The notes below the pieces were generated by a model, which worked only from the letters and a program-made list of their open reading frames with translations, made no database searches and was not told where the DNA came from. From an uncultured Dehalococcoidia bacterium (GTDB taxonomy: Bacteria > Chloroflexota > Dehalococcoidia > Lucifugimonadales > UBA1127), in NCBI GenBank assembly GCA_951812285.1, contig OX638292.1, positions 1,283,008-1,347,007 of the forward strand: a DNA stretch of 64,000 bases, given 5' to 3'. A program made the position numbers and the translations under genes. Of the stretch, positions 1-64,000 are shown piece after piece; position 1 is the stretch's first letter; the number at the start of each line of letters is the position of its first letter.

Positions 1-1662
1 CGGGCACCGGCCCTCTTCCAGGTGCACGCGGAAGTCCTCCTCAAAGTGCCGCAGCGACGAGCTGATGGGGTTGAACCCAAGCTGCCCGTGCCCGCACAGC
101 GACCCCATGCCCATCGTCTTGCCGATGGTGCGCATCAGGTCGAGGTCCGCCGCCCGTCCCGCGTTCGACGCGATGCGCTCCAGCGTGTCGAGCAGGTGCG
201 TCATGCCGAGCCGGCACGGGAAGCACTTGCCGCACGACTCGTATTGGCAGAAGGCGACCATATTCCACGCGAGGTCCACCGCGCACACGTCCTCGGACGC
301 GACGATGATGCCGCCCGAGCCAAGGATCGCGCCTGCCTGCGACATCAACTCGTAGTCGAGCGTGATCTCGAGGCTGTCAGGGCCCAGCACGCCGCCCAGC
401 GGCCCTCCGGTCTGCAGCAGCTTCACGGCGCCGCCGGACGCAACGCCCCCCGCGATGTCGTTGACAACTTGCCCCAGCGTCAGCCCAAAGGGAACTTCGT
501 ACATGCCGGGGTAGTTGACGTCGCCGGTCAGGCACAGGATGGCCGTGCCCTTGCTCCGCTCGTAGCCGATCTCCGAGAACCACTCGCCGCCAAGCCGGAC
601 GACCTCCGGCACGTAGGCCAGTGTCTTCACGTTGTTGATGTTGCTCGGGTTGCCCCACACGCCGGCCTGCGCCGGGAACGGTGGCCGGAAGCGCGGCATG
701 GACCGCTTCCCCTCGATGGCCTCCATCAGCGCCGTCTCCTCGCCCGCAACGTAGGAGTCGCCGGTCAGTGCCACCTCCATGTCGAAGGAGAAGCCGGACC
801 CCAGGATGTCCTCGCCAAGCAGCCCCTGCTCGTAGGCCTGCAGGATGGCCTCCTTGGCTCGGTCGATGGGGCCGTCGTGTCCGTGGCGGATGAAGATGTA
901 GCCGTAGTTGGCGCCCGTGGCGCGCCCCGCGATAATCGTGCCCTCCACAACCGTGTGCGGGTCGCTCTCGATGAGCCCCTTGTCGTTGTAGGCGCCGGGG
1001 TCGCCCTCCTCGCAGTTGACCAGCACGTACTTGTTGGGCCGGTTGGAGCCCTGCAGGAAGCCCCACTTGACGCCGGTGGGGAAGGCCGCGCCGCCGCGCC
1101 CGCGCAGGCCGGAGCTCTTGATCTCCTCGATCAGCTCCTCCTGCGTCATGTCGGACAGCGACTTTGCGAGCCCCGCATACCCGCCCGCCGCGATGTACTC
1201 GCGGATGTCGCCCGGGTCGACCGAGCCGCAGTTGCGCGTCGCAATGCGCGCCTGCAGCCGCCACTGGTCGCCGTCCTCGATACGCGCGATGCTGTCGACC
1301 GAGCCCTCGCCAAGGGTGCCGAGAACCTCGCCCGCATCCTGCCAGCGCCCCGACGCCACTGCGTCGAGGATCGTCGGGACCTGCTGCGGCGTCACGTTGC
1401 GGTAGAAGACGCGAGGCCCGCCGGGCGCCTGCACGTCGACAAGCGGCTCAGCATAGCAGAAGCCGATGCACCCGACCTCCTGCACCGCGGCGTCCAACCC
1501 GCGTGAAGCGGCCTCGCCTCGCAGGGCGTCCAGCACGGCGAATGCCCCGGCCGCGTGCCCGCACAGCGCGACGCCGACGCGGATGCGCGTCCGCGACTCC
1601 TGCGCGGCCACGTGGGCCTGCGCGGCGTCCTGTATGCTCTGGAACTTCTCTGCAACGGTCAT
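1..1662 (-). CDS. NuoF/HndC-type NADH-binding flavoprotein subunit (C-terminus beyond window)
   Basis: This is the FMN- and NAD(H)-binding subunit of a complex I-, hydrogenase- or formate-dehydrogenase-type electron input module. The 554 visible residues start with a thioredoxin-like [2Fe-2S] domain (C34, C65, C69). The flavoprotein core follows, with GLRGRGGAAFPTG at 185-197 and NCEEGDPGAY at 216-225. The 4Fe-4S site is C477/C480/C483/C523. The reading frame is still open at base 1 with ...EGRCP, which resembles the linker to the extra C-terminal ferredoxin domain of HndC-type proteins, so HndC-like is more likely than plain NuoF (inference). The ATG overlaps the stop of the NuoE-like gene (ATGA). 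The catalytic partner would lie to the left, outside the window. Confidence 0.9.
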   Translation of the reverse strand, partial: MTVAEKFQSIQDAAQAHVAAQESRTRIRVGVALCGHAAGAFAVLDALRGEAASRGLDAAVQEVGCIGFCYAEPLVDVQAPGGPRVFYRNVTPQQVPTILDAVASGRWQDAGEVLGTLGEGSVDSIARIEDGDQWRLQARIATRNCGSVDPGDIREYIAAGGYAGLAKSLSDMTQEELIEEIKSSGLRGRGGAAFPTGVKWGFLQGSNRPNKYVLVNCEEGDPGAYNDKGLIESDPHTVVEGTIIAGRATGANYGYIFIRHGHDGPIDRAKEAILQAYEQGLLGEDILGSGFSFDMEVALTGDSYVAGEETALMEAIEGKRSMPRFRPPFPAQAGVWGNPSNINNVKTLAYVPEVVRLGGEWFSEIGYERSKGTAILCLTGDVNYPGMYEVPFGLTLGQVVNDIAGGVASGGAVKLLQTGGPLGGVLGPDSLEITLDYELMSQAGAILGSGGIIVASEDVCAVDLAWNMVAFCQYESCGKCFPCRLGMTHLLDTLERIASNAGRAADLDLMRTIGKTMGMGSLCGHGQLGFNPISSSLRHFEEDFRVHLEEGRCP

Positions 1663-2153
1663 CGCTGGTGACCCCCGTTTCGGCCCGCAGCACGCAGTCC
1701 GGCGACGAGCGCGTCGACGGCCTCGGCGCTCGCCCGGCCGAGCAGGTGGTGGTCGGCGGACACGACAGGCGCCTGGCCGCACGCGCCGAGGCACGTGTTA
1801 TATCGGAGTGTGACGGCGCCGTCGGCGGTGTCGCCCTCGCCGTCAAGGCCGAGGGCGTCGTGGACGCGCTCGAGGAGTCGCTGCGCGCCCATCAAGTGGC
1901 ACGTCGGGCCCCAGCACACCTCGACCATATGCGTGCCGGGGGGAGAGAATCGAAAGTTGGGGTAGAAGGATGCGACGGCCCAGACGTCGTTCTGGGTGAC
2001 GCTCTGGCGGGAGGCCACTTCCTCAATGGCCTCCTGCGGTATCCAGCCGAGCTCGTCCTCAATGGCCAACAGGGACGAAAGCACGGTAACGGTAGGCTGC
2101 GGTTGTTCCGTAACGGCCCGCACAATGCGGGCCCGCAGGGCGTCGTCTGCCAC
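1659..2153 (-). CDS. NuoE-like 24 kDa [2Fe-2S] subunit
   Basis: This 164-residue protein is the thioredoxin-fold [2Fe-2S] partner of the flavoprotein downstream and would pass electrons between FMN and the partner enzyme. The four cluster ligands are visible in CWGPTC (C at about 79 and 84) and NTCLGAC (about 119 and 123). The N-terminal helical part, with LSSLLAIEDELGWIPQEA, is typical of the family. The start is GTG, with AAGGGG about 5 nt upstream. The 4-bp overlap with the next gene indicates translational coupling and equal production of both subunits. It could belong to complex I, an NADP-reducing hydrogenase or a formate dehydrogenase; the sequence here does not decide which. Confidence 0.92.
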   Translation of the reverse strand: MADDALRARIVRAVTEQPQPTVTVLSSLLAIEDELGWIPQEAIEEVASRQSVTQNDVWAVASFYPNFRFSPPGTHMVEVCWGPTCHLMGAQRLLERVHDALGLDGEGDTADGAVTLRYNTCLGACGQAPVVSADHHLLGRASAEAVDALVAGLRAAGRNGGHQR

Positions 2154-2287
2154 GTGGCCCCCTTTGCGGCGCTTGCCCCAAACTACGTGAATCTTATCAC
2201 GGAGGGGCAGGCGGTGCTAGGGTGCCGCTTGCGCCCTCCAGCCCCCTACGGCATGATGGTGCCGAATCTTCATCCACGGAGGCCGTC

Positions 2288-3349
2288 ATGCCCGACCCCA
2301 AGGTGTTCGTCTTCGCGCCCGCCGACTCGGACAGTTTGCAGGAGTTGGAGGCCGCAGGCTGTTCCCTGACGCTCGGCAGCGCCAACTGGAGCGACCCCAC
2401 CGGCGACTCGACCGAGAAGCTCGCCGAGATGGCCTCCGGCGCGGACGCCCTCGCGGGCACGTCCATCAAGGGCGCCAAGATCTCCCGCGACGTTCTGGCG
2501 GCGTCCGAAGGCCTGCGCATCGTCGCCAAGTACACCGTCGGCGTGGACGAGATCGACATCGACGCTGCTACCGAGCTCGGCATCCTCGTCACCCACGCGC
2601 CGACCGAGGCGAATTGGGGCGGCGTCGCGGAGACCACCATCACCAAGATGCTGACGCTGCTCAAGAACACGCGGGAGCGCGACGCCCATCTGAAGTCAGG
2701 AGAGCCGTGGCGCAGCGAGGGCCTAACCGGCGTTCACCTTGGCTACCGAGCCGAGGACGGCTACGAGGGGATCGTGCTCGGGCTGATAGGCCTCGGGCGC
2801 ATCGGCACGCGGGTGTCGAAGCTCATGGCGCCGTGGGGCATGCGCATTGTCGCACACGACCCGTACGTGTCCGACGAGCATTTCGCCGAGCTCGGCGTTG
2901 AGCGGCTCGAGCTGGACGACCTGCTGCGGCAGTCCGACGTCGTAAGCCTGCACGTAGTCCTGACGCGAGAAACGCACCACATGATCAGCACACGCGAGCT
3001 GGGGCTCATGAAGCCGTCCGCGGTGCTCATCAACACCTCCCGCGGCCCCGCCGTCGACGAGCCTGCGTTGGTGGAAGCGCTCAGCGCGAACACCATCGCC
3101 GGCGCTGCGCTCGACGTCTTCGAGGTGGAGCCGCTGCCGCTCGACAGCCCGCTGCGGTCCATGGGGAATAACGTATTGCTCTCGCCGCACATGTCGTCGC
3201 ACAACCAGGGCGGGGGCATCGGCCCGGGCATCAAGTGGGGCACAGCGGACGTCCTCCACGCCCTGCGCGGCGAAGAGCCGGAGCACGTGTACAACGCCGA
3301 GGCCCTACCTGCGTGGCGGGAGCGTTTTCTGGGGCGGAGCTTGATTTAG
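2288..3349 (+). CDS. D-isomer-specific 2-hydroxyacid dehydrogenase (SerA-like)
   Basis: This 353-residue NAD-dependent dehydrogenase oxidises a 2-hydroxyacid or reduces the 2-oxoacid; 3-phosphoglycerate, glyoxylate and hydroxypyruvate are typical substrates of the family. The Rossmann motif GLGRIG is at 168-173. The catalytic triad is visible as R252 (NTSRGPAVDE), E281 (DVFEVEP) and H301 (SPHMSSH). There is no C-terminal ACT domain, so it is a short form rather than full-length SerA. The ATG follows GGAGG by 5 nt. An in-frame start at 2222 exists but would add a non-homologous leader. The 3' end overlaps the convergent MFS gene by 45 bp. Substrate cannot be read from sequence. Confidence 0.9.
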   Translation: MPDPKVFVFAPADSDSLQELEAAGCSLTLGSANWSDPTGDSTEKLAEMASGADALAGTSIKGAKISRDVLAASEGLRIVAKYTVGVDEIDIDAATELGILVTHAPTEANWGGVAETTITKMLTLLKNTRERDAHLKSGEPWRSEGLTGVHLGYRAEDGYEGIVLGLIGLGRIGTRVSKLMAPWGMRIVAHDPYVSDEHFAELGVERLELDDLLRQSDVVSLHVVLTRETHHMISTRELGLMKPSAVLINTSRGPAVDEPALVEALSANTIAGAALDVFEVEPLPLDSPLRSMGNNVLLSPHMSSHNQGGGIGPGIKWGTADVLHALRGEEPEHVYNAEALPAWRERFLGRSLI

Positions 3350-4675
3350 GCTCCCTGTCCCCGTCGCGCTTTCGCTCGATGCCGTCGCCGCGGCCCCCGG
3401 CAACTGGGGCGGCTTGGACATCAGCATGAGCCCGCCCGCGAGCGCCCAGCCTGCGGCGATGATCAGGAACGCCATCGTATACGAGTTCTGCCAATCGAAC
3501 AGGAAGGCGATGAAGAGCGGGCTCGCCGCGCCTGAGATCGTCATGAACGGCCGCAGGACGCCGTTGATCGCGCCGAGGTGCAGCCGGCCGAAATAGTCGG
3601 CCACGATGACTCCCATCAGCGTGATGTACGCACCGATGGTCAGGCCGTGCAGCCCCGACGCGATCAGCATCGACGTACGGCCTTCCACGTTGAGGATGAG
3701 CAAGACGGTGCCCGCGGTCAGGATGAGCTGAGGACCGATGAGGAAACGCAGCGGCACCCTCTCGGCCAGCAGGCCCCACACAGGTCGGAAGCTCACCGAG
3801 CCGACGGCGAAGGCCGTGGCGCTGAGCGCCGCAACTGACTCAGCGATGCCGACGTCCTGGTAATAGGGAACCAGGTTGGCGTGGAACCCGCCAATCCCGA
3901 GGCCCACCAGCATGAATGCGGCAACAATGAGCCAAAAGGAGAGTGTCCTAACGCTCTCGCGCAACGTCAGGCCGCCCGCAGCAATGGAACGAGGTTGCCC
4001 CTCTACCTGTGATGCCTCCCTCTCCCCTGACGCTGACACGTCCCGCGTTTCCCCGTCAGGAAGCTGCCCCATGTCCTCGGGCCGCGTGCGCACCAGGAAG
4101 GAGAGGGGTACGAGCACGCAGAGCGCCACGATGCCGAGGACGAACCACGCCATACGCCAGTCCGAGGCATCGATCAGGGCCTGCAATGAAACGGGATAGA
4201 GCATGGGGCCCAGACCCGGCCCCATCGCTGCGATGCCCAACACCCGGCCCCGCTTGCGCACGAACCACTTGGGCAGGATGGTCATCGTGAGGGCGAAGCC
4301 CCCGGCAATCTGGGCAAAGCCGCTGCAGACGCCAAAGAGCAAGTAGAACTGCCACAGGCTGTCGATGTAGCGGAGCACAATGAGCGAGCAGCCAAGCATC
4401 ACTGCTGAAAGGAGCATCAGCCGCATCGGGCCCGTACGCGTGTCCTGCATGGGCCCGATGATTGGCGCCAGTGCACCCGCTACGATCATCTGGAACGTCA
4501 GGGCGCCGTAGAAGCTTGCCCGCGACCACTCCAGCTCCTCCGTCATGGGCCGCACGAAGACGCTCGCGCCCCAGACGCCGACACCGGTGGAGAACGACCC
4601 CGCGAGGATGGCGACTCCAAGAATGACCCAGCCGTAGTAGAGCTTCGGGAGCCGGATACCCGTCCGCCGCATCAT
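3305..4675 (-). CDS. MFS transporter, OFA/monocarboxylate-like (tandem copy 1)
   Basis: This 456-residue inner-membrane carrier has about 12 hydrophobic segments and a long hydrophilic loop near residue 200-225. The motif LPKWFVRKRGRVLGIA after TM4 and the opening KLYYGWVILGVAILAGSFSTGVGVWG are characteristic of the oxalate/formate antiporter or monocarboxylate-type MFS. It is closely similar throughout to the next gene, so the two are tandem duplicates. The start is one of two consecutive ATGs at 4675 or 4672; neither has a clear ribosome site. A longer open frame running up to 5563 is antisense noise within the paralogue. The substrate is probably an organic acid (family inference only). 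Confidence 0.88.
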   Translation of the reverse strand: MMRRTGIRLPKLYYGWVILGVAILAGSFSTGVGVWGASVFVRPMTEELEWSRASFYGALTFQMIVAGALAPIIGPMQDTRTGPMRLMLLSAVMLGCSLIVLRYIDSLWQFYLLFGVCSGFAQIAGGFALTMTILPKWFVRKRGRVLGIAAMGPGLGPMLYPVSLQALIDASDWRMAWFVLGIVALCVLVPLSFLVRTRPEDMGQLPDGETRDVSASGEREASQVEGQPRSIAAGGLTLRESVRTLSFWLIVAAFMLVGLGIGGFHANLVPYYQDVGIAESVAALSATAFAVGSVSFRPVWGLLAERVPLRFLIGPQLILTAGTVLLILNVEGRTSMLIASGLHGLTIGAYITLMGVIVADYFGRLHLGAINGVLRPFMTISGAASPLFIAFLFDWQNSYTMAFLIIAAGWALAGGLMLMSKPPQLPGAAATASSESATGTGSLNQAPPQKTLPPRR

Positions 4676-4755
4676 GGAGCGGACTATATCAGGATTGGGG
4701 GCCAATGTCTGAAGCGGGCCATGCGGTGGTGGCCCGGTCGTAAGGGCGGTTGGGC

Positions 4756-6090
4756 CTACCCCGCCGGGTCCGGCGCGAGCCCACCGGGCGCCGTTGCCGG
4801 GCCAGCTTGCTGTCGCGGAGGCGCGGCCAGCAGAATAAGCCCGCCCGCTATAAGCCAAGCCGTCGCGATGATCAGGAATGCTGTCGTGTACGAGTCCTGC
4901 AGGTCGAAAAGGAAGGCTATGAGGACGGGGCTGGTTGCGCCCGCCACCGTCATGAACGGTCGAATGATGCCGCCGATGGCGCCCAGGTGTGCGCGGCCGA
5001 AATAGTCGGCGACCATCAGGTTTTGCAGCGTGATATAGGCGCCGATAGTCAGGCCGTGCAGCCCCGCGGCGATGAGCATGGAGGTCTGCCCACCCACGTT
5101 CAGGATGAGCAGCACCGTCCCAGCGCTCAGGATGAGCTGCGGTCCGATGAGGTACCGGACGGTCACGCGCTCGGCCAGCAGGCCCCATACCGGCCGAAGA
5201 CTCACGGAGGCAACCGCGAACGCTGTGCCGCTCAGCGCCGCCACCGATGCGGCGAGGCCGATGTCCTGGAAATAGGTCACGAGGTTGGCGTGGAAGCCGC
5301 CCATCCCCAGACCCACGAGCATGAAGGCGCCGATGATGAGCCAGAAGGCAACAGTCCGCAGGCTTTCGCGGACCGTCAGGCCGTCGGGTGCGCTGATCGT
5401 TCGAGGCGCGGCAGCAGTCCTCCGTGCGGGGTCGGATCGAACTGGCGGCGGCTCGCCCGGTTTGTCGCCGTCGGGCAGAAGCCCCATGTCCTCGGGCCGG
5501 GTGCGCACCATGAATGACACCGGGACCAGAATGAGGAACGCGGCCAGCCCGAGTGCAAACCATGCCTCGCGCCAGTCAAACAGCTCGATGAGCGCCTGGA
5601 TGGATATGGGAAAGAGCATGGGGCCGAAGCCCGGTCCCATAGCGGCCAGCCCCATGACGCGACCGCGCTTGCGCACGAACCACTTCGGCAGGATAACGCG
5701 CGTGAGGGCGTTGATGCCCGTGACCTGCGCGACGCCCCCCAAGAGTCCGAATAGCAGGTAAAACTGCCAGCGGTACTCCACCCACGTCGTCAGCATGAGC
5801 GAGCCGCCGAGCAGTACGGCCGAGAGCAACATGAGCCGGCGCGGACCGTTGCGCGTGTCTTGTAGCGGCCCGATGATAGGCGCCAGCGCTCCCGCCACTA
5901 GGGACCTCACGGTCAGCGCCCCGAAGTAACTCGCCCTCGACCAGCCCAGCGCCTCCGTCATCGGCCGCGCCATGACACTCGCACCCCAGACGCCCGCGCC
6001 CGTCGAGAACGACCCGGCGATCATCGCGACGGCCAGGAGCACCCACCCGTAGTAGATGACCGGGAAGTGAAAGCCTCGCTTCTGCTCCAT
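4756..6090 (-). CDS. MFS transporter, OFA/monocarboxylate-like (tandem copy 2)
   Basis: This 444-residue paralogue of the previous carrier shares the YYGWV, AGSFSTG, GVWGASV, RPMTE, WSRAS and LPKWFVRKRGRV segments in the same order. About 12 membrane helices are evident. I chose the ATG at 6090 over the in-frame TTG at 6099 because a TATAGT -10 element lies at 6099-6104. That places the predicted transcript start almost at the ATG, so the mRNA may be leaderless. The 80-bp gap to copy 1 suggests co-transcription. Two carriers of one type side by side may differ in substrate or affinity, but nothing here shows which. Confidence 0.88.
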   Translation of the reverse strand: MEQKRGFHFPVIYYGWVLLAVAMIAGSFSTGAGVWGASVMARPMTEALGWSRASYFGALTVRSLVAGALAPIIGPLQDTRNGPRRLMLLSAVLLGGSLMLTTWVEYRWQFYLLFGLLGGVAQVTGINALTRVILPKWFVRKRGRVMGLAAMGPGFGPMLFPISIQALIELFDWREAWFALGLAAFLILVPVSFMVRTRPEDMGLLPDGDKPGEPPPVRSDPARRTAAAPRTISAPDGLTVRESLRTVAFWLIIGAFMLVGLGMGGFHANLVTYFQDIGLAASVAALSGTAFAVASVSLRPVWGLLAERVTVRYLIGPQLILSAGTVLLILNVGGQTSMLIAAGLHGLTIGAYITLQNLMVADYFGRAHLGAIGGIIRPFMTVAGATSPVLIAFLFDLQDSYTTAFLIIATAWLIAGGLILLAAPPRQQAGPATAPGGLAPDPAG

Positions 6091-6098
6091 TGCGCGCA

Positions 6099-6104
6099 AC
6101 TATA
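6099..6104 (-). promoter_or_regulatory. -10 element TATAGT close to the MFS copy 2 start
   Basis: The hexamer reads TATAGT on the minus strand. Its predicted start point is 6-8 nt downstream, within about 2 nt of the ATG at 6090. No strong -35 is visible. If real, the transcript would have almost no 5' leader. Confidence 0.4.
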
Positions 6105-6383
6105 GCAGGGATGGGGTGGGGTGTCCTGAATTGCAGGAGAGGTGGAAAACCGGAGGAGGATTGAGGCGGCCCGCGTCACCATGACATGGAGTCATTGCGA
6201 GGGGAATTCCCCCTCGCTACCCTGCACATCACAAATCTCGCAGCTGACCGGGCGCACAAAGGAATCAGGGAATTGCTTCCCCCAGTCCATATCTGCAAGA
6301 GGCCATCCCAAATAAGGGAATTGTCTTGTCCAAAGGGGGAAGAGAAGAATAGGAACGAATCCTGATGTAGGCAAGAATGGCCG
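6105..6383. other. Intergenic region with palindrome and GGGAATT direct repeats
   Basis: These 279 bp are more AT-rich than their surroundings and hold no convincing gene. At 6197-6217 there is a near-perfect palindrome: 8-bp arms GCGAGGGG/CCCC-TCGC, loop AATT, one bulged C. Two direct repeats GGGAATTG lie at 6268-6275 and 6316-6323. The palindrome may serve as the 3' hairpin of the oxidoreductase transcript, but it has no clear T-run. The CATTGCGAG edge resembles small dispersed palindromic repeats known in many bacteria; copy number elsewhere cannot be judged here. Confidence 0.4.
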
Positions 6384-7769
6384 CTACCACTCCCATGCGG
6401 AGGTGACGGAGTCCTTGATGACGGCCTCCGGCAGCTCACCGGTGACCGCGTGGCCGTAGTCCGTGAGCAGCAATCGCGCCACCTTGCGGCCGAGACGGAC
6501 GCTGTAGTTGGTGCCGCGGTCCTCGGGGTAAATCTGCGTCGTATTCGCGAGGTACAGGTCTGGAATCGGCGTGCGGTGCGGCGGGATTCCCGCGGCGTAG
6601 CCTGTCAGGTTCACCGGCTGCGCGGCATCCTCGCGGTGGTAGTAGCTCGCCTTGATCCAGCTCTCGTCGAAGTCCGGGTTCAGCCGCCTCAGGTGAGGCA
6701 CGTACTCGGCCAGCAGGTCATCGTGTCCGAGCGAGTAAAGCCGGTCCTCCCGGTCAAGGTAGTTGGAGAGGTAGAGCAGGTGGCTGCCGCCGTAGTGCTC
6801 CGGCGGCACGAAGTTAGTGTGTTCGATGGCTGCGACGAACGGGATGCTCCGGTCTGCGATGTTCAACCAGTACGCGGGCGTCAGCGAGCGGTCCATCTCC
6901 AGCACGATGAGCACTGCCGCAAGGTACGTCGTGCTCGTCAGCGCGCCCTTGTACGAGTTCGGCAAATCCTGCGCCAACGCCGCCATGATGCGCGACGGCG
7001 TAGTCGACAGCACTGCGTCGTAGCGTCGCACTGCGGCGGGCTCGCCGGGCAGCCGCACCTCGAGGCCCGTCGCGCGGCCCTCTTCGACGACCACGCGCGC
7101 CACCTCGGCCGACGTGTGTACCGTGCCGCCCATCGCCCTGACACGCTCGCCCAGCGTGTCGAAGACCTCGCCGAAGCTGCCCGTTGGGTAGCCGAGGCTC
7201 TCTCCGCCGAGGCTCTTGCCCCGGGAGGCCAGTCTCAGGGCGATCTTGCCCCAGAACCACGTCATGCCAATCTGGTCGTAGTAGCGCCCGAACTTGCCGC
7301 GGAGTAGCGGCTCCCAAACGGCCTCATAGGCGCGCTTCCCAGCCCACTTGGGCAGCCACTCGGCGGCCGTCACGTTCTCCAGCGAGCGCCAACTTCGACG
7401 ACGTCGCAGCGCCAGCGTCACGAACCCCAACCGCATCCGGTCGGCGAGGCTGATTGCGCTGAACTTCAGGAGGTCGGTCGGCGTCGTAAAGGGCCATATG
7501 CGCCCACTGTGATACATGCCGACCTTGGAGGGGATCCACGCCAGCTTCTCGCCCAACCCCAGCTCGTGAATGAGCCAGACCATGTCGGTGTCGCTGGTGA
7601 AGAGGTGGTGATAGCCGCGCTCCAGCCGCCCGCCGCCGACGTTGAAGGTGGACGCCTGCCCGCCGAGGAATGGGGCGCGCTCGAATACCTCCACCTCGTG
7701 GCCCTGCCGCAGAAGCTCGAAGGCGGCGGCGAGCCCCGCGGCGCCACCGCCGATAATGCCAACCCTCAC
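6384..7769 (-). CDS. NAD(P)/FAD-dependent oxidoreductase (amine oxidase/protoporphyrinogen oxidase-like)
   Basis: This 461-residue flavoprotein opens with a classical FAD-binding dinucleotide fold, GIIGGGAAGLAAA, followed by FERAPFLGGQAST, which identifies the amine-oxidase/phytoene-desaturase-like superfamily. A conserved C-terminal GIPPHRTPIPDLYLANTTQ segment precedes the second FAD contact. It starts with GTG inside the stop of the flippase-like gene (GTGA), so the two are translationally coupled. Such enzymes beside flippase-like and glycosyltransferase genes often act on sugar nucleotides or polyprenyl lipids, but the substrate here is unknown. UDP-galactopyranose mutase or HpnE-like roles are possible and cannot be separated from sequence alone. 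Confidence 0.85.
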   Translation of the reverse strand: MRVGIIGGGAAGLAAAFELLRQGHEVEVFERAPFLGGQASTFNVGGGRLERGYHHLFTSDTDMVWLIHELGLGEKLAWIPSKVGMYHSGRIWPFTTPTDLLKFSAISLADRMRLGFVTLALRRRRSWRSLENVTAAEWLPKWAGKRAYEAVWEPLLRGKFGRYYDQIGMTWFWGKIALRLASRGKSLGGESLGYPTGSFGEVFDTLGERVRAMGGTVHTSAEVARVVVEEGRATGLEVRLPGEPAAVRRYDAVLSTTPSRIMAALAQDLPNSYKGALTSTTYLAAVLIVLEMDRSLTPAYWLNIADRSIPFVAAIEHTNFVPPEHYGGSHLLYLSNYLDREDRLYSLGHDDLLAEYVPHLRRLNPDFDESWIKASYYHREDAAQPVNLTGYAAGIPPHRTPIPDLYLANTTQIYPEDRGTNYSVRLGRKVARLLLTDYGHAVTGELPEAVIKDSVTSAWEW

Positions 7770-8839
7770 GCCGTGCCAGCCTCGCCTGCGGCGGACGTCT
7801 GCTCGTCCCCCTCGCGGCTCGACCGCGCCAGCTCCGTCAGCGAATGGTTACTGAGCGAGGCATATGCCATACCGATGATCGTCACCGGCACCAGTAGCGA
7901 AGCGTGCACCACTAGCACGTACGCCGACGCCACGGACACGTCGACGGCGAAGTAGACCAACGTGGCCTGCGCGAAGAACTCGAAGGGGCCGACGCCGCCA
8001 CCACCTGACGGGATGATTGTTCCCAAATTGGAGGTGGCGGTCGTCAGGATCAGTACGCCCATCAGCTTCCAGATGGAGAAGTAGTCGTCGAGTCCAAACC
8101 CCAGCGCAATGAGGAAGAACAGGCTCGCCTCAAACGTCCACACGGGAATGGAGAGGGCAATGATCTTGCCAAGCCGGTCCGGGTGCCGGAGCGCCGTAAG
8201 TCCCTGGAGGAACCGCGACGACAGGAAGCTGGCCATCGGCCGGGCGCGCGCAGGCAGGTAGCTGAGCACCCGCTCCATGAACCGCTCGACCCGCTCGGGC
8301 CAGACCGCCATCGAGACAAGGAGGAAGGCGAAGGAGAAGAACGGCACACTTAGCATCATGGTGAGAAGGAGCCACGGCACCCGCGTCAATTCGCCGATGC
8401 TCCTGAACAGATCAACGGGCGGAATGAAGATTGCGACTACGCCCACCAAGAGGAGCAGCGCCATGCCGTCGGCCACGCGCTCGATGAGGATTGTAGCCAG
8501 GGCCGTGGTCTTGGACACGCCCTCACGGATGTTCAGGAAGTAGGAGCGGACCAGCTCCCCCAGCCGTACCGGCAGGACATTGTTGGCGGCATACCCCACC
8601 AGGACGACCGGCCACAGCCGGGACACCCGGTAATCGCCCATAGGGGAAAGGATGATTCTCCAGCGCAGCGTCCGCCACAAGAGCGAGGCCAGATACATCG
8701 CGACGGCGGGGGCGATGTAGAGGTAGTTGGCTGACTCCATGGCCTCCCATATCTCGCCCACTTCCGCGCGCCATAGGAAGACAGCCAGAAAGAACACACT
8801 CAGGACAAGGCCAATGAAGAACCGCTTGGACAATAGCAA
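7766..8839 (-). CDS. Flippase-like membrane protein (LPG synthase TM region / UPF0104)
   Basis: This 357-residue integral membrane protein has roughly eight hydrophobic segments. Its SLLWRTLRWRIILSPMG and GYAANNVLPVRLGELVRSYFL motifs mark the lysylphosphatidylglycerol-synthase TM/UPF0104 family. Members lacking the soluble aminoacyl domain, as here, are annotated as flippase-like and often lie in glycolipid or exopolysaccharide loci. GGAGG near the C-terminus (SGGGGVGPFEFF) is also conserved in the family. The start is TTG at 8839, supported by GGAGAG 8 nt upstream. It heads a two-gene operon with the oxidoreductase behind a CCTATACTC promoter. A lipid-linked sugar translocation role is inferred. 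Confidence 0.85.
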   Translation of the reverse strand: MLLSKRFFIGLVLSVFFLAVFLWRAEVGEIWEAMESANYLYIAPAVAMYLASLLWRTLRWRIILSPMGDYRVSRLWPVVLVGYAANNVLPVRLGELVRSYFLNIREGVSKTTALATILIERVADGMALLLLVGVVAIFIPPVDLFRSIGELTRVPWLLLTMMLSVPFFSFAFLLVSMAVWPERVERFMERVLSYLPARARPMASFLSSRFLQGLTALRHPDRLGKIIALSIPVWTFEASLFFLIALGFGLDDYFSIWKLMGVLILTTATSNLGTIIPSGGGGVGPFEFFAQATLVYFAVDVSVASAYVLVVHASLLVPVTIIGMAYASLSNHSLTELARSSREGDEQTSAAGEAGTA

Positions 8840-8904
8840 CGAGATCGCTCTCCAGAGACGGTGTTGGCGCAGATGTGCCTCTCAGCCTTGTCTCAACAGC
8901 TTTG

Positions 8905-8934
8905 AGTATAGGGGCCGAAACACCGCAGAAGCAA
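8905..8934 (-). promoter_or_regulatory. Promoter of the flippase-like operon
   Basis: TATACT lies at 8905-8910 and TTGCTT at 8929-8934, separated by 18 bp. The predicted leader is about 58 nt and contains GGAGAG. The -10 is embedded in CCTATACTC, which recurs elsewhere in the window. Confidence 0.5.
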
Positions 8935-8939
8935 CGGGC

Positions 8940-11144
8940 CTAACCGGGGTCAACCGCTCCCATTTGCAGCAAATCGTCCGAGTAGTAGAGGTATGCGTCT
9001 TCTGAACCCAGCGGAGTCTCGAACTCGCGGAAGAGCCAGTAGCGGAATGCGCTCTGCCACGCCGACCGGTCCCCGATGCCGTTCAACACGTCGCCGGGAG
9101 TGAGGTTGCGGTAGCTCTCCGGGAACCACCACCGGTGCTTGTAGCGCATGACCTGCGTAAAGCCGGAGTCGCGGAGTCCGGGGTCCGCGAGGGACTCGTT
9201 GTTGACGTGCACGAGCACGACGCCACCGTTTTCGTTGGTCGGCTGCCGTGGGCTCTCATACGTGGGGTAACCGACGGCCTCGTAGTCGCGGAAGTACCAC
9301 GCCCACGGCCACGCGAAACCGCTGTGCGCATCGACGCTGATGGGGATGGCCTCGCCACTGCCGGTCTGCTCAGACAACCGATTCACATCCCGCAGCACGT
9401 TGACGATGTCCGGAGAGCTCATGGTGTACACCAGCATCTCCGTTGGGGTGGCGCCGTTGTGGTACGAAGCTGTCCATCCGGCTCGCACCCCGAGCGCCAG
9501 CAGCGCAACGGCCAATGCCAGCCCGGCCAACCCAAGCCCCTGCCGTGTGCCAAGCCGCATCGCAAAGTACAGCACGCCCGCTATGGCGCCGAACAGGAGC
9601 AGCAGGATGCCCCAGATTCGCAGGAAAGCCTGCAGGTCAATGACGGCCGGTGATTCGTAGAAGAGCACGCGATAGGCGAGCAGCATCGCCAGCGGGGCCA
9701 ACGGAAACGCGAGCCACACGTTCTCGCGCACAGCGAGCCGCCACGGCGTCGACGCCACCAGCCGTCCGAGGGTAAGGCCCGCCAGCAACGCAGCCGGCAA
9801 CATGACATGCACCAGCAGCCAAGGCATCTTCTCGGCCGCCAGGGTAAACAGGATGAGGTTTACGACGCCCCAGAAGATGAGGAACACGGCGAACAGCTGC
9901 GGCGACGCGAAGGCGTCCCGGTTGTGCTCCCGCATTGGCGTGTTCCACACCGCGTCGAGGGGCGCCAGCACGCCGCCGCGCACGAAGGCCCACACGGCGC
10001 CGCCGATTGCCGCGGCGGCAACGAGGAACTCGTAGTTGCTGCCTATGACGAAGTAGTAGTACCAGGGTTGGCTGCCTCGGCCCACGTCCTGCTGTGCCAG
10101 CCAGTATCCAAGGCTCTGCCATACGCCCGTGACCACGCCGAAGGGGCTGCTGAAGAAACTGGTGAAGAGCAGCAAGTAGATGAACCAGAAGATGCCCGCG
10201 CACAGCAGCCACCGGCGCCAGTCCCATGCGAGGCCCAGCGCCGCCGACACCGCGAACAGCACCGCGGTCAGCGCTGCCGCGATGTAGTTTCCACCGTCCA
10301 GGGGCATCCCGACACGTCCTGCGCTGGGGTCATCGTTCAGTAGCACGATGCTCAGCGGTCCTTGTACGACGGAGGAAGCGGCGGCCGCCATCGGCAGGCT
10401 CAGCGTGAAGAGCACCAGCAGCATGGCGGCAGGGGCGCTGATCTCCGAGATCCTCAGCCGTCCCAGCACGACGCCCTTCAGGTCGCCCAGCGAGAGAAAG
10501 GCCAGAAACGCGCCCATCGCGAAGAGGGTGATGTAGATGGTCTCCTTGGCGGAGAAGGCCAACGCCAGCAGCGCGGCAGCGATGTAGAGGAATACCGGTT
10601 GCCGGTCTCGCATGTACCGCCATACGACGATCACTAGCCCAAGCGTCAGCGCCGCCATGAGGATGTCGTTGCGGGCGAAACGACTGAAGTAGAGCAGCGT
10701 CGGAGAGAAGGCGAGCAGCACGGCCGCGCACATCGCGCCCGTGCGTCCCAGCCAGTCGCGCAGCAACCACGGCAGCGCGACGAGCCCTGTACCCACAAGA
10801 GCGTAGGTGATGCGTGCCGTCGCGTCGTTGTCGCCGAAGAGGAAGAAGACCAGGGCGTTGACGTGGTACTGCAGCGGGCCGTGCAGCAACGGGTTGTGCT
10901 CGTAGCCGCGGCCAACGGTGATGTACCAACTGTAGAGGGCGTGCAGGCTCTCGTCGTGGTGCATGGCGCGGTCGCCCAGCTCCCACACGCGCATCACCAG
11001 CGCGACGAGCACCAGCGCGACGTAGAACGCCAGCTCCCACCGGAATGTGAGCCAAGCGGGAGTCCACCGGCCCGGTGACCGAGCCGGTCTGAATGGCCCA
11101 GACCGCTGGAACGTCGAGGGATGGTAAGCAATGGGGTTACGCAT
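8940..11144 (-). CDS. Agl23-type membrane glycosyltransferase-like protein (TIGR03663 family)
   Basis: This 734-residue multi-pass protein resembles the family annotated 'flippase activity-associated protein Agl23'. It has a GT-C/PMT-like N-terminal region with an acidic first-loop motif (RAMHHDESLHALYSW, about residue 53-67). Then come LLHGPLQYHVNALVFFLFGDND, FARNDILMAAL and AFSAKETIYIT, which are diagnostic for this family and for GT39 relatives. A soluble C-terminal region of about 150 residues follows. The ATG overlaps the stop of the DUF2298 gene by 8 bp. Family and neighbours suggest transfer of sugars from a polyprenyl-linked donor at the outer face of the membrane. The biochemical activity is not established from this sequence. 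Confidence 0.85.
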   Translation of the reverse strand: MRNPIAYHPSTFQRSGPFRPARSPGRWTPAWLTFRWELAFYVALVLVALVMRVWELGDRAMHHDESLHALYSWYITVGRGYEHNPLLHGPLQYHVNALVFFLFGDNDATARITYALVGTGLVALPWLLRDWLGRTGAMCAAVLLAFSPTLLYFSRFARNDILMAALTLGLVIVVWRYMRDRQPVFLYIAAALLALAFSAKETIYITLFAMGAFLAFLSLGDLKGVVLGRLRISEISAPAAMLLVLFTLSLPMAAAASSVVQGPLSIVLLNDDPSAGRVGMPLDGGNYIAAALTAVLFAVSAALGLAWDWRRWLLCAGIFWFIYLLLFTSFFSSPFGVVTGVWQSLGYWLAQQDVGRGSQPWYYYFVIGSNYEFLVAAAAIGGAVWAFVRGGVLAPLDAVWNTPMREHNRDAFASPQLFAVFLIFWGVVNLILFTLAAEKMPWLLVHVMLPAALLAGLTLGRLVASTPWRLAVRENVWLAFPLAPLAMLLAYRVLFYESPAVIDLQAFLRIWGILLLLFGAIAGVLYFAMRLGTRQGLGLAGLALAVALLALGVRAGWTASYHNGATPTEMLVYTMSSPDIVNVLRDVNRLSEQTGSGEAIPISVDAHSGFAWPWAWYFRDYEAVGYPTYESPRQPTNENGGVVLVHVNNESLADPGLRDSGFTQVMRYKHRWWFPESYRNLTPGDVLNGIGDRSAWQSAFRYWLFREFETPLGSEDAYLYYSDDLLQMGAVDPG

Positions 11145-13464
11145 CGTCGCCCACTGCTTCGTAGACCTGCACATCGTCGTGCGAGAACGCCATCGAGAGC
11201 GCAGGGGCAAGGTGTTCGAGCGTGTCCACGCCGTACTTGTCCCGTTCGCGGGGACCCAGTACGACGTACCGCACGCCGTATCTGTCGATGACCACATCTG
11301 CCCCCGCGGCATCCGGCGCGCCGTAGAGCGCGGCTACGTCCTCGGTTCGGCCCGTCTGGGGGTCGGAGGAGCCCCGCCATTGCAGCTCGTGTCCGGGCCA
11401 GTTGAGCGGCGACGGCAGTCCCGTGAACGACGCCACGCGCCCGAAGGTCGAGTAATCGCCGCCCACGGCCTCGACGATGACCTCGCCCGCCGAGGCATTG
11501 TCGCGCAGCCACTCGATTGCCGCGTGCTCGCCCGGCGCCTGCTCCCGCAGGAAGGCGGTAGCGTCGAGGGTGTATTGGTCGCCGGATGTTGCGTTCAACG
11601 TCAGCGTCATCCCCGCCGGAAGATAGAGGGCGCCCACAGCCAAGGCGGCGAACCCAACCGCCACTGCCACACCGGCGCGGCGGAGCCAGAGGCCGCCTTG
11701 AAGGGCGCTCCGTATTCCAAAGTATAGGGTGAGTGGCGCGGCCACAGCAAGAATGGCCCAAGCCTGATAATAGAGCTTGAACACCGTGTTCATCCTGTTG
11801 TTGAAAGAGTCGACGACGTAGAAGAGTTCCGGGCCCATGACCAGCGCAACGCCCATGCCCATCGCGCCCAGCGTGAACGCGAGTCCAACGCCCTCGTCGC
11901 CCGACGGCGCGCGCAACGTTGCCGCCAGCGCGACGGCCAGGGCCACCGAGAGCGGCAGCGCAACCCACAGCCGGCCTGCGAGCTCTGCCGTCTCCCCCGC
12001 TACGAGGACCGGCCCGAGCCAGAGCACAAACGGTGCGAGGCCCAACGCAAACGCGACGAGAACGGGACGGTCCCGCACCAGCCGCGTGTCCCATCCTGCC
12101 CGGGCAGCGAGAGCTATGGCTATAACCGCCCAAGCAAAGACGCCCCATACGATGAGAAAGTGCAGCGGAGAGCTCCCGGGCGTTGTGACGGGCGCAATGC
12201 CCTTTACTTGTCCCGCAAGGGAACCGACGTAGTACGGCAAGAAGGGGACCACCGCCAAGAGGAGGAGGACGGCTGCTACGGTTGCCGCCCATAGGGCACC
12301 ACCGCTGACGCCCTCTCGCGCCGAGCGGAACGCGCAGAGCGCCGCCGCGCCTACCGCAATGGCGAAGAACACCGGCAGGTCCCACGCGTTGATGAAGCCG
12401 AGCGCGCCAAGCGACAGCCCCATTGCGGCCACGAAGGGCCAACGTCGCCGCCACCACCCACCTTCCGGCGGCGTCCTGTCGGCGAGCAGGGCGTAGCAAA
12501 ACCCCAGGAAGAGCAAAACAAAGGGTATGGACATAACGTGTGCGTGTAGGTCACCGAGGAACCAGCTGAAGAAGGGGTACTCGTGAATCGTGGGGTCCAT
12601 GCTCACGCCTGCCACGACGGTGTCGATGACGCGGCTTGACCGCCACCACCACCAGTGATCGTTCGGTAAGAAGGAGGCGCTCGCGGCGGGCGCGTCAAGG
12701 CCCTTGATGCCGACCCTTTGCCAGAAGCCCTCCGCGCCGACGCCCCAGGCCCGCAGCATCTCAAACACGCCCTCAAGGTTGCCGAGAAAGCCGAGCATCA
12801 ACACGCCCAGCAGCCCAATGCCGAAGACCGTGTGCAGTCTGGTGCCCATCCGCACGGCTACCGAGCTGACGAGGCTGAGAACGCCCATCGCAGCCATCGC
12901 CGGTAGCAGTGCCAGCGCGAGGTTGTACACGAAGCCCGAGGGTATGCCCGCCAGCACGCCGGGGAGGCCCATCGTCAGGTAGCCGAAGTAGTAGTAGCTG
13001 ATTCCGTGTCCGGAAAGCCACGGGTCCTCCGGCGGGAACACGGGCGCGATCATGGACGCGTTGAGGAAGGCGAAGTCCATCGGCTGCTCGGTGTGGCCGA
13101 TGCCGGGCATGCCAGCCCGCATCAGAGCCCACAGGATGAAGACGATAAGGAAGACGGCCTCCGTCGCCGCCAGCAACCGCCACTCGCGTCGAACGAAGTC
13201 GAGGATCTCCGGCCACATCCGCCGCGCAAGCGCCACCGCGACGACAGCAAGAGCAACCAACACCATCGCGGCGGTCGCTCGCGATCCGAGGGGAAAGTGC
13301 GCACTGCCCAGCACCCACACCGGGTAGGCGAGCATCAGCATGCCAAGCGGCTTCGCAAAGCCGAAGCCGCGGTCACGGAGCGCGGGGAAGAGTGCGTAGG
13401 CAGCGGGAAAGGCCAGGAGACCCAGCGCCTCGATGGTGAGGAGCCAGACGATGGCGTGCGTCAT
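11137..13464 (-). CDS. DUF2298 'Chlor_Arch_YYY' membrane protein, putative glycosyltransferase
   Basis: This 775-residue polytopic protein carries the SGHGISYYYFGYLTMG segment (YYY at 157-159) that names the DUF2298/Chlor_Arch_YYY family of Chloroflexota and Archaea. GHTEQPMDFAFLNA at 123-136 resembles the acidic catalytic loop of GT-C enzymes, and HEYPFFSWFLGDLHAHV is another conserved block. More than ten hydrophobic helices precede a soluble tail. Its ATG touches the ftsY stop (TGATG) and its stop overlaps the Agl23 start, so ftsY, this gene and Agl23 form one tightly coupled transcript. The family usually pairs with Agl23-like proteins; a joint role in surface glycosylation is inferred, not shown. 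Confidence 0.88.
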   Translation of the reverse strand: MTHAIVWLLTIEALGLLAFPAAYALFPALRDRGFGFAKPLGMLMLAYPVWVLGSAHFPLGSRATAAMVLVALAVVAVALARRMWPEILDFVRREWRLLAATEAVFLIVFILWALMRAGMPGIGHTEQPMDFAFLNASMIAPVFPPEDPWLSGHGISYYYFGYLTMGLPGVLAGIPSGFVYNLALALLPAMAAMGVLSLVSSVAVRMGTRLHTVFGIGLLGVLMLGFLGNLEGVFEMLRAWGVGAEGFWQRVGIKGLDAPAASASFLPNDHWWWWRSSRVIDTVVAGVSMDPTIHEYPFFSWFLGDLHAHVMSIPFVLLFLGFCYALLADRTPPEGGWWRRRWPFVAAMGLSLGALGFINAWDLPVFFAIAVGAAALCAFRSAREGVSGGALWAATVAAVLLLLAVVPFLPYYVGSLAGQVKGIAPVTTPGSSPLHFLIVWGVFAWAVIAIALAARAGWDTRLVRDRPVLVAFALGLAPFVLWLGPVLVAGETAELAGRLWVALPLSVALAVALAATLRAPSGDEGVGLAFTLGAMGMGVALVMGPELFYVVDSFNNRMNTVFKLYYQAWAILAVAAPLTLYFGIRSALQGGLWLRRAGVAVAVGFAALAVGALYLPAGMTLTLNATSGDQYTLDATAFLREQAPGEHAAIEWLRDNASAGEVIVEAVGGDYSTFGRVASFTGLPSPLNWPGHELQWRGSSDPQTGRTEDVAALYGAPDAAGADVVIDRYGVRYVVLGPRERDKYGVDTLEHLAPALSMAFSHDDVQVYEAVGDDA

Positions 13465-14402
13465 CAGCGGCTGGTACTGAACAGGGCGTCCACGTACTCT
13501 TCCGGCGCAAAGGGAGAGAGGTCGCCCATGCCTTCACCGGTGCCAACAAAACGTACGGGTAGCCCCAATTCTCGTGCAATGGCCAGCACCACGCCGCCCT
13601 TTGCGGTGCCGTCAAGTTTGGTCAGCACAATGCCCGTGCAGCCCACGGCCTGCGTGAATTCCTTGGCCTGGACCAGGCCGTTCTGACCCGTGGTGGCGTC
13701 CAGCACCAACAACACCTCGTGGGGCGCCGCGTCGTCCACCCGGCCGAGGACACGGCCGATTTTCTTCATCTCTTCCATCAGGTTGCTCTTGGTGTGCAGC
13801 CGCCCCGCGGTGTCGACGATGAGCACGTCGGCGCCGCGGGCGAGGGCCGCCTCCATGGCGTCGAAGGCGACAGCCGCCGGGTCACCGCCCTGCTTGTGGG
13901 CGATGACGTCGGCGCCGGCCCGTTCTCCCCAGTGCTGGAGTTGCTCGATGGCGGCGGCCCGAAACGTGTCGGCGGCGGCGAGGATAACGCGCTTGCCCTC
14001 GGCATTGAAGAGCGCGGCCAGTTTGGCGATGCTCGTCGTCTTGCCGGCGCCATTCACACCGACCACCAACACGACGAGCGGCTTGTGCGTCGACGCGCCG
14101 TTGCTCACGTCCTCAACTGCGTTCAGCACATCGAGAATATCCGCCTTCAGCGCCTCGAAGACCTCGTCGGCCGAACGGGCGCCTCGAGCACGGTCTCGTG
14201 CGCGGTCCAGCAACTCCATCGCGAGGCCCACGCCCACGTCCGCCTCGATCAGCAGTTCCTCCGCCTCGTCCCAGACGTCCTCGCCAGCGCCGCCGCGCAC
14301 TATAAGGTCCTTGAGTCGGCCAAAGAAAGTGGCGCGGCTGCGCTCAAGCCCGCGCTCCGCCTCTTCCTTGCCCCCCTTGCGATTCAGAAAGCCAAACGGC
14401 AT
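13464..14402 (-). CDS. ftsY: Signal recognition particle receptor FtsY
   Basis: FtsY is the membrane-associated SRP receptor GTPase that docks ribosome-nascent chain-SRP complexes at the translocon. This 312-residue copy has the N-domain helical bundle, then G1 GVNGAGKTT (115-123), [16 protein letters not shown] and [10 protein letters not shown], and ends with the GMGDLSPF segment shared by SRP GTPases. The acidic A domain found in E. coli is almost absent (about 20 residues), as in many bacteria. It leads the DUF2298-Agl23 transcript with a one-base overlap, so targeting machinery and large polytopic membrane proteins would be made together. Confidence 0.97.
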
Positions 14403-14430
14403 AGCCTGCTTTGCTCCCGTCTGTGCGGCG

Positions 14431-15651
14431 CTAGCCGAATATACGAGGAATGCCCTCGCCTATACCGAAAGACAGCGCCGCGGCAACCGAGCCAATAACC
14501 ATGATTTCTACTCCCTGGATCCACGGCGATTTCTTTACCAGCCGCCCCTTCCACATGCCTAGGGCATACAACCCGGCCAGCGTCACGGCGATGGAAACCG
14601 GTAGGGCTGCAGAGACGTCCAAGAAGAAGTAGGGCATGATGGGGACGAATGCCGCCACAACAAAGGCCCCACCCATGGTCAGAGCGTCCTTGTACGGGTT
14701 GGATGTGATCTCCGGGCTGATGCCCAGCTCCTTTTCAAGCAACGTACGCAGCCACAGATCTTTGTCCTCGGACACCTTGTCGGCCAGGCCGCGAGCCTCT
14801 CGCAAACTCAACCCTTCACGCTGGTAGAGCGACACGAGCTCGGCCAGCTCCTCTGCCGGATGCTCTTCCAGCTCCCGCGCCTCCTTCTCGATCTCGGCCC
14901 TCTGCAGGTCCACCTCCGCACGTGAGCCGAGGAAGGCGCCGGTAGCCATCGAGATCATACCAGCCAGTGCACCGGCCAGCCCGGCTACCAGCACGAATGA
15001 CTCGTTTTCGGCGGTGACCGCGGCCGCGACCGCGGTCACGAGCGCAAGCGTGCTGACGAGCCCGTCCTGCGCGCCGAAGACGACTTCTCGTACGCGCGCC
15101 GACGCGGCAATGCGCCACCGTTCTGTGTCGACTTCCTCCGTGCTGGCCCACGACCGCCTGTTGACGAATGGCTCCACTGGATTCGACCTCGTCGCTGCCT
15201 CGGCCTGTTGAACCTGCGCCAGCGTCGGCTGCGAAAGTGTTTGCTCGGAGAGCTTTTGCTCCAACTGCTGCAACGCGGTTTCGAACATGTTCAGGTGGTG
15301 CTGCTCGCGGTCCATCGCCATGCGGAACGTGTCGGCCGCGTCGCGGCGCCCTTCATCGAGGGCTGCTTGAATCATCTGCGGATACACCCGCGCCGCCTCT
15401 TCAGCCTCGCCAGCGATGACGCTGCGAAGGTTCTCCACCGACGACTTGACGTCGCCGGCCACGCGAAGGTGGTTGATGCCGTGGATATTCTCCGCCCCCG
15501 CGACCTCCTGGAAAATCTGCGCAATCTCTGGGTGGCCCTCGATGAGGGCCTGTTGTGCGAAGGCCTGGTACTTCACGTTGGCAACGGACTCCGTGACAAT
15601 CGCGTTCCAGAGATTTCTATCTGTCCTTGAGAGTGAACTTCCGGTTGTCAT
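14431..15651 (-). CDS. Ferritin-like/VIT1 fusion (erythrin-vacuolar iron transporter, MbfA-like)
   Basis: The 406-residue protein joins an N-terminal rubrerythrin/ferritin-like diiron domain (residues about 5-150) to a C-terminal VIT1/CCC1 membrane domain. The diiron ligands are visible in ENIH (within [13 protein letters not shown]) and EQHH (within [10 protein letters not shown]). [21 protein letters not shown] and [17 protein letters not shown] are diagnostic for the transporter part, with about five helices. The family exports or sequesters Fe(II)/Mn(II) and protects against peroxide-driven iron damage. The ATG at 15651 follows a G-rich ribosome site; a longer frame to 15786 adds a non-homologous leader. 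It lies 28 bp upstream of ftsY but may be transcribed independently. Confidence 0.9.
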
Positions 15652-15906
15652 ATCTGACCCCCCTTGCCCCATAGTGGGGCCGGGTCTCTTGTTGCTCGCC
15701 CGAGCCCTCGATTGGCGCCCGGCCGTTGCCGGTCCATGCAAACACGATACCGAACGACTCTGCCCTAGTCCACACAGCGGGCACAAAGTGAGGCCTGACT
15801 AGGCAGTCTCTTGAGTGGCAGTTTAGGCAGAGCGAAAACCGCTAAACATAAGCAGGCAGTGTGTGGACGCATTGCAACTGAACGTGCAGACGGAGGGGCT
15901 CAACGG

Positions 15907-16734
15907 CTACTTGTCCGCCACCTCGATGAGGATCCTGCAGTGGTCGCTTGGGCCCCACTCGTCCACGCCATTGAGGGCGCGTACGGTAGTTGAATCAACC
16001 ATACCCACCGAAGCGAACACATAGTCAAGCTGGCCGCTAGCCTCGGCAGGGGAGGAACCGATGTTGTAGTAGGTGGGGACGTTCAAGCTAACTTGAGGAA
16101 GCCAGTCCGGCCAGGGGTCAGCTTGTCGGCCATTTGGGAATTGAGGGCCAACCAATGGCAGTCCGATTGCAGCCATCCGGCTAAACACCGTATCGTTGCG
16201 CTGCTTCCAGTATTCGTTGTTGCCATAACCGTACGACAGGGTGAGATCGCCCGCAGCTACTATTCGGTGGCCATGCTGTTTCCCAATCAACAAGGACAGG
16301 TCGGAGATAACCCGGTGAGCGGATGCATCGAGAATATTCCAGGCCATTTTGCCTGTTGAACGATGAGGTTTCTCATAAGCGGCGCAGATTGAGACGGCGA
16401 CAATGGGCTCGCCACCATTTGGAGTGACGATGGCGGCAGAAATGCAGTCCGCATGGCTGACAGCGAAGTCGCCGGGCTGGGCCTCGGCAAGCGGCACTGG
16501 TTTCAGCCATTCCACTTGGACCCGGTCAGACAACCTGACGATGGCTGTCCGGTATATTCTGTGGCCTCGGTGGTCGTGAAAGGGCTCAGGATCCACCTCC
16601 AGCGCTTCAGCCACGTCCTCCGGGGGCGCTGATACTTCTTGAAGCAGGGCGATGTCGACGCTGCCGCGCTGCTCGGCCAGGAAACGCCAACTGGCCTGCT
16701 TGTGCTGCATGTTCCAATTGACGATTGTGGTCAC
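15907..16734 (-). CDS. Endonuclease/exonuclease/phosphatase-family protein
   Basis: This 275-residue protein has the order of the EEP metal-dependent phosphodiesterase fold: NWNM at the start, LLQEVS (metal-binding Glu), AAGDLTLSYG, QLDYVFAS and the C-terminal PSDHCRI with the catalytic His. Members cleave phosphodiester bonds in DNA, RNA, phospholipids or small molecules. No signal peptide is seen, so it is probably cytoplasmic. It starts with GTG, with GGAG 7 nt upstream. It stands alone between the ferritin-VIT1 gene and the cupin gene. Substrate is unknown; a role in nucleic-acid metabolism or defence is equally possible. Confidence 0.85.
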   Translation of the reverse strand: MTTIVNWNMQHKQASWRFLAEQRGSVDIALLQEVSAPPEDVAEALEVDPEPFHDHRGHRIYRTAIVRLSDRVQVEWLKPVPLAEAQPGDFAVSHADCISAAIVTPNGGEPIVAVSICAAYEKPHRSTGKMAWNILDASAHRVISDLSLLIGKQHGHRIVAAGDLTLSYGYGNNEYWKQRNDTVFSRMAAIGLPLVGPQFPNGRQADPWPDWLPQVSLNVPTYYNIGSSPAEASGQLDYVFASVGMVDSTTVRALNGVDEWGPSDHCRILIEVADK

Positions 16735-16897
16735 TACGCGCTCCGAGTATTGGCTACAGCCCGGCTAGAGGGTGACAAACGCAGGCACGGCCCACTCACC
16801 TCAGCATCCCGTCTCTCGCCGGAATAAACCATATGCGTAGCTATTCATTGTCGGGACAGTAAGCGACGCCCTTTGCTTTGAGTCCCCCGCGCCCCGC

Positions 16898-17260
16898 CTA
16901 CTCCTCGTGCTGCGTCGTGACGCTGTCCTTGCGCGTGACGGTGATGTGCGCGAAGTCGTGCTCGCCGTCCGCGCCGTGCCAGTGCTTCTCGCCGCCGGGG
17001 GAGAAGATCACGTCGCCGGGCTCGATCTCCACCTGCTCGCCCTCCGTCGCGAAGACGCCCTGGCCATGCGTGACGATGAGCAGTTGGTCGCTGGTGTGCG
17101 TGTGGAACTTGTTGCGCACGCCATGCCCGAAGCCAACGACCGACGCGTTGAAGTCAGTGCTGTCGGGCGCGAGGGGCTGGCGGTAGACGTCGTCACTCGT
17201 GAAGAGCGCGGACGCCGCGGACTCCTTCGGGACCTCGCTGATCTTGGACTTCTTCATCAT
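16898..17260 (-). CDS. Small cupin-domain protein
   Basis: This 120-residue single-domain cupin carries motif 1 as HTHTSDQLLIVTHGQG, with the usual glutamate replaced by glutamine, and motif 2 as PGDVIFSPGGEKHWHGA. Two or three histidines could bind a metal. Small cupins of this type act as isomerases, dioxygenases or ligand sensors. The first of two ATGs follows GGGAGG. It lies 51 bp after an SDR gene in the same direction, suggesting a small catabolic operon (PNPOx-like, SDR, cupin). Function cannot be assigned beyond the fold. Confidence 0.82.
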   Translation of the reverse strand: MMKKSKISEVPKESAASALFTSDDVYRQPLAPDSTDFNASVVGFGHGVRNKFHTHTSDQLLIVTHGQGVFATEGEQVEIEPGDVIFSPGGEKHWHGADGEHDFAHITVTRKDSVTTQHEE

Positions 17261-17311
17261 GTCCTCCCTGTGTTCCTGATTGCGCGGCCAGTTCCTGAAT
17301 CGAGGAGCAGC

Positions 17312-18058
17312 CTACCGCATCAGCCCGCCGCCGTCGCAGACGATGCTCTGGCCGCTGATCATCGCGGCGTCGTCACTCGCCATGAACGCGATGAGCGCCG
17401 CGAGGTGCTCCGGGTAGACGCGCTCCTTGATCGCCTGGTTCTGCATCGTGCGGTTGAACGCTTCCTCGTCCGAGTGCGCCATCGTGCCAGGCGTGGCGAC
17501 CTGCCCCGGCATGACCGCGTTCACTGTGATGCCGTCGGCGCCGGCTTCCTTGCACAGCGTCCACGTCAGCCCTTGGATGGCGCCCTTGCTGGCGGTGTAC
17601 GGAAACTGCCCCGGCGCGCCAGCGAATGTGGTGCGCGACGCTACGTTGATGATGCGCCCGTTGCCGCTCTCCTTGATGAACGGGTACGCGGCGCGGGTGG
17701 TGTGCACGTAGCCCATGTAGTTCACGTGCATGAACAGTTCGACGTCCTCCGTCTTCCAGTCCATGAAGTGAACACGAGGCGACAGAAGCCCTGCGTTGTT
17801 CACGAGGATGTTGATGCCTCCGAATCGCTCGGCGACTTGCTTCATCACGTTCGCAAGCTGCTCCTCGCTGGTCGTGTCGCATACCCACGCCTGCGCCTCG
17901 CTGCCCGCAGCAGCGATGGCCGCCACCGCTTCGTCGCAGTCCTTGATGTCGAGCGCCGCGACCTTGACGCCCTCCTCGCCCAGCCGGACCGCGGCTGCGG
18001 CGCCCATGCCTCCGTGCGCGCCCGTAACCACAGCCACTCGCCCCTGAAGACCTCTCAT
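17312..18058 (-). CDS. SDR-family NAD(P)-dependent oxidoreductase
   Basis: This 248-residue classical short-chain dehydrogenase/reductase has the cofactor motif TGAHGGMG (12-19), NNAG, a catalytic serine in NVASRTTFAG, and YTASK with the catalytic Tyr and Lys. DIK after the second strand suggests an NAD preference (Asp at the end of beta-2). Typical reactions are alcohol/ketone interconversion on small hydroxylated compounds. AAGGAG sits 9 nt before the ATG. It is followed after 51 bp by the cupin gene and preceded after 24 bp by an FMN-barrel protein. The substrate is not identifiable. Confidence 0.93.
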   Translation of the reverse strand: MRGLQGRVAVVTGAHGGMGAAAAVRLGEEGVKVAALDIKDCDEAVAAIAAAGSEAQAWVCDTTSEEQLANVMKQVAERFGGINILVNNAGLLSPRVHFMDWKTEDVELFMHVNYMGYVHTTRAAYPFIKESGNGRIINVASRTTFAGAPGQFPYTASKGAIQGLTWTLCKEAGADGITVNAVMPGQVATPGTMAHSDEEAFNRTMQNQAIKERVYPEHLAALIAFMASDDAAMISGQSIVCDGGGLMR

Positions 18059-18082
18059 GCGTGTAACTCCTTCTGGTTTGGT

Positions 18083-18616
18083 CTAGCTAGTCCTCGCCGT
18101 CGCTTTCCTTGGCGGCTTGTACGCTGTTCCTCGTTGTTCCGGCGTGCGTTCGGCCATGTACTCCAGCATCGGCACGCCGTACCCGCAGCTCGTTACGGTG
18201 CTGTCTACGGCCACCTCAATGACTTGCCGCTTGCGCACGCCGATCGACTCGTCCGCGCTGTGTTCCAAAAGCATCGCGGCGAGCGCCGACTCCTCGAGAG
18301 GCGTGACCGTCGCATTGCCGAACAACCTGACGACGGCGGCATTCTCCTGCTCGAACGAGCACACCATCACCGTCATTGGCCCGCCCGCGTTGGCGTGCCG
18401 CGCCGTCTCGTTGCCGCTGCCCCCAAAGTCGAGGTACGCGACGTGGTTGGGTCCGAGCACGTGCAGCGGGACGCCGCCCTTGGGCGACAGGTTGACCGGC
18501 CCGACCCCCTCCGGCCCCTCGCCGAGCGACGGGTCTGCGCTCGCCACGAAGAAGAGGTGCGCGTTCCGGATCAGATCAGCTTGCTCATCGGTAATCGCGC
18601 GGAAATACGTCGCCAT
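18083..18616 (-). CDS. Pyridoxamine 5'-phosphate oxidase-family protein (FMN split barrel)
   Basis: This 177-residue protein matches the split-barrel flavin-binding family seen in PNPOx-like proteins, with an N-terminal YFRAITDEQADLIRNAHLFFVASADP and a core containing PKGGVPLHVLGPNHVAYLDFGGSGNETARH. Members bind FMN, F420 or heme and catalyse varied redox reactions; few are true PNP oxidases. The start at 18616 is fixed by AGGAGG 6 nt upstream, which removes a 33-residue unlikely leader. It is the first gene of a probable three-gene operon with the SDR and cupin genes, and follows the ABC permease by 73 bp. Confidence 0.8.
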   Translation of the reverse strand: MATYFRAITDEQADLIRNAHLFFVASADPSLGEGPEGVGPVNLSPKGGVPLHVLGPNHVAYLDFGGSGNETARHANAGGPMTVMVCSFEQENAAVVRLFGNATVTPLEESALAAMLLEHSADESIGVRKRQVIEVAVDSTVTSCGYGVPMLEYMAERTPEQRGTAYKPPRKATARTS

Positions 18617-18689
18617 TGGACGCCTCCTGGCCTGTTCGACCGGGCCACATGATAGCAACGGGTAACTGGAGCGTCCACAGCACGCAAGG

Positions 18690-19493
18690 CTATGCCCGTC
18701 GTGCCCGGCCCACAAACGCCATGAACGCCAACGTCATGCTGACTGCGCCCACCAGCACGATTGCCCCCATGCCCCTGAGGATGGCAACCCAGTCCCAGCT
18801 ATCGGTGACCAGAGAACGCAGCCCGTCGAGCAGGTACGTCACCGGGTTGTACGTGGCGATGGCCTGCAGCCAGCCCGTCATCGCCTCCAGCGGCACGAAA
18901 ATCGTCGTAAGGAAAACAAACGGGAAAAAGAGCAGGAAGCTAACGTTTACGGCAGCGGGGTTGCCCGTTTTCAGGGCAATGGCGTAGGGAAATCCAGTAA
19001 AGGCCAAGCCCCAGGCCCCAGCCATCCCCATGAACATGAGAATGCCAAGGAAACCGGTTTCAAATCGCACTCCAACGATGAACCCAAGGATAAGCACTGG
19101 AATCGTCAGTGCGACCACCAGCGCGATGTCAGCAACCATAAGTCCCAAGAGCAACGAAAAACGGCTCACTGGTGTCAGCGCCAGCCTGTCGAAGTAACCC
19201 GTCTGGATGTCGGTCACAAGTGTGATGGCGCGGGAGATGCCGGTGACGGCGAAGATGATGGCTACCGGCAACTGGAACGCCTTGTAGTCGAGTCCCGGAA
19301 TCTCCTCAGCGAGGTCCTGGAGAGCGCCGATGTTCACGGCGAAAAAGAAGATGGGGATGACCAACGCGGGGTAGACCGCCTCCGGGTCTCGCGGGATGGA
19401 GCGCAGCGCCCTCCCCGCGACGGACATGACGTCCCGGTGAAATCCGGCATGGCGCGCGCGGACCTCCGTCTGGGTTGCTGCGTTACTCGACAT
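18690..19493 (-). CDS. ABC-2 type transporter permease (DrrB-like)
   Basis: This 267-residue membrane protein has six hydrophobic segments in the ABC-2 arrangement, including the ALTPVSRFSLLLGLMVADI loop-helix and the late FPFVFLTTIFVPLEAMTGWLQAIATYNPVTYLLDGLR segment that is nearly diagnostic of DrrB-like exporters. The start is the ATG at 19493 with GGAGGAG 8 nt upstream; it overlaps the ATPase gene end by 11 bp. Together with that ATPase it forms a minimal two-gene exporter for lipids, drugs or glycans. Confidence 0.9.
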   Translation of the reverse strand: MSSNAATQTEVRARHAGFHRDVMSVAGRALRSIPRDPEAVYPALVIPIFFFAVNIGALQDLAEEIPGLDYKAFQLPVAIIFAVTGISRAITLVTDIQTGYFDRLALTPVSRFSLLLGLMVADIALVVALTIPVLILGFIVGVRFETGFLGILMFMGMAGAWGLAFTGFPYAIALKTGNPAAVNVSFLLFFPFVFLTTIFVPLEAMTGWLQAIATYNPVTYLLDGLRSLVTDSWDWVAILRGMGAIVLVGAVSMTLAFMAFVGRARRA

Positions 19494-20454
19494 CAGCTTG
19501 CTCCTCCGAGCCAACTTCCTCGAAGCGTTCACCCGTGACGCTCAGGAAGACATCGTCCAGCGTTGGCGTGTGCATGCGGATCTCTCGAAGTGCGATTCCG
19601 TTCTGGTCCAGCGCAAGGGCCACAGCGCCGATTTGCGCCGCTCCATTCAAAACCCGCGCCACAACCTCGTTCCCGTACACGTCCACCTGCTCGATGGCCC
19701 CCAGCCTGCCTAGCGCCAATCGCGCCTCCTCGGCGTCGCCCTCCACCTGCGCAATGATGACGTCGGACCCGAGCGAGCGTTTGAGCTCGGCCGGCGTACC
19801 CTCTGCCGCCAGCACGCCCTGGTTGATGATGCCGACGCGGTGGGCTAGTTGATCGGCCTCCTCCAGGTATTGCGTCGTCAGGAAGATAGTCACGCCAAGC
19901 TCCTGGTTGACTCGGCGGATCTCCTCCCACACGCGGCGCCGGCTCAGTGGGTCGAGCCCGGTCGTTGGCTCGTCGAGGAAGAGGACCTCGGGGTTGTGGA
20001 TCATGGCCGCGGCGAGGTCAAGGCGCCGCTTCATCCCGCCTGAAAAGGTCCCGATGCTGCGTGACATAGCATCGCCGATGTCGATCAGTGACGCGAGCTC
20101 GTCGACGCGCTGCCGCACCTGCCGGCCCGTGAGGCCGTACAAGAACCCCTGCAATCGGAGGAATTCAATGCCTGTTTGCTTTGGGTCCAGCGCTGTGTCC
20201 TGCAGCGCGGCGCCGATGTGCAGCCGGATTTCCTTCGCGGCCGAGACAAGCTCGTGGCCTACAACCCACGCCTGCCCCGCTGAGGGCAGCAGCAGCGTGA
20301 TGAGCATGCGAACAAGCGTCGTTTTGCCTGCTCCGTTGGGACCGAGGAAGCCGTAGACCTCGCCTTTAGGGATGGCCAGGTCTACACCATTTACCGCCCT
20401 CACATCCCCAAAGGAACGGGAGATTCCAGACGCATAGATAGCCCATTCGTTCAA
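19483..20454 (-). CDS. ABC transporter ATP-binding protein (DrrA-like)
   Basis: This 323-residue ATPase has Walker A GPNGAGKTT, the signature FSGGMKRRLDLA, Walker B LFLDEPTTGLD and a switch histidine region (LTTQYLEEADQL). TTQY replaces the more usual T(S/T)H, as in daunorubicin-type DrrA proteins. A C-terminal domain of about 100 residues, with HTPTLDDVFLSVTGE, is also typical of DrrA. The only upstream start is TTG at 20454 with a weak GGAAG. The permease overlaps its 3' end. Drug, antibiotic or lipid export is the family role. Confidence 0.93.
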   Translation of the reverse strand: MNEWAIYASGISRSFGDVRAVNGVDLAIPKGEVYGFLGPNGAGKTTLVRMLITLLLPSAGQAWVVGHELVSAAKEIRLHIGAALQDTALDPKQTGIEFLRLQGFLYGLTGRQVRQRVDELASLIDIGDAMSRSIGTFSGGMKRRLDLAAAMIHNPEVLFLDEPTTGLDPLSRRRVWEEIRRVNQELGVTIFLTTQYLEEADQLAHRVGIINQGVLAAEGTPAELKRSLGSDVIIAQVEGDAEEARLALGRLGAIEQVDVYGNEVVARVLNGAAQIGAVALALDQNGIALREIRMHTPTLDDVFLSVTGERFEEVGSEEQADVE

Positions 20455-20570
20455 TGCGGTGCTTCCATGAATGAGGTCAAGTTGATGTGTAGAGTGTACG
20501 TAGACCAGGCGGGCAAGCGCAATGCCGCAGTGCGAAATCGAAGACTACGTGATGGCCTTGATAGACCTCG

Positions 20571-20933
20571 TTACCGGCAGGCGAGCAGCTCCTCCATCCG
20601 CTCCACGAACCGCGCCACCTCGGCAAGCGATTCACGGACGTACGGCCGTTCGAGCCAGCTTTCGTAAAAGTTTGTATGGAGGCTGCTTGCCACCTGGAAT
20701 TGCAGCCGGGCCTCTGGCGCCTTGATCTCGTCAACCAGGCGGTTGACTGCGCGAAAGAGGTCACGCACGTTGTCGTGGGGCCAGCCGCGCTCCTCCGCGA
20801 TTGCCTTCACGATGGTCGCTGCAGCGCCCCAGCCATGTCCCGACGCCCCGGCCAATTCACCGTTGTCGTACTCTTCCGCTGCTTGCGCCAGGTAGACTCG
20901 ACTCTGCGCGAGGTAAATGCTCTCGGCCGCCAT
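20571..20933 (-). CDS. PaREP1/HEPN-like small helical protein
   Basis: This 120-residue all-helical protein resembles the PaREP1 family, relatives of HEPN domains, in YLAQAAEEYDNGELAGASGHGWGAAATIVKAIAEERG followed by a DLFRAVNRLVDE helix. The classical HEPN RNase motif (Rx4-6H) is not clearly present, so nuclease activity is doubtful. No nucleotidyltransferase partner gene lies next to it. It sits alone, 116 bp downstream of the start of the DrrA-like gene and in the same direction. PaREP1 proteins are best known from archaea, so lateral exchange is possible. Function is unknown. Confidence 0.65.
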   Translation of the reverse strand: MAAESIYLAQSRVYLAQAAEEYDNGELAGASGHGWGAAATIVKAIAEERGWPHDNVRDLFRAVNRLVDEIKAPEARLQFQVASSLHTNFYESWLERPYVRESLAEVARFVERMEELLACR

Positions 20934-21098
20934 GATGTGCCCGTCCTCGGTTAAGTATCTGCACTACAAACTCGGTGGCTTCCCAATTGGAAGCCAGCGC
21001 TCTTATTTTTAGCATACCTTGAATTGGGCGTTTTGGAAAGAGGTTGGAGAAAAAGCTGGCCATTCTTAGGCGAATTGAATGTCGGTTATTCACAAGAA

Positions 21099-21126
21099 GG
21101 GGGCGTCGGCAATTGCCGGCGCCCCC
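21099..21126 (-). terminator. Rho-independent terminator of the Rieske oxygenase gene
   Basis: GGGGGCG and CGCCCCC arms continue into CGGC/GCCG around an AATT loop. This makes a 12-bp stem with one G-T pair, followed on the minus strand by TTCTTGT. It begins 27 bp after the Rieske stop codon. Confidence 0.75.
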
Positions 21127-21152
21127 TCAAGTTGATTCCTGGTCGAAGCCGG

Positions 21153-22469
21153 TTAGGACGTGGTGTTCTCAATGCCTGGGTGGACGACGAAGGCCTTGCG
21201 CAGCTCCTCGGTCCCCTCGAGCCAGTCGACGTCGCGGTGCAGGATCACGCCGCCCGAACGCACCTGGTAGACCTCCGGGTTGTCGACGGCGGGGGCGGGC
21301 ACGCCCTCTTGCAGCGAACGGGCCGCGTTGATGAGCCGCTGCCTCGTCTTGATGATCATCCCGTCGCTTGTGCCGAGGCGCTCCCGGGTCCGGTCGACTA
21401 CGGGGTCCATGCTCTCCGTGATCGCCTGGTCCTGAATGTGGATGCCGACGATGCCCGTGAAGCTCTTGCTCTTCTGCGCGTCGCGGTCAATGAAGTAGTC
21501 ATTTGCCTTGTTTGCCTCAAAGCGGTGCCGCTCCAGCCAGCCTGTGCCGTCGGGCAGCTTACCTCGCGCGCCACCCAGTCCCACGATCGGCTGGCCGTCG
21601 GTTTTCTTTCGCGCCATCGAGCTGTTGGTGTTGCGAATGGACATACTCATGAACATGGTGTTGTTGTCGTCCACGGGCACCCAGCACCGCACGCCGATCT
21701 TCTGTCCCAGGCGGCCCTCCGGCGGAATGGTGTAGAAGGGCATCATGAACTGGGCGATCCGCCAGTAGTACGTGTCGTCCTCCGCCGGACGGTACGCGCC
21801 GTACATGGTGCCGTAGTCGGTCTCGACGATCTTGTAGTGGGGTGCCTTGTCCTTCTGGTTGTAGTAGTCGAACGTTCCGGGCTGGACATCGTCCACCGCG
21901 ACCTTGCCGAGGTGCAGGAAGCTCAGGTGGGCGGTGTCGATGTCGCCTTCCATTGCCTGCACCCAGTTGCACTCCCGCAGCCCGGCCGAGTTGGAATCGG
22001 CGCTCTCCTCCATCATGTTCGGCTCGATGTCAGGCAGCGGCGGCGGCACCGCGCGAGGGCCCATGTACGCCCAGACCATGCCGTTGCGCTCGACCATCTT
22101 GTAGGCCTTGATCTTGACCTTGTCCTTGAAGTTCGACTCCGCCGGCTCCGAGGGCATGTCGACGCATTCGCCGTTCACGTCGAACTTCCAGCCGTGGTAG
22201 ACGCAGCGTAGCCCGCACTCCTCGTTCCGGCCGAAGAAGAGGCTCGCCCGCCGGTGCGGGCAGTAGTTGTCGATGAGCCCCAATTCACCATTCGTGTCGC
22301 GGAAGGCGACGAGATCCTCACCGAGCAAGCGTACGCGCACTGGTGGGCAGTCCGGCTCGGCCAACTCTGTCGAGAGCATCGCGGGTATCCAGTATTCGCG
22401 CAGCAGTTCGCCCATCGGGGTTCCTGGGCCTACGCGAGTAAGGGTCTCGTTGTCATGCTGTGACAGCAT
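21153..22469 (-). CDS. Rieske [2Fe-2S] aromatic-ring oxygenase alpha subunit (phthalate dioxygenase-like)
   Basis: This 438-residue terminal oxygenase has an N-terminal Rieske domain with CPHR and CVYHGW ligands. The C-terminal catalytic domain's mononuclear iron site is EGDIDTAHLSFLH. It resembles the phthalate 4,5-dioxygenase/O-demethylase class, which works as alpha-only oligomers with a separate reductase; no reductase gene is nearby. AGGAGG lies 6 nt before the ATG. A strong terminator follows, so it is monocistronic. The divergent VOC-family gene may act in the same pathway. The substrate is probably an aromatic or other hydrophobic ring compound. Confidence 0.92.
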   Translation of the reverse strand: MLSQHDNETLTRVGPGTPMGELLREYWIPAMLSTELAEPDCPPVRVRLLGEDLVAFRDTNGELGLIDNYCPHRRASLFFGRNEECGLRCVYHGWKFDVNGECVDMPSEPAESNFKDKVKIKAYKMVERNGMVWAYMGPRAVPPPLPDIEPNMMEESADSNSAGLRECNWVQAMEGDIDTAHLSFLHLGKVAVDDVQPGTFDYYNQKDKAPHYKIVETDYGTMYGAYRPAEDDTYYWRIAQFMMPFYTIPPEGRLGQKIGVRCWVPVDDNNTMFMSMSIRNTNSSMARKKTDGQPIVGLGGARGKLPDGTGWLERHRFEANKANDYFIDRDAQKSKSFTGIVGIHIQDQAITESMDPVVDRTRERLGTSDGMIIKTRQRLINAARSLQEGVPAPAVDNPEVYQVRSGGVILHRDVDWLEGTEELRKAFVVHPGIENTTS

Positions 22470-22592
22470 TCGATCCTCCTATGAGGCGTATTGCATGTAG
22501 TCTAGGCAGCGTCAGAAGCACAGTCAAGGACGCCGCTTGCCCACCAGATGCGGTCATGCTAGCCTCGAGCAATCCGGGGATGGAGGAACAAC

Positions 22593-22973
22593 ATGACCGT
22601 GTACACATACGACCACATGCACCTGCGAAGCAGGGATCCCATGGCGACGGCGCGCTACTTCGAGACCATGTTCGGCGCGGAGGTGCTCGAGTCCGTTCAG
22701 TCGGACGGCCAGCCCCGAGTAGACCTCGACCTCAACGGCCTGACCATCTTCATCGCGCGCGCCGGCGACAACGTCCCGGAGGGCCCCAGCGAACCCTACA
22801 CGGGCCTCGACCACTTCGGCTTGCGCGTGGACGACATTTTCACCGCCGCTGAGGAGCTCAAGGCAAAGGGCGCGGAGTTCTCGACGGAGCCCTTCCAGCT
22901 TCGGCCCGGAGTAAAGATCGCCTTCGTAAAGGCGCCGGGCAACGTCCGCATCGAGCTGCTGGAGCGCGACTAG
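22593..22973 (+). CDS. VOC-family protein (glyoxalase/extradiol dioxygenase superfamily)
   Basis: This 126-residue protein has the paired beta-alpha-beta-beta-beta units of the vicinal-oxygen-chelate fold: DHMHLRSRDPMATARYFETMFGAEV opens the first and LDHFGLRVDDIFTAAEELKAKGAEF the second, ending in VRIELLERD. H10, H74 and E122 are reasonable metal ligands for a glyoxalase-like site. GGAGG is 8 nt before the ATG. It is divergent from the Rieske oxygenase gene with about 120 bp between, a layout that could share regulation. Confidence 0.88.
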   Translation: MTVYTYDHMHLRSRDPMATARYFETMFGAEVLESVQSDGQPRVDLDLNGLTIFIARAGDNVPEGPSEPYTGLDHFGLRVDDIFTAAEELKAKGAEFSTEPFQLRPGVKIAFVKAPGNVRIELLERD

Positions 22974-23034
22974 AGCTTAGGAGTCCAGCGCCGCTCGCCC
23001 ATAGCCTGTTGAAGGGCGCTCCTTGGGAATTCGC

Positions 23035-26000
23035 CTACTCGTAGCGGAGCGCCTCGGCAGGCGCGACGGCGGCGGCTTGGCGCGCCGGCAGAAACGTCGT
23101 CAACAAGGAGAAGAGGTACGCGCCTGCGACGATCAGGAGAATCTTGGTCAACGGCAGCGCGAATTGCAGGTTCGGCTCATCCTCTCGTAACTCGAAGATG
23201 AGGTTGACCGAGGAGAGCAGCCCAAGCCCCAGCCCAAGTGAAATGCCAAGCAGGGCGATGAAGGACGACTCCGCCAGGAAGCTCAGGTTCACCATTCCGC
23301 GAGAGAACCCGATTGCCCTGAGCACACCGATCTCATGGCGGCGCTCCACCACCGCCCGTGCGCTGATGACGCCCAGCGCGGCGATGCCGACCACGAGACC
23401 CAGCGACATGAAGCCGATGAGCAGGTTGAACAACGCCCGTTGCGATTCCTGTGCCCCCTCGACGGTCTCAATCACGTCCAGGGTCTCAATGCCATGCTGG
23501 AAGAAGGCTGACTCAATGATGTTGGCTCCGTCCTCGACGTCGTCATGCACATTGAAGAAGAATTGCGTTGCGTCCACGTCGCGCCCAAGCGTCTCCTCCG
23601 AGGTGTAGAACCCCACAGGAATGGGCCCGCTGGACGCAAACGTATCCAGCACCGCTATGACCGTCAGGTCCACCGATTCGCCGACCTCCAGGTCCCGCAC
23701 CGTTACCGCCACAGGGTCCATGACCTCATCCTGCACGTAGAAGTCGGGCACGCCTTCCAGCGTGAAACGGTCGAACTGCTGCTGGAAGGCGAGGGAGTCT
23801 CTACTTGGCACAATGTTGGAATTGACGACGGCCAGTCCCGGTTCGGCCCGCAGTGCATCCCATACTGCCCTCGCGTCCGCTTCTCCGTCGACCGTGTACT
23901 CCGGGGTGGTCAAGGCGATCGTGAATCGGTTGGTTGCAAGGAAGGCGTCGTCCGTCCCGACAACCACGGTGTCCGCGAACTCGCCGTCCGTGTCGGAGGC
24001 GAGCCGGGCGTCGGCCTGGAAGATGGCGTGGAACGTGCCGACCGAGGGGGTCCCGTCGACGCGCTCGATGATGTCCAGGTCCGGGTTGCCCTCAACGGCT
24101 TCTACGACGTCGGTAACCGGATTCAGGTCGCTGCGGGCATAGCCTATGACCTCATACCCTCCCCCGAGCCGTTCCTGGTTCTCGAAGAGGTTGTCGAAAG
24201 CGTCCACCAGAGTCGCCATGAGCGTGACGGAGAAGATGACGATGGCGAACATGGCGAGCGACAAGCCAGTCCGGAAACCAAAACGCAGGGGATACGAGAC
24301 TGCCGACTTGACCACCGGCGAGAATCGGCGAATGCGCCCAAACGTGTTCGTCATCAGGCCTAGGACCACGGCGGAGTTGTTGATTGTCACCAGCACCGCG
24401 CCGGTGACGAGCATTGCACCGGAGGCGAAGAAGGAACTGAAGTCTTCATTCCATTCCCCCTCCCTCAGTGCGTTCAGAGTAGTGTGGGGAATGAGCCAAT
24501 AGACCACGAGGAGCGCTCCCACGACCGTGAACGTCAACCGCTGGGACGCGCCAAGCGAGCGCGCTACCATTCCCGCCCCGAGGACAGTGAATGAGATTCC
24601 CAGGCCGAAGCTCGTGAGATGGTTGCCATTCCACCCCGCCATGAGGACCAGAAGGCCGATGACAACCACGGCAACAGCCTGAATCACGGCGAGAATCGGC
24701 GACCGCGCCGTGGGCGCTTCCGGAAGGTCCCGAATAGCCTGCACGATGTTGAGTCGGCTGATGCGCCTAGCTGACATAAACACTGTGACGAATGTAAGCA
24801 CGGACCCGACCAGAAAGGAAACAATGAAACTGATGGGCTGAGCGTGCGGCGAAAGGGTAAAGTCACCCTGCCCTGTCTGGTCGAAGATTGAGGAAACTCC
24901 CTCGACGAGAAGTATTCCCAGCCCGATGCCGATTGCCGCCCCCACCAGCGCCGAGCCGACGCCGTAGATGGAGCCTTCGACCGTGAACATCCGCACAAGG
25001 TGGTGCCGCTGCATGCCGATCGCCCGGGACATGCCCATTTCAGTCTTCCGCTCGGCTGCCAGCATGGAGAAGATCAGGAATATCAGCAGCAACCCAACGC
25101 CGATGGAGAATAGGCCGAACGTGGTGAAGAAGGAGACGAAGAGGCTCCCCACCTCATTTGCCGTGTCCAGGACATCCTGTTTGATGGGCACGATTTCCAG
25201 TCCCTGGCCCTCAACCTCACCATGGGACTCATATCGGTCCACAACGGTCTGGGTCAGCTCCACGCCGGTCGTGGCGTCACCGACATTTGAAATGAGCAAC
25301 GATGAGAGTTCGCCGGGCCGTTCGAGTAGCCCCTGCACGGTTCCGAGGGGCATCATCAGCACGACGTCCGTGCCCGTCCCGCTGAAATACGAGTCTTCCA
25401 CTATGCCGTCGATGGTAATTGGGACCGGAGCCCCCGGGCCGAAGAACACATTGAGCGTGCCGCCTACGGCAACCTCCAGGTCGTCCGCTCCGTCGCGAGT
25501 GATGTAGGCGCCATTAGTTGCTAGACCAGAGAGGTCGACGGGGTTGCCGTCCGTGTCGAAGAGCTCCTCAAAACTCTCCGCGCGGGTGGGGTGCAGCCCG
25601 GCCAAAAGCGCCCCCGACTCGAATTGCCGGCTGTCCGGGTTGATGACGGCCACATCCTCCGTGAGGGTAGGGAGCACTCCGTCGACGTCGGGGTCAGCGT
25701 CTAGCGCCGACTCCAACGACAGGACGCTGTCCGCGGAAAACCCCTTCGGCAGCTCACGGCCCTCCCAAAGGTCTGAGTCCTCGTCCACCACGACGAACTC
25801 GTCGAGAGAGCGGAGGGACTCCGTGGCGACGCGCTTGATGCTGTACGAGACGGAGTCGCCGACGGTGAATGCGCTGGAGATGATGGCCGTCGCCAGCATG
25901 AGCCCGACGAGGATGAGAAGGCTCTGCCCAGGCCGGCGGCGCGCGTTGCGGAAGGCCATGCGGAACAGGATGGGATCGCGGAGCCGGATGAAGACGAGGA

Positions 26001-26076
26001 ATGCCATCGCAATCGCGAAGAGAATTGCCAATACTGCCGCGATGCTCTCGATTGGCGCCCCGAATAGCTCGTCCAT
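23035..26076 (-). CDS. ABC transporter permease with two FtsX domains (MacB/LolC-like)
   Basis: This 1013-residue permease is a duplicated FtsX-type protein. An N-terminal TM helix and periplasmic core domain (about 60-300) are followed by a three-helix FtsX block (about 310-460), then extra helices. A second periplasmic domain leads to a final FtsX block with RRHEIGVLRAIGFSRGMV and a C-terminal LPARQAAAVAPAEALRYE. The repeated RxxEMGMSRAIGM/RRHEIGVLRAIGF motifs are the coupling helices that contact the ATPase. It lies 5 bp after the ATPase gene. Members move lipoproteins, peptides or lipids by mechanotransmission; substrate unknown. Confidence 0.92.
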   Translation of the reverse strand: MDELFGAPIESIAAVLAILFAIAMAFLVFIRLRDPILFRMAFRNARRRPGQSLLILVGLMLATAIISSAFTVGDSVSYSIKRVATESLRSLDEFVVVDEDSDLWEGRELPKGFSADSVLSLESALDADPDVDGVLPTLTEDVAVINPDSRQFESGALLAGLHPTRAESFEELFDTDGNPVDLSGLATNGAYITRDGADDLEVAVGGTLNVFFGPGAPVPITIDGIVEDSYFSGTGTDVVLMMPLGTVQGLLERPGELSSLLISNVGDATTGVELTQTVVDRYESHGEVEGQGLEIVPIKQDVLDTANEVGSLFVSFFTTFGLFSIGVGLLLIFLIFSMLAAERKTEMGMSRAIGMQRHHLVRMFTVEGSIYGVGSALVGAAIGIGLGILLVEGVSSIFDQTGQGDFTLSPHAQPISFIVSFLVGSVLTFVTVFMSARRISRLNIVQAIRDLPEAPTARSPILAVIQAVAVVVIGLLVLMAGWNGNHLTSFGLGISFTVLGAGMVARSLGASQRLTFTVVGALLVVYWLIPHTTLNALREGEWNEDFSSFFASGAMLVTGAVLVTINNSAVVLGLMTNTFGRIRRFSPVVKSAVSYPLRFGFRTGLSLAMFAIVIFSVTLMATLVDAFDNLFENQERLGGGYEVIGYARSDLNPVTDVVEAVEGNPDLDIIERVDGTPSVGTFHAIFQADARLASDTDGEFADTVVVGTDDAFLATNRFTIALTTPEYTVDGEADARAVWDALRAEPGLAVVNSNIVPSRDSLAFQQQFDRFTLEGVPDFYVQDEVMDPVAVTVRDLEVGESVDLTVIAVLDTFASSGPIPVGFYTSEETLGRDVDATQFFFNVHDDVEDGANIIESAFFQHGIETLDVIETVEGAQESQRALFNLLIGFMSLGLVVGIAALGVISARAVVERRHEIGVLRAIGFSRGMVNLSFLAESSFIALLGISLGLGLGLLSSVNLIFELREDEPNLQFALPLTKILLIVAGAYLFSLLTTFLPARQAAAVAPAEALRYE

Positions 26077-26081
26077 GGAAG

Positions 26082-26792
26082 CTACGCCGCCCTGCCCGTG
26101 CCGTCGTCGACGATAAGGCCGTCCATCATGCGAATGGTCCGGTGCGACATCTCGGCAACGGCGTCCGAGTGGGTGATGATGACAAAGGTGTTGTTGAGCT
26201 CCCTGTTCAGCCGAGTCAGCAGGTTCATGACTTCGGCCGCGTTCTCGCTGTCCAGGTTGCCTGTCGGCTCGTCCGCCCAGACGATCTCAGGCTGGTTCAC
26301 CAGCGCCCGGGCAATGGTCACCCGCTGCTGCTGCCCGCCGGACATCTGCGACGGGTAGTGACCCGAGCGGTCGGAAAGGCCGACAAGATCGAGCGCAGTC
26401 CGCGCCTTCTCCCGCGACTCCTTCTCAGGAAAGCCGGAGATCAGCAGCGGCATCTCCACGTTTTCCTGGGCGGTGAGCACCGGCAGCAGGTTGAAGGCCT
26501 GAAAGATGTAGCCCATTTTGGTTGCCCGGAAGCGGGTCTTCTCCGCATCCTTCATCTGCGCCAGGTCGGACCCGCCGATGGTGATTGTGCCGGAGTCAAC
26601 GTCGTCAAGTCCGGAGAGGCAGTTGAGGAGCGTCGTCTTGCCGCCCCCGCTCGGCCCCATAATGGCGACCATCTCGCCCCGCGCGATGTCAAGGCTCACG
26701 CCTTTGAGGACGTGTACCTGCACCTCGCCAGTGCCATACGTCTTGTGCACGTCCTTGGCGACAACTACCGGGCCTTCCCCGTTCGTGCTCAT
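26082..26792 (-). CDS. ABC transporter ATP-binding protein (MacB/LolD-like)
   Basis: This 236-residue ATPase shows Walker A GPSGGGKTT, Q-loop IFQAFNLLP, the signature MSGGQQQRVTIARAL and Walker B IVWADEPTGNLD followed by ITHSDAVAE. ADEPTGNLD and GGQQQRV are characteristic of the LolD/MacB/FtsE group that partners FtsX-type permeases, and the large permease gene follows at once. The ATG has only a weak upstream ribosome site. The two genes form a complete two-gene transporter. Confidence 0.95.
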   Translation of the reverse strand: MSTNGEGPVVVAKDVHKTYGTGEVQVHVLKGVSLDIARGEMVAIMGPSGGGKTTLLNCLSGLDDVDSGTITIGGSDLAQMKDAEKTRFRATKMGYIFQAFNLLPVLTAQENVEMPLLISGFPEKESREKARTALDLVGLSDRSGHYPSQMSGGQQQRVTIARALVNQPEIVWADEPTGNLDSENAAEVMNLLTRLNRELNNTFVIITHSDAVAEMSHRTIRMMDGLIVDDGTGRAA

Positions 26793-26840
26793 GGCACTCC
26801 CTTAGTTCACTCGGTACAGGGATCAAAAGGACTTGGTAAG

Positions 26841-26917
26841 TGGTGCCCCCAGCGGGATTCGAACCCGCGATCTCCACCTTGAAAGGGTGGCGTCCTAGGC
26901 CGCTAGACCATGGGGGC
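26841..26917 (-). tRNA. tRNA-Glu (anticodon UUC), CCA encoded
   Basis: The minus strand folds as a standard cloverleaf. The acceptor is GCCCCCA/TGGGGGC, the anticodon loop CTTTCAA gives UUC, the T-arm is CGGGTTCGAATCCCG, the discriminator is A, and an encoded CCA lies at 26841-26843. It sits between the MacB-like operon and argC. Confidence 0.97.
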
Positions 26918-26990
26918 ATTCTTATACGTTGGGACTATTCCTGTTATGCAGAATTGCGTCCAACGTCCGTCACTTCAATTGTCGACTTGC

Positions 26991-28019
26991 TTACGGATAC
27001 AGAGCAAGCGTGTCGAGACCCATCGCCTCCGGCAGCCCGAACATGAGGTTCATGTTCTGCACAGCCTGCCCAGCCGCGCCCTTGACGAGGTTGTCGATGG
27101 CGCTCACCACCGTCAGCCGGTCCGTGCGAGGGTCGATGGCCGGGTAGACGAGGCAGTCGTTGTTGCCGAGCGTGTGCTTGGTGTGCGGCGGCTGGTCCAC
27201 CACCTTCACGAAGGGCTCGTCGCGGTAGTAGTCGCGGTAGACCTCGAAAAGCGCGGCGGCAGCCTCGGCGCCGTTCGGCAACACACCGGGATTCAGGTCC
27301 GCGTAGCAGCTGCTCAGGATGCCGCGCGTCATCGGGATCAGGTGCGGCAGGAACGTCACCCTCGGCTCGCTGCCGTTCGAGCGCAGCTCCTGCGTGATCT
27401 CCGGCAGGTGGCGGTGGCCGTCGATCGAGTATGCCCGGACGCTCTCGTTGACCTCGGAGTAGTGCGTACTCAGGGCGAGTCCGCGGCCCGCTCCTGATAC
27501 GCCCGACTTGCCGTCCACCACGACGTTGGGCTCGATGATGCCTGCCTCCACGGCGGGCGCCAGCGCGAGGATCGCGCCGGTAGGGTAACAGCCCGGGTTC
27601 GCGACGAGCCCCGCTGCTGCGACCTCTTCGCGATGCAGTTCTGTTAGCCCGTACACGGCCTCCTCGAGCAACTCGGGGAACGGGTGCTGCACGTTGTACC
27701 AGGACTCGTACTCCGGCAGGCTCTTCAGGCGGAAGTCCGCGCTGATGTCGACGACCTTGATGCCCTGCTTGTAGAACGGCCCGCAAGCCTCGGCGCTTGC
27801 CTTGTGCGGGAGCGCCGAGAAGACAATGTCGACGCTCTCCTCAATCTCCTCGGTAATCGGAAGGTCCGTCGCCGCGAGGTGGGGAAAGACATCAGAGAGT
27901 CGCTGGCCCGCCGCGCTGCGCCCGGTCACGGCGACCATCTCGGCCTCCGGGTGGTGCGCGAGAATGCGCGCGAGCTCACTGCCCGCATAGCCGGTGACGT
28001 TCAGTATGCCAACCTTCAT
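26991..28019 (-). CDS. argC: N-acetyl-gamma-glutamyl-phosphate reductase
   Basis: ArgC reduces N-acetylglutamyl phosphate to the semialdehyde with NADPH, the third step of arginine biosynthesis. The 342-residue protein starts MKVGILNVTGYAGSELARIL (cofactor GxxGxxG-type loop). It contains the catalytic cysteine in ANPGCYPTGAIL and the GVSGAGRG and HRHLPEI blocks. The ATG at 28019 follows GGAGG closely; a longer frame to 28106 adds an unrelated leader. A CCTATACTC promoter lies about 60 bp upstream. Other arg genes are not in the window. Agmatinase (speB) further along also handles arginine-derived substrates. Confidence 0.96.
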   Translation of the reverse strand: MKVGILNVTGYAGSELARILAHHPEAEMVAVTGRSAAGQRLSDVFPHLAATDLPITEEIEESVDIVFSALPHKASAEACGPFYKQGIKVVDISADFRLKSLPEYESWYNVQHPFPELLEEAVYGLTELHREEVAAAGLVANPGCYPTGAILALAPAVEAGIIEPNVVVDGKSGVSGAGRGLALSTHYSEVNESVRAYSIDGHRHLPEITQELRSNGSEPRVTFLPHLIPMTRGILSSCYADLNPGVLPNGAEAAAALFEVYRDYYRDEPFVKVVDQPPHTKHTLGNNDCLVYPAIDPRTDRLTVVSAIDNLVKGAAGQAVQNMNLMFGLPEAMGLDTLALYP

Positions 28020-28076
28020 GGGTCCTCCAAAACTAACCCGCCAGACACAGCTAACCGCGTTGTTTCGTACTTTACG

Positions 28077-28106
28077 AGTATAGGGCGGAAGCCACGGCTC
28101 CCGCAA
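28077..28106 (-). promoter_or_regulatory. Promoter of argC
   Basis: TATACT lies at 28077-28082 and TTGCGG at 28101-28106, with an 18-bp spacer. The predicted transcript has a leader of about 50 nt. The same CCTATACTC context appears before cinA and the flippase-like operon. Confidence 0.5.
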
Positions 28107-28115
28107 CGAAAGTCG

Positions 28116-29351
28116 TTAGCCGTTTCGCTCCAGGAGCATGCGGTACACCTGCAGCAGCGCCATGACGACAGCCCGTCGCTTGACGAGCGGCCGGTCCGGC
28201 GGGAATCGCATGACCGTGCTCTCGACGGCCCCGTCCATGGCGACTCCCGCATATACGGTGCCCGCTGGTATGCCGTCCTGTGGGCCCGGGCCTGCGACGC
28301 CTGTGATGCCAATGCCCACATCTGCGTCAAGCGCCTCCCGTACCGCCTTGGCCATCGCCCCGGCGACCTCCGCACTCACGACGCCGTGCTCCTCGATGAG
28401 CGCCGGTTCGACGCCCGCGATCGACTTGACCTTGGTCGCGTAGGTGACGAGGCTGCCCTTGAAGTAGCCCGACGCACCGGGAACGTCCGTGACGGTGCTC
28501 GCCAGCAGTCCACCCGTGCACGATTCCATCGCGGCCAGCGTCAACCCGCGGTCGCTCAGCAGCGCGCCGACGCGCTCCTCCGGCGTCTCGCCGTCCACGC
28601 CCCAGATGGCGAAGTCCAGCGCTTCGCGTATTTCCGCCTCCATCGGCTCTATGAGCGCGATGGCCTCACCCTGGTCTGCGGCGCGCGCGATGATGCGCAG
28701 GTGAATGCCGTCCGGCCGAGCGTAGATGCCAAGGTACGGGTTGTCGCGTCCGAAGAGCGAGCTCACGTACTCGCCAACAGCCGCCTCTCCGAGCCCGATG
28801 GTCTTGAAGGTGCGAGACATAATGACAGTGCCCTGCGCGCGCTCCTTGAGCTTCGGCGCGGCCTGCTGGTCCCACATCAGCACCATCTCGCCAGGCACAC
28901 CGGGCATCGCGATGATGATCTTGCCACCCTTCTCCGCCCACCATCCCGGCGCCGTGCCGCGCGGGTTGGCCAGTACGGTGACCGATGGAATGACGCCGGC
29001 CTGTTTCTTGTTCGTTTCGGGCATATCCTGCCCGCGATTGCGAAAGTTCTGCTCCATGGCCGCGATGAGGTCAGGGTCGAACGTGATGGTTTCCCCAAAG
29101 GTCTCCGCGATGGCTTCCCGGGTGAGGTCGTCCTTGGTAGGGCCGAGCCCGCCTGTGCAGATGATCAAATCCGAGCGCTCCATGCACCTGTGGAGCATTT
29201 CCACCATCTCGCCCATCTCGTCGCCCATAATCGTGACCGTGTGCAGGTCGATGCCCAATGCTGGCAGCCGCGCGGCGATGTGGGCCGAGTTGGTGTCCAG
29301 GGTCTCCCCCATGAGGAGCTCAGTGCCAAAAGCGAGTATCTCGGCGCGCAT
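28116..29351 (-). CDS. cinA: CinA-family protein (NMN amidohydrolase domain)
   Basis: The 411-residue protein has the full CinA architecture. The N-terminal molybdopterin-binding-like COG1058 domain carries GTELLMGETLDTNSAHIA and ICTGGLGPTKDD; this part is often an ADP-ribose pyrophosphatase. The C-terminal COG1546 domain, with ESCTGGLLASTVTDVPGAS and GITGVAGPG, acts as NMN deamidase in pyridine-nucleotide recycling. All expected motifs are present and the length is normal. A purine-rich GAGGGGG precedes the ATG. It has its own promoter and runs toward argC, separated by 96 bp. Confidence 0.95.
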   Translation of the reverse strand: MRAEILAFGTELLMGETLDTNSAHIAARLPALGIDLHTVTIMGDEMGEMVEMLHRCMERSDLIICTGGLGPTKDDLTREAIAETFGETITFDPDLIAAMEQNFRNRGQDMPETNKKQAGVIPSVTVLANPRGTAPGWWAEKGGKIIIAMPGVPGEMVLMWDQQAAPKLKERAQGTVIMSRTFKTIGLGEAAVGEYVSSLFGRDNPYLGIYARPDGIHLRIIARAADQGEAIALIEPMEAEIREALDFAIWGVDGETPEERVGALLSDRGLTLAAMESCTGGLLASTVTDVPGASGYFKGSLVTYATKVKSIAGVEPALIEEHGVVSAEVAGAMAKAVREALDADVGIGITGVAGPGPQDGIPAGTVYAGVAMDGAVESTVMRFPPDRPLVKRRAVVMALLQVYRMLLERNG

Positions 29352-29389
29352 GCGGGAATCCCCCTCAAGTGCAGGTAATGGACACGGTG

Positions 29390-29418
29390 AGTATAGGGGA
29401 GCGCCGTGAGCTAGCCAA
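29390..29418 (-). promoter_or_regulatory. Promoter of cinA
   Basis: TATACT at 29390-29395 and TTGGCT at 29413-29418 are separated by 17 bp, the best-spaced pair of this motif class in the window. The predicted leader is about 32 nt. Confidence 0.55.
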
Positions 29419-29435
29419 GGGAGCGGCTGGCGACG

Positions 29436-30428
29436 CTATTGGGCGGCCGGCGTTGCCTCGGCCTCGGATTCGTCGGGAACGGGAGGCTCATCCACAAGGC
29501 GCTCCATGGTCTCATACCAGGGTGCGTCCAGGACGAGAAGATAGGGCTGCCCCTGCGCGCGAGCATAGTACCTTTCGCCATCCGGCGTCGGGTCGCCAAT
29601 TTCGAGGATGCTCTCCCAGTTGGAGCTCTCGATGCCCTCGGGCGGCAGGTACTCGATGATGACGACCGATCGCGGTTCCAGCAGCCCGTACTTCGCCAGG
29701 TCATCGATGTGCTCGGCCTCGATGCCGAGGAAGTCAGGGCCGTCCAACAGTGGCAGAACCTCGGCCCAGCGGTCCTCGTCGATGGCCGTGCGATCCGGAT
29801 TCGCGAAGCGCCAGCCGGTCGATTCAATCACGAAATCAGAGGTGACCTCATCTTTCGTTACACCCAAGTAGAGCACGCGTGCGGGGTCCAGTCGGTAGTA
29901 CCATTGCGGGTAGGGAGGCTCAAAGGCCAGCCGCCGCAGCACCTGTCCCCATACGGACTCGATGACATAAAGACTCTCATCATCCCGCTGGTAGGCGTAG
30001 TAACCGCTTCCGTCCGGCGTCAGTTTGCCAAGGTACAGCTGCAACGAGCGGCCGCCGGAGAGGCCGAGATCCAGCACAGTCGAGGGCGGGTCCAGACCGT
30101 AGGTGTTGTAGTTCTCGATCTCCTCCGCCAGCACGCGTCGGGCGCGCGGGCCGCTGAGCACCAATGTGACGCCGCCCCAGCGGGCAAGGTCGACGGGAGG
30201 TTGCTTCTCGCCGTCGAAGAACCAGCCTTCGCCCTCGCGATAGGAGAAGGCCCCCTCCGTGTCCTCCGTCGTTATGCCGATGAACTCAATGTCATCTTCC
30301 TCAACCTTGTAGAACCAGAAGTTGTCGGAGGGCTCTGCCTCCTCTCCCATATCGCGCAGGACGAAGAACCATAGCCCGGCAACGATTACCAGGACGCCCA
30401 ATAGGACAGCCGTTGCGGCAGTGTTCAT
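29436..30428 (-). CDS. DUF4340-domain membrane-anchored protein
   Basis: This 330-residue protein has one N-terminal membrane helix (about 5-25) and a large extracytoplasmic region matching DUF4340: repeated FWFYKVEEDDIEFIGITTEDTEGAFSYREGEGWFFDG and DPPSTVLDLGLSGGRSLQLYLGKLTPDGSGYYAY units. DUF4340 proteins occur right after GldA/F/G-type ABC operons in many phyla, as here. It is therefore likely to be an accessory extracellular subunit of that transporter. The gene follows the GldG-like gene by 39 bp. Its exact role is unknown. Confidence 0.85.
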   Translation of the reverse strand: MNTAATAVLLGVLVIVAGLWFFVLRDMGEEAEPSDNFWFYKVEEDDIEFIGITTEDTEGAFSYREGEGWFFDGEKQPPVDLARWGGVTLVLSGPRARRVLAEEIENYNTYGLDPPSTVLDLGLSGGRSLQLYLGKLTPDGSGYYAYQRDDESLYVIESVWGQVLRRLAFEPPYPQWYYRLDPARVLYLGVTKDEVTSDFVIESTGWRFANPDRTAIDEDRWAEVLPLLDGPDFLGIEAEHIDDLAKYGLLEPRSVVIIEYLPPEGIESSNWESILEIGDPTPDGERYYARAQGQPYLLVLDAPWYETMERLVDEPPVPDESEAEATPAAQ

Positions 30429-30467
30429 GCTTGGCTGGGCTCCGTCATGTCGTCTTGGTCTCCCGCA

Positions 30468-32144
30468 TTACCGCCGGCGCCACCAGACCGCGACGCTGGC
30501 GAGGCCAACAGCGGCGGGTAGCAGAAACCAGCTGGAGAAGCGGATGAAGTCGAACTCCTGGCTGGTCACAACCAGCTCACGGAAGGCGAAGGGCTTCGGA
30601 CGGATGGAGATGAGGTCGTAGTCCTCCGCCACGTAATTGACCGCGTTCAGGAAGAAGTCGAGGTTGGTGGAGTACCCGGAGTAGCGGTTTGCAGCAAAGT
30701 CCGAGTCCCCGAATATCGCAATGGTCGTCGGCTTCCGCGAGCCCTCCTCAGAGATGCACTCCCGGCTCCGGCCGGCCACTGCGAGCACAGTGTCAATCTC
30801 CTCTTCGACGATGCCGCAGGCGTGAACGATCATGCCAACGTCAAACGGGCCGATAGTGTCGCCGGTTTCCGGTCTGAAGTCCTCGCTCTCCGGGTCGGCG
30901 GTCTTCCAGCTCAGAAGCGTCGACCGTGCCATCGGAATGTACTCCACCCACGGCGGGACCTTTTCGGGCTCGACACTGACCTCGATTGGCGTGGACAGCG
31001 GCAGGAGCACCGTATCCAGGTCTCGAGTGATGCTGGTCTGCCGGTTGAATTGCCCGCTCTGGAGCAACGGGGTCCGCAGCGCCTGGTGCAGGGAGCTGCC
31101 CGGGTCCACGATGGTGTCGCCGCCGAGGGCGATTCCCCACGGCTCCAGCAGCGAGCGAACGCTGTTCGGTACTCCCGGGTCCACCAGGAAGATCGCTCTT
31201 CCGTCGTTCCTGAGCCAGGCGTCAAAAGAATCAAACTCCTGGATGGACATGTTCCGCGACGGGCCCGGGAATACCAGCACTGCGGCATCCTCCGGAATCG
31301 TGCCCACCTGCGCCAGGTTGAGCGTGTCCACCGAGTAGCTGTCTGCGAGCGCTCCCCTCCCCGCGAAGGCAAATCCCTGGGGGTCCTCTGGGTCCTGGTT
31401 GATGGCGTCCTTTTCGCCGTGGCCCGTCACAAAGTAGATCCGCTTCTGCTGCTCCCCGGTGACGATGAGAAGCATGCTGGTGAGGTCCTGTTCAGACAGC
31501 GGCGGGACGGTCAGCACGATAGCCTGACCGGAGTCCTGCGCCTGGAATACGATCGACGGGAATTGGGAGAGGCCGTATACCTCGGCACGCCCCGGGTCGC
31601 TCTCCGGATCGACGAATTCATATGTGAACATCCGGTTGGACCGCCGTTCGAACTCGAACATGAGGTCATCGGCGAGCTGTTGGTCGGCAGCCTGATTGGA
31701 CCTGTCCGGGATGAAGAAGGCGGTGGCGTGGACATTCTCTGAGAGGTTTCCCAGCACCTGTGTCGTCTGTTGTGCCAGCGAGAACTGCTTGGACGCCGTC
31801 AGGTCAGCCCGTGCCTCGTTGTGGAAGCTGATGAAGTTGACGAAGACCACGATGCCAGTGAAGGCCAGGACCATCAAGACCGCGTTGATCGCAAACCTGC
31901 CACGCTGCCCTGCGAGCGCTTCGCGGATATTCACCGAAGAGAAGACCGCAGCCACAAGGAGGATGACCGCGCCGGCGATCATCAGGGACGTACCCGTCGT
32001 GCGAAGGTCATCGGCCCAGAGCCACATGGCAAAGCCGCCGAGCAGCGCAACGCCGCCGATGATGGCCAGCAACAGCGCCGCCGCGGACAGGATGCCCTTG
32101 ATCCGCTCCCAGAGGCTCACGCGTTGGAGATCTTGTTCCGCCAT
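30468..32144 (-). CDS. GldG-family protein (auxiliary subunit of ABC-2 transporter)
   Basis: This 558-residue protein has two N-terminal helices plus a third near residue 100, then a large periplasmic ABC-type_uncharacterised region including FEFERRSNRMFTYEFVDPESDPGRAEVYG and IYFVTGHGEKDAINQDP, and a final C-terminal helix before the WWRRR stop-transfer. This is the GldG/COG3225 layout. The ATG at 32144 lies one base after the permease stop with GGAG 6-7 nt upstream; an in-frame alternative at 32168 would overlap the permease. It belongs to the four-gene module gldA-gldF-gldG-DUF4340. Confidence 0.88.
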   Translation of the reverse strand: MAEQDLQRVSLWERIKGILSAAALLLAIIGGVALLGGFAMWLWADDLRTTGTSLMIAGAVILLVAAVFSSVNIREALAGQRGRFAINAVLMVLAFTGIVVFVNFISFHNEARADLTASKQFSLAQQTTQVLGNLSENVHATAFFIPDRSNQAADQQLADDLMFEFERRSNRMFTYEFVDPESDPGRAEVYGLSQFPSIVFQAQDSGQAIVLTVPPLSEQDLTSMLLIVTGEQQKRIYFVTGHGEKDAINQDPEDPQGFAFAGRGALADSYSVDTLNLAQVGTIPEDAAVLVFPGPSRNMSIQEFDSFDAWLRNDGRAIFLVDPGVPNSVRSLLEPWGIALGGDTIVDPGSSLHQALRTPLLQSGQFNRQTSITRDLDTVLLPLSTPIEVSVEPEKVPPWVEYIPMARSTLLSWKTADPESEDFRPETGDTIGPFDVGMIVHACGIVEEEIDTVLAVAGRSRECISEEGSRKPTTIAIFGDSDFAANRYSGYSTNLDFFLNAVNYVAEDYDLISIRPKPFAFRELVVTSQEFDFIRFSSWFLLPAAVGLASVAVWWRRR

Positions 32145-32145
32145 C

Positions 32146-32928
32146 TTATCTCCACCGCCTCGACTCAATGTTTCGGATGGTGAGGAAGAGGAAGAAGGCC
32201 ATCACGCTCAGGTAGTAGACCACGTTGTTCGTGTCCAGAATTCCGCGAGAGAAATCATCGAAGTGGCCGCTGAGGGAAACACCCTCCAGCACTTGCGCAG
32301 CAAGACCGGACGTGATGTCCGCCGCCTGGTTTGTGAGCAGCATCAGCAGCAACGTGCCAAAGCTCACGATTGCCGCAACCACCTGGTTGCTCGTAAGCGA
32401 CGAAGCCAGCAGCCCGATGGACAGGCTCGCGCCGCCGAACAGGATGATGCCGAGGTAGCCGGTGAGAATCGGCCCGAAGTCCGGGTCTCCGTACATGACA
32501 AGCAACAGCGTGTAGAAGAGCGTCAGGGCCAGTGTCGCCACAAGGATGGCCATGACCGCCGCGAACTTGCCCAGCACAATCTCGTAGTCGCGTATAGGCG
32601 AGGTCATCAGCAGTTCCAGCGTGCCCAGTTTCTGCTCCTCAGCCAGGAGCCGCATAGTGATGGCGGGCGCCCACAACACGAATACCGTCGTGCTCGGGTC
32701 CAGCCAACCGCGAATGCTAGCCTCGGGAAAGGCCACGCTGATGCTGGAGACGAAGAGATAGCCGGTGATGGCCAGGAACACGCCGCCGATGATGTAGGCC
32801 ATCGGCGATGTGAAGTAAGTCTTGGTCTCCTTCCAGAAGATGGCGTAAGTGTTTCGCCACGTGGACAGCAGATACGCCATAATGCCGCCGGTCGTAACGC
32901 TGGGCACTGAAATAGTCGGTCGGTTCAA
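32146..32928 (-). CDS. ABC-2 permease, GldF-like
   Basis: This 260-residue six-helix permease has KETKTYFTSPMAYIIGGVFLAITGYLF at the front and RLLAEEQKLGTLELLMTSPIRDYEIVLGKF, the cytoplasmic coupling motif typical of GldF/CcmB-like ABC-2 permeases. The annotated start is TTG at 32928, which overlaps the ATPase stop (TTGA) and has GAGGAGGG 9 nt upstream. The ATG at 32880 is an alternative that begins nearer the conserved region. It works with the preceding ATPase and following GldG-like subunit. Substrates of non-gliding members are unknown; polysaccharide or surface-protein export has been proposed for the family. Confidence 0.88.
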   Translation of the reverse strand: MNRPTISVPSVTTGGIMAYLLSTWRNTYAIFWKETKTYFTSPMAYIIGGVFLAITGYLFVSSISVAFPEASIRGWLDPSTTVFVLWAPAITMRLLAEEQKLGTLELLMTSPIRDYEIVLGKFAAVMAILVATLALTLFYTLLLVMYGDPDFGPILTGYLGIILFGGASLSIGLLASSLTSNQVVAAIVSFGTLLLMLLTNQAADITSGLAAQVLEGVSLSGHFDDFSRGILDTNNVVYYLSVMAFFLFLTIRNIESRRWR

Positions 32929-33887
32929 CGGGCTGCGCCCTCCTCATCATCGGCGGTGGTCAGTTCCAGGAAGATTTCCTCCAGGCTCATGGGAACGATG
33001 CTGAGCTGAAGCAGGCCCCAGCCGTGCATCACCACCATCTCCGCAATCTTCTCCCTCAGGTCGTTGCCGGATGGCGACTCGATCGTGTACCGCGGGCCCG
33101 TGGCGGTGTCGATGTACCGGGCGCTCGTCACGCCCTCGAGTGCGCGAAGCTCGCGGATGACGTCAGCGCTCGGGCCGCGGATCTCGGCCTGCACCTGCTC
33201 GGTCCCGCGCAAGCGGACGGCCAGGTTGTCCGGCGTGTCCTCCGCCACCAGTATGCCCTCGTTGATGATGAGCACCCGCTCGCAGACGGCGCTCACCTCC
33301 GGCAGGATGTGCGTGCTGAGCAGCAGCGTCTGCTCCCTGCCGAGCTCCTTGATCAACTCGCGGGTTTCCACCACCTGGATCGGGTCGATGCCGACGGTGG
33401 GCTCGTCGAGGATGAGCACCTCAGGCTCGTGCAGGATGGCCTGCGCCAGCCCGGTGCGCTGCCGGTAGCCCTTCGACAACTTGTGAATCAGGGACTTGCG
33501 ATAGTCGCCCAGCTTCACCCGCTCGATTGCGATGTCGATTCGCTTGTTGAGGTAGTCCCCTCGCAAGCCGCGGATGGTGCCGAGGAACGACAGGTAGTCC
33601 TCGACGGTCATGTCGGTGTAGAGCGGCACCGTTTCCGGCAGGTAGCCGATGTGCCGCCGCGCCTCCAGCGATCCCGTCATTGTGTCGTGACCCGCGATGC
33701 TCGCCGCGCCGGTGGACGGTGGCAGGTAACCGGTGAGTATGCGCATGGTCGTCGTCTTGCCGGACCCATTCGGTCCAAGGAAGCCGACAACCTCTCCCTT
33801 CTCGACGTGGAAGGAAATGTTGTCCACGGCGAGGTTCTCGCCGTAGTACTTCGTGAGGTCCTTGACCTCGATCATCGTTTCCGGCAT
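32925..33887 (-). CDS. ABC transporter ATP-binding protein, GldA-like
   Basis: This 320-residue ATPase has Walker A GPNGSGKTTT, signature LSKGYRQRTGLAQA, Walker B VLILDEPTVGIDPIQ and the H-loop LSTHILPEV. LSKGYRQR is the variant seen in GldA/CcmA-type exporters. A C-terminal domain of about 100 residues ends in MSLEEIFLELTTADDEE. It heads the gldA-gldF-gldG-DUF4340 operon. A TATACT element lies about 65 bp upstream of the ATG. Confidence 0.94.
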   Translation of the reverse strand: MPETMIEVKDLTKYYGENLAVDNISFHVEKGEVVGFLGPNGSGKTTTMRILTGYLPPSTGAASIAGHDTMTGSLEARRHIGYLPETVPLYTDMTVEDYLSFLGTIRGLRGDYLNKRIDIAIERVKLGDYRKSLIHKLSKGYRQRTGLAQAILHEPEVLILDEPTVGIDPIQVVETRELIKELGREQTLLLSTHILPEVSAVCERVLIINEGILVAEDTPDNLAVRLRGTEQVQAEIRGPSADVIRELRALEGVTSARYIDTATGPRYTIESPSGNDLREKIAEMVVMHGWGLLQLSIVPMSLEEIFLELTTADDEEGAAR

Positions 33888-33949
33888 TACCGTCCCTGCA
33901 TTCGATCTTTGGCGCCCGAGCCTGACCTCGGCTCAGCGCACAACTCTTG

Positions 33950-33955
33950 AGTATA
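33950..33955 (-). promoter_or_regulatory. -10 element TATACT of the GldA-type operon
   Basis: TATACTC occurs 62 bp before the first ATG of the operon. A good -35 at 17 bp is not visible (TAGCTA at best). Confidence 0.35.
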
Positions 33956-33996
33956 CCGATTCAACGCACTGCTAGCTAGAGTAGCAACGTGCCCCC

Positions 33997-34524
33997 TCAC
34001 TCCAGAAGGGAGATGGGGAAGCGCAGGGCATCCACCTGCTCCCATTTCAGCTGTCTTAACTCCATACCGTCCGGCGCCTCGAAGACCATCCACCCGGAGA
34101 TGTTGAAGTCCTGGGGCAATTCAGATGGGCCCCAGAGGAACGGCAGGTGCGGGCTCAGCGCCGCCGGGGGTTCCGATAGGGGTACTCGGCGCTCATAAGG
34201 GTCGACGGGGAGACTCTTTTCACCCTCCATGCCCTCCAGCAGCGCGGCGCCCTCGTCGATATTGAGGGAGAGGATGCCCGAGCGTATGTTCCAGATGGTA
34301 ACGCGCGCCGCGATGAAGTGATGCCCTTCCATCGCGGGTCCGACGCTGTAGAATTCCGAGTTTGTATCCTGGTATATGACGCCGTCGACCACTTGGACGT
34401 CGGAAATGTTCATAGTCAAGCCGCGCCCACTTAAGGTTATGCTCGTAAATTCATCATCGCCGCAGGCGGCAGTCAACATCGCAGCCAGCGCCAGCAGCAA
34501 CGCTAAGTGTCGAATGTACCTCAC
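33997..34524 (-). CDS. Putative lipoprotein of unknown function
   Basis: The protein has a lipoprotein signal sequence: a basic start, a hydrophobic LALLLALAAML stretch and a lipobox LTAAC at about residue 17-21. A region of about 150 residues follows. TLSGRGLTMNISDVQVVDG and FIAARVTIWNIRSGILSLNIDEG resemble the immunoglobulin-like DUF4352 domain of secreted proteins, but weakly. GTG at 34524 gives the most natural signal peptide; another GTG is two codons upstream. No strong ribosome site. It lies between the cysteine desulfurase and the GldA-type operon. Confidence 0.65.
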   Translation of the reverse strand: MRYIRHLALLLALAAMLTAACGDDEFTSITLSGRGLTMNISDVQVVDGVIYQDTNSEFYSVGPAMEGHHFIAARVTIWNIRSGILSLNIDEGAALLEGMEGEKSLPVDPYERRVPLSEPPAALSPHLPFLWGPSELPQDFNISGWMVFEAPDGMELRQLKWEQVDALRFPISLLE

Positions 34525-34600
34525 GTGCACACGTCCATAGTAGAAGACTCTCTTGAAGGAAATTAACGTTGCCTCGCGGGATGAGGTTCCCTCAGGGTCA

Positions 34601-35797
34601 TTACACCCGGCCCGCGCTGAATGACGGCATCTCCCGGAGGCGTTGGACCAGAGGCGGCAACGTCTCCAGGAAATAGTTTACATCATCCTCAGTCGTTCCT
34701 CTGCCCACGGTCACCCGCAGGCTGCCCCTCGCGATGTCCGCCGGCCTCCCGATGGCCGTCAGCACATGCGACGGCTCCAGCGACGCCGTAGAACACGCGC
34801 TCCCGCTGGAGGCATAGATCCCCTTGAGATCGAGGCCCAGCAGCACCGGTTCCGCCTCCAGCCCTAGGAAGCAGACGTTGACGTTGTTGGGCAGCCGCCG
34901 CGTTGCATGGCCGTTCAGTATGGAGCCTGGCACGCGCTCGAGGATGCCCGCCGCCAGCCGGTCGCGAAGCGCGGCGCTGTGGGCGCACGCCTCCTCGCGC
35001 TCCTGCTCAGCCAACCGCAGCGCAGCCGCCATGCCGACGATTGCCGGCACGTTCTCCGTCCCCGATCGCCGCTCGCGCTCCTGCCCGCCTCCCATCAACA
35101 GCGGCGAAAATGGCGTGCCACGTCGAACAAACAGCACACCGGCCCCCTTTGGCCCGTGAAACTTGTGCGCCGACAGGCTGAGCAGGTCGACGCCCAGCCG
35201 CTTGACAGACAGGTCAAGGTATCCGGCGGCCTGCACCGCATCCGTGTGTACGAGAATAGTCCGGTCCTGCTCCTTCGCCCGCTCCTTCACCAACCGAGCG
35301 ATCTCCTCAACGGGCTGCACGGTGCCTATCTCGTTGTTTGCGTACATAACGCTGACGAGCACCGTCTGGTCCGTCACTGCGTCTATCACGTCGGCCGGCT
35401 TGACCAGGCCTTCGCCGTCAACAGGGACGTAGGTGACGTCAAAGCCTGCGCTCTCCAGTTGGTGGCAGGTGTGCAGCACCGCATGGTGCTCTATGACTGT
35501 CGTGACGATATGGTTGCCGGTCGGGCGCAGAGCTATGGCGCCGCCCTTGATGGCGGCGTTGTCGGACTCCGTTCCGCCGCTGGTGAACACGACCTCGTTG
35601 ACACGGCAGTCCAGCGCCTTGGCGACAGTGTCGCGCGCGCCCTCCAGTGCAGTTCGGGCGCGCTGCCCGACGGCGTGGATGCTCGATGGATTGCCGTAGG
35701 CCTCCTGCAGGTACGGCAACATTGCCTGCAGTGCCTCCGCCCGAAGGGGCGTGGTTGCGGCGTGGTCCAGATAGATGTCCCGGTCGCCGGATTCCAC
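34601..35797 (-). CDS. Cysteine desulfurase (NifS/IscS family)
   Basis: This PLP enzyme converts cysteine to alanine and delivers sulfur for Fe-S clusters or tRNA thiolation. The same activity on selenocysteine can supply selenide. With GTG at 35797 the protein has 398 residues. PLP-anchoring Lys212 lies in [10 protein letters not shown], His104 in IEHHAVLHT, and the sulfur-accepting Cys335 in [16 protein letters not shown] prefer this GTG, with AGGAG 8 nt upstream, to the TTG at 35833. No IscU or SufE gene adjoins it. The short insertion-free active-site loop groups it with NifS/IscS rather than SufS. Confidence 0.94.
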
Positions 35798-35880
35798 CGA
35801 GTCGACTCCTGTCCGGTGCTGCGGCCTCACCAATTGCCGCCAAGTAGACGATTATTGTAGCACGGGAACCCTGACTGCCC

Positions 35881-37011
35881 CTACAGGTTGAGGGCGCGCT
35901 TCAGGCGCATGTAGCCGTAAAGGTCGCTCCGCGTGACAACGCCCAGGAGCCGGTCCCCCTCGGCCACCACAACGCCCGGGGGGCCGTCTTCCTCCTCCAG
36001 AATCTCCATGGCATCCGCCGCCAATTGGGACGAATCCAGAGTGACAAACGCCGAAAGTGGGGTCATTACCTCTGCTGCGCTTGCAATGGCCCAAACGTCG
36101 CGGGGGATGCGGCGGAGCGTCTGCAGGTTCAACACCCCGGCGGGCACGCCCTCAACGCCGATGAGCGCCGCTGAGCGCCCTGTTCGCATGAGGTGAAGGT
36201 TAATAGCCTCCGTAATCGTTGCTTCGGCAGGTACCAGGTCCGGCGCAACGACCTCTCCGAGGGTCACGCCCGACAGACGTCTGCGGTCGCGTGCGGCCGA
36301 TCTGGCGCCGGTTGCAGCTATGAATATGAACGCGCTCACCAAGATTGGCCAAAGGTTGAGGAGAGAACCCGTTCGAAGGAATAGGACAATGCTGCCCACT
36401 GCAAGAAGCACGGCAAGAGCCTGGCCAAACAGGACGGCCACATTGGTGGCCAGCCAGTAATTTCCGGTCAGTCCCCAGATGCCGGCCCGCAGGACGCGGC
36501 CGCCGTCGAGGGGAAAGCCGGGCAGCAAGTTGAAGAGCCCCAGCGCGAGGTTTGTCCATCCGAGCAGCAGCGCGACCACAGTGACGCCCTCGCGAAGGCG
36601 GCCGGTTAGAAAGGCGGGCGCAACGAAGAAGGCAACGCCCAGCATGGCGGCCGCGATGACAAGGCTGAGCAGAGGCCCCACAAGGGCAACGATGAATTCG
36701 GTCCAGGGCCGCCGAGCCTCGCGCGAGATGTGCGAGACGCCACCGAGCAGGAAGAGCGTGATGCCTCGCACGGGCAGGCTGTGTCGTGTCGCCATGACGC
36801 TGTGCGCAAGTTCATGGGCAAGAATGGAGCCAAAGAAGAGGATACCGGTCGCGCCGGCCATTCCGGCAAGGGGCATGATGTCCCACCGCGGAAGCCGAAA
36901 GGCCAATTGGTCAAAGACCAGGAAGCAGACGATGATGAGGATGACAAACCAGGTGTAGCTAACGCCGATGGGAATGCCGAAGACTCTGCCGAGCGAGAAG
37001 GTGCTGTTCAT
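35881..37011 (-). CDS. Site-2 protease-type M50 metalloprotease with CBS pair
   Basis: This 376-residue integral-membrane zinc protease has HELAH (H66, E67, H70) in the first catalytic helix and NLLPGFPLDGGRV with the third ligand D169. It ends in two CBS domains (about 240-375) with VMTPLSAFVTLDSSQLAADAMEILEEEDGPPGVVV. CBS pairs usually bind adenine nucleotides or SAM. The family cleaves membrane-embedded substrates such as anti-sigma factors, or serves in other regulated proteolysis. It lies 36 bp after speB in a possible longer transcript. Confidence 0.93.
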   Translation of the reverse strand: MNSTFSLGRVFGIPIGVSYTWFVILIIVCFLVFDQLAFRLPRWDIMPLAGMAGATGILFFGSILAHELAHSVMATRHSLPVRGITLFLLGGVSHISREARRPWTEFIVALVGPLLSLVIAAAMLGVAFFVAPAFLTGRLREGVTVVALLLGWTNLALGLFNLLPGFPLDGGRVLRAGIWGLTGNYWLATNVAVLFGQALAVLLAVGSIVLFLRTGSLLNLWPILVSAFIFIAATGARSAARDRRRLSGVTLGEVVAPDLVPAEATITEAINLHLMRTGRSAALIGVEGVPAGVLNLQTLRRIPRDVWAIASAAEVMTPLSAFVTLDSSQLAADAMEILEEEDGPPGVVVAEGDRLLGVVTRSDLYGYMRLKRALNL

Positions 37012-37047
37012 GCGCCGCTCCCAGACCTCCGCAATTTCGTCTGCTTT

Positions 37048-37938
37048 CTAATTCAGCGTAGCATACCCCATGAGTTTGTAGGCGAGTTTGGCCGCCGTGT
37101 AAGCGCAGCTGACGGGCCCCTCCGGCGGCGCCAGCTCCATCAGGTCGAAACCCACAATGCGACGCTGGCTTGCGACGGCGCGCAGCAACGCGAGAGTCTC
37201 CGCCCAAAGCATGCCGCCGGGCTCCGGCGTGCCCACCGCCGCCATAATCGAGGGGTCCAGCGCGTCCAGGTCGACGCTGATGTAGACCGTCTCCGTCAGG
37301 TGCGCCAGGACGTTCTCCGCCAACTCGCTGGCCGAGCAGTCCTGCGGCCACCTGTACATTGGCTGTCCGGTCTCCTCGACGGCCTCCCGCTCTTCGGAAC
37401 TGAGGCTGCGCACCCCGACTATAGCCAGCGGGCACGACTCGGCGATGCGGCGGCCGACGGTGGCGTGGCTGTACTCCGATCCCTGGTAGCTGTCGCGGAA
37501 GTCGGCGTGGGCGTCGAGCATGAGCACGGAGAGGTCCGGGTGCCGCTCCTTCAGTGCGCGAACGGCGCCGACGGTAATGGAGTGCTCACCGCCGAGAGTC
37601 ACCATCACTGTGTCGGGCCGGTACGCCTGAGTGACGGCGTCCTGCACACGCTGCACTGTCGCCTCCGGGCCCGCAGAATGCGGCTGCACCTCGGGAAGTG
37701 TGTGGATGCCAAGGTCGCAAATCTCGCGCCCCAGCTCAATGTCGTAGTCCTCCATTTGCCGTGAGGCGTCGATGATCGCGTTGGGGCCCTCGCGAGCGCC
37801 GGTGCGGTACGAAACGGTGCCGTCATACGGCACGGGCAGCACGAGGAATCGCGAAGAGTCGTAGTCGGACTGCTCAGGCGGAAGCGCAAGGAAGTTCCAG
37901 GGGAGCGTGGCGTCGTTGTAGGACGGGCCCGTCGGCAT
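37048..37938 (-). CDS. speB: Agmatinase
   Basis: This 296-residue ureohydrolase has the binuclear manganese site: GGEHS (H119), DAHADFRD (D142, H144, D146) and SVDLDALDPS (D223, D225). It would hydrolyse agmatine to putrescine and urea. The pairing with speD, three bases apart, supports a polyamine role over arginase or guanidinobutyrase. An arginine decarboxylase and spermidine synthase are not in the window. Confidence 0.92.
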   Translation of the reverse strand: MPTGPSYNDATLPWNFLALPPEQSDYDSSRFLVLPVPYDGTVSYRTGAREGPNAIIDASRQMEDYDIELGREICDLGIHTLPEVQPHSAGPEATVQRVQDAVTQAYRPDTVMVTLGGEHSITVGAVRALKERHPDLSVLMLDAHADFRDSYQGSEYSHATVGRRIAESCPLAIVGVRSLSSEEREAVEETGQPMYRWPQDCSASELAENVLAHLTETVYISVDLDALDPSIMAAVGTPEPGGMLWAETLALLRAVASQRRIVGFDLMELAPPEGPVSCAYTAAKLAYKLMGYATLN

Positions 37939-37941
37939 CGC

Positions 37942-38355
37942 CTATGCCGGCGTGCTCAGCCGCGCACGGTCGGCGTCGAGGGCGCGCTTCGCCTGCTCCG
38001 GGCTGTAGTGGTCCAGCCCGCGATCGAGCACCCACGTGTTCGCCTCGTGCAGGTCAAAACTCGCCTTCACGTCCTGCAGAGCGAGGTCAATATCGAAGTC
38101 CTTGCAGGAAAAGACGTCCACCTGTACAAAGCTGCGGTCGGGGAAGGTGTGCACGCTGATATGGCTCTCGGCGATGATGACGAACCCGGAAACACCCCAG
38201 TCCTCGGGCACAGGGCCGTTGTACGTGAGAACCTGCGGCGTGATGATCTTCGTCATGCCGATGCGGTCCGGGAAGGAGTCCAGGAATTCTCGGACGTGCT
38301 CCTGGTCCTGCAGCAGGGAGTGGTTGCCGGTGTAGCCGTCGATAACCAGGTGCAT
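37942..38355 (-). CDS. speD: S-adenosylmethionine decarboxylase proenzyme (class 1B)
   Basis: This 137-residue proenzyme self-cleaves to create a pyruvoyl group and makes decarboxylated SAM, the aminopropyl donor for spermidine. The processing site is visible as ESHISVHTFP, with cleavage expected between E63 and S64. H69 and C84 complete the active site seen in the Thermotoga type. The ATG at 38355 gives the standard length; the in-frame extension to 38457 is non-homologous. GGAGG and GAGGA are both upstream. It is three bases from speB in one transcript. Confidence 0.94.
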   Translation of the reverse strand: MHLVIDGYTGNHSLLQDQEHVREFLDSFPDRIGMTKIITPQVLTYNGPVPEDWGVSGFVIIAESHISVHTFPDRSFVQVDVFSCKDFDIDLALQDVKASFDLHEANTWVLDRGLDHYSPEQAKRALDADRARLSTPA

Positions 38356-38552
38356 TCCTCGGGTCCTCCACGAAATTGTTGAATCGGCCGCGCGCCAATC
38401 GACATGGCGCAAGTCTGCGATGGTATCGGTCTCGGAAACAGACACGGCGAAGCGCAAGAATACCAGCGCCCGACGCGCAAATCAAATACTCGCGTAATTC
38501 GACGCCGCAAGCTGCGAACCGCGACCAGGCGGCGTAATTTGTTGCAAAGGTG

Positions 38553-38628
38553 TGGGGTGAGCGAAGGGATTCGAACCCTCGATTTCCTGAGCCACAGTCA
38601 GGTGCCTTACCGCTTGGCCACGCTCACC
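38553..38628 (-). tRNA. tRNA-His (anticodon GUG), CCA encoded
   Basis: On the minus strand the acceptor GTGAGCG pairs with CGCTCAC, the anticodon loop is CTGTGGC (GUG), and the T-arm is GAGGGTTCGAATCCCTT. The 5' G(-1) opposite discriminator C73, the tRNA-His identity pair, is present. CCA is encoded at 38553-38555. Confidence 0.96.
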
Positions 38629-38702
38629 ACGGGACCCCTACAGTTTATGAAGCCTAGCTACGGAGGTCAAGAAGCGGCCCTTCTGGCGGGCTACCGCCGC
38701 GC

Positions 38703-38748
38703 AAAAAGGAAGAAGCTGCAGACGGACGCCTTGCCGTCTGCAGCTTCT
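38703..38748 (-). terminator. Rho-independent terminator of katG
   Basis: Arms of 15 nt at 38711-38725 and 38734-38748 pair perfectly around an 8-nt loop. On the minus strand the hairpin is followed by TTCCTTTTTGC. It starts 50 bp after the katG stop and lies before tRNA-His. Confidence 0.9.
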
Positions 38749-38798
38749 CCAGTCCTATTCTGTCTCTCAGGCGTCGACGATTCCGCGCCCGGTTCAGA

Positions 38799-40966
<2,168 letters not shown>

Positions 40967-41085
40967 CCAAGACTATGCTGCGCACGCCACATTGTAGCCC
41001 CCGCCGTCAACCTCTTGAAAGGGTTGCGGGGCTGCAAGTGGAGCCCGAGTGCGAGAGCGAGTGAACGCTGCCTGAAGCGCTCGCT

Positions 41086-42060
41086 CTATGGCTCTACCCA
41101 TTCTCGCAACAAGACGCTCATGGCCTCTTCTCCCCAACATACGCCCGAACCGTCGCGCCTGACCCCGCAAGTTTGCCTCCACCCTGCGCTGACAAAGTCG
41201 AACTTACCGTCCGGTGCGTTCTCCCTATACCCTTCCCTGTTGCCCCAACACTCGATCTCGCCATCAGTCGTTATTCCGCAGCTATGGGTGTGTCCCGCAC
41301 TGACCGAGGCAAATTCCCCTTGTGGAGGGGACGCTTGACCATCCTCATCATCACCCCAGCACACCACCTCACTTTGCGTTGTCACTCCGCAGCTGTGGTC
41401 CTGCCCGACACTGATCGAAGAGAATTTCTCGTTCGGGGGTTCAGTCTGACCGCCGGAACGTCGTCCCAAGCAATGGGCGCTGCCGTCGACCAACAACCCG
41501 CAAGTAAACTCCCACCCTACGCCAACCGAGGTGTACTCCCCGGCGAACTCACCCGCCAGCCGGGTATCCCGACCTTCGTCGACTTGCCAGCAGGTTAGAC
41601 CGCCATCCATGTCTAACGCGCAATCGTGCTTCCAGCCGGCGCTGACCGAGACGAACTCCCCGACCGGAGGGATGGTCACCGGACCTCCGCTACTGCCCCA
41701 GCAGACTATCGTGCCGTCGCGTCGCAAGCCGCAACTGTGACTGTGCCCTGTGCTGATGGAGTAGTATTCCCCCGCTGGCACGTCAGCCAGATTGGAGAAC
41801 TCGCTGCCCCAACAGGCCGGGGAACCACCGGGTCTCAACCCGCAACCTTGATTCAAGGAGACGCTGATTGATTCCCATTCTCCCTTTAATTCACCCTCGA
41901 AGGAGAATGGCCTTGCTTCAATCGTCGCCCGGACGTCGCTCGACGCCATGGAAGACCCGCCGCTGTCCTCCTCCGCGTCGCCGCCGCAGGCGAAGAGCAG
42001 CGCCGGCAAAGCGAGAATCAGAATTGCAATTGGGAGCCGCCGCTGCTGTCGCCTCTTCAT
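41086..42060 (-). CDS. Seven-bladed RCC1/BLIP-II-like beta-propeller lipoprotein with paired cysteines
   Basis: The 324-residue protein has a lipoprotein signal with lipobox LLFAC (about residue 20-24) and a Gly/Ser/Glu-rich linker. Seven tandem repeats of about 35-40 residues follow, each on the pattern F-SVSAG--HSCG---DG---CWG. Each blade holds a cysteine in SCG and another in CWG, so up to seven intrablade disulfides could form outside the cell. RCC1-type repeats make seven-bladed propellers used for protein binding or enzyme inhibition. The ATG at 42060 follows a GGTGGGG ribosome site; the frame to 42147 is non-homologous. The ligand is unknown. Confidence 0.82.
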   Translation of the reverse strand: MKRRQQRRLPIAILILALPALLFACGGDAEEDSGGSSMASSDVRATIEARPFSFEGELKGEWESISVSLNQGCGLRPGGSPACWGSEFSNLADVPAGEYYSISTGHSHSCGLRRDGTIVCWGSSGGPVTIPPVGEFVSVSAGWKHDCALDMDGGLTCWQVDEGRDTRLAGEFAGEYTSVGVGWEFTCGLLVDGSAHCLGRRSGGQTEPPNEKFSSISVGQDHSCGVTTQSEVVCWGDDEDGQASPPQGEFASVSAGHTHSCGITTDGEIECWGNREGYRENAPDGKFDFVSAGWRQTCGVRRDGSGVCWGEEAMSVLLREWVEP

Positions 42061-42194
42061 CACAACCCCCCACCGTCTCTTTGGGCAGGATGGTACGCCT
42101 GTGTTATGGGAAGGGCAATTGTATCCGTGACGCCAGCCATTGCTCACGGCACAGAACGCAGCAGCGAGCTAGAAGAAGGTGAGAGGTATTCGCC

Positions 42195-43016
42195 CTACAG
42201 GACCCCAAACCACCGCCTGCGTTCTCCCTGCGAGGGAAACGCCGCCTCCAGCGCCGCGATGTCCTCGTCCGAGAGCCGCCAGCCGGACGCGCCGCAGTTC
42301 TCCTCGACGCGCGCCGCCGAGTTGCTCTTGGGGATGACCATGACCCGGTCGTGGTGCAGGCACCAGTTCAGCGCCACCTGCGCGACCGTTGTCCCATTCT
42401 TGGCCGCCACTTCCGCCAGCGCCGCTGAACCCTTCCCGAAGTTGCCGAGCCCCCGCGCCAACGGGCTGTACGCAATCACCGTTATGCCGTTCGCCTGGCA
42501 GTAGGGCAGCACCTCGCGCTCGATGGAGCGGTCGGTCAGGCTGTACTCCACCTGGTTCGACACGATGCGCGATTTCGACAGCGCCGCCTGCGCATCCTCC
42601 ATCTCGCGCACCGAGAAGTTGCTGACCCCGATGTAGCGCACCTTGCCCGCGTCCACCAGCTCCTCCATCGCACCCATCGTTTCGGCGATGGGGATGCGGC
42701 TGTTCGGCCAGTGGAGCTGGTACAGGTCGATGACATCGCACTTGAGCAGCCTCAGGCTCTCGTCGGCGGCGCGGTGCACGTCCCTGCGTCGGAAGTGCGA
42801 CGGCGAGACCTTCGTCGCTACGAACACGTCGCCGCGAATGCCCTCGATCGCCGCGCCGACGGCGTCCTCCGTGTGGTACGCCTCCGCCATGTCGATGAGG
42901 AACGCCCCCAGCTCGACGCCCCGCCGCAGCGGCGCGCTGCCGCCCGTGTACGCCCACGTGCCGAGGCCGACGTCCGGGACTTGCACCCCGCTGCTGCCGA
43001 GCTCCTGCAGGTTCAT
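42195..43016 (-). CDS. Aldo/keto reductase
   Basis: This 273-residue TIM-barrel NADPH-dependent oxidoreductase shows the catalytic tetrad as Asp in IDMAEAYH, Tyr in AEAYHTE, Lys in ATKVSP and His in QLHWPN. GVSNFSV and the C-terminal IPKSNSAARVEEN form the cofactor-binding parts. Its ATG overlaps the stop of the unknown membrane protein upstream (ATGA). Substrate unknown; the family acts on sugars, aldehydes and ketones. Confidence 0.93.
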   Translation of the reverse strand: MNLQELGSSGVQVPDVGLGTWAYTGGSAPLRRGVELGAFLIDMAEAYHTEDAVGAAIEGIRGDVFVATKVSPSHFRRRDVHRAADESLRLLKCDVIDLYQLHWPNSRIPIAETMGAMEELVDAGKVRYIGVSNFSVREMEDAQAALSKSRIVSNQVEYSLTDRSIEREVLPYCQANGITVIAYSPLARGLGNFGKGSAALAEVAAKNGTTVAQVALNWCLHHDRVMVIPKSNSAARVEENCGASGWRLSDEDIAALEAAFPSQGERRRWFGVL

Positions 43017-43693
43017 CGGTCCGTCCTTCCCTCGTCCAACGCAGGCGGCGGCGCTCCGTCCTCCAACGGTTGCGGCGAAGGCGTGAACGCACCCTCGACG
43101 GTGCCGCCGTCAGGACCCGTGCCCGGTGCCATCGGCGTCGGCATGCTTAGGTTGGTCAGGGAGTGCGAGAGCTTCCACTGCAGCCGGTCCAGCTTCGGCT
43201 GGAGGTTCGTCAGGTCGTTCACCCGTCGTCCTGCGTCCACAACGGCCCCGCGCATGGTCACCCTGACGTCGGTGACGATGCCCGTCCGTTCCGCCCCGAA
43301 GTTGACCTGCCCTGCGCGCGCCGTCGTGGGGTAGGCTTCCCCGCGCCAGTCGATGCCGACGACGTGCCGCCGGCCCTCAAGCGCGTACTTGATCATGAAG
43401 AGGCCAACGATCACGGGCGCAAGCACCACGCCCACCGCCGCGGCAAACCACTTTCGCTTGAGCGCCGAGAGGCTGGGCTGCTTCCACCGTGCTACCAGCG
43501 CCCCCTCGAACTCGCCGACGTTCCCCACCGGTCCCTGCGCGATGGGAACGTCCGCCAGATCGACGGTGAACCCCTCGTCCTCAAGCGCCTGCACAAAGTT
43601 GTCTGTCATGCGGCGCGGATGGCCCGAGGTGCCTTCCCATCGCCACTGCACGGGCCAGTCGACCATCTCGGCTCGGAGCGCATCTACTTCCAT
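43013..43693 (-). CDS. Hypothetical single-pass membrane protein
   Basis: I do not recognise this 226-residue protein. It has a soluble N-terminus of about 80 residues beginning MEVDALRAEMVDWPVQW, one hydrophobic helix (KWFAAAVGVVLAPVIVGLFMIKYAL, about residue 82-106), a mixed region of about 85 residues, and a proline/glycine-rich tail with an acidic end. The ATG has AGGA in front; an in-frame extension to 43843 is not convincing. It is translationally coupled to the aldo/keto reductase. Membrane anchoring of an associated enzyme is one possibility, but this is speculation. Confidence 0.65.
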   Translation of the reverse strand: MEVDALRAEMVDWPVQWRWEGTSGHPRRMTDNFVQALEDEGFTVDLADVPIAQGPVGNVGEFEGALVARWKQPSLSALKRKWFAAAVGVVLAPVIVGLFMIKYALEGRRHVVGIDWRGEAYPTTARAGQVNFGAERTGIVTDVRVTMRGAVVDAGRRVNDLTNLQPKLDRLQWKLSHSLTNLSMPTPMAPGTGPDGGTVEGAFTPSPQPLEDGAPPPALDEGRTDR

Positions 43694-43880
43694 GATTATC
43701 CTATCTGAGACACGGCCATTGTTGCCGCGCGTTTTCGCATCAAACCGGCTTGTATAGTACCATGCTCGGTAGACCGGACCACAATGAGACTGATTGTCGT
43801 TAGCGGCTGCGCGACAGCCCAAACGGCGCCAGTTGCTGCACATAACGTCAATTCACACCAAACAAGCGGAGGAACGAGCT

Positions 43881-44777
43881 ATGCAGACTGTCCCCTTGGG
43901 GTCCACGGGCATTCAAGTCAGCCGGTTGGGCATCGGCCTCTCGGAGATTGGCTCCACGCCCATGGAGCTGTCCGCCGTCGAGACGCTGCTGAACGGAGGC
44001 CTCGACATCGGCATCAACTTCCTGGACACGGCCGCGTGCTACGGCAACAGCGAGGAGCTCGTGGGCAAGACCGTGTCGCACCGCCGGAGCGAGTATGCCC
44101 TCGCCTCCAAGTGCGGCCACATCGCGGGCGGCTACCAGGGCGAGCCGTGGACGGCGCAAACGGTCACCGACAGCATCGACCGCAGCCTGCAGTTGCTCCA
44201 GACCGACTACGTGGACCTCATGCAGCTCCACTCCTGCACCGTCGAGATCCTCGAGCAGGGCGACGTCATTGAGGCGCTCCTGAAGGCCCGCGACGCCGGC
44301 AAGACCCGCTTCGTCGGCTACAGCGGCGACAACGACGCCGCCATGTGGGCCGTGGAGAGCGGCATCTTCCAGACCCTGCAGACCAGCTTCAGCCTCGTCG
44401 ACCAGAAGGCGCGTAACGGGCTCTTCGCCGCCGCCGAGGCCCAGGGCATGGGCGTCATCATCAAGCGGCCCATCGGCAACGGCGTTTGGGGCCGCTCCGA
44501 AGTGACGAACCCCTACGCGCAGCAGTACTTCGAGCGCCACCAGGCCATGTCGGCCCAGGGAGCTCTGGAGGGCGATGACGACCCCATCCGCATGGCGATG
44601 GGCTTCACATTCGCGCACCCTGAAGTGGACACCGCCATCGTCGGCACCACGAACCTGCGGCACCTGCAGTCGAACGCCGCCATGCTGGATGAGGGGCTGT
44701 CGGTGTCCGAGGGTACGATGGACGTGCTCGTGCAGCGCTTTGCGGAGCTCGGCGCGGACTGGCGGCAGTTGACCTAG
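43881..44777 (+). CDS. Aldo/keto reductase (second)
   Basis: This 298-residue TIM-barrel reductase begins MQTVPLGSTGIQVSRLGIGLSE. The catalytic Asp and Tyr are in FLDTAACYG, the Lys in ALASKCGH and the His in MQLHSC. AFGFTFAHPEVDTAIVG-type cofactor residues (here GFTFAHPEVDTAIVGT) close the barrel. GGAGG lies 8 nt before the ATG. It is divergent from the unknown membrane protein across a 187-bp spacer and shows low similarity to the other reductase nearby. Function unknown within the AKR superfamily. Confidence 0.93.
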   Translation: MQTVPLGSTGIQVSRLGIGLSEIGSTPMELSAVETLLNGGLDIGINFLDTAACYGNSEELVGKTVSHRRSEYALASKCGHIAGGYQGEPWTAQTVTDSIDRSLQLLQTDYVDLMQLHSCTVEILEQGDVIEALLKARDAGKTRFVGYSGDNDAAMWAVESGIFQTLQTSFSLVDQKARNGLFAAAEAQGMGVIIKRPIGNGVWGRSEVTNPYAQQYFERHQAMSAQGALEGDDDPIRMAMGFTFAHPEVDTAIVGTTNLRHLQSNAAMLDEGLSVSEGTMDVLVQRFAELGADWRQLT

Positions 44778-44783
44778 AGGCGC

Positions 44784-45413
44784 CTACGCGGCCCCCAGCG
44801 CAACCGAGATCATGTGGCGTTCAAGCGTCTTGCCGAGGTTCTGCGTGACCTCCTGCCGGTTCGCGTCGCCGAAGGTGACCACGTAGACGACACCCAGCAG
44901 CCGGCCGATCCGGAAGTCGAGCACAGAAGACGAGACCAGGCCCTTGGGTCCCTCTTGCACGGCGCGAACCCCTACGGCCTCATGGTGGAACGGTGTTGTC
45001 ACGGAGAATTGGTCCACCGAGACGAGCCGGTGGCCGGGGCCCAGCTCATGGCCCACTTTCTCCTTGAATTCCTCCAGAAAGACCTTCTCCATCCAACTGT
45101 TGACGGCCTCAGGGCTCTCCATGAAGTGCACGACCGTCGCGAGCGCCAGGTCCGCGCCCTCGGTCAGGTTGTCGTCGGAAACGGTGGTGAGCCACTCGCG
45201 TTGAAACCCGGTGACGCGCCCAAGCTGCCGCAGTCCCTGCGCCGAGTGTCCGGCGAGGGGCAGGTCTGCCATGGACTCGTTGCTGAGTTCGCCCTCGCGC
45301 GCCACCTCAAAGCCCTCAGACCCCGGCGGCAACTGCTCCTTGGCCAGGAGCATCCGCTCTAGGTCATCGGGGTTGACGTTGTATGTCGCGCGAGTGACCG
45401 CGTCCTGCGCCAT
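44784..45413 (-). CDS. Hypothetical protein, Chloroflexota-type sensor-like domain
   Basis: This 209-residue protein (ATG at 45413 with AGGA 8 nt upstream; an ATG at 45422 is also possible) has no signal peptide and no long hydrophobic helix. The central part, with LRQLGRVTGFQREWLTTVSDD and SSSVLDFRIGRLLGVVYVVTFGDANRQEV, has the look of unnamed proteins common in Chloroflexota, but I cannot name the family. It ends four bases after a convergent aldo/keto reductase. It lies next to the selC-trxA block with its own upstream hairpin. Function unknown. Confidence 0.6.
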   Translation of the reverse strand: MAQDAVTRATYNVNPDDLERMLLAKEQLPPGSEGFEVAREGELSNESMADLPLAGHSAQGLRQLGRVTGFQREWLTTVSDDNLTEGADLALATVVHFMESPEAVNSWMEKVFLEEFKEKVGHELGPGHRLVSVDQFSVTTPFHHEAVGVRAVQEGPKGLVSSSVLDFRIGRLLGVVYVVTFGDANRQEVTQNLGKTLERHMISVALGAA

Positions 45414-45439
45414 GGCTGACATCCTACGGGTACTACTGC

Positions 45440-45472
45440 AACGGGCCTCATGCGGATGACATGAGGCCCGTT
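45440..45472. other. Perfect 13-bp inverted repeat between the hypothetical gene and selC
   Basis: Arms AACGGGCCTCATG (45440-45452) and CATGAGGCCCGTT (45460-45472) pair completely around a 7-nt loop. Neither strand has a clear T-run after it, so a classical terminator is not certain. It lies downstream of selC on the minus strand and could end the trxA-selC transcript, or bind a regulator before the next gene. Confidence 0.6.
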
Positions 45473-45575
45473 ATCTTGCCTACAGGGCAACGAAGGCCCA
45501 ACAGAATTGCGTGACCTTGCTGTCGAGACGTAGACGGGCTCCCAGCCTCGTCCCGTCAAGAAGAGTTCTGCAGTG

Positions 45576-45668
45576 TGGCGGGAGTGCGAGGGAGTCGAAC
45601 CCACCCGCCCCGACACGAGGCGCAACGGATTTGAAGTCCGCAAGGGCCACCGGGCCCCATCCACTCCC
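45576..45668 (-). tRNA. selC: Selenocysteine tRNA (anticodon UCA)
   Basis: The 93-nt minus-strand gene has every hallmark of bacterial tRNA-Sec. The anticodon loop CTTCAAA carries UCA. The D-stem is six pairs with a four-base loop (GGGGCC-CGGT-GGCCCT). The long variable arm pairs CGCCTC with GGGGCG around GTGTC. The extended acceptor starts GGGAGTG/CACTCCC, the discriminator is G, and CCA is encoded. The eighth acceptor pair and one T-stem pair look mismatched. It lies 26 bp after trxA. Its presence implies UGA-directed selenocysteine insertion, consistent with the split redoxin gene at 56562. Confidence 0.95.
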
Positions 45669-45694
45669 GTAGATGCTGACGATGCGTCCCGGGA

Positions 45695-46021
45695 CTACTC
45701 GAGGGCGCTGTCCAGCCGCCGCTTGAGCTGCGCCTTGGGCATTGCGCCCACAATCTGCTCCACGGGCTGCCCGTTGCGGAAAACGATGAGCGTGGGGATG
45801 CTGCGAATGCCGAGGCTCATTGGCGTGTTCGGGTTGGAGTCGACGTCCACCTTGGTGAACTTGACCACGCCGTCGTACTCGTCGGAGAGCTCGTCGACTA
45901 TGGGGGCGATCATCTTGCAGGGCTGGCACCAGTCCGCCCAGAAGTCCACCAGCACCGGCAGGTCGCTGTTGACCACCTCCGCCTCAAACGTCGAGTCCGT
46001 AACCGCTTCCGGCTTTGCCAT
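45695..46021 (-). CDS. trxA: Thioredoxin
   Basis: This 108-residue cytoplasmic thioredoxin has a WCQPC active site (C32, C35; Gln in place of the usual Gly) followed by KMIAPIVDEL. The cis-Pro is in SIPTLIVFRNG. It donates electrons to reductases, peroxiredoxins and repair enzymes. The ATG at 46021 has GGGAGGA about 8 nt upstream; an extension to 46078 is unlikely. The gene runs into selC after 26 bp and may share its transcript. It is divergent from the polyprenol-kinase-like gene. Confidence 0.96.
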   Translation of the reverse strand: MAKPEAVTDSTFEAEVVNSDLPVLVDFWADWCQPCKMIAPIVDELSDEYDGVVKFTKVDVDSNPNTPMSLGIRSIPTLIVFRNGQPVEQIVGAMPKAQLKRRLDSALE

Positions 46022-46189
46022 TGTGAAAGTCCTCCCTCTGTTTCCGTCCGCCGGTCCTGCGCCGCCCTTACGAAGCATTATTCGGCATTGGTTAGCCTAA
46101 GTTTACCTATCGGCAATATAGGGCGCAACCCAAGTAGATCTCGCGTGCGAATCAGTTTTCGCTCCCCCGTGCCTCGTCCTCCCGGAATG

Positions 46190-46195
46190 TATACT
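46190..46195 (+). promoter_or_regulatory. -10 element TATACT directly before an ATG (leaderless start)
   Basis: TATACT ends 6 nt before the ATG at 46202, so transcription would begin at or next to the A of ATG. No ribosome site precedes this ATG. This is the arrangement expected of a leaderless mRNA. Confidence 0.45.
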
Positions 46196-46201
46196 CCACC
46201 C

Positions 46202-46837
46202 ATGACCGGTCCCGACCAACCGCAAGCCGCAGCTTCCGAGCACACTTGGAAGCGCCGCGCCTTTCACCTCTGCGCAGCCCTCGCCATCCCCGCCGTCGCG
46301 ATCGCGTTCGGATACAAGCCGGCGGTCTACTTTGCGGCCGTCGCCGCAGCGACACTCGCTGCCGGCGAGGCGGTGCGGCTAATCGTGCCTGCCGTCAACG
46401 TGCGGCTCCTCGCGTTGCTGGACGCGTTCTTCAAGCCAAGAGAGAAGCGTAGCCCCACCGCCGCGACGTACCTCGCGCTGGCGTCGCTGGTCGTGCTGTT
46501 CCTCTTTGGCCGGGAGATTGCGGCGCTCGCCCTGCTCTTCACCGCGCTGGGCGACCCGGCGGCCGGCATCGTCGGCACGCGCTACGGCCGCCTGCGCACT
46601 CGGGTGCTCGGACGTCGACTCGGCGGCAAGAGCGTCGAGGGCACACTAGCCTTCTTTGCAGCGGCGACAGCCGTCGCGCTCGGCCTTTGGGCAGCGGGCG
46701 TCTACGGCACGCTCTGGCCCGCACTCGCGGGCGCTGCGGTCGCCGCCCTCGTCGAGTTCCTTCCCATCCCCGTCGAGGACAACGTGACCGTCCCCCTCAC
46801 AAGCGCTGCCGTCATGTGGCTGCTCTGGGTGGCGTAG
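46202..46837 (+). CDS. Diacylglycerol/polyprenol kinase-like membrane protein (CTP-dependent SEC59/VTE5 type)
   Basis: This 211-residue protein has about six hydrophobic helices and the signature ALGDPAAGIVGTRYGR followed by GGKSVEGTLAFF, which marks the phosphatidate cytidylyltransferase-like/dolichol-kinase superfamily (CTP-dependent lipid kinases). It could phosphorylate polyprenol, phytol or diacylglycerol; a polyprenol role would fit the lipid-linked sugar systems elsewhere in the window, but that is inference. An in-frame extension to 46088 lacks support. The final segment LPIPVEDNVTVPLTSAAVMWLLW is also conserved in this family. Confidence 0.82.
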   Translation: MTGPDQPQAAASEHTWKRRAFHLCAALAIPAVAIAFGYKPAVYFAAVAAATLAAGEAVRLIVPAVNVRLLALLDAFFKPREKRSPTAATYLALASLVVLFLFGREIAALALLFTALGDPAAGIVGTRYGRLRTRVLGRRLGGKSVEGTLAFFAAATAVALGLWAAGVYGTLWPALAGAAVAALVEFLPIPVEDNVTVPLTSAAVMWLLWVA

Positions 46838-46950
46838 GTCTGTCTGCGCACGTTTGCCATAACGTGTTTCTTGACATGAAACGCGGTTGACCCTCTATAT
46901 TTGCGCTGCTACACTTGGTGGGTTCCTTGGCAGGGTCTCGGAGAGAGTGC

Positions 46951-47556
46951 ATGGTAGTCATCGGGCTCACGGGAGGCATCGGCGCCGGCAAGAGCGAGGT
47001 CTCCCGAATTCTGGCCGGACACGGCGCTGTCATCATCGATACGGCGCTCCTTGGACACGAGGCCTACGCCCCGGGAACTGTGCCCTGGAGGGCGGTCGTC
47101 AAGGCCTTTGGTCGCGATATCCTCCTCCCGGACGCACAGATTGACAGAAAGATACTGGGAGACATCGTCTTCTCGGATCCCGAGGAACTCGACCGCCTCA
47201 ACGCCATCATGCGCCCCGCCATCGCTGACATGATTCGGGAACGATTGCGTGCTGCCGAGCGTCAGGGAAGGCGAGTAGCCGTGTTAGACTCGGCAACGCT
47301 GATAGAGGCCGGATGGACGGAACTGGTCGACGAAGTCTGGCTGACGACGGCGCCCGAGGAAGAAATATACCGGCGGCTGCGAGTGCGAAGCGGCCTCTCC
47401 GTCCGGCATATCGCCGAACGGATTGAGTCGCAGATTTCGGATGAAGTGCGAAGGGCTCACGCAGACGTGGTCATCGAAAACGACGGCAGCCTGACCGACC
47501 TCAGGGTCCAGGTCGAAGAGCGGTGGGCAGAGCGAATTCAAGCAAAGGTGGGGTAA
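46951..47556 (+). CDS. coaE: Dephospho-CoA kinase-like protein
   Basis: The 201-residue P-loop kinase begins [21 protein letters not shown] (P-loop at 5-15) and has the [23 protein letters not shown] and [25 protein letters not shown] blocks typical of dephospho-CoA kinase, the last CoA biosynthesis step. The usual DADxxxR loop after beta-2 reads [10 protein letters not shown], so one conserved acidic residue is missing, and another nucleotide substrate cannot be excluded. GGAGAG precedes the ATG. It is followed after two bases by the CbbQ-like gene. Confidence 0.75.
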
Positions 47557-47558
47557 CC

Positions 47559-48443
47559 ATGGAGCAGCCTAGGCCAAGAGGGACAGGGTTCCAGACACTA
47601 CAGATTGAAGAGTACGTGGTTGAAGACGAGCCGTTTTACATGCCCTTGGGCAACGAGATTGCGCTATTTGAGGCCGCGTACCTCCAGAAGATCCCCGTCT
47701 TGCTGAAGGGCCCAACCGGCTGCGGCAAGACCCGGTTCGTGGAGCACATGGCCCACAGGCTAAGCCAGCCCTCCTCCGTACGACAGAGCAACGGCTCGGA
47801 GGTGCGCCCCGTGCCCCTGGTCACCGTGGCTTGCCACGAGGACCTCACGGCCAGCGACCTCGTCGGACGCTACCTCATCGACGCCGAGGGCACCCGCTGG
47901 ATCGACGGCCCGCTGACCCGTGCCGTCAAGGTCGGCGCCATCTGCTACCTCGACGAGATCGTCGAGACCCGCAAGGACACCACCGTGCTCATCCACCCCC
48001 TGACCGACCACCGGCGCATCCTGCCCGTCGAGAAGCAGGGCTTGCTGATGGAGGCCAATGAGGGCTTCCTGCTGGTCATCTCCTACAACCCCGGCTACCA
48101 GAGCGCCCTGAAGGACCTCAAGCACTCCACCCGGCAGCGTTTCGTCTCCATCGAGTTCGACTATCCGCCCATGGAGATCGAGGCGAAGATCCTGGAGCAC
48201 GAGGCTGGCGTCGATGCCGAGACCGCAATGAGCCTCGCCAAGCTGGGCGAGAAGGTCCGCAACCTGAAGGACCACGGCTTGCAGGAGGGCTCCAGCACAC
48301 GGCTGCTCATCTATGCTGGCAAACTGATCAGCCAGGGCGTCCCAGCGCGCGAGGCCTGCCAGGTCTCCATCGTTTGGGCCCTGTCCGACGACATTCAGGT
48401 GCAGAGGAGCATGGAGGAGGTAATCTCCTCGATATTCGAGTAG
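47559..48443 (+). CDS. CbbQ/NirQ/NorQ-type MoxR AAA+ ATPase
   Basis: This 294-residue AAA+ protein has Walker A GPTGCGKT (51-58), Walker B AICYLDEI (127-134), an Arg finger region [14 protein letters not shown] and the C-terminal CbbQ domain ([27 protein letters not shown]). CbbQ/NorQ proteins remodel or activate metalloenzymes together with a vWA protein, and here such a partner lies two genes on. Two bases separate it from coaE and 12 from the NUDIX gene. The client enzyme is not identified; no Rubisco or nitric oxide reductase genes are in the window. Confidence 0.93.
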
Positions 48444-48455
48444 ATTTTGGAGCGC

Positions 48456-49070
48456 ATGAGCATCCCCACCCCGGAGGTTTTACAGGCCCTCTTGGGGAAG
48501 GCCGAGCCCGCTACGGCTCTCCCGGGTAACCTTATGCACGCCGCCGTCCTCCTCCCGCTGTTCCAGCGCGACGGCGACTACCATGTCGTCCTCACGCGCC
48601 GCAGCCAGAACATCCCCGACGCCGGCGTGATCTGCTTCCCCGGCGGCGGCTTCGAGTCCTCCGACCCCAACCTTACGTCCACCGCCCTCCGCGAGGCGTA
48701 CGAGGAGATCGGCGTCGCGCCGGAGGACGTGCGCGTTCTCGGCGCAATCGAGCCCTATTTCACGCGCTACGGCTTCGCCATCTACCCCGTCGTCGGGCTC
48801 ATCCCCCCGGACTACCCCTACACCCCCAGCGAGTTTGAGGTTGACGAGATCATCGAGGTCCCGCTTGACACCCTCTATGACCCGGCAAACCTCCGCCACG
48901 AGGGTCTGCTCCGGCCGGAAGGCCTCGTGAAGCGGTTTACGTACGTGTATGAGGGCCGTATTATCTACGGGGTTACGGCCCAGATGCTGTCCCGGCTCTT
49001 GGAACTTATTGCGGAAGGTATGGAAAAGGAGGTCCCATGGCAGAGCAGGACCCCCGCCTGGAGAGCATAG
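48456..49070 (+). CDS. NUDIX hydrolase, CoA diphosphatase type
   Basis: This 204-residue enzyme carries the NUDIX signature GGGFESSDPNLTSTALREAYEEIGV. Just upstream, VVLTRRSQNIPDAGVICFPGG corresponds to the CoA-box LLTxRSxxLxxHxGxxxFPGG typical of Nudt7/NudL CoA pyrophosphatases. It would cleave CoA or its derivatives to phosphopantetheine and 3',5'-ADP. The ATG at 48456 has GGAG 4-5 nt upstream; a TTG start three codons earlier is possible. Its 3' end overlaps the vWA gene by 34 bp, so the operon is tightly packed. Confidence 0.88.
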   Translation: MSIPTPEVLQALLGKAEPATALPGNLMHAAVLLPLFQRDGDYHVVLTRRSQNIPDAGVICFPGGGFESSDPNLTSTALREAYEEIGVAPEDVRVLGAIEPYFTRYGFAIYPVVGLIPPDYPYTPSEFEVDEIIEVPLDTLYDPANLRHEGLLRPEGLVKRFTYVYEGRIIYGVTAQMLSRLLELIAEGMEKEVPWQSRTPAWRA

Positions 49071-52000
49071 CTCGGGAGCTGTCGCAGTTTCCCGCCGCCG
49101 TGCTGCAGCAGTACGAGTCGGCCCACGGAAAGGCCAGAACGCTGTTGTCCGCCGAGGACCTCGTCACCTGGGCGGAGCAGGGAGCGGCCATCTCGCGGCA
49201 GTCAGTTCGGGCTTGGGAGGCCGCGACTGACTACTACGCCGCCAGCATGGACGTCCTGCCCTTCCTCTCATTCGCCAACTTCATCCCTTGGTCCAACTAC
49301 GGCGCGGACCTCTGCCAGGCGTCCCCGACCATCGCGGCGGCCTACTTCCGCGCCAGCTCCCACACGCTCCCGCACCTGCGGCCCCGCCAGGTCGCCGGCT
49401 GGAGCGAGCTCGGCAAGTCGCTTTCCAAGGGCACCTGGAAGTCTACCGCGCTCGCCTGTAAGTTCTTCGAGGTCAGCCCGCAGATGGTCCCCACCATGAC
49501 CTTCCCGGAGATGGAGCGCTTCATCCGCTTCATCGACATCCTCTCCCAGCGCTCCTACGACCTCGCAACCGAGTGCCTGGACCTGAGCCAGCAAGTTTTT
49601 GCCCAGCTCGGCGACAGCCGCGACAACTTCATCTCCCTCGTGACCACCCTCGCCGACGCCAACGGCAACTGGCGCGAGGTCAAGGACTGCTTCGCCGTCG
49701 GCAGCCGCGCCGTCGCCCGCGTCGAACGCACGCAGCGCGGCCGCTTCCTCAGCCTCGCCGAGCGCCTCTCGCGCAGCGGGCAAGGCGGCGTCATCTCCTT
49801 CCTCCGCGATGGCTCGCAGGGCCTCGGCCAGCTTGACTATGCCACGCACCCCGTAATCATCAGCCTCGGCGAGCGCCTCATCACCATCGCGCCGCCGGCG
49901 GTGCCGCCCTTCTTCGCCGTGGTCCCCTCCGTGCTTGGCCGCGTGTCGACGCCCCAGCTCGAGACTTGGTTCGGCGAGGGCGCACGGCTCCTCGGAGAGA
50001 ACCTCGAGAGCGGCCTCGCATTCTTCCGAATGGAGTCCGCCTACTCTGAGGAACTGCTGGACAAGCTCTCCGCCGGCGTTGAGCTGAGCCGCGTCCGCGA
50101 CGTCGTCGGCCTATACTCCCGCGCCCTGGCCGGCAACGACATGGAGATCGCCCCCTCGCAAGAACTCGTCGACAAGGGCATCGGCTGGGTGTCCGGCAAC
50201 CACGCCACCATCGAGGGCACCACCCTCTACCTCCCCGCCCTCATCGACGGCGCGCCCAGCAAGGCCGAGAACTTCGCCAAGCTCAAGGTCATCGCGACCC
50301 ACCAGGTCGTCCACCAGGAGTTCGGCAGCTTCGGCTTCGAGTACGAGAAGCCGTCCACGCTGTTCCGTGACCTGCGGGAACTGGTGCAGCACGCCCGCCA
50401 CCACATCCGTGACAAGTCCCACGATGAGGCCGAGGCGGAACCTGAGACCGTAGAAGAGGCCGTCGATTCCGGCCCCGTGTCGGCAGAGACCGGCTGGGTC
50501 ACGGACATGCAGGGCTTCTTCGACGTCTTTCCCGAGCGCAAGATGGCCCTCGACATCTTCACCGTCGTCGAGGACAGCCGCCTCGACGCCCGTGTGCTCC
50601 GCGAGTACCGCGGCATTCGCCCCGCGTACCGCCGCCTGCAGGCGGAGTCGCTTGAAGAGCGTCCGCCCATCATCGAGATGCCCGCGCAGCAGGGCCTAGT
50701 CGAGTTCCTCATCCGCGTGAGCCTCGGCCAGCGCACCAAACTGCCCGTTGCGTCGTACCTGCGCGAGGACGCGATGCTCATGGCCAAGCTCACGCTGCGG
50801 GTCATGCGCGTCGGCGCCACGGTGGAGGACGCCGCCGAGGCCGCCCTGCGCGTCTACCTCTTCATCGCCGGCATCCCCAACCACTTCATCCCCGGCAACC
50901 AGTGGGTCATGGTCGACGTCCCCGAGGACGATGACTACGAGGACCCGGAGAACATCGAGGACCTCCTGTCGCGGCTCGACAAGCCTGAGCCTGAGGAGCA
51001 GGAGCAGGAAGAGGGCGAGGGACAGGGCCAGCAGCCCTACCAGTCGCCGCAGGACGTCGAGTACCGCGGCGAGTTCAAGCCCGAGCTCGTGCAGCTCCTT
51101 GAGGAAATGAAGGAGGCCCAGCGCCAGGCCAACGAGGGCGAGGCCCCGCAGCTCACCCGCGAGATGCTGGAGGAGCTGCTCGCCCAGAGCGCCGAGCTCG
51201 AGCAGGGCGGCGACTATGACCTCGACACCAGCGCGACGGCCAAGAACCTCATGCGTGAGGTCGGCATGAAGCTGCCGCCCAAGGAGGCCGCGCAAGGCCA
51301 GGGCCCGTTCATCCACATCGAGGACGAGGGCGGCCCGCTGGAGGCCAAGGAACCCCACACCAGCGTCTACGACGAGTGGGACTTCCGCGCCGGCGACTAC
51401 CGCCCCAGGTGGTGCGTCGTCCGGGAGAAGACCATGTCGGAGGGCGACGTCGGATTCTGGCAGACCATCCTCCAGGCCAACTCCAACATGATCCAGGAAA
51501 TCCGCCGCCAGTTCGAGCAGGTGCGCCCGGAGACCTTCCGCAAGATCCGCCGCCTCCAGGACGGCGAAGAGTTCGACCTGGACGCCCTCGTCGAGGCCAT
51601 CGTCGACCAGCGCCTCGGCATCAGCCTGCCCGACCGCGTCTACTGGCGCCGCAACAAGACCGACCGCGACGTCGCCGTGCTCTTCCTCCTCGACATGAGC
51701 GCCTCCACCGGCGAGGCCATCGACGAGTCCCGCGGCGGCCCTGACGAGTGGGACGCACCCGGCAACCCTGTCGACTACATGCTCTGGCTCCGCAACCGCC
51801 GCGCCGGCGACGGCCCGCCGCGCCGCACCTACAAGCGCATCATCGACCTCGAGAAGGAGAGCGCCATCCTCCTTATCCAGGCGCTGGAAACCCTCGGTGA
51901 CAAGTACGGCATCTACGGCTTCTCCGGCTACGGCCGCGAGAACGTCGAGTACTACACCATCAAGGACCTGAACGAGGGCCTGACCGAGAAGGTGCACAAG

Positions 52001-52360
52001 CGCATCGACAAGATCACTCCCCTGCACGCTACCCGCATGGGCCCGGCCATCCGGCACAGCGTCAAGAAGCTCGACGACATCGACGCCAAGACCAAGGTGC
52101 TCTTCCTCATCTCCGACGGTCGCCCGCAGGACCGCGGCTACAGCCGCGAGGGCGTGGAGAAGGAGTACGCCGTCCACGACACCCGCAAGGCGCTCATGGA
52201 AGGCAAGCAGAAGGGCATCATTCCGTTCTGCCTCACCGTCGACAAGGCGGGCCACGACTACCTGAAGACCATGATGGGCGACATGGGCTACGAGGTGCTC
52301 TCGGACATCAGCATGCTCCCGCAGCGCCTTCCGGAGCTCTACAAGCGCCTCACGGTCTAA
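49037..52360 (+). CDS. Large vWA-domain protein, NorD/CbbO-like
   Basis: This 1107-residue protein ends in a von Willebrand A domain with a complete MIDAS: D886, S888 and S890 in DMSAST, and later DGRP with LFLISDGRPQDRG. The middle holds a FIEDSRLD-like segment (VEDSRLDARVLREYRGIRPAY), then an acidic/glutamine-rich linker (about 650-670). The first 480 residues are an extended helical region not present in typical NorD (about 600 aa). Paired with the CbbQ-like ATPase it should form a MoxR-vWA chaperone that activates a metal enzyme. AAGGAGG precedes the ATG within the NUDIX gene. A 12-bp hairpin follows. Confidence 0.9.
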   Translation: MAEQDPRLESIARELSQFPAAVLQQYESAHGKARTLLSAEDLVTWAEQGAAISRQSVRAWEAATDYYAASMDVLPFLSFANFIPWSNYGADLCQASPTIAAAYFRASSHTLPHLRPRQVAGWSELGKSLSKGTWKSTALACKFFEVSPQMVPTMTFPEMERFIRFIDILSQRSYDLATECLDLSQQVFAQLGDSRDNFISLVTTLADANGNWREVKDCFAVGSRAVARVERTQRGRFLSLAERLSRSGQGGVISFLRDGSQGLGQLDYATHPVIISLGERLITIAPPAVPPFFAVVPSVLGRVSTPQLETWFGEGARLLGENLESGLAFFRMESAYSEELLDKLSAGVELSRVRDVVGLYSRALAGNDMEIAPSQELVDKGIGWVSGNHATIEGTTLYLPALIDGAPSKAENFAKLKVIATHQVVHQEFGSFGFEYEKPSTLFRDLRELVQHARHHIRDKSHDEAEAEPETVEEAVDSGPVSAETGWVTDMQGFFDVFPERKMALDIFTVVEDSRLDARVLREYRGIRPAYRRLQAESLEERPPIIEMPAQQGLVEFLIRVSLGQRTKLPVASYLREDAMLMAKLTLRVMRVGATVEDAAEAALRVYLFIAGIPNHFIPGNQWVMVDVPEDDDYEDPENIEDLLSRLDKPEPEEQEQEEGEGQGQQPYQSPQDVEYRGEFKPELVQLLEEMKEAQRQANEGEAPQLTREMLEELLAQSAELEQGGDYDLDTSATAKNLMREVGMKLPPKEAAQGQGPFIHIEDEGGPLEAKEPHTSVYDEWDFRAGDYRPRWCVVREKTMSEGDVGFWQTILQANSNMIQEIRRQFEQVRPETFRKIRRLQDGEEFDLDALVEAIVDQRLGISLPDRVYWRRNKTDRDVAVLFLLDMSASTGEAIDESRGGPDEWDAPGNPVDYMLWLRNRRAGDGPPRRTYKRIIDLEKESAILLIQALETLGDKYGIYGFSGYGRENVEYYTIKDLNEGLTEKVHKRIDKITPLHATRMGPAIRHSVKKLDDIDAKTKVLFLISDGRPQDRGYSREGVEKEYAVHDTRKALMEGKQKGIIPFCLTVDKAGHDYLKTMMGDMGYEVLSDISMLPQRLPELYKRLTV

Positions 52361-52382
52361 CCCCACAGACCGAGCGACAGGA

Positions 52383-52413
52383 GAGGCCCGGCGGCCAGAT
52401 ACCGCCGGGCCTC
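52383..52413 (+). terminator. Hairpin terminator of the coaE-cbbQ-NUDIX-vWA operon
   Basis: GAGGCCCGGCGG and CCGCCGGGCCTC form a perfect 12-bp stem around a 7-nt loop, 22 bp after the stop codon. Only TT follows directly, so the U-tract is weak. Confidence 0.7.
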
Positions 52414-52908
52414 TTCACGTCCTCCCACGTCCCCCAGTTGTACCCGCGCAGGCAGGAACCTCACATTCAGCGCACAGCCCACCCGTCCGTTGCCATTCTT
52501 GCGAAAGCCCCCTCGCCCGAGCGGGAAACGCCTCCCCTGACCCTGACACAGACCCCTCGCGCGTAAGCGCCCCCACTCGCTACGCTGTCCCCATGGAAGA
52601 CGCAAGCGTTCGACGCAATCGGAACATCACAAATGCCCATACCGTCAGGCCGCCGCTCTGTTCCCTGGCGCCCCGTGTCCCTGCCAGGGGTTGGATAGGC
52701 GGACGGGGCAAAAATCTTTTTCATCTGATTTGTGTCTGAAATGCGACACTCTCCCTATAAAACCAAGGCGAAACAACCTCAGCCGCAGCTACGGAAGAAT
52801 CCGCGACGAATCCAAACCGATGGTGCGCGCCGCCACTCCCGAAAGTCTCGCCCCTCCACCAGCCACACAGCAGCAAGCCGCACACCGGCCCGGGCCGGAG
52901 GGTGTATC
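52414..52908. other. Noncoding gap before the MFS gene
   Basis: About 495 bp without a convincing gene. Open frames here have unlikely amino-acid composition. There is a minor hairpin, GTGTC/GACAC, at 52732-52749 and a TATAAA shortly after it (52756-52761) that might be a promoter for the MFS gene. I see no known riboswitch, repeat or attachment site. Confidence 0.4.
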
Positions 52909-54243
52909 ATGGCCCCGGCCATTCTCATAGTGCCCTGCACCGGACCAAGGAGCGCATTGGAAACCACGCCCGCCTCTGAGGCCACCATCCCCCGCACGTG
53001 GCGGCACCGGCTGCCGTTCTTCCACGGCTACGTCATGGTCGCCATCGGCTTCGGCATGATGTTCGTGTCCAACGGCATCAACTGGTCCCTCGGCGTCATT
53101 GCGATCCCAATGCGCGACGACCTCGACTGGACGATCACCGACGTCTTCGCCGGCCTCTTCCTCCGCATCCTCATGGGCGCCCTCGGCGCCTTCGCCCTGA
53201 CCCGCTTCGCCGACACCCGGAACGGCGCGAGGCGGACTGTCTTCATCACCGGCATCTTCATCTGCACCAGCCTCGCCCTCACCAGCCAGGTGACCGAGGT
53301 GTGGCAGTTCTGGTTGCTGGTCGGCGTCGTGACCGGCTTCATGTCCGGCGGCCACGCCCTCCTATTCACCGCCGCCGTCGTGCCGCGCTGGTTCCGCAAG
53401 TACCGCGGCCGCGCAGTCGCCGCCGCCACGATGGGGTCGAGCACTGCTGCGTTTGTATTGCCGGCCCCCGTCGCCTTCCTCGTCGGCGAGCTTGGCTGGC
53501 AGGCGGCATGGATCATGCTTGCCTGTCTCTCGCTCGCGCTGTCCGTCCTTCCCTCGCTGCTCATCGTGCGGCAGCCGGAGGACCTCGGCATGACGCCAGA
53601 CGGCCTGCCGCCCCAGAACGCCACGGACACGCGATCCCCCATGCGGGAGGAACCGGAGATCGACGCCCGCACCGCCGTCCGCTCGCGCCTCTTCTGGCTG
53701 CTCGTCATAACCGTCTGCTTTGCCACCACGTCGTCCATGAGCGTGCCCGCCATCATGGCCCCGATGTACGAGTGGAAGGGCTTCGACGTCACCGCGGCTG
53801 CGTTGGGCGCCACTATCTACGGCCTGTTCAGCATGAGCAGCCGCTTCCTCTGGGGGTGGGTCGCTGACAAGGTGCACATTGCGGCGATGGCTGTGGGCGT
53901 CGGGCTCTTCAACACCATTACGTTCCCCTTGCTCATCGTGCTCAGCGGCGGCAGCGCCTACGTCTTTGCGGCCATGGTGGGCGTTGGCGTGTCCGGCCTT
54001 GTGGTTGTGCAGAGCCTCGTGTGGCCCTTCTTCTTCGGTCGCCGGAACCTCGGCGCCATCGTCGGTGTCAGCCGCCCCTTCCCGGTGTTCATGAGCGCCG
54101 GCGGCGTCCTCTTCATGCCCCTGATCTTCGACGCAACCGGCAGTTACAGCCTCTCCCTCATCGCCATGAGCGCTGCGGCGTTCATCAGCGTCGTATTCAT
54201 GCTCATCGCCGTCCGAAGCCCCATTCCGAGGAACTCCGCATGA
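52909..54243 (+). CDS. MFS transporter, monocarboxylate-type
   Basis: This 444-residue 12-helix carrier has the FADTRNGARRTVFITG loop between helices 2 and 3, PRWFRKYRGRAVAAATMGS after helix 4 and a central hydrophilic loop. It belongs to the same wide OFA/MCT group as the two carriers at 3305-6090 but is clearly more distant. ATG at 52909 has GGAGG 8 nt upstream; TTG at 52957 with AAGGAG is an alternative that removes 16 residues. It is coupled by a 4-bp overlap (ATGA) to the AlkA-type glycosylase, an odd pairing with no obvious functional link. Confidence 0.88.
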   Translation: MAPAILIVPCTGPRSALETTPASEATIPRTWRHRLPFFHGYVMVAIGFGMMFVSNGINWSLGVIAIPMRDDLDWTITDVFAGLFLRILMGALGAFALTRFADTRNGARRTVFITGIFICTSLALTSQVTEVWQFWLLVGVVTGFMSGGHALLFTAAVVPRWFRKYRGRAVAAATMGSSTAAFVLPAPVAFLVGELGWQAAWIMLACLSLALSVLPSLLIVRQPEDLGMTPDGLPPQNATDTRSPMREEPEIDARTAVRSRLFWLLVITVCFATTSSMSVPAIMAPMYEWKGFDVTAAALGATIYGLFSMSSRFLWGWVADKVHIAAMAVGVGLFNTITFPLLIVLSGGSAYVFAAMVGVGVSGLVVVQSLVWPFFFGRRNLGAIVGVSRPFPVFMSAGGVLFMPLIFDATGSYSLSLIAMSAAAFISVVFMLIAVRSPIPRNSA

Positions 54244-55193
54244 CCGAGGCGCCGCTGCAACGCACGACGTTCACCGTCCAACCCCTGCCGCCCTTCGACT
54301 TCGCGATGACCGCCGACTACGCGACCCACTTTCGCGGCCGCAACCTGTGGGAGTTCTACGAGGACGGCGTCTACAGCCGCGTCGTCGACCTCCCCTCGGG
54401 CCTCGGCGTGGCCAAAGTACAATCCCTGGGCGACGTCGACGCCCCCCTCCTCGAGGTCGAGGTCGTCGCCCCGTCCTTGGATTACAACGCCGTCGAGTCG
54501 GCCCGCCGCCAAGTCGAGTGGGTCTTCCAGGCCAGCGTTGACCTCGTCCCCTTCTACCGTATGGCAGAGGGCGACCCCTTCCTCGCCCCCCTCACGGCTA
54601 TGCACCGGGGCTTCCGCGTCCCGCAGGGCACCTCCGTCCTCGAGGGACTTGTGAACGCCATCCTGGGGCAGCAGATAAGCGGCCAGGTCGCCCGCGCCGT
54701 ACGCACGGCGGTCATGGAGGCCTACGGCGAGACCATCACCGTAGATGGAGTGGAGTATCGCGCCTTCCCAACGCCCCAGGCGCTAGCCGCCGCCGGCGTC
54801 GAGGGGCTCCGCGCCCAGAAGCTCAGTTGGCGAAAGGCGGAGTACATAGCAGACATCGCGGCCAAGGAAGTCTCAGGTGAGATAGACCTGGAAGGCCTCT
54901 TCCAATGCACAGATGAAGAGGTGCTGGCATCGTTGACACCTTTGCGTGGCGTAGGCGTGTGGACAGTCCACTGGCTCCTCGTCCGCACCCTCGGCCGCAC
55001 CGACGGCTTCCCCCACGGCGACCTGGCCATCCAGCGCACCCTCGGCGAAGTGGTCAACAACGGCGTCCGAATGACGGCGGAGGAAGCCCTGGAGTACTCG
55101 TTGCGGTGGTCGCCGTACCGCACCTACGTGACCACCTACCTATTCGCAGCCATCCGCTCCGGCCGACCGGACTGGCTCCCCCCAACGCCATGA
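54240..55193 (+). CDS. AlkA-type DNA-3-methyladenine glycosylase (HhH-GPD)
   Basis: This 317-residue base-excision glycosylase removes alkylated purines. An N-terminal AlkA_N-like beta region (LEVEVVAPSLDYNAVESARRQVEWVF) is followed by the HhH-GPD core with a conserved ILGQQISGQVA helix, hairpin LTPLRGVGVWTVHWLLVRTLG and catalytic Asp in FPHGDLAIQRTLG. No C-terminal Fe-S cysteines, which separates it from MutY/Nth. The start codon overlaps the MFS stop. Confidence 0.92.
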   Translation: MTEAPLQRTTFTVQPLPPFDFAMTADYATHFRGRNLWEFYEDGVYSRVVDLPSGLGVAKVQSLGDVDAPLLEVEVVAPSLDYNAVESARRQVEWVFQASVDLVPFYRMAEGDPFLAPLTAMHRGFRVPQGTSVLEGLVNAILGQQISGQVARAVRTAVMEAYGETITVDGVEYRAFPTPQALAAAGVEGLRAQKLSWRKAEYIADIAAKEVSGEIDLEGLFQCTDEEVLASLTPLRGVGVWTVHWLLVRTLGRTDGFPHGDLAIQRTLGEVVNNGVRMTAEEALEYSLRWSPYRTYVTTYLFAAIRSGRPDWLPPTP

Positions 55194-55228
55194 GGTTGCT
55201 TACGGGACCTCGGACAGGCTGGAAGGGA

Positions 55229-55456
55229 TCAGGCAGACCCGATCAACGTAGTTGCAAAGGTCGCCAATGTAGCTCCAAGTACGCCTATGACCAGCCAGAT
55301 GAGCCTGTCGAGCTTGGCCTCAATGCGGTCCATCCGGACGTCCATTCGGTCCATGCGAACGTCCATCCGGTCCATACGCTCGCTGTGCTGCCGCTGCCCC
55401 TCCACCAACACCCCGATAGTCTGCGCCATTGTGAGTGACGCGGGGTCGACGGCCAT
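55229..55456 (-). CDS. Small coiled-coil protein with C-terminal membrane helix
   Basis: This 75-residue protein has heptad-like repeats MDRMDVR, twice in near-identical form, then MDRIEAKLDRL. It ends in one membrane helix (LIWLVIGVLGATLATFATTLIG). The sequence is typical of short coiled-coil proteins such as XhlA-like holin accessories, but no phage genes are nearby. ATG at 55456 has AGGAG 7 nt upstream, which supports translation. The DNA itself has a 21-bp near-direct repeat that could expand or shrink by slippage. Confidence 0.6.
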   Translation of the reverse strand: MAVDPASLTMAQTIGVLVEGQRQHSERMDRMDVRMDRMDVRMDRIEAKLDRLIWLVIGVLGATLATFATTLIGSA

Positions 55457-55656
55457 CGTAAACTCCTATTTGGAAATGTAGTATCACGATAACAACATTT
55501 GCGGTGCATCACAATAGCAACAGCTGGAATTGACGGCGTATCCGGTGCCCATTTTTGAAGAACGGAGTGCAACCACCCAAACAGGCTCCCTCCAACACCG
55601 TGAGGTGACATGTGGGCATTGCGCGTAAGGCGTGGAGGCGTGGCATAATCAGGGGT

Positions 55657-56508
55657 ATGGCGAGGAAATCCGCACTCCCCCTGATAATTGCCGCCGCACT
55701 GCTCGTGTCAGCGCTCGGAGCAACATGGAGCGGCGGTCAATCCGGCCCGACCGGCACGGAGCAGATCGCCATTCCCTACGTCCCCATCGCTCTTCAGCCT
55801 GGATGGAACCTGATCTCCATCCCCTTCGACCCCTTCAACCCGGCGATCGACGCCATCGCCGTCCCCGGACATCCCGCGGACGTCGTCATGACATACGACA
55901 GCGCGAATAAAGTGTGGTTGGTCTCTCAGCGAGACAAGGAAACGGGCCTGTTCAGCGGCGACATCGAGGAGATGACCTCCAGCAGGGCCTACTTCGTACG
56001 GACAGACAGCTTTGTCCCTCTGTACGTTGGCCGACCGCCCATTCTGACGTGGAACACCCCGCCAGCGACGCCAGTAGCCCTCAACGTCACTGAAGGGTGG
56101 AACTTGGTCCCTGTCGTAGCCCTCAACTACCGCATACCCTACGCAGTAGCGGCTGACGACTACCTGCGGTCGCTCTCGGCGGGCGGACAGCCAACCTGGC
56201 TGCGGGCGATGGGCTACAACCCGCTGTCGCAACGGTGGGAGGCGATTTCCCCCGGCGACGTCGCCCTCGTGAGTGTGGGCAACCTGAACCCATGCACGGG
56301 CCTGCAACTCAACAAGGAGCGCGTCGAGTCGGGAACCGAGCGCTGCCAGGCGGGCGAGTACGCGGAGCGGTCACCCCAAGGCTCGATCACCGCCGGAGAC
56401 ATCTGGGGTGAGTTTGACGGTAAGGACCGGGTCGCCTTACGGGCGGCGCTGAGGATGGGCAAGGGTTACTGGGTCTACGCCTCCGCGGATGGCGTGATAC
56501 TCCCGTAA
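55657..56508 (+). CDS. Secreted protein with repeated GWNL modules
   Basis: This 283-residue protein has an N-terminal signal peptide (MARKSALPLIIAAALLVSALG) and no further membrane helix. Two segments begin with the same motif: LQPGWNLISIPFDPFNP and VTEGWNLVPVVAL, each followed by beta-rich sequence with a KVWLVSQRD/QRWEAISPGD unit. A third, partial copy ends in GKGYWVYASADGVILP. Similar GWNL modules occur in large Chloroflexota cell-surface proteins. A start at 55612 (GTG) is possible but would precede the signal peptide by 15 residues. Two cysteines late in the protein may form a disulfide. Function unknown. Confidence 0.7.
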   Translation: MARKSALPLIIAAALLVSALGATWSGGQSGPTGTEQIAIPYVPIALQPGWNLISIPFDPFNPAIDAIAVPGHPADVVMTYDSANKVWLVSQRDKETGLFSGDIEEMTSSRAYFVRTDSFVPLYVGRPPILTWNTPPATPVALNVTEGWNLVPVVALNYRIPYAVAADDYLRSLSAGGQPTWLRAMGYNPLSQRWEAISPGDVALVSVGNLNPCTGLQLNKERVESGTERCQAGEYAERSPQGSITAGDIWGEFDGKDRVALRAALRMGKGYWVYASADGVILP

Positions 56509-56561
56509 TGAAGAGGGGCGGCTCAATCGCCGCCCCTCAAACGTACGTTACCAGTCGCACC

Positions 56562-57779
56562 TTACCTGCTGAAGGTATAGGTGAACAAACTGAAGTCCGG
56601 CGAGTTGGTGCTCAACCGAAGCTCAGCGCGGCCCTGCATCGGACTCTGGATCACGTTGTACATGCGCGGTCCATCAATATTGAGGACCGTATTGCCCTCG
56701 CCGTCCTCCTTGACGTCCTTGCCGCGGTGTTCGACGGGCACGGGCTCGCCGTCCAGCGTCACGATTACCGGGAATGGGTCGCCGCCCGTCGGCCGCACGA
56801 CGACATTGACGCTGCGAGCACTGTAGTTGATGGCAATGTAGTCCTCGAAGTTATTGGAGGACCGGCCGTGGGTCACGCTCTCGCTGTCGATGCCCCAGAG
56901 GCCGTGCAGGTAGAACCTGCCGTCCTCGTAGTCACCCGGGTCGCTGAACTGGATGGGAGTGCTGTCCCTGACAGACACGTCGTTGCCCAGGTATTTCCGG
57001 GTGCCCCACGCGCTGCCTGCATAGATCTCGTGGGTCCGTGGCTCGCCCGAGGGAGGCGCATCGCCCTGCTCAGGCACCACACCGCCGACGGGAATGTGGG
57101 AGATGTCGTTGCCGGCCTCTTCCAGCAGCGCGCGGATCCAGAGCTCAGTCTCAAGGTAGGCGCCCTCGCCGATGTGGTGGAACCGCGCCTCTCCGTTCTG
57201 GTCCATGAGGAACTTGTGGGGCCAGTATCGGTTCTTGTAGGCCCTCCAGGTGTTGAAATCGTTGTCCATGGCCACCGGCCACGTTATCCGCTCCCGAACC
57301 ATTGCTTCTCGGACGTTCCCCTCGTCCTTTTCAAACTCGAACTCCGGTGCGTGGACGCCAACGATTGTGAGCCCGTTGGCGGCGTACTTCTCGTTCCAGT
57401 CGCGCAGGTACGGAAGCGTTCTCAGACAGTTAATTCAGGTGTATGTCCAGAAGTCCACCATGACAACCTCACCCTGCAGCTCCGTCATGGTGAGGGGTGG
57501 GCTGTTGAGCCACTTGGTGAGCCCGGTGAACTCCGGCGCCTGGTCCGCATCGCTCCCAGTGGCCGCCGTGATCTCGACGCCACGCTGCAGCGCATCTTCG
57601 AGCGCGCTGATCTTCGGCGCCTCCGGCTCGACAGGCGCCGCCGGTGCGACGGCCGCAGCCTCGCCGGGCTCCGCCGCCGTCGTCGCGTCGCTGTCGCCGC
57701 CGGAGCAGCCCGCAAGGCCAAGCGTCGCCACCGCCGCCGCAAGGGCGATGATGATTCCGGTCCGACGTTTCACAGACAC
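56562..57779 (-). CDS. Selenocysteine-containing DipZ-like redoxin lipoprotein (in-frame UGA at 57435-57437)
   Basis: This is a 405-residue predicted selenoprotein. A signal peptide with lipobox GLAGC (C25) and an Ala/Pro-rich linker lead into a thioredoxin fold. VDFWTYT is followed by UGA, then INCLRTLPYLRDWNEKY, so the active site reads U115-I-N-C118 where DipZ-type proteins have CINC. The frame stays open for the next 289 codons: HAPEFEFEKDE, WPVAMDNDFNTWRAYKNRYWPHKFLMDQNG, then a C-terminal DipZ-like beta domain. The selC gene in this window supports read-through. AGGAGG precedes two in-frame GTG starts (57779, 57773). A canonical SECIS is not obvious. A disabled pseudogene is the main alternative. 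Confidence 0.85.
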
Positions 57780-57824
57780 TCCTCCTTTCCCGAATATTGC
57801 TCAATGCTCAAGTGTCGTAATTCC

Positions 57825-57830
57825 AGTATA
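57825..57830 (-). promoter_or_regulatory. -10 element TATACT of the selenoprotein gene
   Basis: TATACTG lies about 46 bp upstream of the GTG. A -35 is poor (TTACTA near the right spacing). Confidence 0.35.
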
Positions 57831-57904
57831 CGCCGTATGTGACCGCAGTAGTAATGCGGGCCGACTAATGGTGCTTCGGCGCCGCTGCCCCGCAATTGCG
57901 CGCG

Positions 57905-59083
57905 CTAACGGGCGATGCGGATGAGGTCGTACATGTGCCGCGAGAGCCGGAGCGCTTGTCCAATGCGGTCAAACAGCCCTCCCTCACCCGGCACCGTGTG
58001 ATTGAAGGAAAGGAACTCCGTATAGCGCACATCGTCCCGGTCCCCGACCGCCTCCACCAGCCGCCGCGACTCTGCGACGGGCACGTGCCGGTCATACCGG
58101 TCGTGCATCACCAGCAGGCGCGCCTGCAGCCCCTCGAGATGGTTCGAAGGCGAGATGTCGGCCAGCCCATCCCGAAAGTCCAGCGGCAGCATGAGGTACA
58201 GCGCCTCCGCCTCCTCCGGCGTCACCCCGTCGATGAGGCGCGCAACCGTGCTCCCCTGCAACAAGAGCGCATTCAGCTCCGCATCGTTAACGGCCATCTC
58301 GTCAAGGTAATGTGCAGTGAGCACGGCCACATCCTCAGGGTCATCCACCGTCTCGATGAGCTCGTGTGAAAGGACCTGCAAAGTCAGCGAGTGCGGCTCC
58401 CATGGCGTGCGCTCGCCATCGTAGAGCACACTGCGGGACGCTGCCTCCAACATCAGAGATTCAAGGTCGTAGTACGGCCCGAATACGTTGACGAAATGCA
58501 CGTCGTCACTGATTCGCGCGTCCGCCGCAGCCACCAGAGCGAAGGAGCCGCCGACGCTGAACCCGCCAATGCCCGTGCGCTCAGCGTCCACGTAGTCCTG
58601 CGCTGTCAGGAACTCGAACGCCCGCACCAGCTTCTCCGGGTCGTCCAGTTGCATGTCAGCATCGAGGCCCAGGTCCGGCGACCAGTGCAGCATCGTCACA
58701 AACCCAGCCCGCGCCAGCGCCTTGCCGAGGTTGACGGTGGTAGCATCGCTCAGCCCCGTAGGGCTCGCGCCGATTGACAACAACACAGCAGACCGAGGCT
58801 TTCCATCCGGTAGACGGTACACGTCCGCAACCTCGCTCCCCTCCTCTGAGCCATAGACAGCCTCGTAGCGCACGGGCTCGCGGGTAACCCACGATTGCGG
58901 CTGCACGGGCAGGTCTAGCGTCTGCGCAACGAAGAGTGCCGTATGAAACGCAGCCCGCACCTGCGGCACGACCATAACGACAATGGCTAGCACTATGAGA
59001 GGGAGGGCCAGGTACTTGAGCAGGAAGTAAAGGACACCGTAGCAGGCTCGCTGCAATCGGCGTACCAACCTTCTTCTTCGCAA
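57905..59083 (-). CDS. Alpha/beta-hydrolase fold protein with N-terminal membrane helix
   Basis: This protein of about 392 residues has a basic start, one strong membrane helix (FLLKYLALPLIVLAIVVMVVPQV), and an extracytoplasmic or cytoplasmic alpha/beta-hydrolase domain. The nucleophile elbow is GGFSVGGS (Ser). An Asp in VMHDRYDRHVPV and the His in FNHTVPGEG complete a plausible triad. It resembles dienelactone hydrolase or BAAT-like enzymes. The likely start is TTG at 59083 with GGGAG in front; longer frames overlap the nth gene. Substrate unknown. It follows nth by 52 bp. Confidence 0.75.
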   Translation of the reverse strand: MRRRRLVRRLQRACYGVLYFLLKYLALPLIVLAIVVMVVPQVRAAFHTALFVAQTLDLPVQPQSWVTREPVRYEAVYGSEEGSEVADVYRLPDGKPRSAVLLSIGASPTGLSDATTVNLGKALARAGFVTMLHWSPDLGLDADMQLDDPEKLVRAFEFLTAQDYVDAERTGIGGFSVGGSFALVAAADARISDDVHFVNVFGPYYDLESLMLEAASRSVLYDGERTPWEPHSLTLQVLSHELIETVDDPEDVAVLTAHYLDEMAVNDAELNALLLQGSTVARLIDGVTPEEAEALYLMLPLDFRDGLADISPSNHLEGLQARLLVMHDRYDRHVPVAESRRLVEAVGDRDDVRYTEFLSFNHTVPGEGGLFDRIGQALRLSRHMYDLIRIAR

Positions 59084-59135
59084 ATCTGGCTCCCGTAAGG
59101 ACTGTATCCGAGCTGACGGACTGCCTCGCCTCCGT

Positions 59136-59825
59136 CTACACCCCGCGCGACGGGCAGCCGTCGCGCAGGACGCAGTCGGCGCAGAGCGGCCGCAGCGCTT
59201 TGCACACCTGCCGTCCGTGCGAGATAAGCGCGACGTGGAAGGCATATACCTCGTCCGGCGCCACCATCGCCTCGAGCATGTCGTGCGCCTTCTCGGCGGT
59301 CACCTTCGGCCCGATGAGCCCCAGCCGCTTCGAGACCCGGTGCACATGCGTGTCAACCGCCATTGCAGGCATCCCCAGCGCGAAGCACAGCACGATCGCC
59401 GTAGTCTTGGGTCCCACGCCCGGCAGCGACCTCAGCCACGCCTTGGCTTCCTCGAGCGGCATCTCTGCGAGGAAGGAAAGGTCGTAGCCGCCGGTCAGTT
59501 CACGCACCTGTTTCAACGTCTCCTGGATGCGCGGCACCTTCTGCTTGGCAAGCCCCGCCGACATCACGTACGGCGTGATCTCCGCAGGGTCGGCGTCGGC
59601 GATGGCATCCCACAATGGGTACGCCGCCCTTAACCGGTGCCCGGCACGCTCCGAATTCACGTCAGACGTGTGTTGCGAGAGGATCGTAAAGACCAGCTCC
59701 GTCACCGGATCGTAGCGCGGCGACCACTCCGCCCGCCCCTGCTGTGCCTCCAGCAGCGCCAACACCTCGGCGGCCCGCTTCCTTGGCGAGCGCGGTCGGC
59801 GTGGACGGCGTTCTTTGACGGGCAT
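59136..59825 (-). CDS. nth: Endonuclease III
   Basis: This 229-residue bifunctional base-excision glycosylase/AP-lyase removes oxidised pyrimidines. Helix-hairpin-helix LPGVGPKTTAIVL carries the catalytic Lys, the Asp is in VDTHVHRVSKRLGL, and the 4Fe-4S ligands C-x6-C-x2-C-x5-C (CKALRPLCADCVLRDGC) are complete. A basic N-terminal tail of about 20 residues is slightly longer than in E. coli. Confidence 0.96.
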   Translation of the reverse strand: MPVKERRPRRPRSPRKRAAEVLALLEAQQGRAEWSPRYDPVTELVFTILSQHTSDVNSERAGHRLRAAYPLWDAIADADPAEITPYVMSAGLAKQKVPRIQETLKQVRELTGGYDLSFLAEMPLEEAKAWLRSLPGVGPKTTAIVLCFALGMPAMAVDTHVHRVSKRLGLIGPKVTAEKAHDMLEAMVAPDEVYAFHVALISHGRQVCKALRPLCADCVLRDGCPSRGV

Positions 59826-59921
59826 TTGCTACCTCAGACCCTGACATGGGGATGCTGCGCGAAACGCAATCGGCGTGGCAGCATCATGGTACACAAAACG
59901 CTTTGGCGAAAGGAGCAGGAT

Positions 59922-60320
59922 ATGGCGCGAATACTCGGTGACTTGACGATTCGGTTGAACAAGAACGGAACGACTTGGAGTCTGGCGGAACCCTTGGAGT
60001 ACCACGTCGGCGCCGAAGACAGCGACGAGGTCGTCGAGGTGCCGGCGGGCTTCGAGACGGACCTCGCCAGTGTGCCCTGGTTCGGCCGCTGGCTCGTGTC
60101 TAGCTGGAAGGGCACGGCCCGCGCAGCCGTCGTACACGACTTCCTCTACTCCGTCGTGGGACGGCGCCTGCATGGTTTCACGCGGTCACAGGCCGATGCA
60201 ATCTTCGGCGAAGCGCTGAGAGTGACAGGCTCCAGGCTGTGGCCCGTTATCTGGGCGGCCGTCCGCCTCTTCGGGCTCGCCGCGTGGCGCGGCCGCGAGC
60301 GAGAAGCTGTCGAGCGTTAG
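59922..60320 (+). CDS. DUF1353-domain protein
   Basis: This 132-residue protein matches DUF1353 in FETDLASVPWFGRWL, ARAAVVHDFLYSVVGRR and the RSQADAIFGEALRVTG block. The conserved His and Asp residues suggest a hydrolytic or nucleotide-binding site, but no function is established. DUF1353 is frequent in phage, yet no other phage genes are here. ATG at 59922 has AGGAG 7-8 nt upstream; the longer frame from 59637 runs antisense to nth. Confidence 0.82.
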   Translation: MARILGDLTIRLNKNGTTWSLAEPLEYHVGAEDSDEVVEVPAGFETDLASVPWFGRWLVSSWKGTARAAVVHDFLYSVVGRRLHGFTRSQADAIFGEALRVTGSRLWPVIWAAVRLFGLAAWRGREREAVER

Positions 60321-60453
60321 CTGTCGCGGTTGCCGGGGTCTCCAACGGCGAATATACTGCCCCTGCGCCAACGTCTCAATCTCTTAGCAGGCTATGGGCG
60401 CAAGGGGCAGGACTGCCCCGGCGCGCCGAACACCCACTACGGGAGAAAACACC

Positions 60454-60801
60454 ATGGCGACCATCTTCCACATCACCACTCATGAGCTCTGGCGGCGTTC
60501 TATCCCCCGCGGCCAGTACACCCACGAGAGCCTCCGGGCTGAGGGTTTCATCCACTGTTCAAACAAGGAGCAGTTGCTGTCTGTTGCCAACACTAGGTTC
60601 ACTGGTCAAGACGACCTGGTGCTTCTGAGCATCGATACCAGCGACGTCATGTCCGTCATCCAATACGACAGCGCGCCCGGCTTCGACGAACCCTTCCCGC
60701 ACATCTACGGTCCGCTCAACCACGACGCCGTCAAGGCCGTAATCGATTTCCCCCCGTCCGCCGACGGCTCGTTTACGTTGCCGCCGGACTTGGAGGAATG
60801 A
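60454..60801 (+). CDS. DUF952-domain protein
   Basis: This 115-residue protein fits DUF952, with MATIFHITTHELWRRS, EGFIHCSNKEQLLSVANTRF, LVLLSID and FPHIYGPLNHDAVKAVIDFPP. The conserved His, Cys and Tyr positions lie in a small alpha/beta fold of unknown activity. GGGAG precedes the ATG. It is unlinked to its neighbours by function. Confidence 0.88.
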   Translation: MATIFHITTHELWRRSIPRGQYTHESLRAEGFIHCSNKEQLLSVANTRFTGQDDLVLLSIDTSDVMSVIQYDSAPGFDEPFPHIYGPLNHDAVKAVIDFPPSADGSFTLPPDLEE

Positions 60802-60857
60802 CATAACTGTGTCTAGCGTATGCACCTCCGCGCCTACCCAGCGCAGGGGGGCATTGC

Positions 60858-60863
60858 TATAAT
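60858..60863 (+). promoter_or_regulatory. Extended -10 promoter TGCTATAAT of tldD
   Basis: A consensus TATAAT with the TG(n) extension lies 28 bp before the tldD ATG. The predicted leader is about 20 nt and contains the ribosome site AGGGGAG. Confidence 0.6.
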
Positions 60864-60890
60864 GGCGCGCATTATACGAAGGGGAGTGCC

Positions 60891-62249
60891 ATGCGAGACC
60901 TCATTGAGAGCGCCTTGAAGGGACTCAACGCTGACTACGTGGAGATTCGCATAGAGGAGCGGGAGTCCACCAACATCGCCTTCCGCGGCCGGGAACTGGA
61001 CGAGATCGGCCACAGCACGGGCAAGGGCGGCAACGTCCGTGCCTGCGTCAAGGGAGGGTGGGGTTTCGCATCCTTCAATAGCATCGACGACCTGCGGGCC
61101 AAGGCGGTGCAGGCCGTCGAGCAAGCTCGCATGGTGGGCAACGAGAAGACCGAGCTGGCGGACGCGCCCCCAGTCGTTGCTATCGTCCCCCCACACATCG
61201 TCCACGACCCTGCGCAGGTCTCCCTCGCCGACAAGCACCGCATCCTCGAGGAATATCTCGACCTGCTGTGGGGCGGGCCGGAGATCCAGACCTCGTCCCT
61301 TCGGTATGCCGACGGCCACCGCACCATGTACTACGGCAACACCCAGGGCACCTACACCGAGCAGGCCCGCATCGACGTGAACTTTTGGGCCAGCGCCGTC
61401 GCGCGGGCAGGCGGAGAGGTGCAGCAGGCCAGCATCAGCATGGGCAGTCTTGGCGACTTCGGTCTGGTGCACCGTATGCACGAGACTGTCGCAGAGCTCC
61501 CGCAAAAGGCCGTCGACTTCCTCAAGGCCCCGCAGGTCAAGGGCGGCGAGTACACCGTCATCCTCGACCCCATACTTGCCGGCGTTTTCGTCCATGAAGC
61601 CTTCGGCCACCTCTCCGAGGCCGACCACGTCTACGAGAACCCCAAGCTGCGCGAGGTGATGGTGCTCGGCCGGCGCTTCGGCGGGGACTACCTGAACATC
61701 GTCGATGGCGCCAAGATTCCGTCCCTCCGCGGCAGCTTCCAGTACGACGAGGAGGGCGTGGAGTCCAACCGCACGGACCTCATCCGCGAGGGTGTGCTTG
61801 TAGGACGCCTCCATTCGCGGGAGACGGCAGCCAAGATGGGCGAGACCCCGTCGGGCAACGCCCGGGCCATCGGCCACCAGTTCCCGCCCATCGTCCGCAT
61901 GACCAACACTGTCATCGAGCCGGGCGAGGCCACGCTTGAGGACCTGCTTGAGGGCGTCAAGGAGGGCGTGTACTGCAGCAACTGGTACGGTGGCATGACC
62001 AGCATGGAGCAGTTCACTTTCTCTGCCGGTGAGTCATACATGATCCGCGATGGACGCATTGAGGAGGCCGTTCGGCCTGTCATGCTCTCCGGCAACGTCT
62101 TCACCACGCTGGAGAACCTGGACGGCGTCGCCAATGACCTGGAGATGAATGAGGGCGGCGGCTGCGGCAAGGGCGGTCAGTCGCCGTTGCCCGTGTCCAA
62201 CGGCAGCCCCCACATCCGGCTGCGCAACTGCCTCGTGGGAGGGAGATAG
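60891..62249 (+). CDS. tldD: TldD metalloprotease subunit
   Basis: TldD is the zinc-peptidase partner of TldE, which together degrade unfolded peptides and process peptides such as microcin B17. This 452-residue copy has the HEAFGHLSEAD motif (HExxxH type) and the conserved GESYMIRDGRIEEAVRPVMLSGN region. The last segment CGKGGQSPLPVSNGSPHIRLRNCLVGG is the usual TldD end. One base separates it from tldE, so the heterodimer is made from one mRNA. Targets here are unknown; a RiPP cluster is not visible. Confidence 0.96.
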   Translation: MRDLIESALKGLNADYVEIRIEERESTNIAFRGRELDEIGHSTGKGGNVRACVKGGWGFASFNSIDDLRAKAVQAVEQARMVGNEKTELADAPPVVAIVPPHIVHDPAQVSLADKHRILEEYLDLLWGGPEIQTSSLRYADGHRTMYYGNTQGTYTEQARIDVNFWASAVARAGGEVQQASISMGSLGDFGLVHRMHETVAELPQKAVDFLKAPQVKGGEYTVILDPILAGVFVHEAFGHLSEADHVYENPKLREVMVLGRRFGGDYLNIVDGAKIPSLRGSFQYDEEGVESNRTDLIREGVLVGRLHSRETAAKMGETPSGNARAIGHQFPPIVRMTNTVIEPGEATLEDLLEGVKEGVYCSNWYGGMTSMEQFTFSAGESYMIRDGRIEEAVRPVMLSGNVFTTLENLDGVANDLEMNEGGGCGKGGQSPLPVSNGSPHIRLRNCLVGGR

Positions 62250-62250
62250 G

Positions 62251-63561
62251 ATGCGGGAAGAAGAGGTACTGGCCCTCGCACAGCAGCATGCGGACCAGGC
62301 GGAGGTGTTCTCCGTCAGCAGCCGCAGCATCCCCGTGTCCTACGAGGCCAATCGCCTGAAGAGCGTCGACACGCGCGACTCGAGCGGCATGGCGCTGCGG
62401 ATTATCAAGGACGGCCGCATCGGCTTCTCGTCGACAACGGACATGGAAGACACGGAGGGGCTGGTCGGCCGCGCCGTGGAGATGCTTCCCTTCGGCGCCC
62501 GCGCCCATATGGATTTCCCCGAATCGAGCGAATACACCCACGTGCCCACCTACGACGAGGGCACAGCAGCCCTGGAGTCCGCGTCCCTCGTCGAGGTAGG
62601 CGGCGCGCTCATCGAGAAGTTGCATGCCGACTTCCCGGACGTTGTCTGGGAGGGCCGCGTTTCCCAGGGTGTCTCGACCACAAGGTTGCTGAACAGCAGG
62701 GGCCTCGTAGCGGAGGAGACCTCCAGCAGCGTGGGCCTCGGCGTCGAGGGCACTCTGGTGCGGGACACGGACATGCTCTTCGTATTCGGGCGCGCCAGCT
62801 CATGCAAGCCCGACCTGGAAACGAACGAAGTCATCGCCGCGCTGACGCGCAAACTGCAGTGGGCCGAGCGTGTCGCGTCCGCACCGACCGGACAGGTTCC
62901 TGTTATCTTCACCCCACAGGCCGTCGCCGGATTGCTGCTCGGCCCGTTGCTCGCGGGCTTCAATGGCCGCAATATCGTGCAGCAGTCGTCGCCGCTCATA
63001 GAGAAGCTCGGCAGCCGCATCCTCGATCCGCGAATCACCGTCTGGGACGACCCCACCAACCCCTTTGTCCCCGGTAGCCGCACTTTTGATGACGAAGGTG
63101 TCCCTGCCACGCGCTTCCCACTGGTGCAAGAGGGCGTCATCGCCAACTTCCTGTATGACCTGCAGACGGCCGGGCAAGCGGGGGCCACAACGACAGGCAG
63201 CGCGCATCGTGGCCTCGCAAGCCAGCCGGGCCCCGGCGCCAGCGTCATCATCATCGACCCCGGAGACACCACCTTCGCCGAAATGATTGCAGGCCATGAG
63301 AAGGCGTTGGTGGTAGAATCCTTCCTGGGCGCCGGTCAGGGCAACATCCTCGGCGGCGACTTCTCCGCCAATGTCCTTCTGGGCTACGCAGTGGAGAAAG
63401 GTGAAGTGACCGGCAGGGTCAAGGACACCATGGTCGCTGGCAACGTCTACGCTATTCTGGAGGCGCTGGGCGCTTTGGGCTCGGAGCCGGAGTGGGTCGG
63501 CGGGTCGCTGCAGATCCCCGCCCTCTGCTGCAACGGCGTCTCCGTATCCTCCAAGGGATAG
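62251..63561 (+). CDS. tldE: TldE/PmbA subunit
   Basis: This 436-residue partner lacks the HExxxH motif, as expected for TldE/PmbA, and supplies the second half of the peptidase barrel. Recognisable blocks are NRLKSVDTRDSSGMALRI, VIFTPQAVAGLLLGPLLAGFNGRNI and GNILGGDFSANVLLGYAVEKGEVTGRVKDTMVAGN. The ATG follows GGGAGGGAGATAGG. Spacing to the HEAT-repeat gene is 9 bp, suggesting it is the next gene in the operon. Confidence 0.96.
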   Translation: MREEEVLALAQQHADQAEVFSVSSRSIPVSYEANRLKSVDTRDSSGMALRIIKDGRIGFSSTTDMEDTEGLVGRAVEMLPFGARAHMDFPESSEYTHVPTYDEGTAALESASLVEVGGALIEKLHADFPDVVWEGRVSQGVSTTRLLNSRGLVAEETSSSVGLGVEGTLVRDTDMLFVFGRASSCKPDLETNEVIAALTRKLQWAERVASAPTGQVPVIFTPQAVAGLLLGPLLAGFNGRNIVQQSSPLIEKLGSRILDPRITVWDDPTNPFVPGSRTFDDEGVPATRFPLVQEGVIANFLYDLQTAGQAGATTTGSAHRGLASQPGPGASVIIIDPGDTTFAEMIAGHEKALVVESFLGAGQGNILGGDFSANVLLGYAVEKGEVTGRVKDTMVAGNVYAILEALGALGSEPEWVGGSLQIPALCCNGVSVSSKG

Positions 63562-63570
63562 GAGAGAGGC

Positions 63571-64000
63571 GTGACGCTGAAGGCCTTTCTGGAAGAGTTG
63601 GTGCAGGACGGCGGACCCATCAGGTACGCCGAACTGGTGGAGTTGTCCGGCCTCGCGCCCGACGAGATGGAGTTGGTCCGGGACGCGTGGCCGCGCATCG
63701 CCCAGGACCGCCGCCTCCTGCTCGTCTCCCGACTCGTCGAGACCAGCGAGGACAACGTCGATCTCGACTTTAGCCAGATATTCAAGCTTGCCCTTAAGGA
63801 CGATGGTGAACAGGTTCGCGTCAAGGCAGTCTCCGGCCTCTGGGAGTGCGAGGAGCGGCCCCTGATGACCACCCTCCTCCGCCTCATCCAGTACGACCCG
63901 TCGACGGAGGTCCGTACCGCTGCGGCTCAGGCCATGGGCAAGTACGCTGAACTGGCAGAGGATGGCAAGCTCCTCCCCAACGACCGTGTCCGCATCCAGT
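63571..64000 (+). CDS. HEAT-repeat protein (3' end beyond window)
   Basis: Translation from GTG (GGAGAGAGG 1-2 nt upstream) gives at least 143 residues. An N-terminal helical segment (LKAFLEELVQDGGPIRYAELVELSGL) leads into HEAT-like helical pairs: VRVKAVSGLWECEERPLMTTLLRLIQYD and VRTAAAQAMGKYAELAEDG. HEAT repeats form protein-protein interaction solenoids. It follows tldE by 9 bp, which might tie it to the protease, but this is only contextual. Confidence 0.75.
   Translation, partial: MTLKAFLEELVQDGGPIRYAELVELSGLAPDEMELVRDAWPRIAQDRRLLLVSRLVETSEDNVDLDFSQIFKLALKDDGEQVRVKAVSGLWECEERPLMTTLLRLIQYDPSTEVRTAAAQAMGKYAELAEDGKLLPNDRVRIQ

Follow-up and report, generated by a model that had tools for sequence, protein, structure and literature searches.

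A DipZ-like gene of an uncultured Dehalococcoidia bacterium carries a single in-frame UGA that is very probably decoded as selenocysteine (Sec), so that the product would be a predicted lipid-anchored UxxC thiol-disulfide oxidoreductase; the protein is best seen as a new UxxC form among the TlpA/DipZ redoxins. The gene is located in the window, the whole stretch of 64,000 nucleotides that was analysed, and its frame runs on the minus strand from 57773 to 56562, with 403 codons plus the stop and one in-frame TGA at 57435-57437 in the context VDFWTYT-UGA-INC. The placement of a lone UGA at the first Cys of a CxxC site, proposed in the initial annotation, is confirmed by alignment to the CINC of DipZ; the frame stays open after it with no other disruption, as had been claimed, but for 290 sense codons up to the TAA and not 289. 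The protein of 403 aa would have Sec at U113, which is U115 in the earlier frame starting at 57779, where residue numbers are two higher. The features of the locus are the following:

56562..57773, minus strand: gene of the predicted UxxC DipZ-like lipoprotein (403 aa including a single Sec), whose start agrees with the database entry P0122
57435..57437, minus strand: in-frame TGA, probably read as Sec (U113); TGA also in G004 and G001, TGT in G002, TGC in G003 and G049
57426..57437, minus strand: active-site motif U-I-N-C, aligned to the CINC of DipZ 2hyx, both positions being Cys in 36 of 36 homologues picked for alignment A1
57386..57417, minus strand: candidate bSECIS hairpin of 10 bp whose apical loop, UGCGCGACU, lies 28 nt past the UGA and has G at its second position
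57705..57773, minus strand: predicted signal peptide ending in the lipobox L-A-G-C (Cys23), recognized by eye from the sequence
57781..57788, minus strand: ribosome-binding site AAAGGAGG, 7 bases upstream of GTG 57773
57183..57545, minus strand: thioredoxin-like (AhpC-TSA/Redoxin) domain by Pfam, residues 79-199 in the earlier frame
56571..57035, minus strand: C-terminal PF17991 (Thioredoxin_10) domain by Pfam, residues 249-403 in the earlier frame
56513..56538, no strand assigned: terminator-like hairpin with a 10-bp stem and a 6-base loop, common to the convergent plus-strand frame ending at 56508
45576..45668, minus strand: tRNA-Sec with anticodon TCA, 11.8 kb from the DipZ-like gene

The start of the gene is more likely at GTG 57773, 7 bases past a GGAGG box, than at 57779 as first annotated, and the database entry P0122 (112 aa) begins at the same GTG. 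The N-terminus, MKRRTGIIIALAAAVATLGLAGC, reads by eye as a signal peptide with a lipobox; according to the general lipobox rule, the Cys expected at the end of the motif is found in LAGC (residues 20-23, by eye), and the anchor itself is a prediction. At the other end, the terminator-like hairpin at 56513-56538 stands between the DipZ-like gene and the convergent frame.

The protein has the architecture of the DipZ-type redoxins. Pfam recognizes the AhpC-TSA/Redoxin region (79-199), with matches to PF08534, PF13905, and PF00578, and PF17991 (249-403), so that the thioredoxin-like and PF17991 domains are both present and in order; the CxxC is absent and a UxxC is found in its place, which makes the protein a Sec variant of this two-domain group. 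The nearest solved structure by sequence is the C-terminal part of Mycobacterium tuberculosis DipZ (2e-48), and by fold it is DipZ 2hyx (9.7e-31), the six best PDB matches being DipZ chains of 2hyx and 5cyy. In the AlphaFold model (405 residues, with Cys in place of Sec, mean pLDDT 85.1) one N-terminal signal-like helix (6-20) is followed by the two domains, and residue 115, in the earlier numbering, is located between a strand (105-111) and a helix (116-135). The UGA column is Cys in M. tuberculosis DipZ and in 36/36 of the Cys homologues picked for alignment A1. The fused CcdA-like membrane domain of full DipZ was not found by Pfam or by a PF02683 search of the genome. The same genome also encodes a CxxC two-domain paralogue that is 42% identical (L054, G000:C1:2464415-2465626, minus strand).

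The codon at the active site was compared among relatives (60 searched, 38 with a match), in the order (250 genomes, 148 with a match), and in the class (393 genomes, 56 with a match); in the two larger searches only the best candidates per genome were scored, the order result holding among the matches listed, so that weaker TGA matches may be missed. An internal TGA occurs in the close orthologues of the window genome (G000), of G004 (93% identity), and of G001 (82%), in each case at the site, and the frames of G004 and G001 contain no other stop. Cys codons were read in three others, TGT in G002 and TGC in G003 and G049; the homologue alignment called for in the initial annotation gives UGA in two genus-mates (G004 and G001) and Cys in two others (G002 and G003) and in further relatives. 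The flanking genes are common to G000, G004, G001, G002, and G003, which indicates that the Sec and Cys forms occupy one locus; a search for relatives with the locus retrieved only the contig of a genus-mate and one remote match at 37%. A TGA match in G277 was discarded, being the final stop of the gene itself, with TGC at the site codon.

Damage to this gene in close relatives had been put forward in the initial annotation as an argument against Sec. The UGA copies of G004 and G001 have no other stop, whereas the Cys orthologue of G002 (G002:C91) is broken by a TAG and that of G003 (G003:C32) gives a match only at residues 101-380 (L027, L029); intact Cys relatives are present in the protein database (P0018-P0020). 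The damaged Cys copies of G002 and G003 may reflect either gene loss under way or an assembly error.

The coding capacity past the UGA is maintained. A dead downstream part would drift toward a dN/dS near 1, while the values after the UGA are 0.078 (G000/G004), 0.163 (G000/G001), and 0.213 (G004/G001); over the 40 codons immediately upstream of it they are 0.20, 0.50, and 0.21, respectively. The codons past the UGA are under purifying selection, and the UGA itself is conserved in three species whose downstream frame is selected at the protein level, in agreement with the database fragments. It is thus very improbable that the UGA is a real stop, due to a pseudogene or to a sequencing error at this codon: gene callers do end the frame there (P0122), and the broken Cys orthologues (TAG in G002, partial match in G003) indicate that the locus can decay, but a dN/dS of 0.08-0.21 past the UGA, the absence of any further stop in the three species, the same codon in three genomes, and 39 database clusters ending at the same residue speak against it.

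These fragments were retrieved with the 114 residues before the UGA as the query, which gave 48 database proteins. In 39 of them the sequence ends exactly at FWTYT, just before the UGA (one is the entry of the window itself); three (P0161-P0163) stop elsewhere, as if frameshifted, and six (P0164-P0169) are longer and end differently, Cys being present in the two that were read (P0164 and P0165). The claim that the position of the UGA is more than chance is upheld by the Cys column in 36/36 homologues, by the recurrence of TGA in two other species, and by the 39 N-terminal fragments that end there. The full protein gave 5068 matches; among the best 120 of 5068, 17 with at least 81% identity begin after the UGA (P0002-P0016, P0021, and P0024, with P0005 listed as the window's own), and the remainder are at 64% identity or less. 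Since the fragments are protein entries, the identity of the stop codon is known from DNA in three orthologues only. The prediction that standard gene callers would split the gene also holds, the N-terminal piece of a genus-mate being filed as a "hypothetical protein" (P0149).

A phylogenetic tree of the part after the UGA (72 rows) groups 19 Sec rows, of which three were read as TGA in DNA and 16 are database fragments, in a single clade (support 100/100) whose sister group is made of the Cys relatives P0017-P0020 and G002. Among the 56 less similar proteins given to the tree script, 52 have the motif, each with Cys; P0030, P0039, P0065, and P0066, missed by the motif pattern, were dropped, and P0005 was left out. 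The single, fully supported Sec clade points to one switch inside this DipZ-like family.

The two sets of fragments could also be taken as two genes, with the UGA closing an N-terminal lipoprotein and a second protein starting downstream, as a split gene or by stop and restart. Both pieces are in fact conserved and possible starts are called after the UGA; however, according to the structural model, the thioredoxin fold would be cut before its first active-site helix with loss of the catalytic residue, the second piece is devoid of a signal peptide, and the called starts vary among the 17 fragments (residues 119, 125, 128, and 160 in the earlier frame), as if none were a true start. Such an arrangement is hardly credible, and decoding of the UGA as Sec is the preferred reading.

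The genome is equipped for this decoding. It consists of one contig of 2,855,855 bases, rated 94% complete, in which tRNA-Sec (72.9 bits), selB (344.8 bits with its neighbours), selA (541.1 bits), and selD (379.8 bits) are all over their cut-offs. The check for selA, selB, and selD advised in the initial annotation is therefore positive, and the tRNA-Sec that had been placed about 12 kb away is the one found at 45576-45668. In 14 control genomes the tRNA-Sec, selB, and selD searches match in 14/14 through related genes, so that the curated cut-offs are decisive: over them are tRNA-Sec in five, selB in two, and selD in two, while selA matches in four and is over the cut-off in one. A selB gene is present in 8/8 relatives examined. 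A second place over the tRNA-Sec cut-off (L002, G000:C1:1882742-1882827, minus strand; 50.9 vs. 72.9 bits) is probably another tRNA with a long arm. The selD gene (L019, G000:C1:821296-822213, minus strand) has its own in-frame UGA in HCAG-U-AAK, and selD is among the known selenoproteins of a 2026 review (PMC13188914).

That another tRNA inserts a standard residue (Cys or Trp) at the UGA is highly unlikely: the sequence alone is silent on the inserted residue, but tRNA-Sec with anticodon TCA, selA, selB, and selD are all in the genome, and two further groups of redoxins of the order, the NHL-type and the single-domain ones, have UGA at their redox site, as does selD within its frame. A changed SECIS-binding part of SelB was considered because the selB profile match is split in precisely those three genomes that have the UGA gene; it was dropped, since the protein alignment gives an ordinary full-length SelB of 626-633 aa and the split is an effect of the profile. 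The alignment rows relied on are those of G000, G004, G002, G003, G005, G034, and G023, with G049 and G001 set aside. The SelB copy of G001 ends in an odd sequence with X residues.

Downstream of the UGA a candidate bSECIS element is present. The 60 bases from the UGA have an identical fold in the three Sec orthologues (two distinct sequences), with a 10-bp stem, the loop UGCGCGACU at a distance of 28 nt from the UGA, and a stability of -9.3 kcal/mol (-10.1 for the 60 bases), and the hairpin falls within the published bSECIS limits (PMC13188914). The model hairpin is found at 2/3 distinct DipZ-like Sec sites, at 11/14 NHL sites, and at 13/49 Cys sites, and shuffling of synonymous codons gives a qualifying hairpin in 120/300 cases and an equally stable one in 71/300; as a proof of Sec the hairpin was rejected, because both shuffles and Cys sites qualify. 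The AGUU loop of the NHL genes is absent from it. Over the 30 codons that follow the UGA, the synonymous rate among the three Sec orthologues is 0.00-0.14 vs. 0.21-0.45 for the rest of the downstream part, with permutation p values of 0.012-0.024 from three comparisons that are not independent. Two comparisons that include Cys forms give no such dip (p 0.89 and 0.96), and the dip is weaker when 20 codons are taken (p 0.05-0.08). Synonymous change is also low upstream, in the 40 codons that precede the UGA (pS 0.13-0.18), and equally low 30-codon windows occur elsewhere in the gene (7/260, 16/261, and 10/260, i.e., 3-6%); the dip is therefore not peculiar to the region that follows the UGA, and the scarcity of synonymous changes is only suggestive as a sign of a SECIS.

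If the UGA is decoded as proposed, the hairpin just after it would recruit SelB with Sec-tRNA, and the codon would be read as Sec by the genome's own SelA, SelB, SelD, and tRNA-Sec; the product would then be exported and lipid-anchored at Cys23. In the thioredoxin family generally, the first residue of the active site is the attacking one and the second Cys resolves the mixed bond. By analogy, the selenolate of Sec would attack an oxidized partner to form a mixed selenide-sulfide bond that Cys116 would resolve, and the protein would act as a reductase in the cell envelope. A search for electron donors in the 94%-complete genome gave no match to CcdA/DsbD (PF02683) or to VKOR (PF07884).

Other redoxins of the order have a UGA at the corresponding position. 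In four genomes of the family f18 (G060, G061, G062, and G064), a DipZ-like gene for a two-domain CxxC protein is followed in tandem by one for a single-domain predicted lipoprotein with UINC, with the following TGA sites:

L096 position 4701, L097 position 5628, L098 position 5943, L099 position 4967: f18 single-domain TGA sites in G060, G061, G062, and G064

Another single-domain redoxin, with WTYG-UGA-INC, is found in G026 (L103, position 2136, minus strand) on a long branch of the tree. For 75 thioredoxin domains, 22 of them with Sec, a tree was built by a quick method on 148 columns; many of its forks are open, and its well-supported branches force three changes, indicating that the Sec switches of f18 and of the window gene are separate.

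A further UGA is found outside the window, in the thioredoxin-NHL protein of the same genome (G000:C1:1127058-1128551, corresponding to L055:1559-3052, plus strand), with U46 in WTFC-U-VNC; its full-length relatives include SOQ1 (2.1e-126) and NHLRC2 (8.1e-118). Matches to this protein occur in 135/247 genomes of the order, with a TGA inside the match in 120 and none in 15, four of which stop short of the site; the NHL proteins of G060, G061, G062, and G064 have no internal TGA. The site is TGA in 17/17 distinct sequences, all picked from matches with TGA, and all 17 share an identical CCGCAGTTGCG, the upper part of a hairpin whose AGUU loop lies 25 nt past the UGA; the full bSECIS model is found at 11/14 NHL sites, and the copy of the window genome (L055) is among the three without it. 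In the protein database 19 entries (P0171-P0189) begin four residues past the NHL UGA, at MHILPQLR. Taken together, it seems reasonably probable that Sec repeatedly took the first active-site position of WTYxC[I/V]NC redoxins, in the DipZ-like genus, in the f18 tandem, and in the widespread NHL type, and that this set, hidden by gene calling, serves both the envelope and the cytosol.

With the DipZ-like gene, the known UxxC selenoproteins gain a redoxin that has two domains and a predicted lipid anchor. One locus in one genus, with UGA in some species and a Cys codon in others, is a clean natural experiment; this split, together with the intact Cys relatives, makes the benefit of selenium to an envelope redox protein directly testable. 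The gene also marks a blind spot of annotation, in which 39 N-terminal and 17 C-terminal pieces are filed apart, one as a "hypothetical protein". A bacterial counterpart of SOQ1 from plants and of human NHLRC2 is hidden by the same kind of gene-calling break, and this thioredoxin-NHL UGA protein is possibly the larger find.

Among known systems, 119 selenoprotein families and subfamilies are counted in the 2026 review, and its Table 1 includes several UxxC redoxin entries (PMC13188914). The types catalogued in this and in a 2022 review include the "Redoxin family protein" (PF08534), the "Prx-like thiol:disulfide oxidoreductase" (PF00578), and the "Thiol-disulfide isomerase-like" (cd02966, listed by the 2022 review as PF13905) (PMC13188914, PMC9312934). 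They share with the window protein a UxxC in the same fold, and since the latter matches PF08534, PF13905, and PF00578 it could be filed under those broad headings; the entries "Redoxin family protein" (HEU0032618.1) or "Thiol-disulfide isomerase-like protein" (MGB1650493.1) could already contain the DipZ-like or the NHL type. The difference, as far as the descriptions in the available parts go, is that no DipZ-like, PF17991, or lipoprotein member is named: none of the Table 1 entries consulted is called DipZ, PF17991, lipoprotein, or NHL, and the words NHL, DipZ, Chloroflex, and lipoprotein gave no hit in the text of the review (PMC13188914). In the titles and abstract openings of the open-licence literature searched, the DipZ-like and NHL UGA genes are not described.

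TlpA/ResA-type thiol-disulfide oxidoreductases have the same thioredoxin-like fold but contain Cys instead of Sec and are devoid of PF17991; the window protein is far under their curated cut-offs (57.2 of 170 bits for ResA, 35.9 of 210 for StoA, and 23.5 of 230 for TlpA). Closer are the Cys orthologues of G002 and G003, which occupy the same locus and differ in having TGT or TGC at the site, and the database proteins P0017-P0020, which have the same two domains with Cys at the site. Full-length DipZ resides in the membrane and includes a CcdA-like part. Its C-terminal domain (2hyx, 5cyy) resembles the window protein in having a thioredoxin-like CINC domain followed by the same second domain; in contrast to M. 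tuberculosis DipZ, in which the site is occupied by Cys, the window protein stands alone as a predicted lipoprotein, and its codon for that position is UGA.
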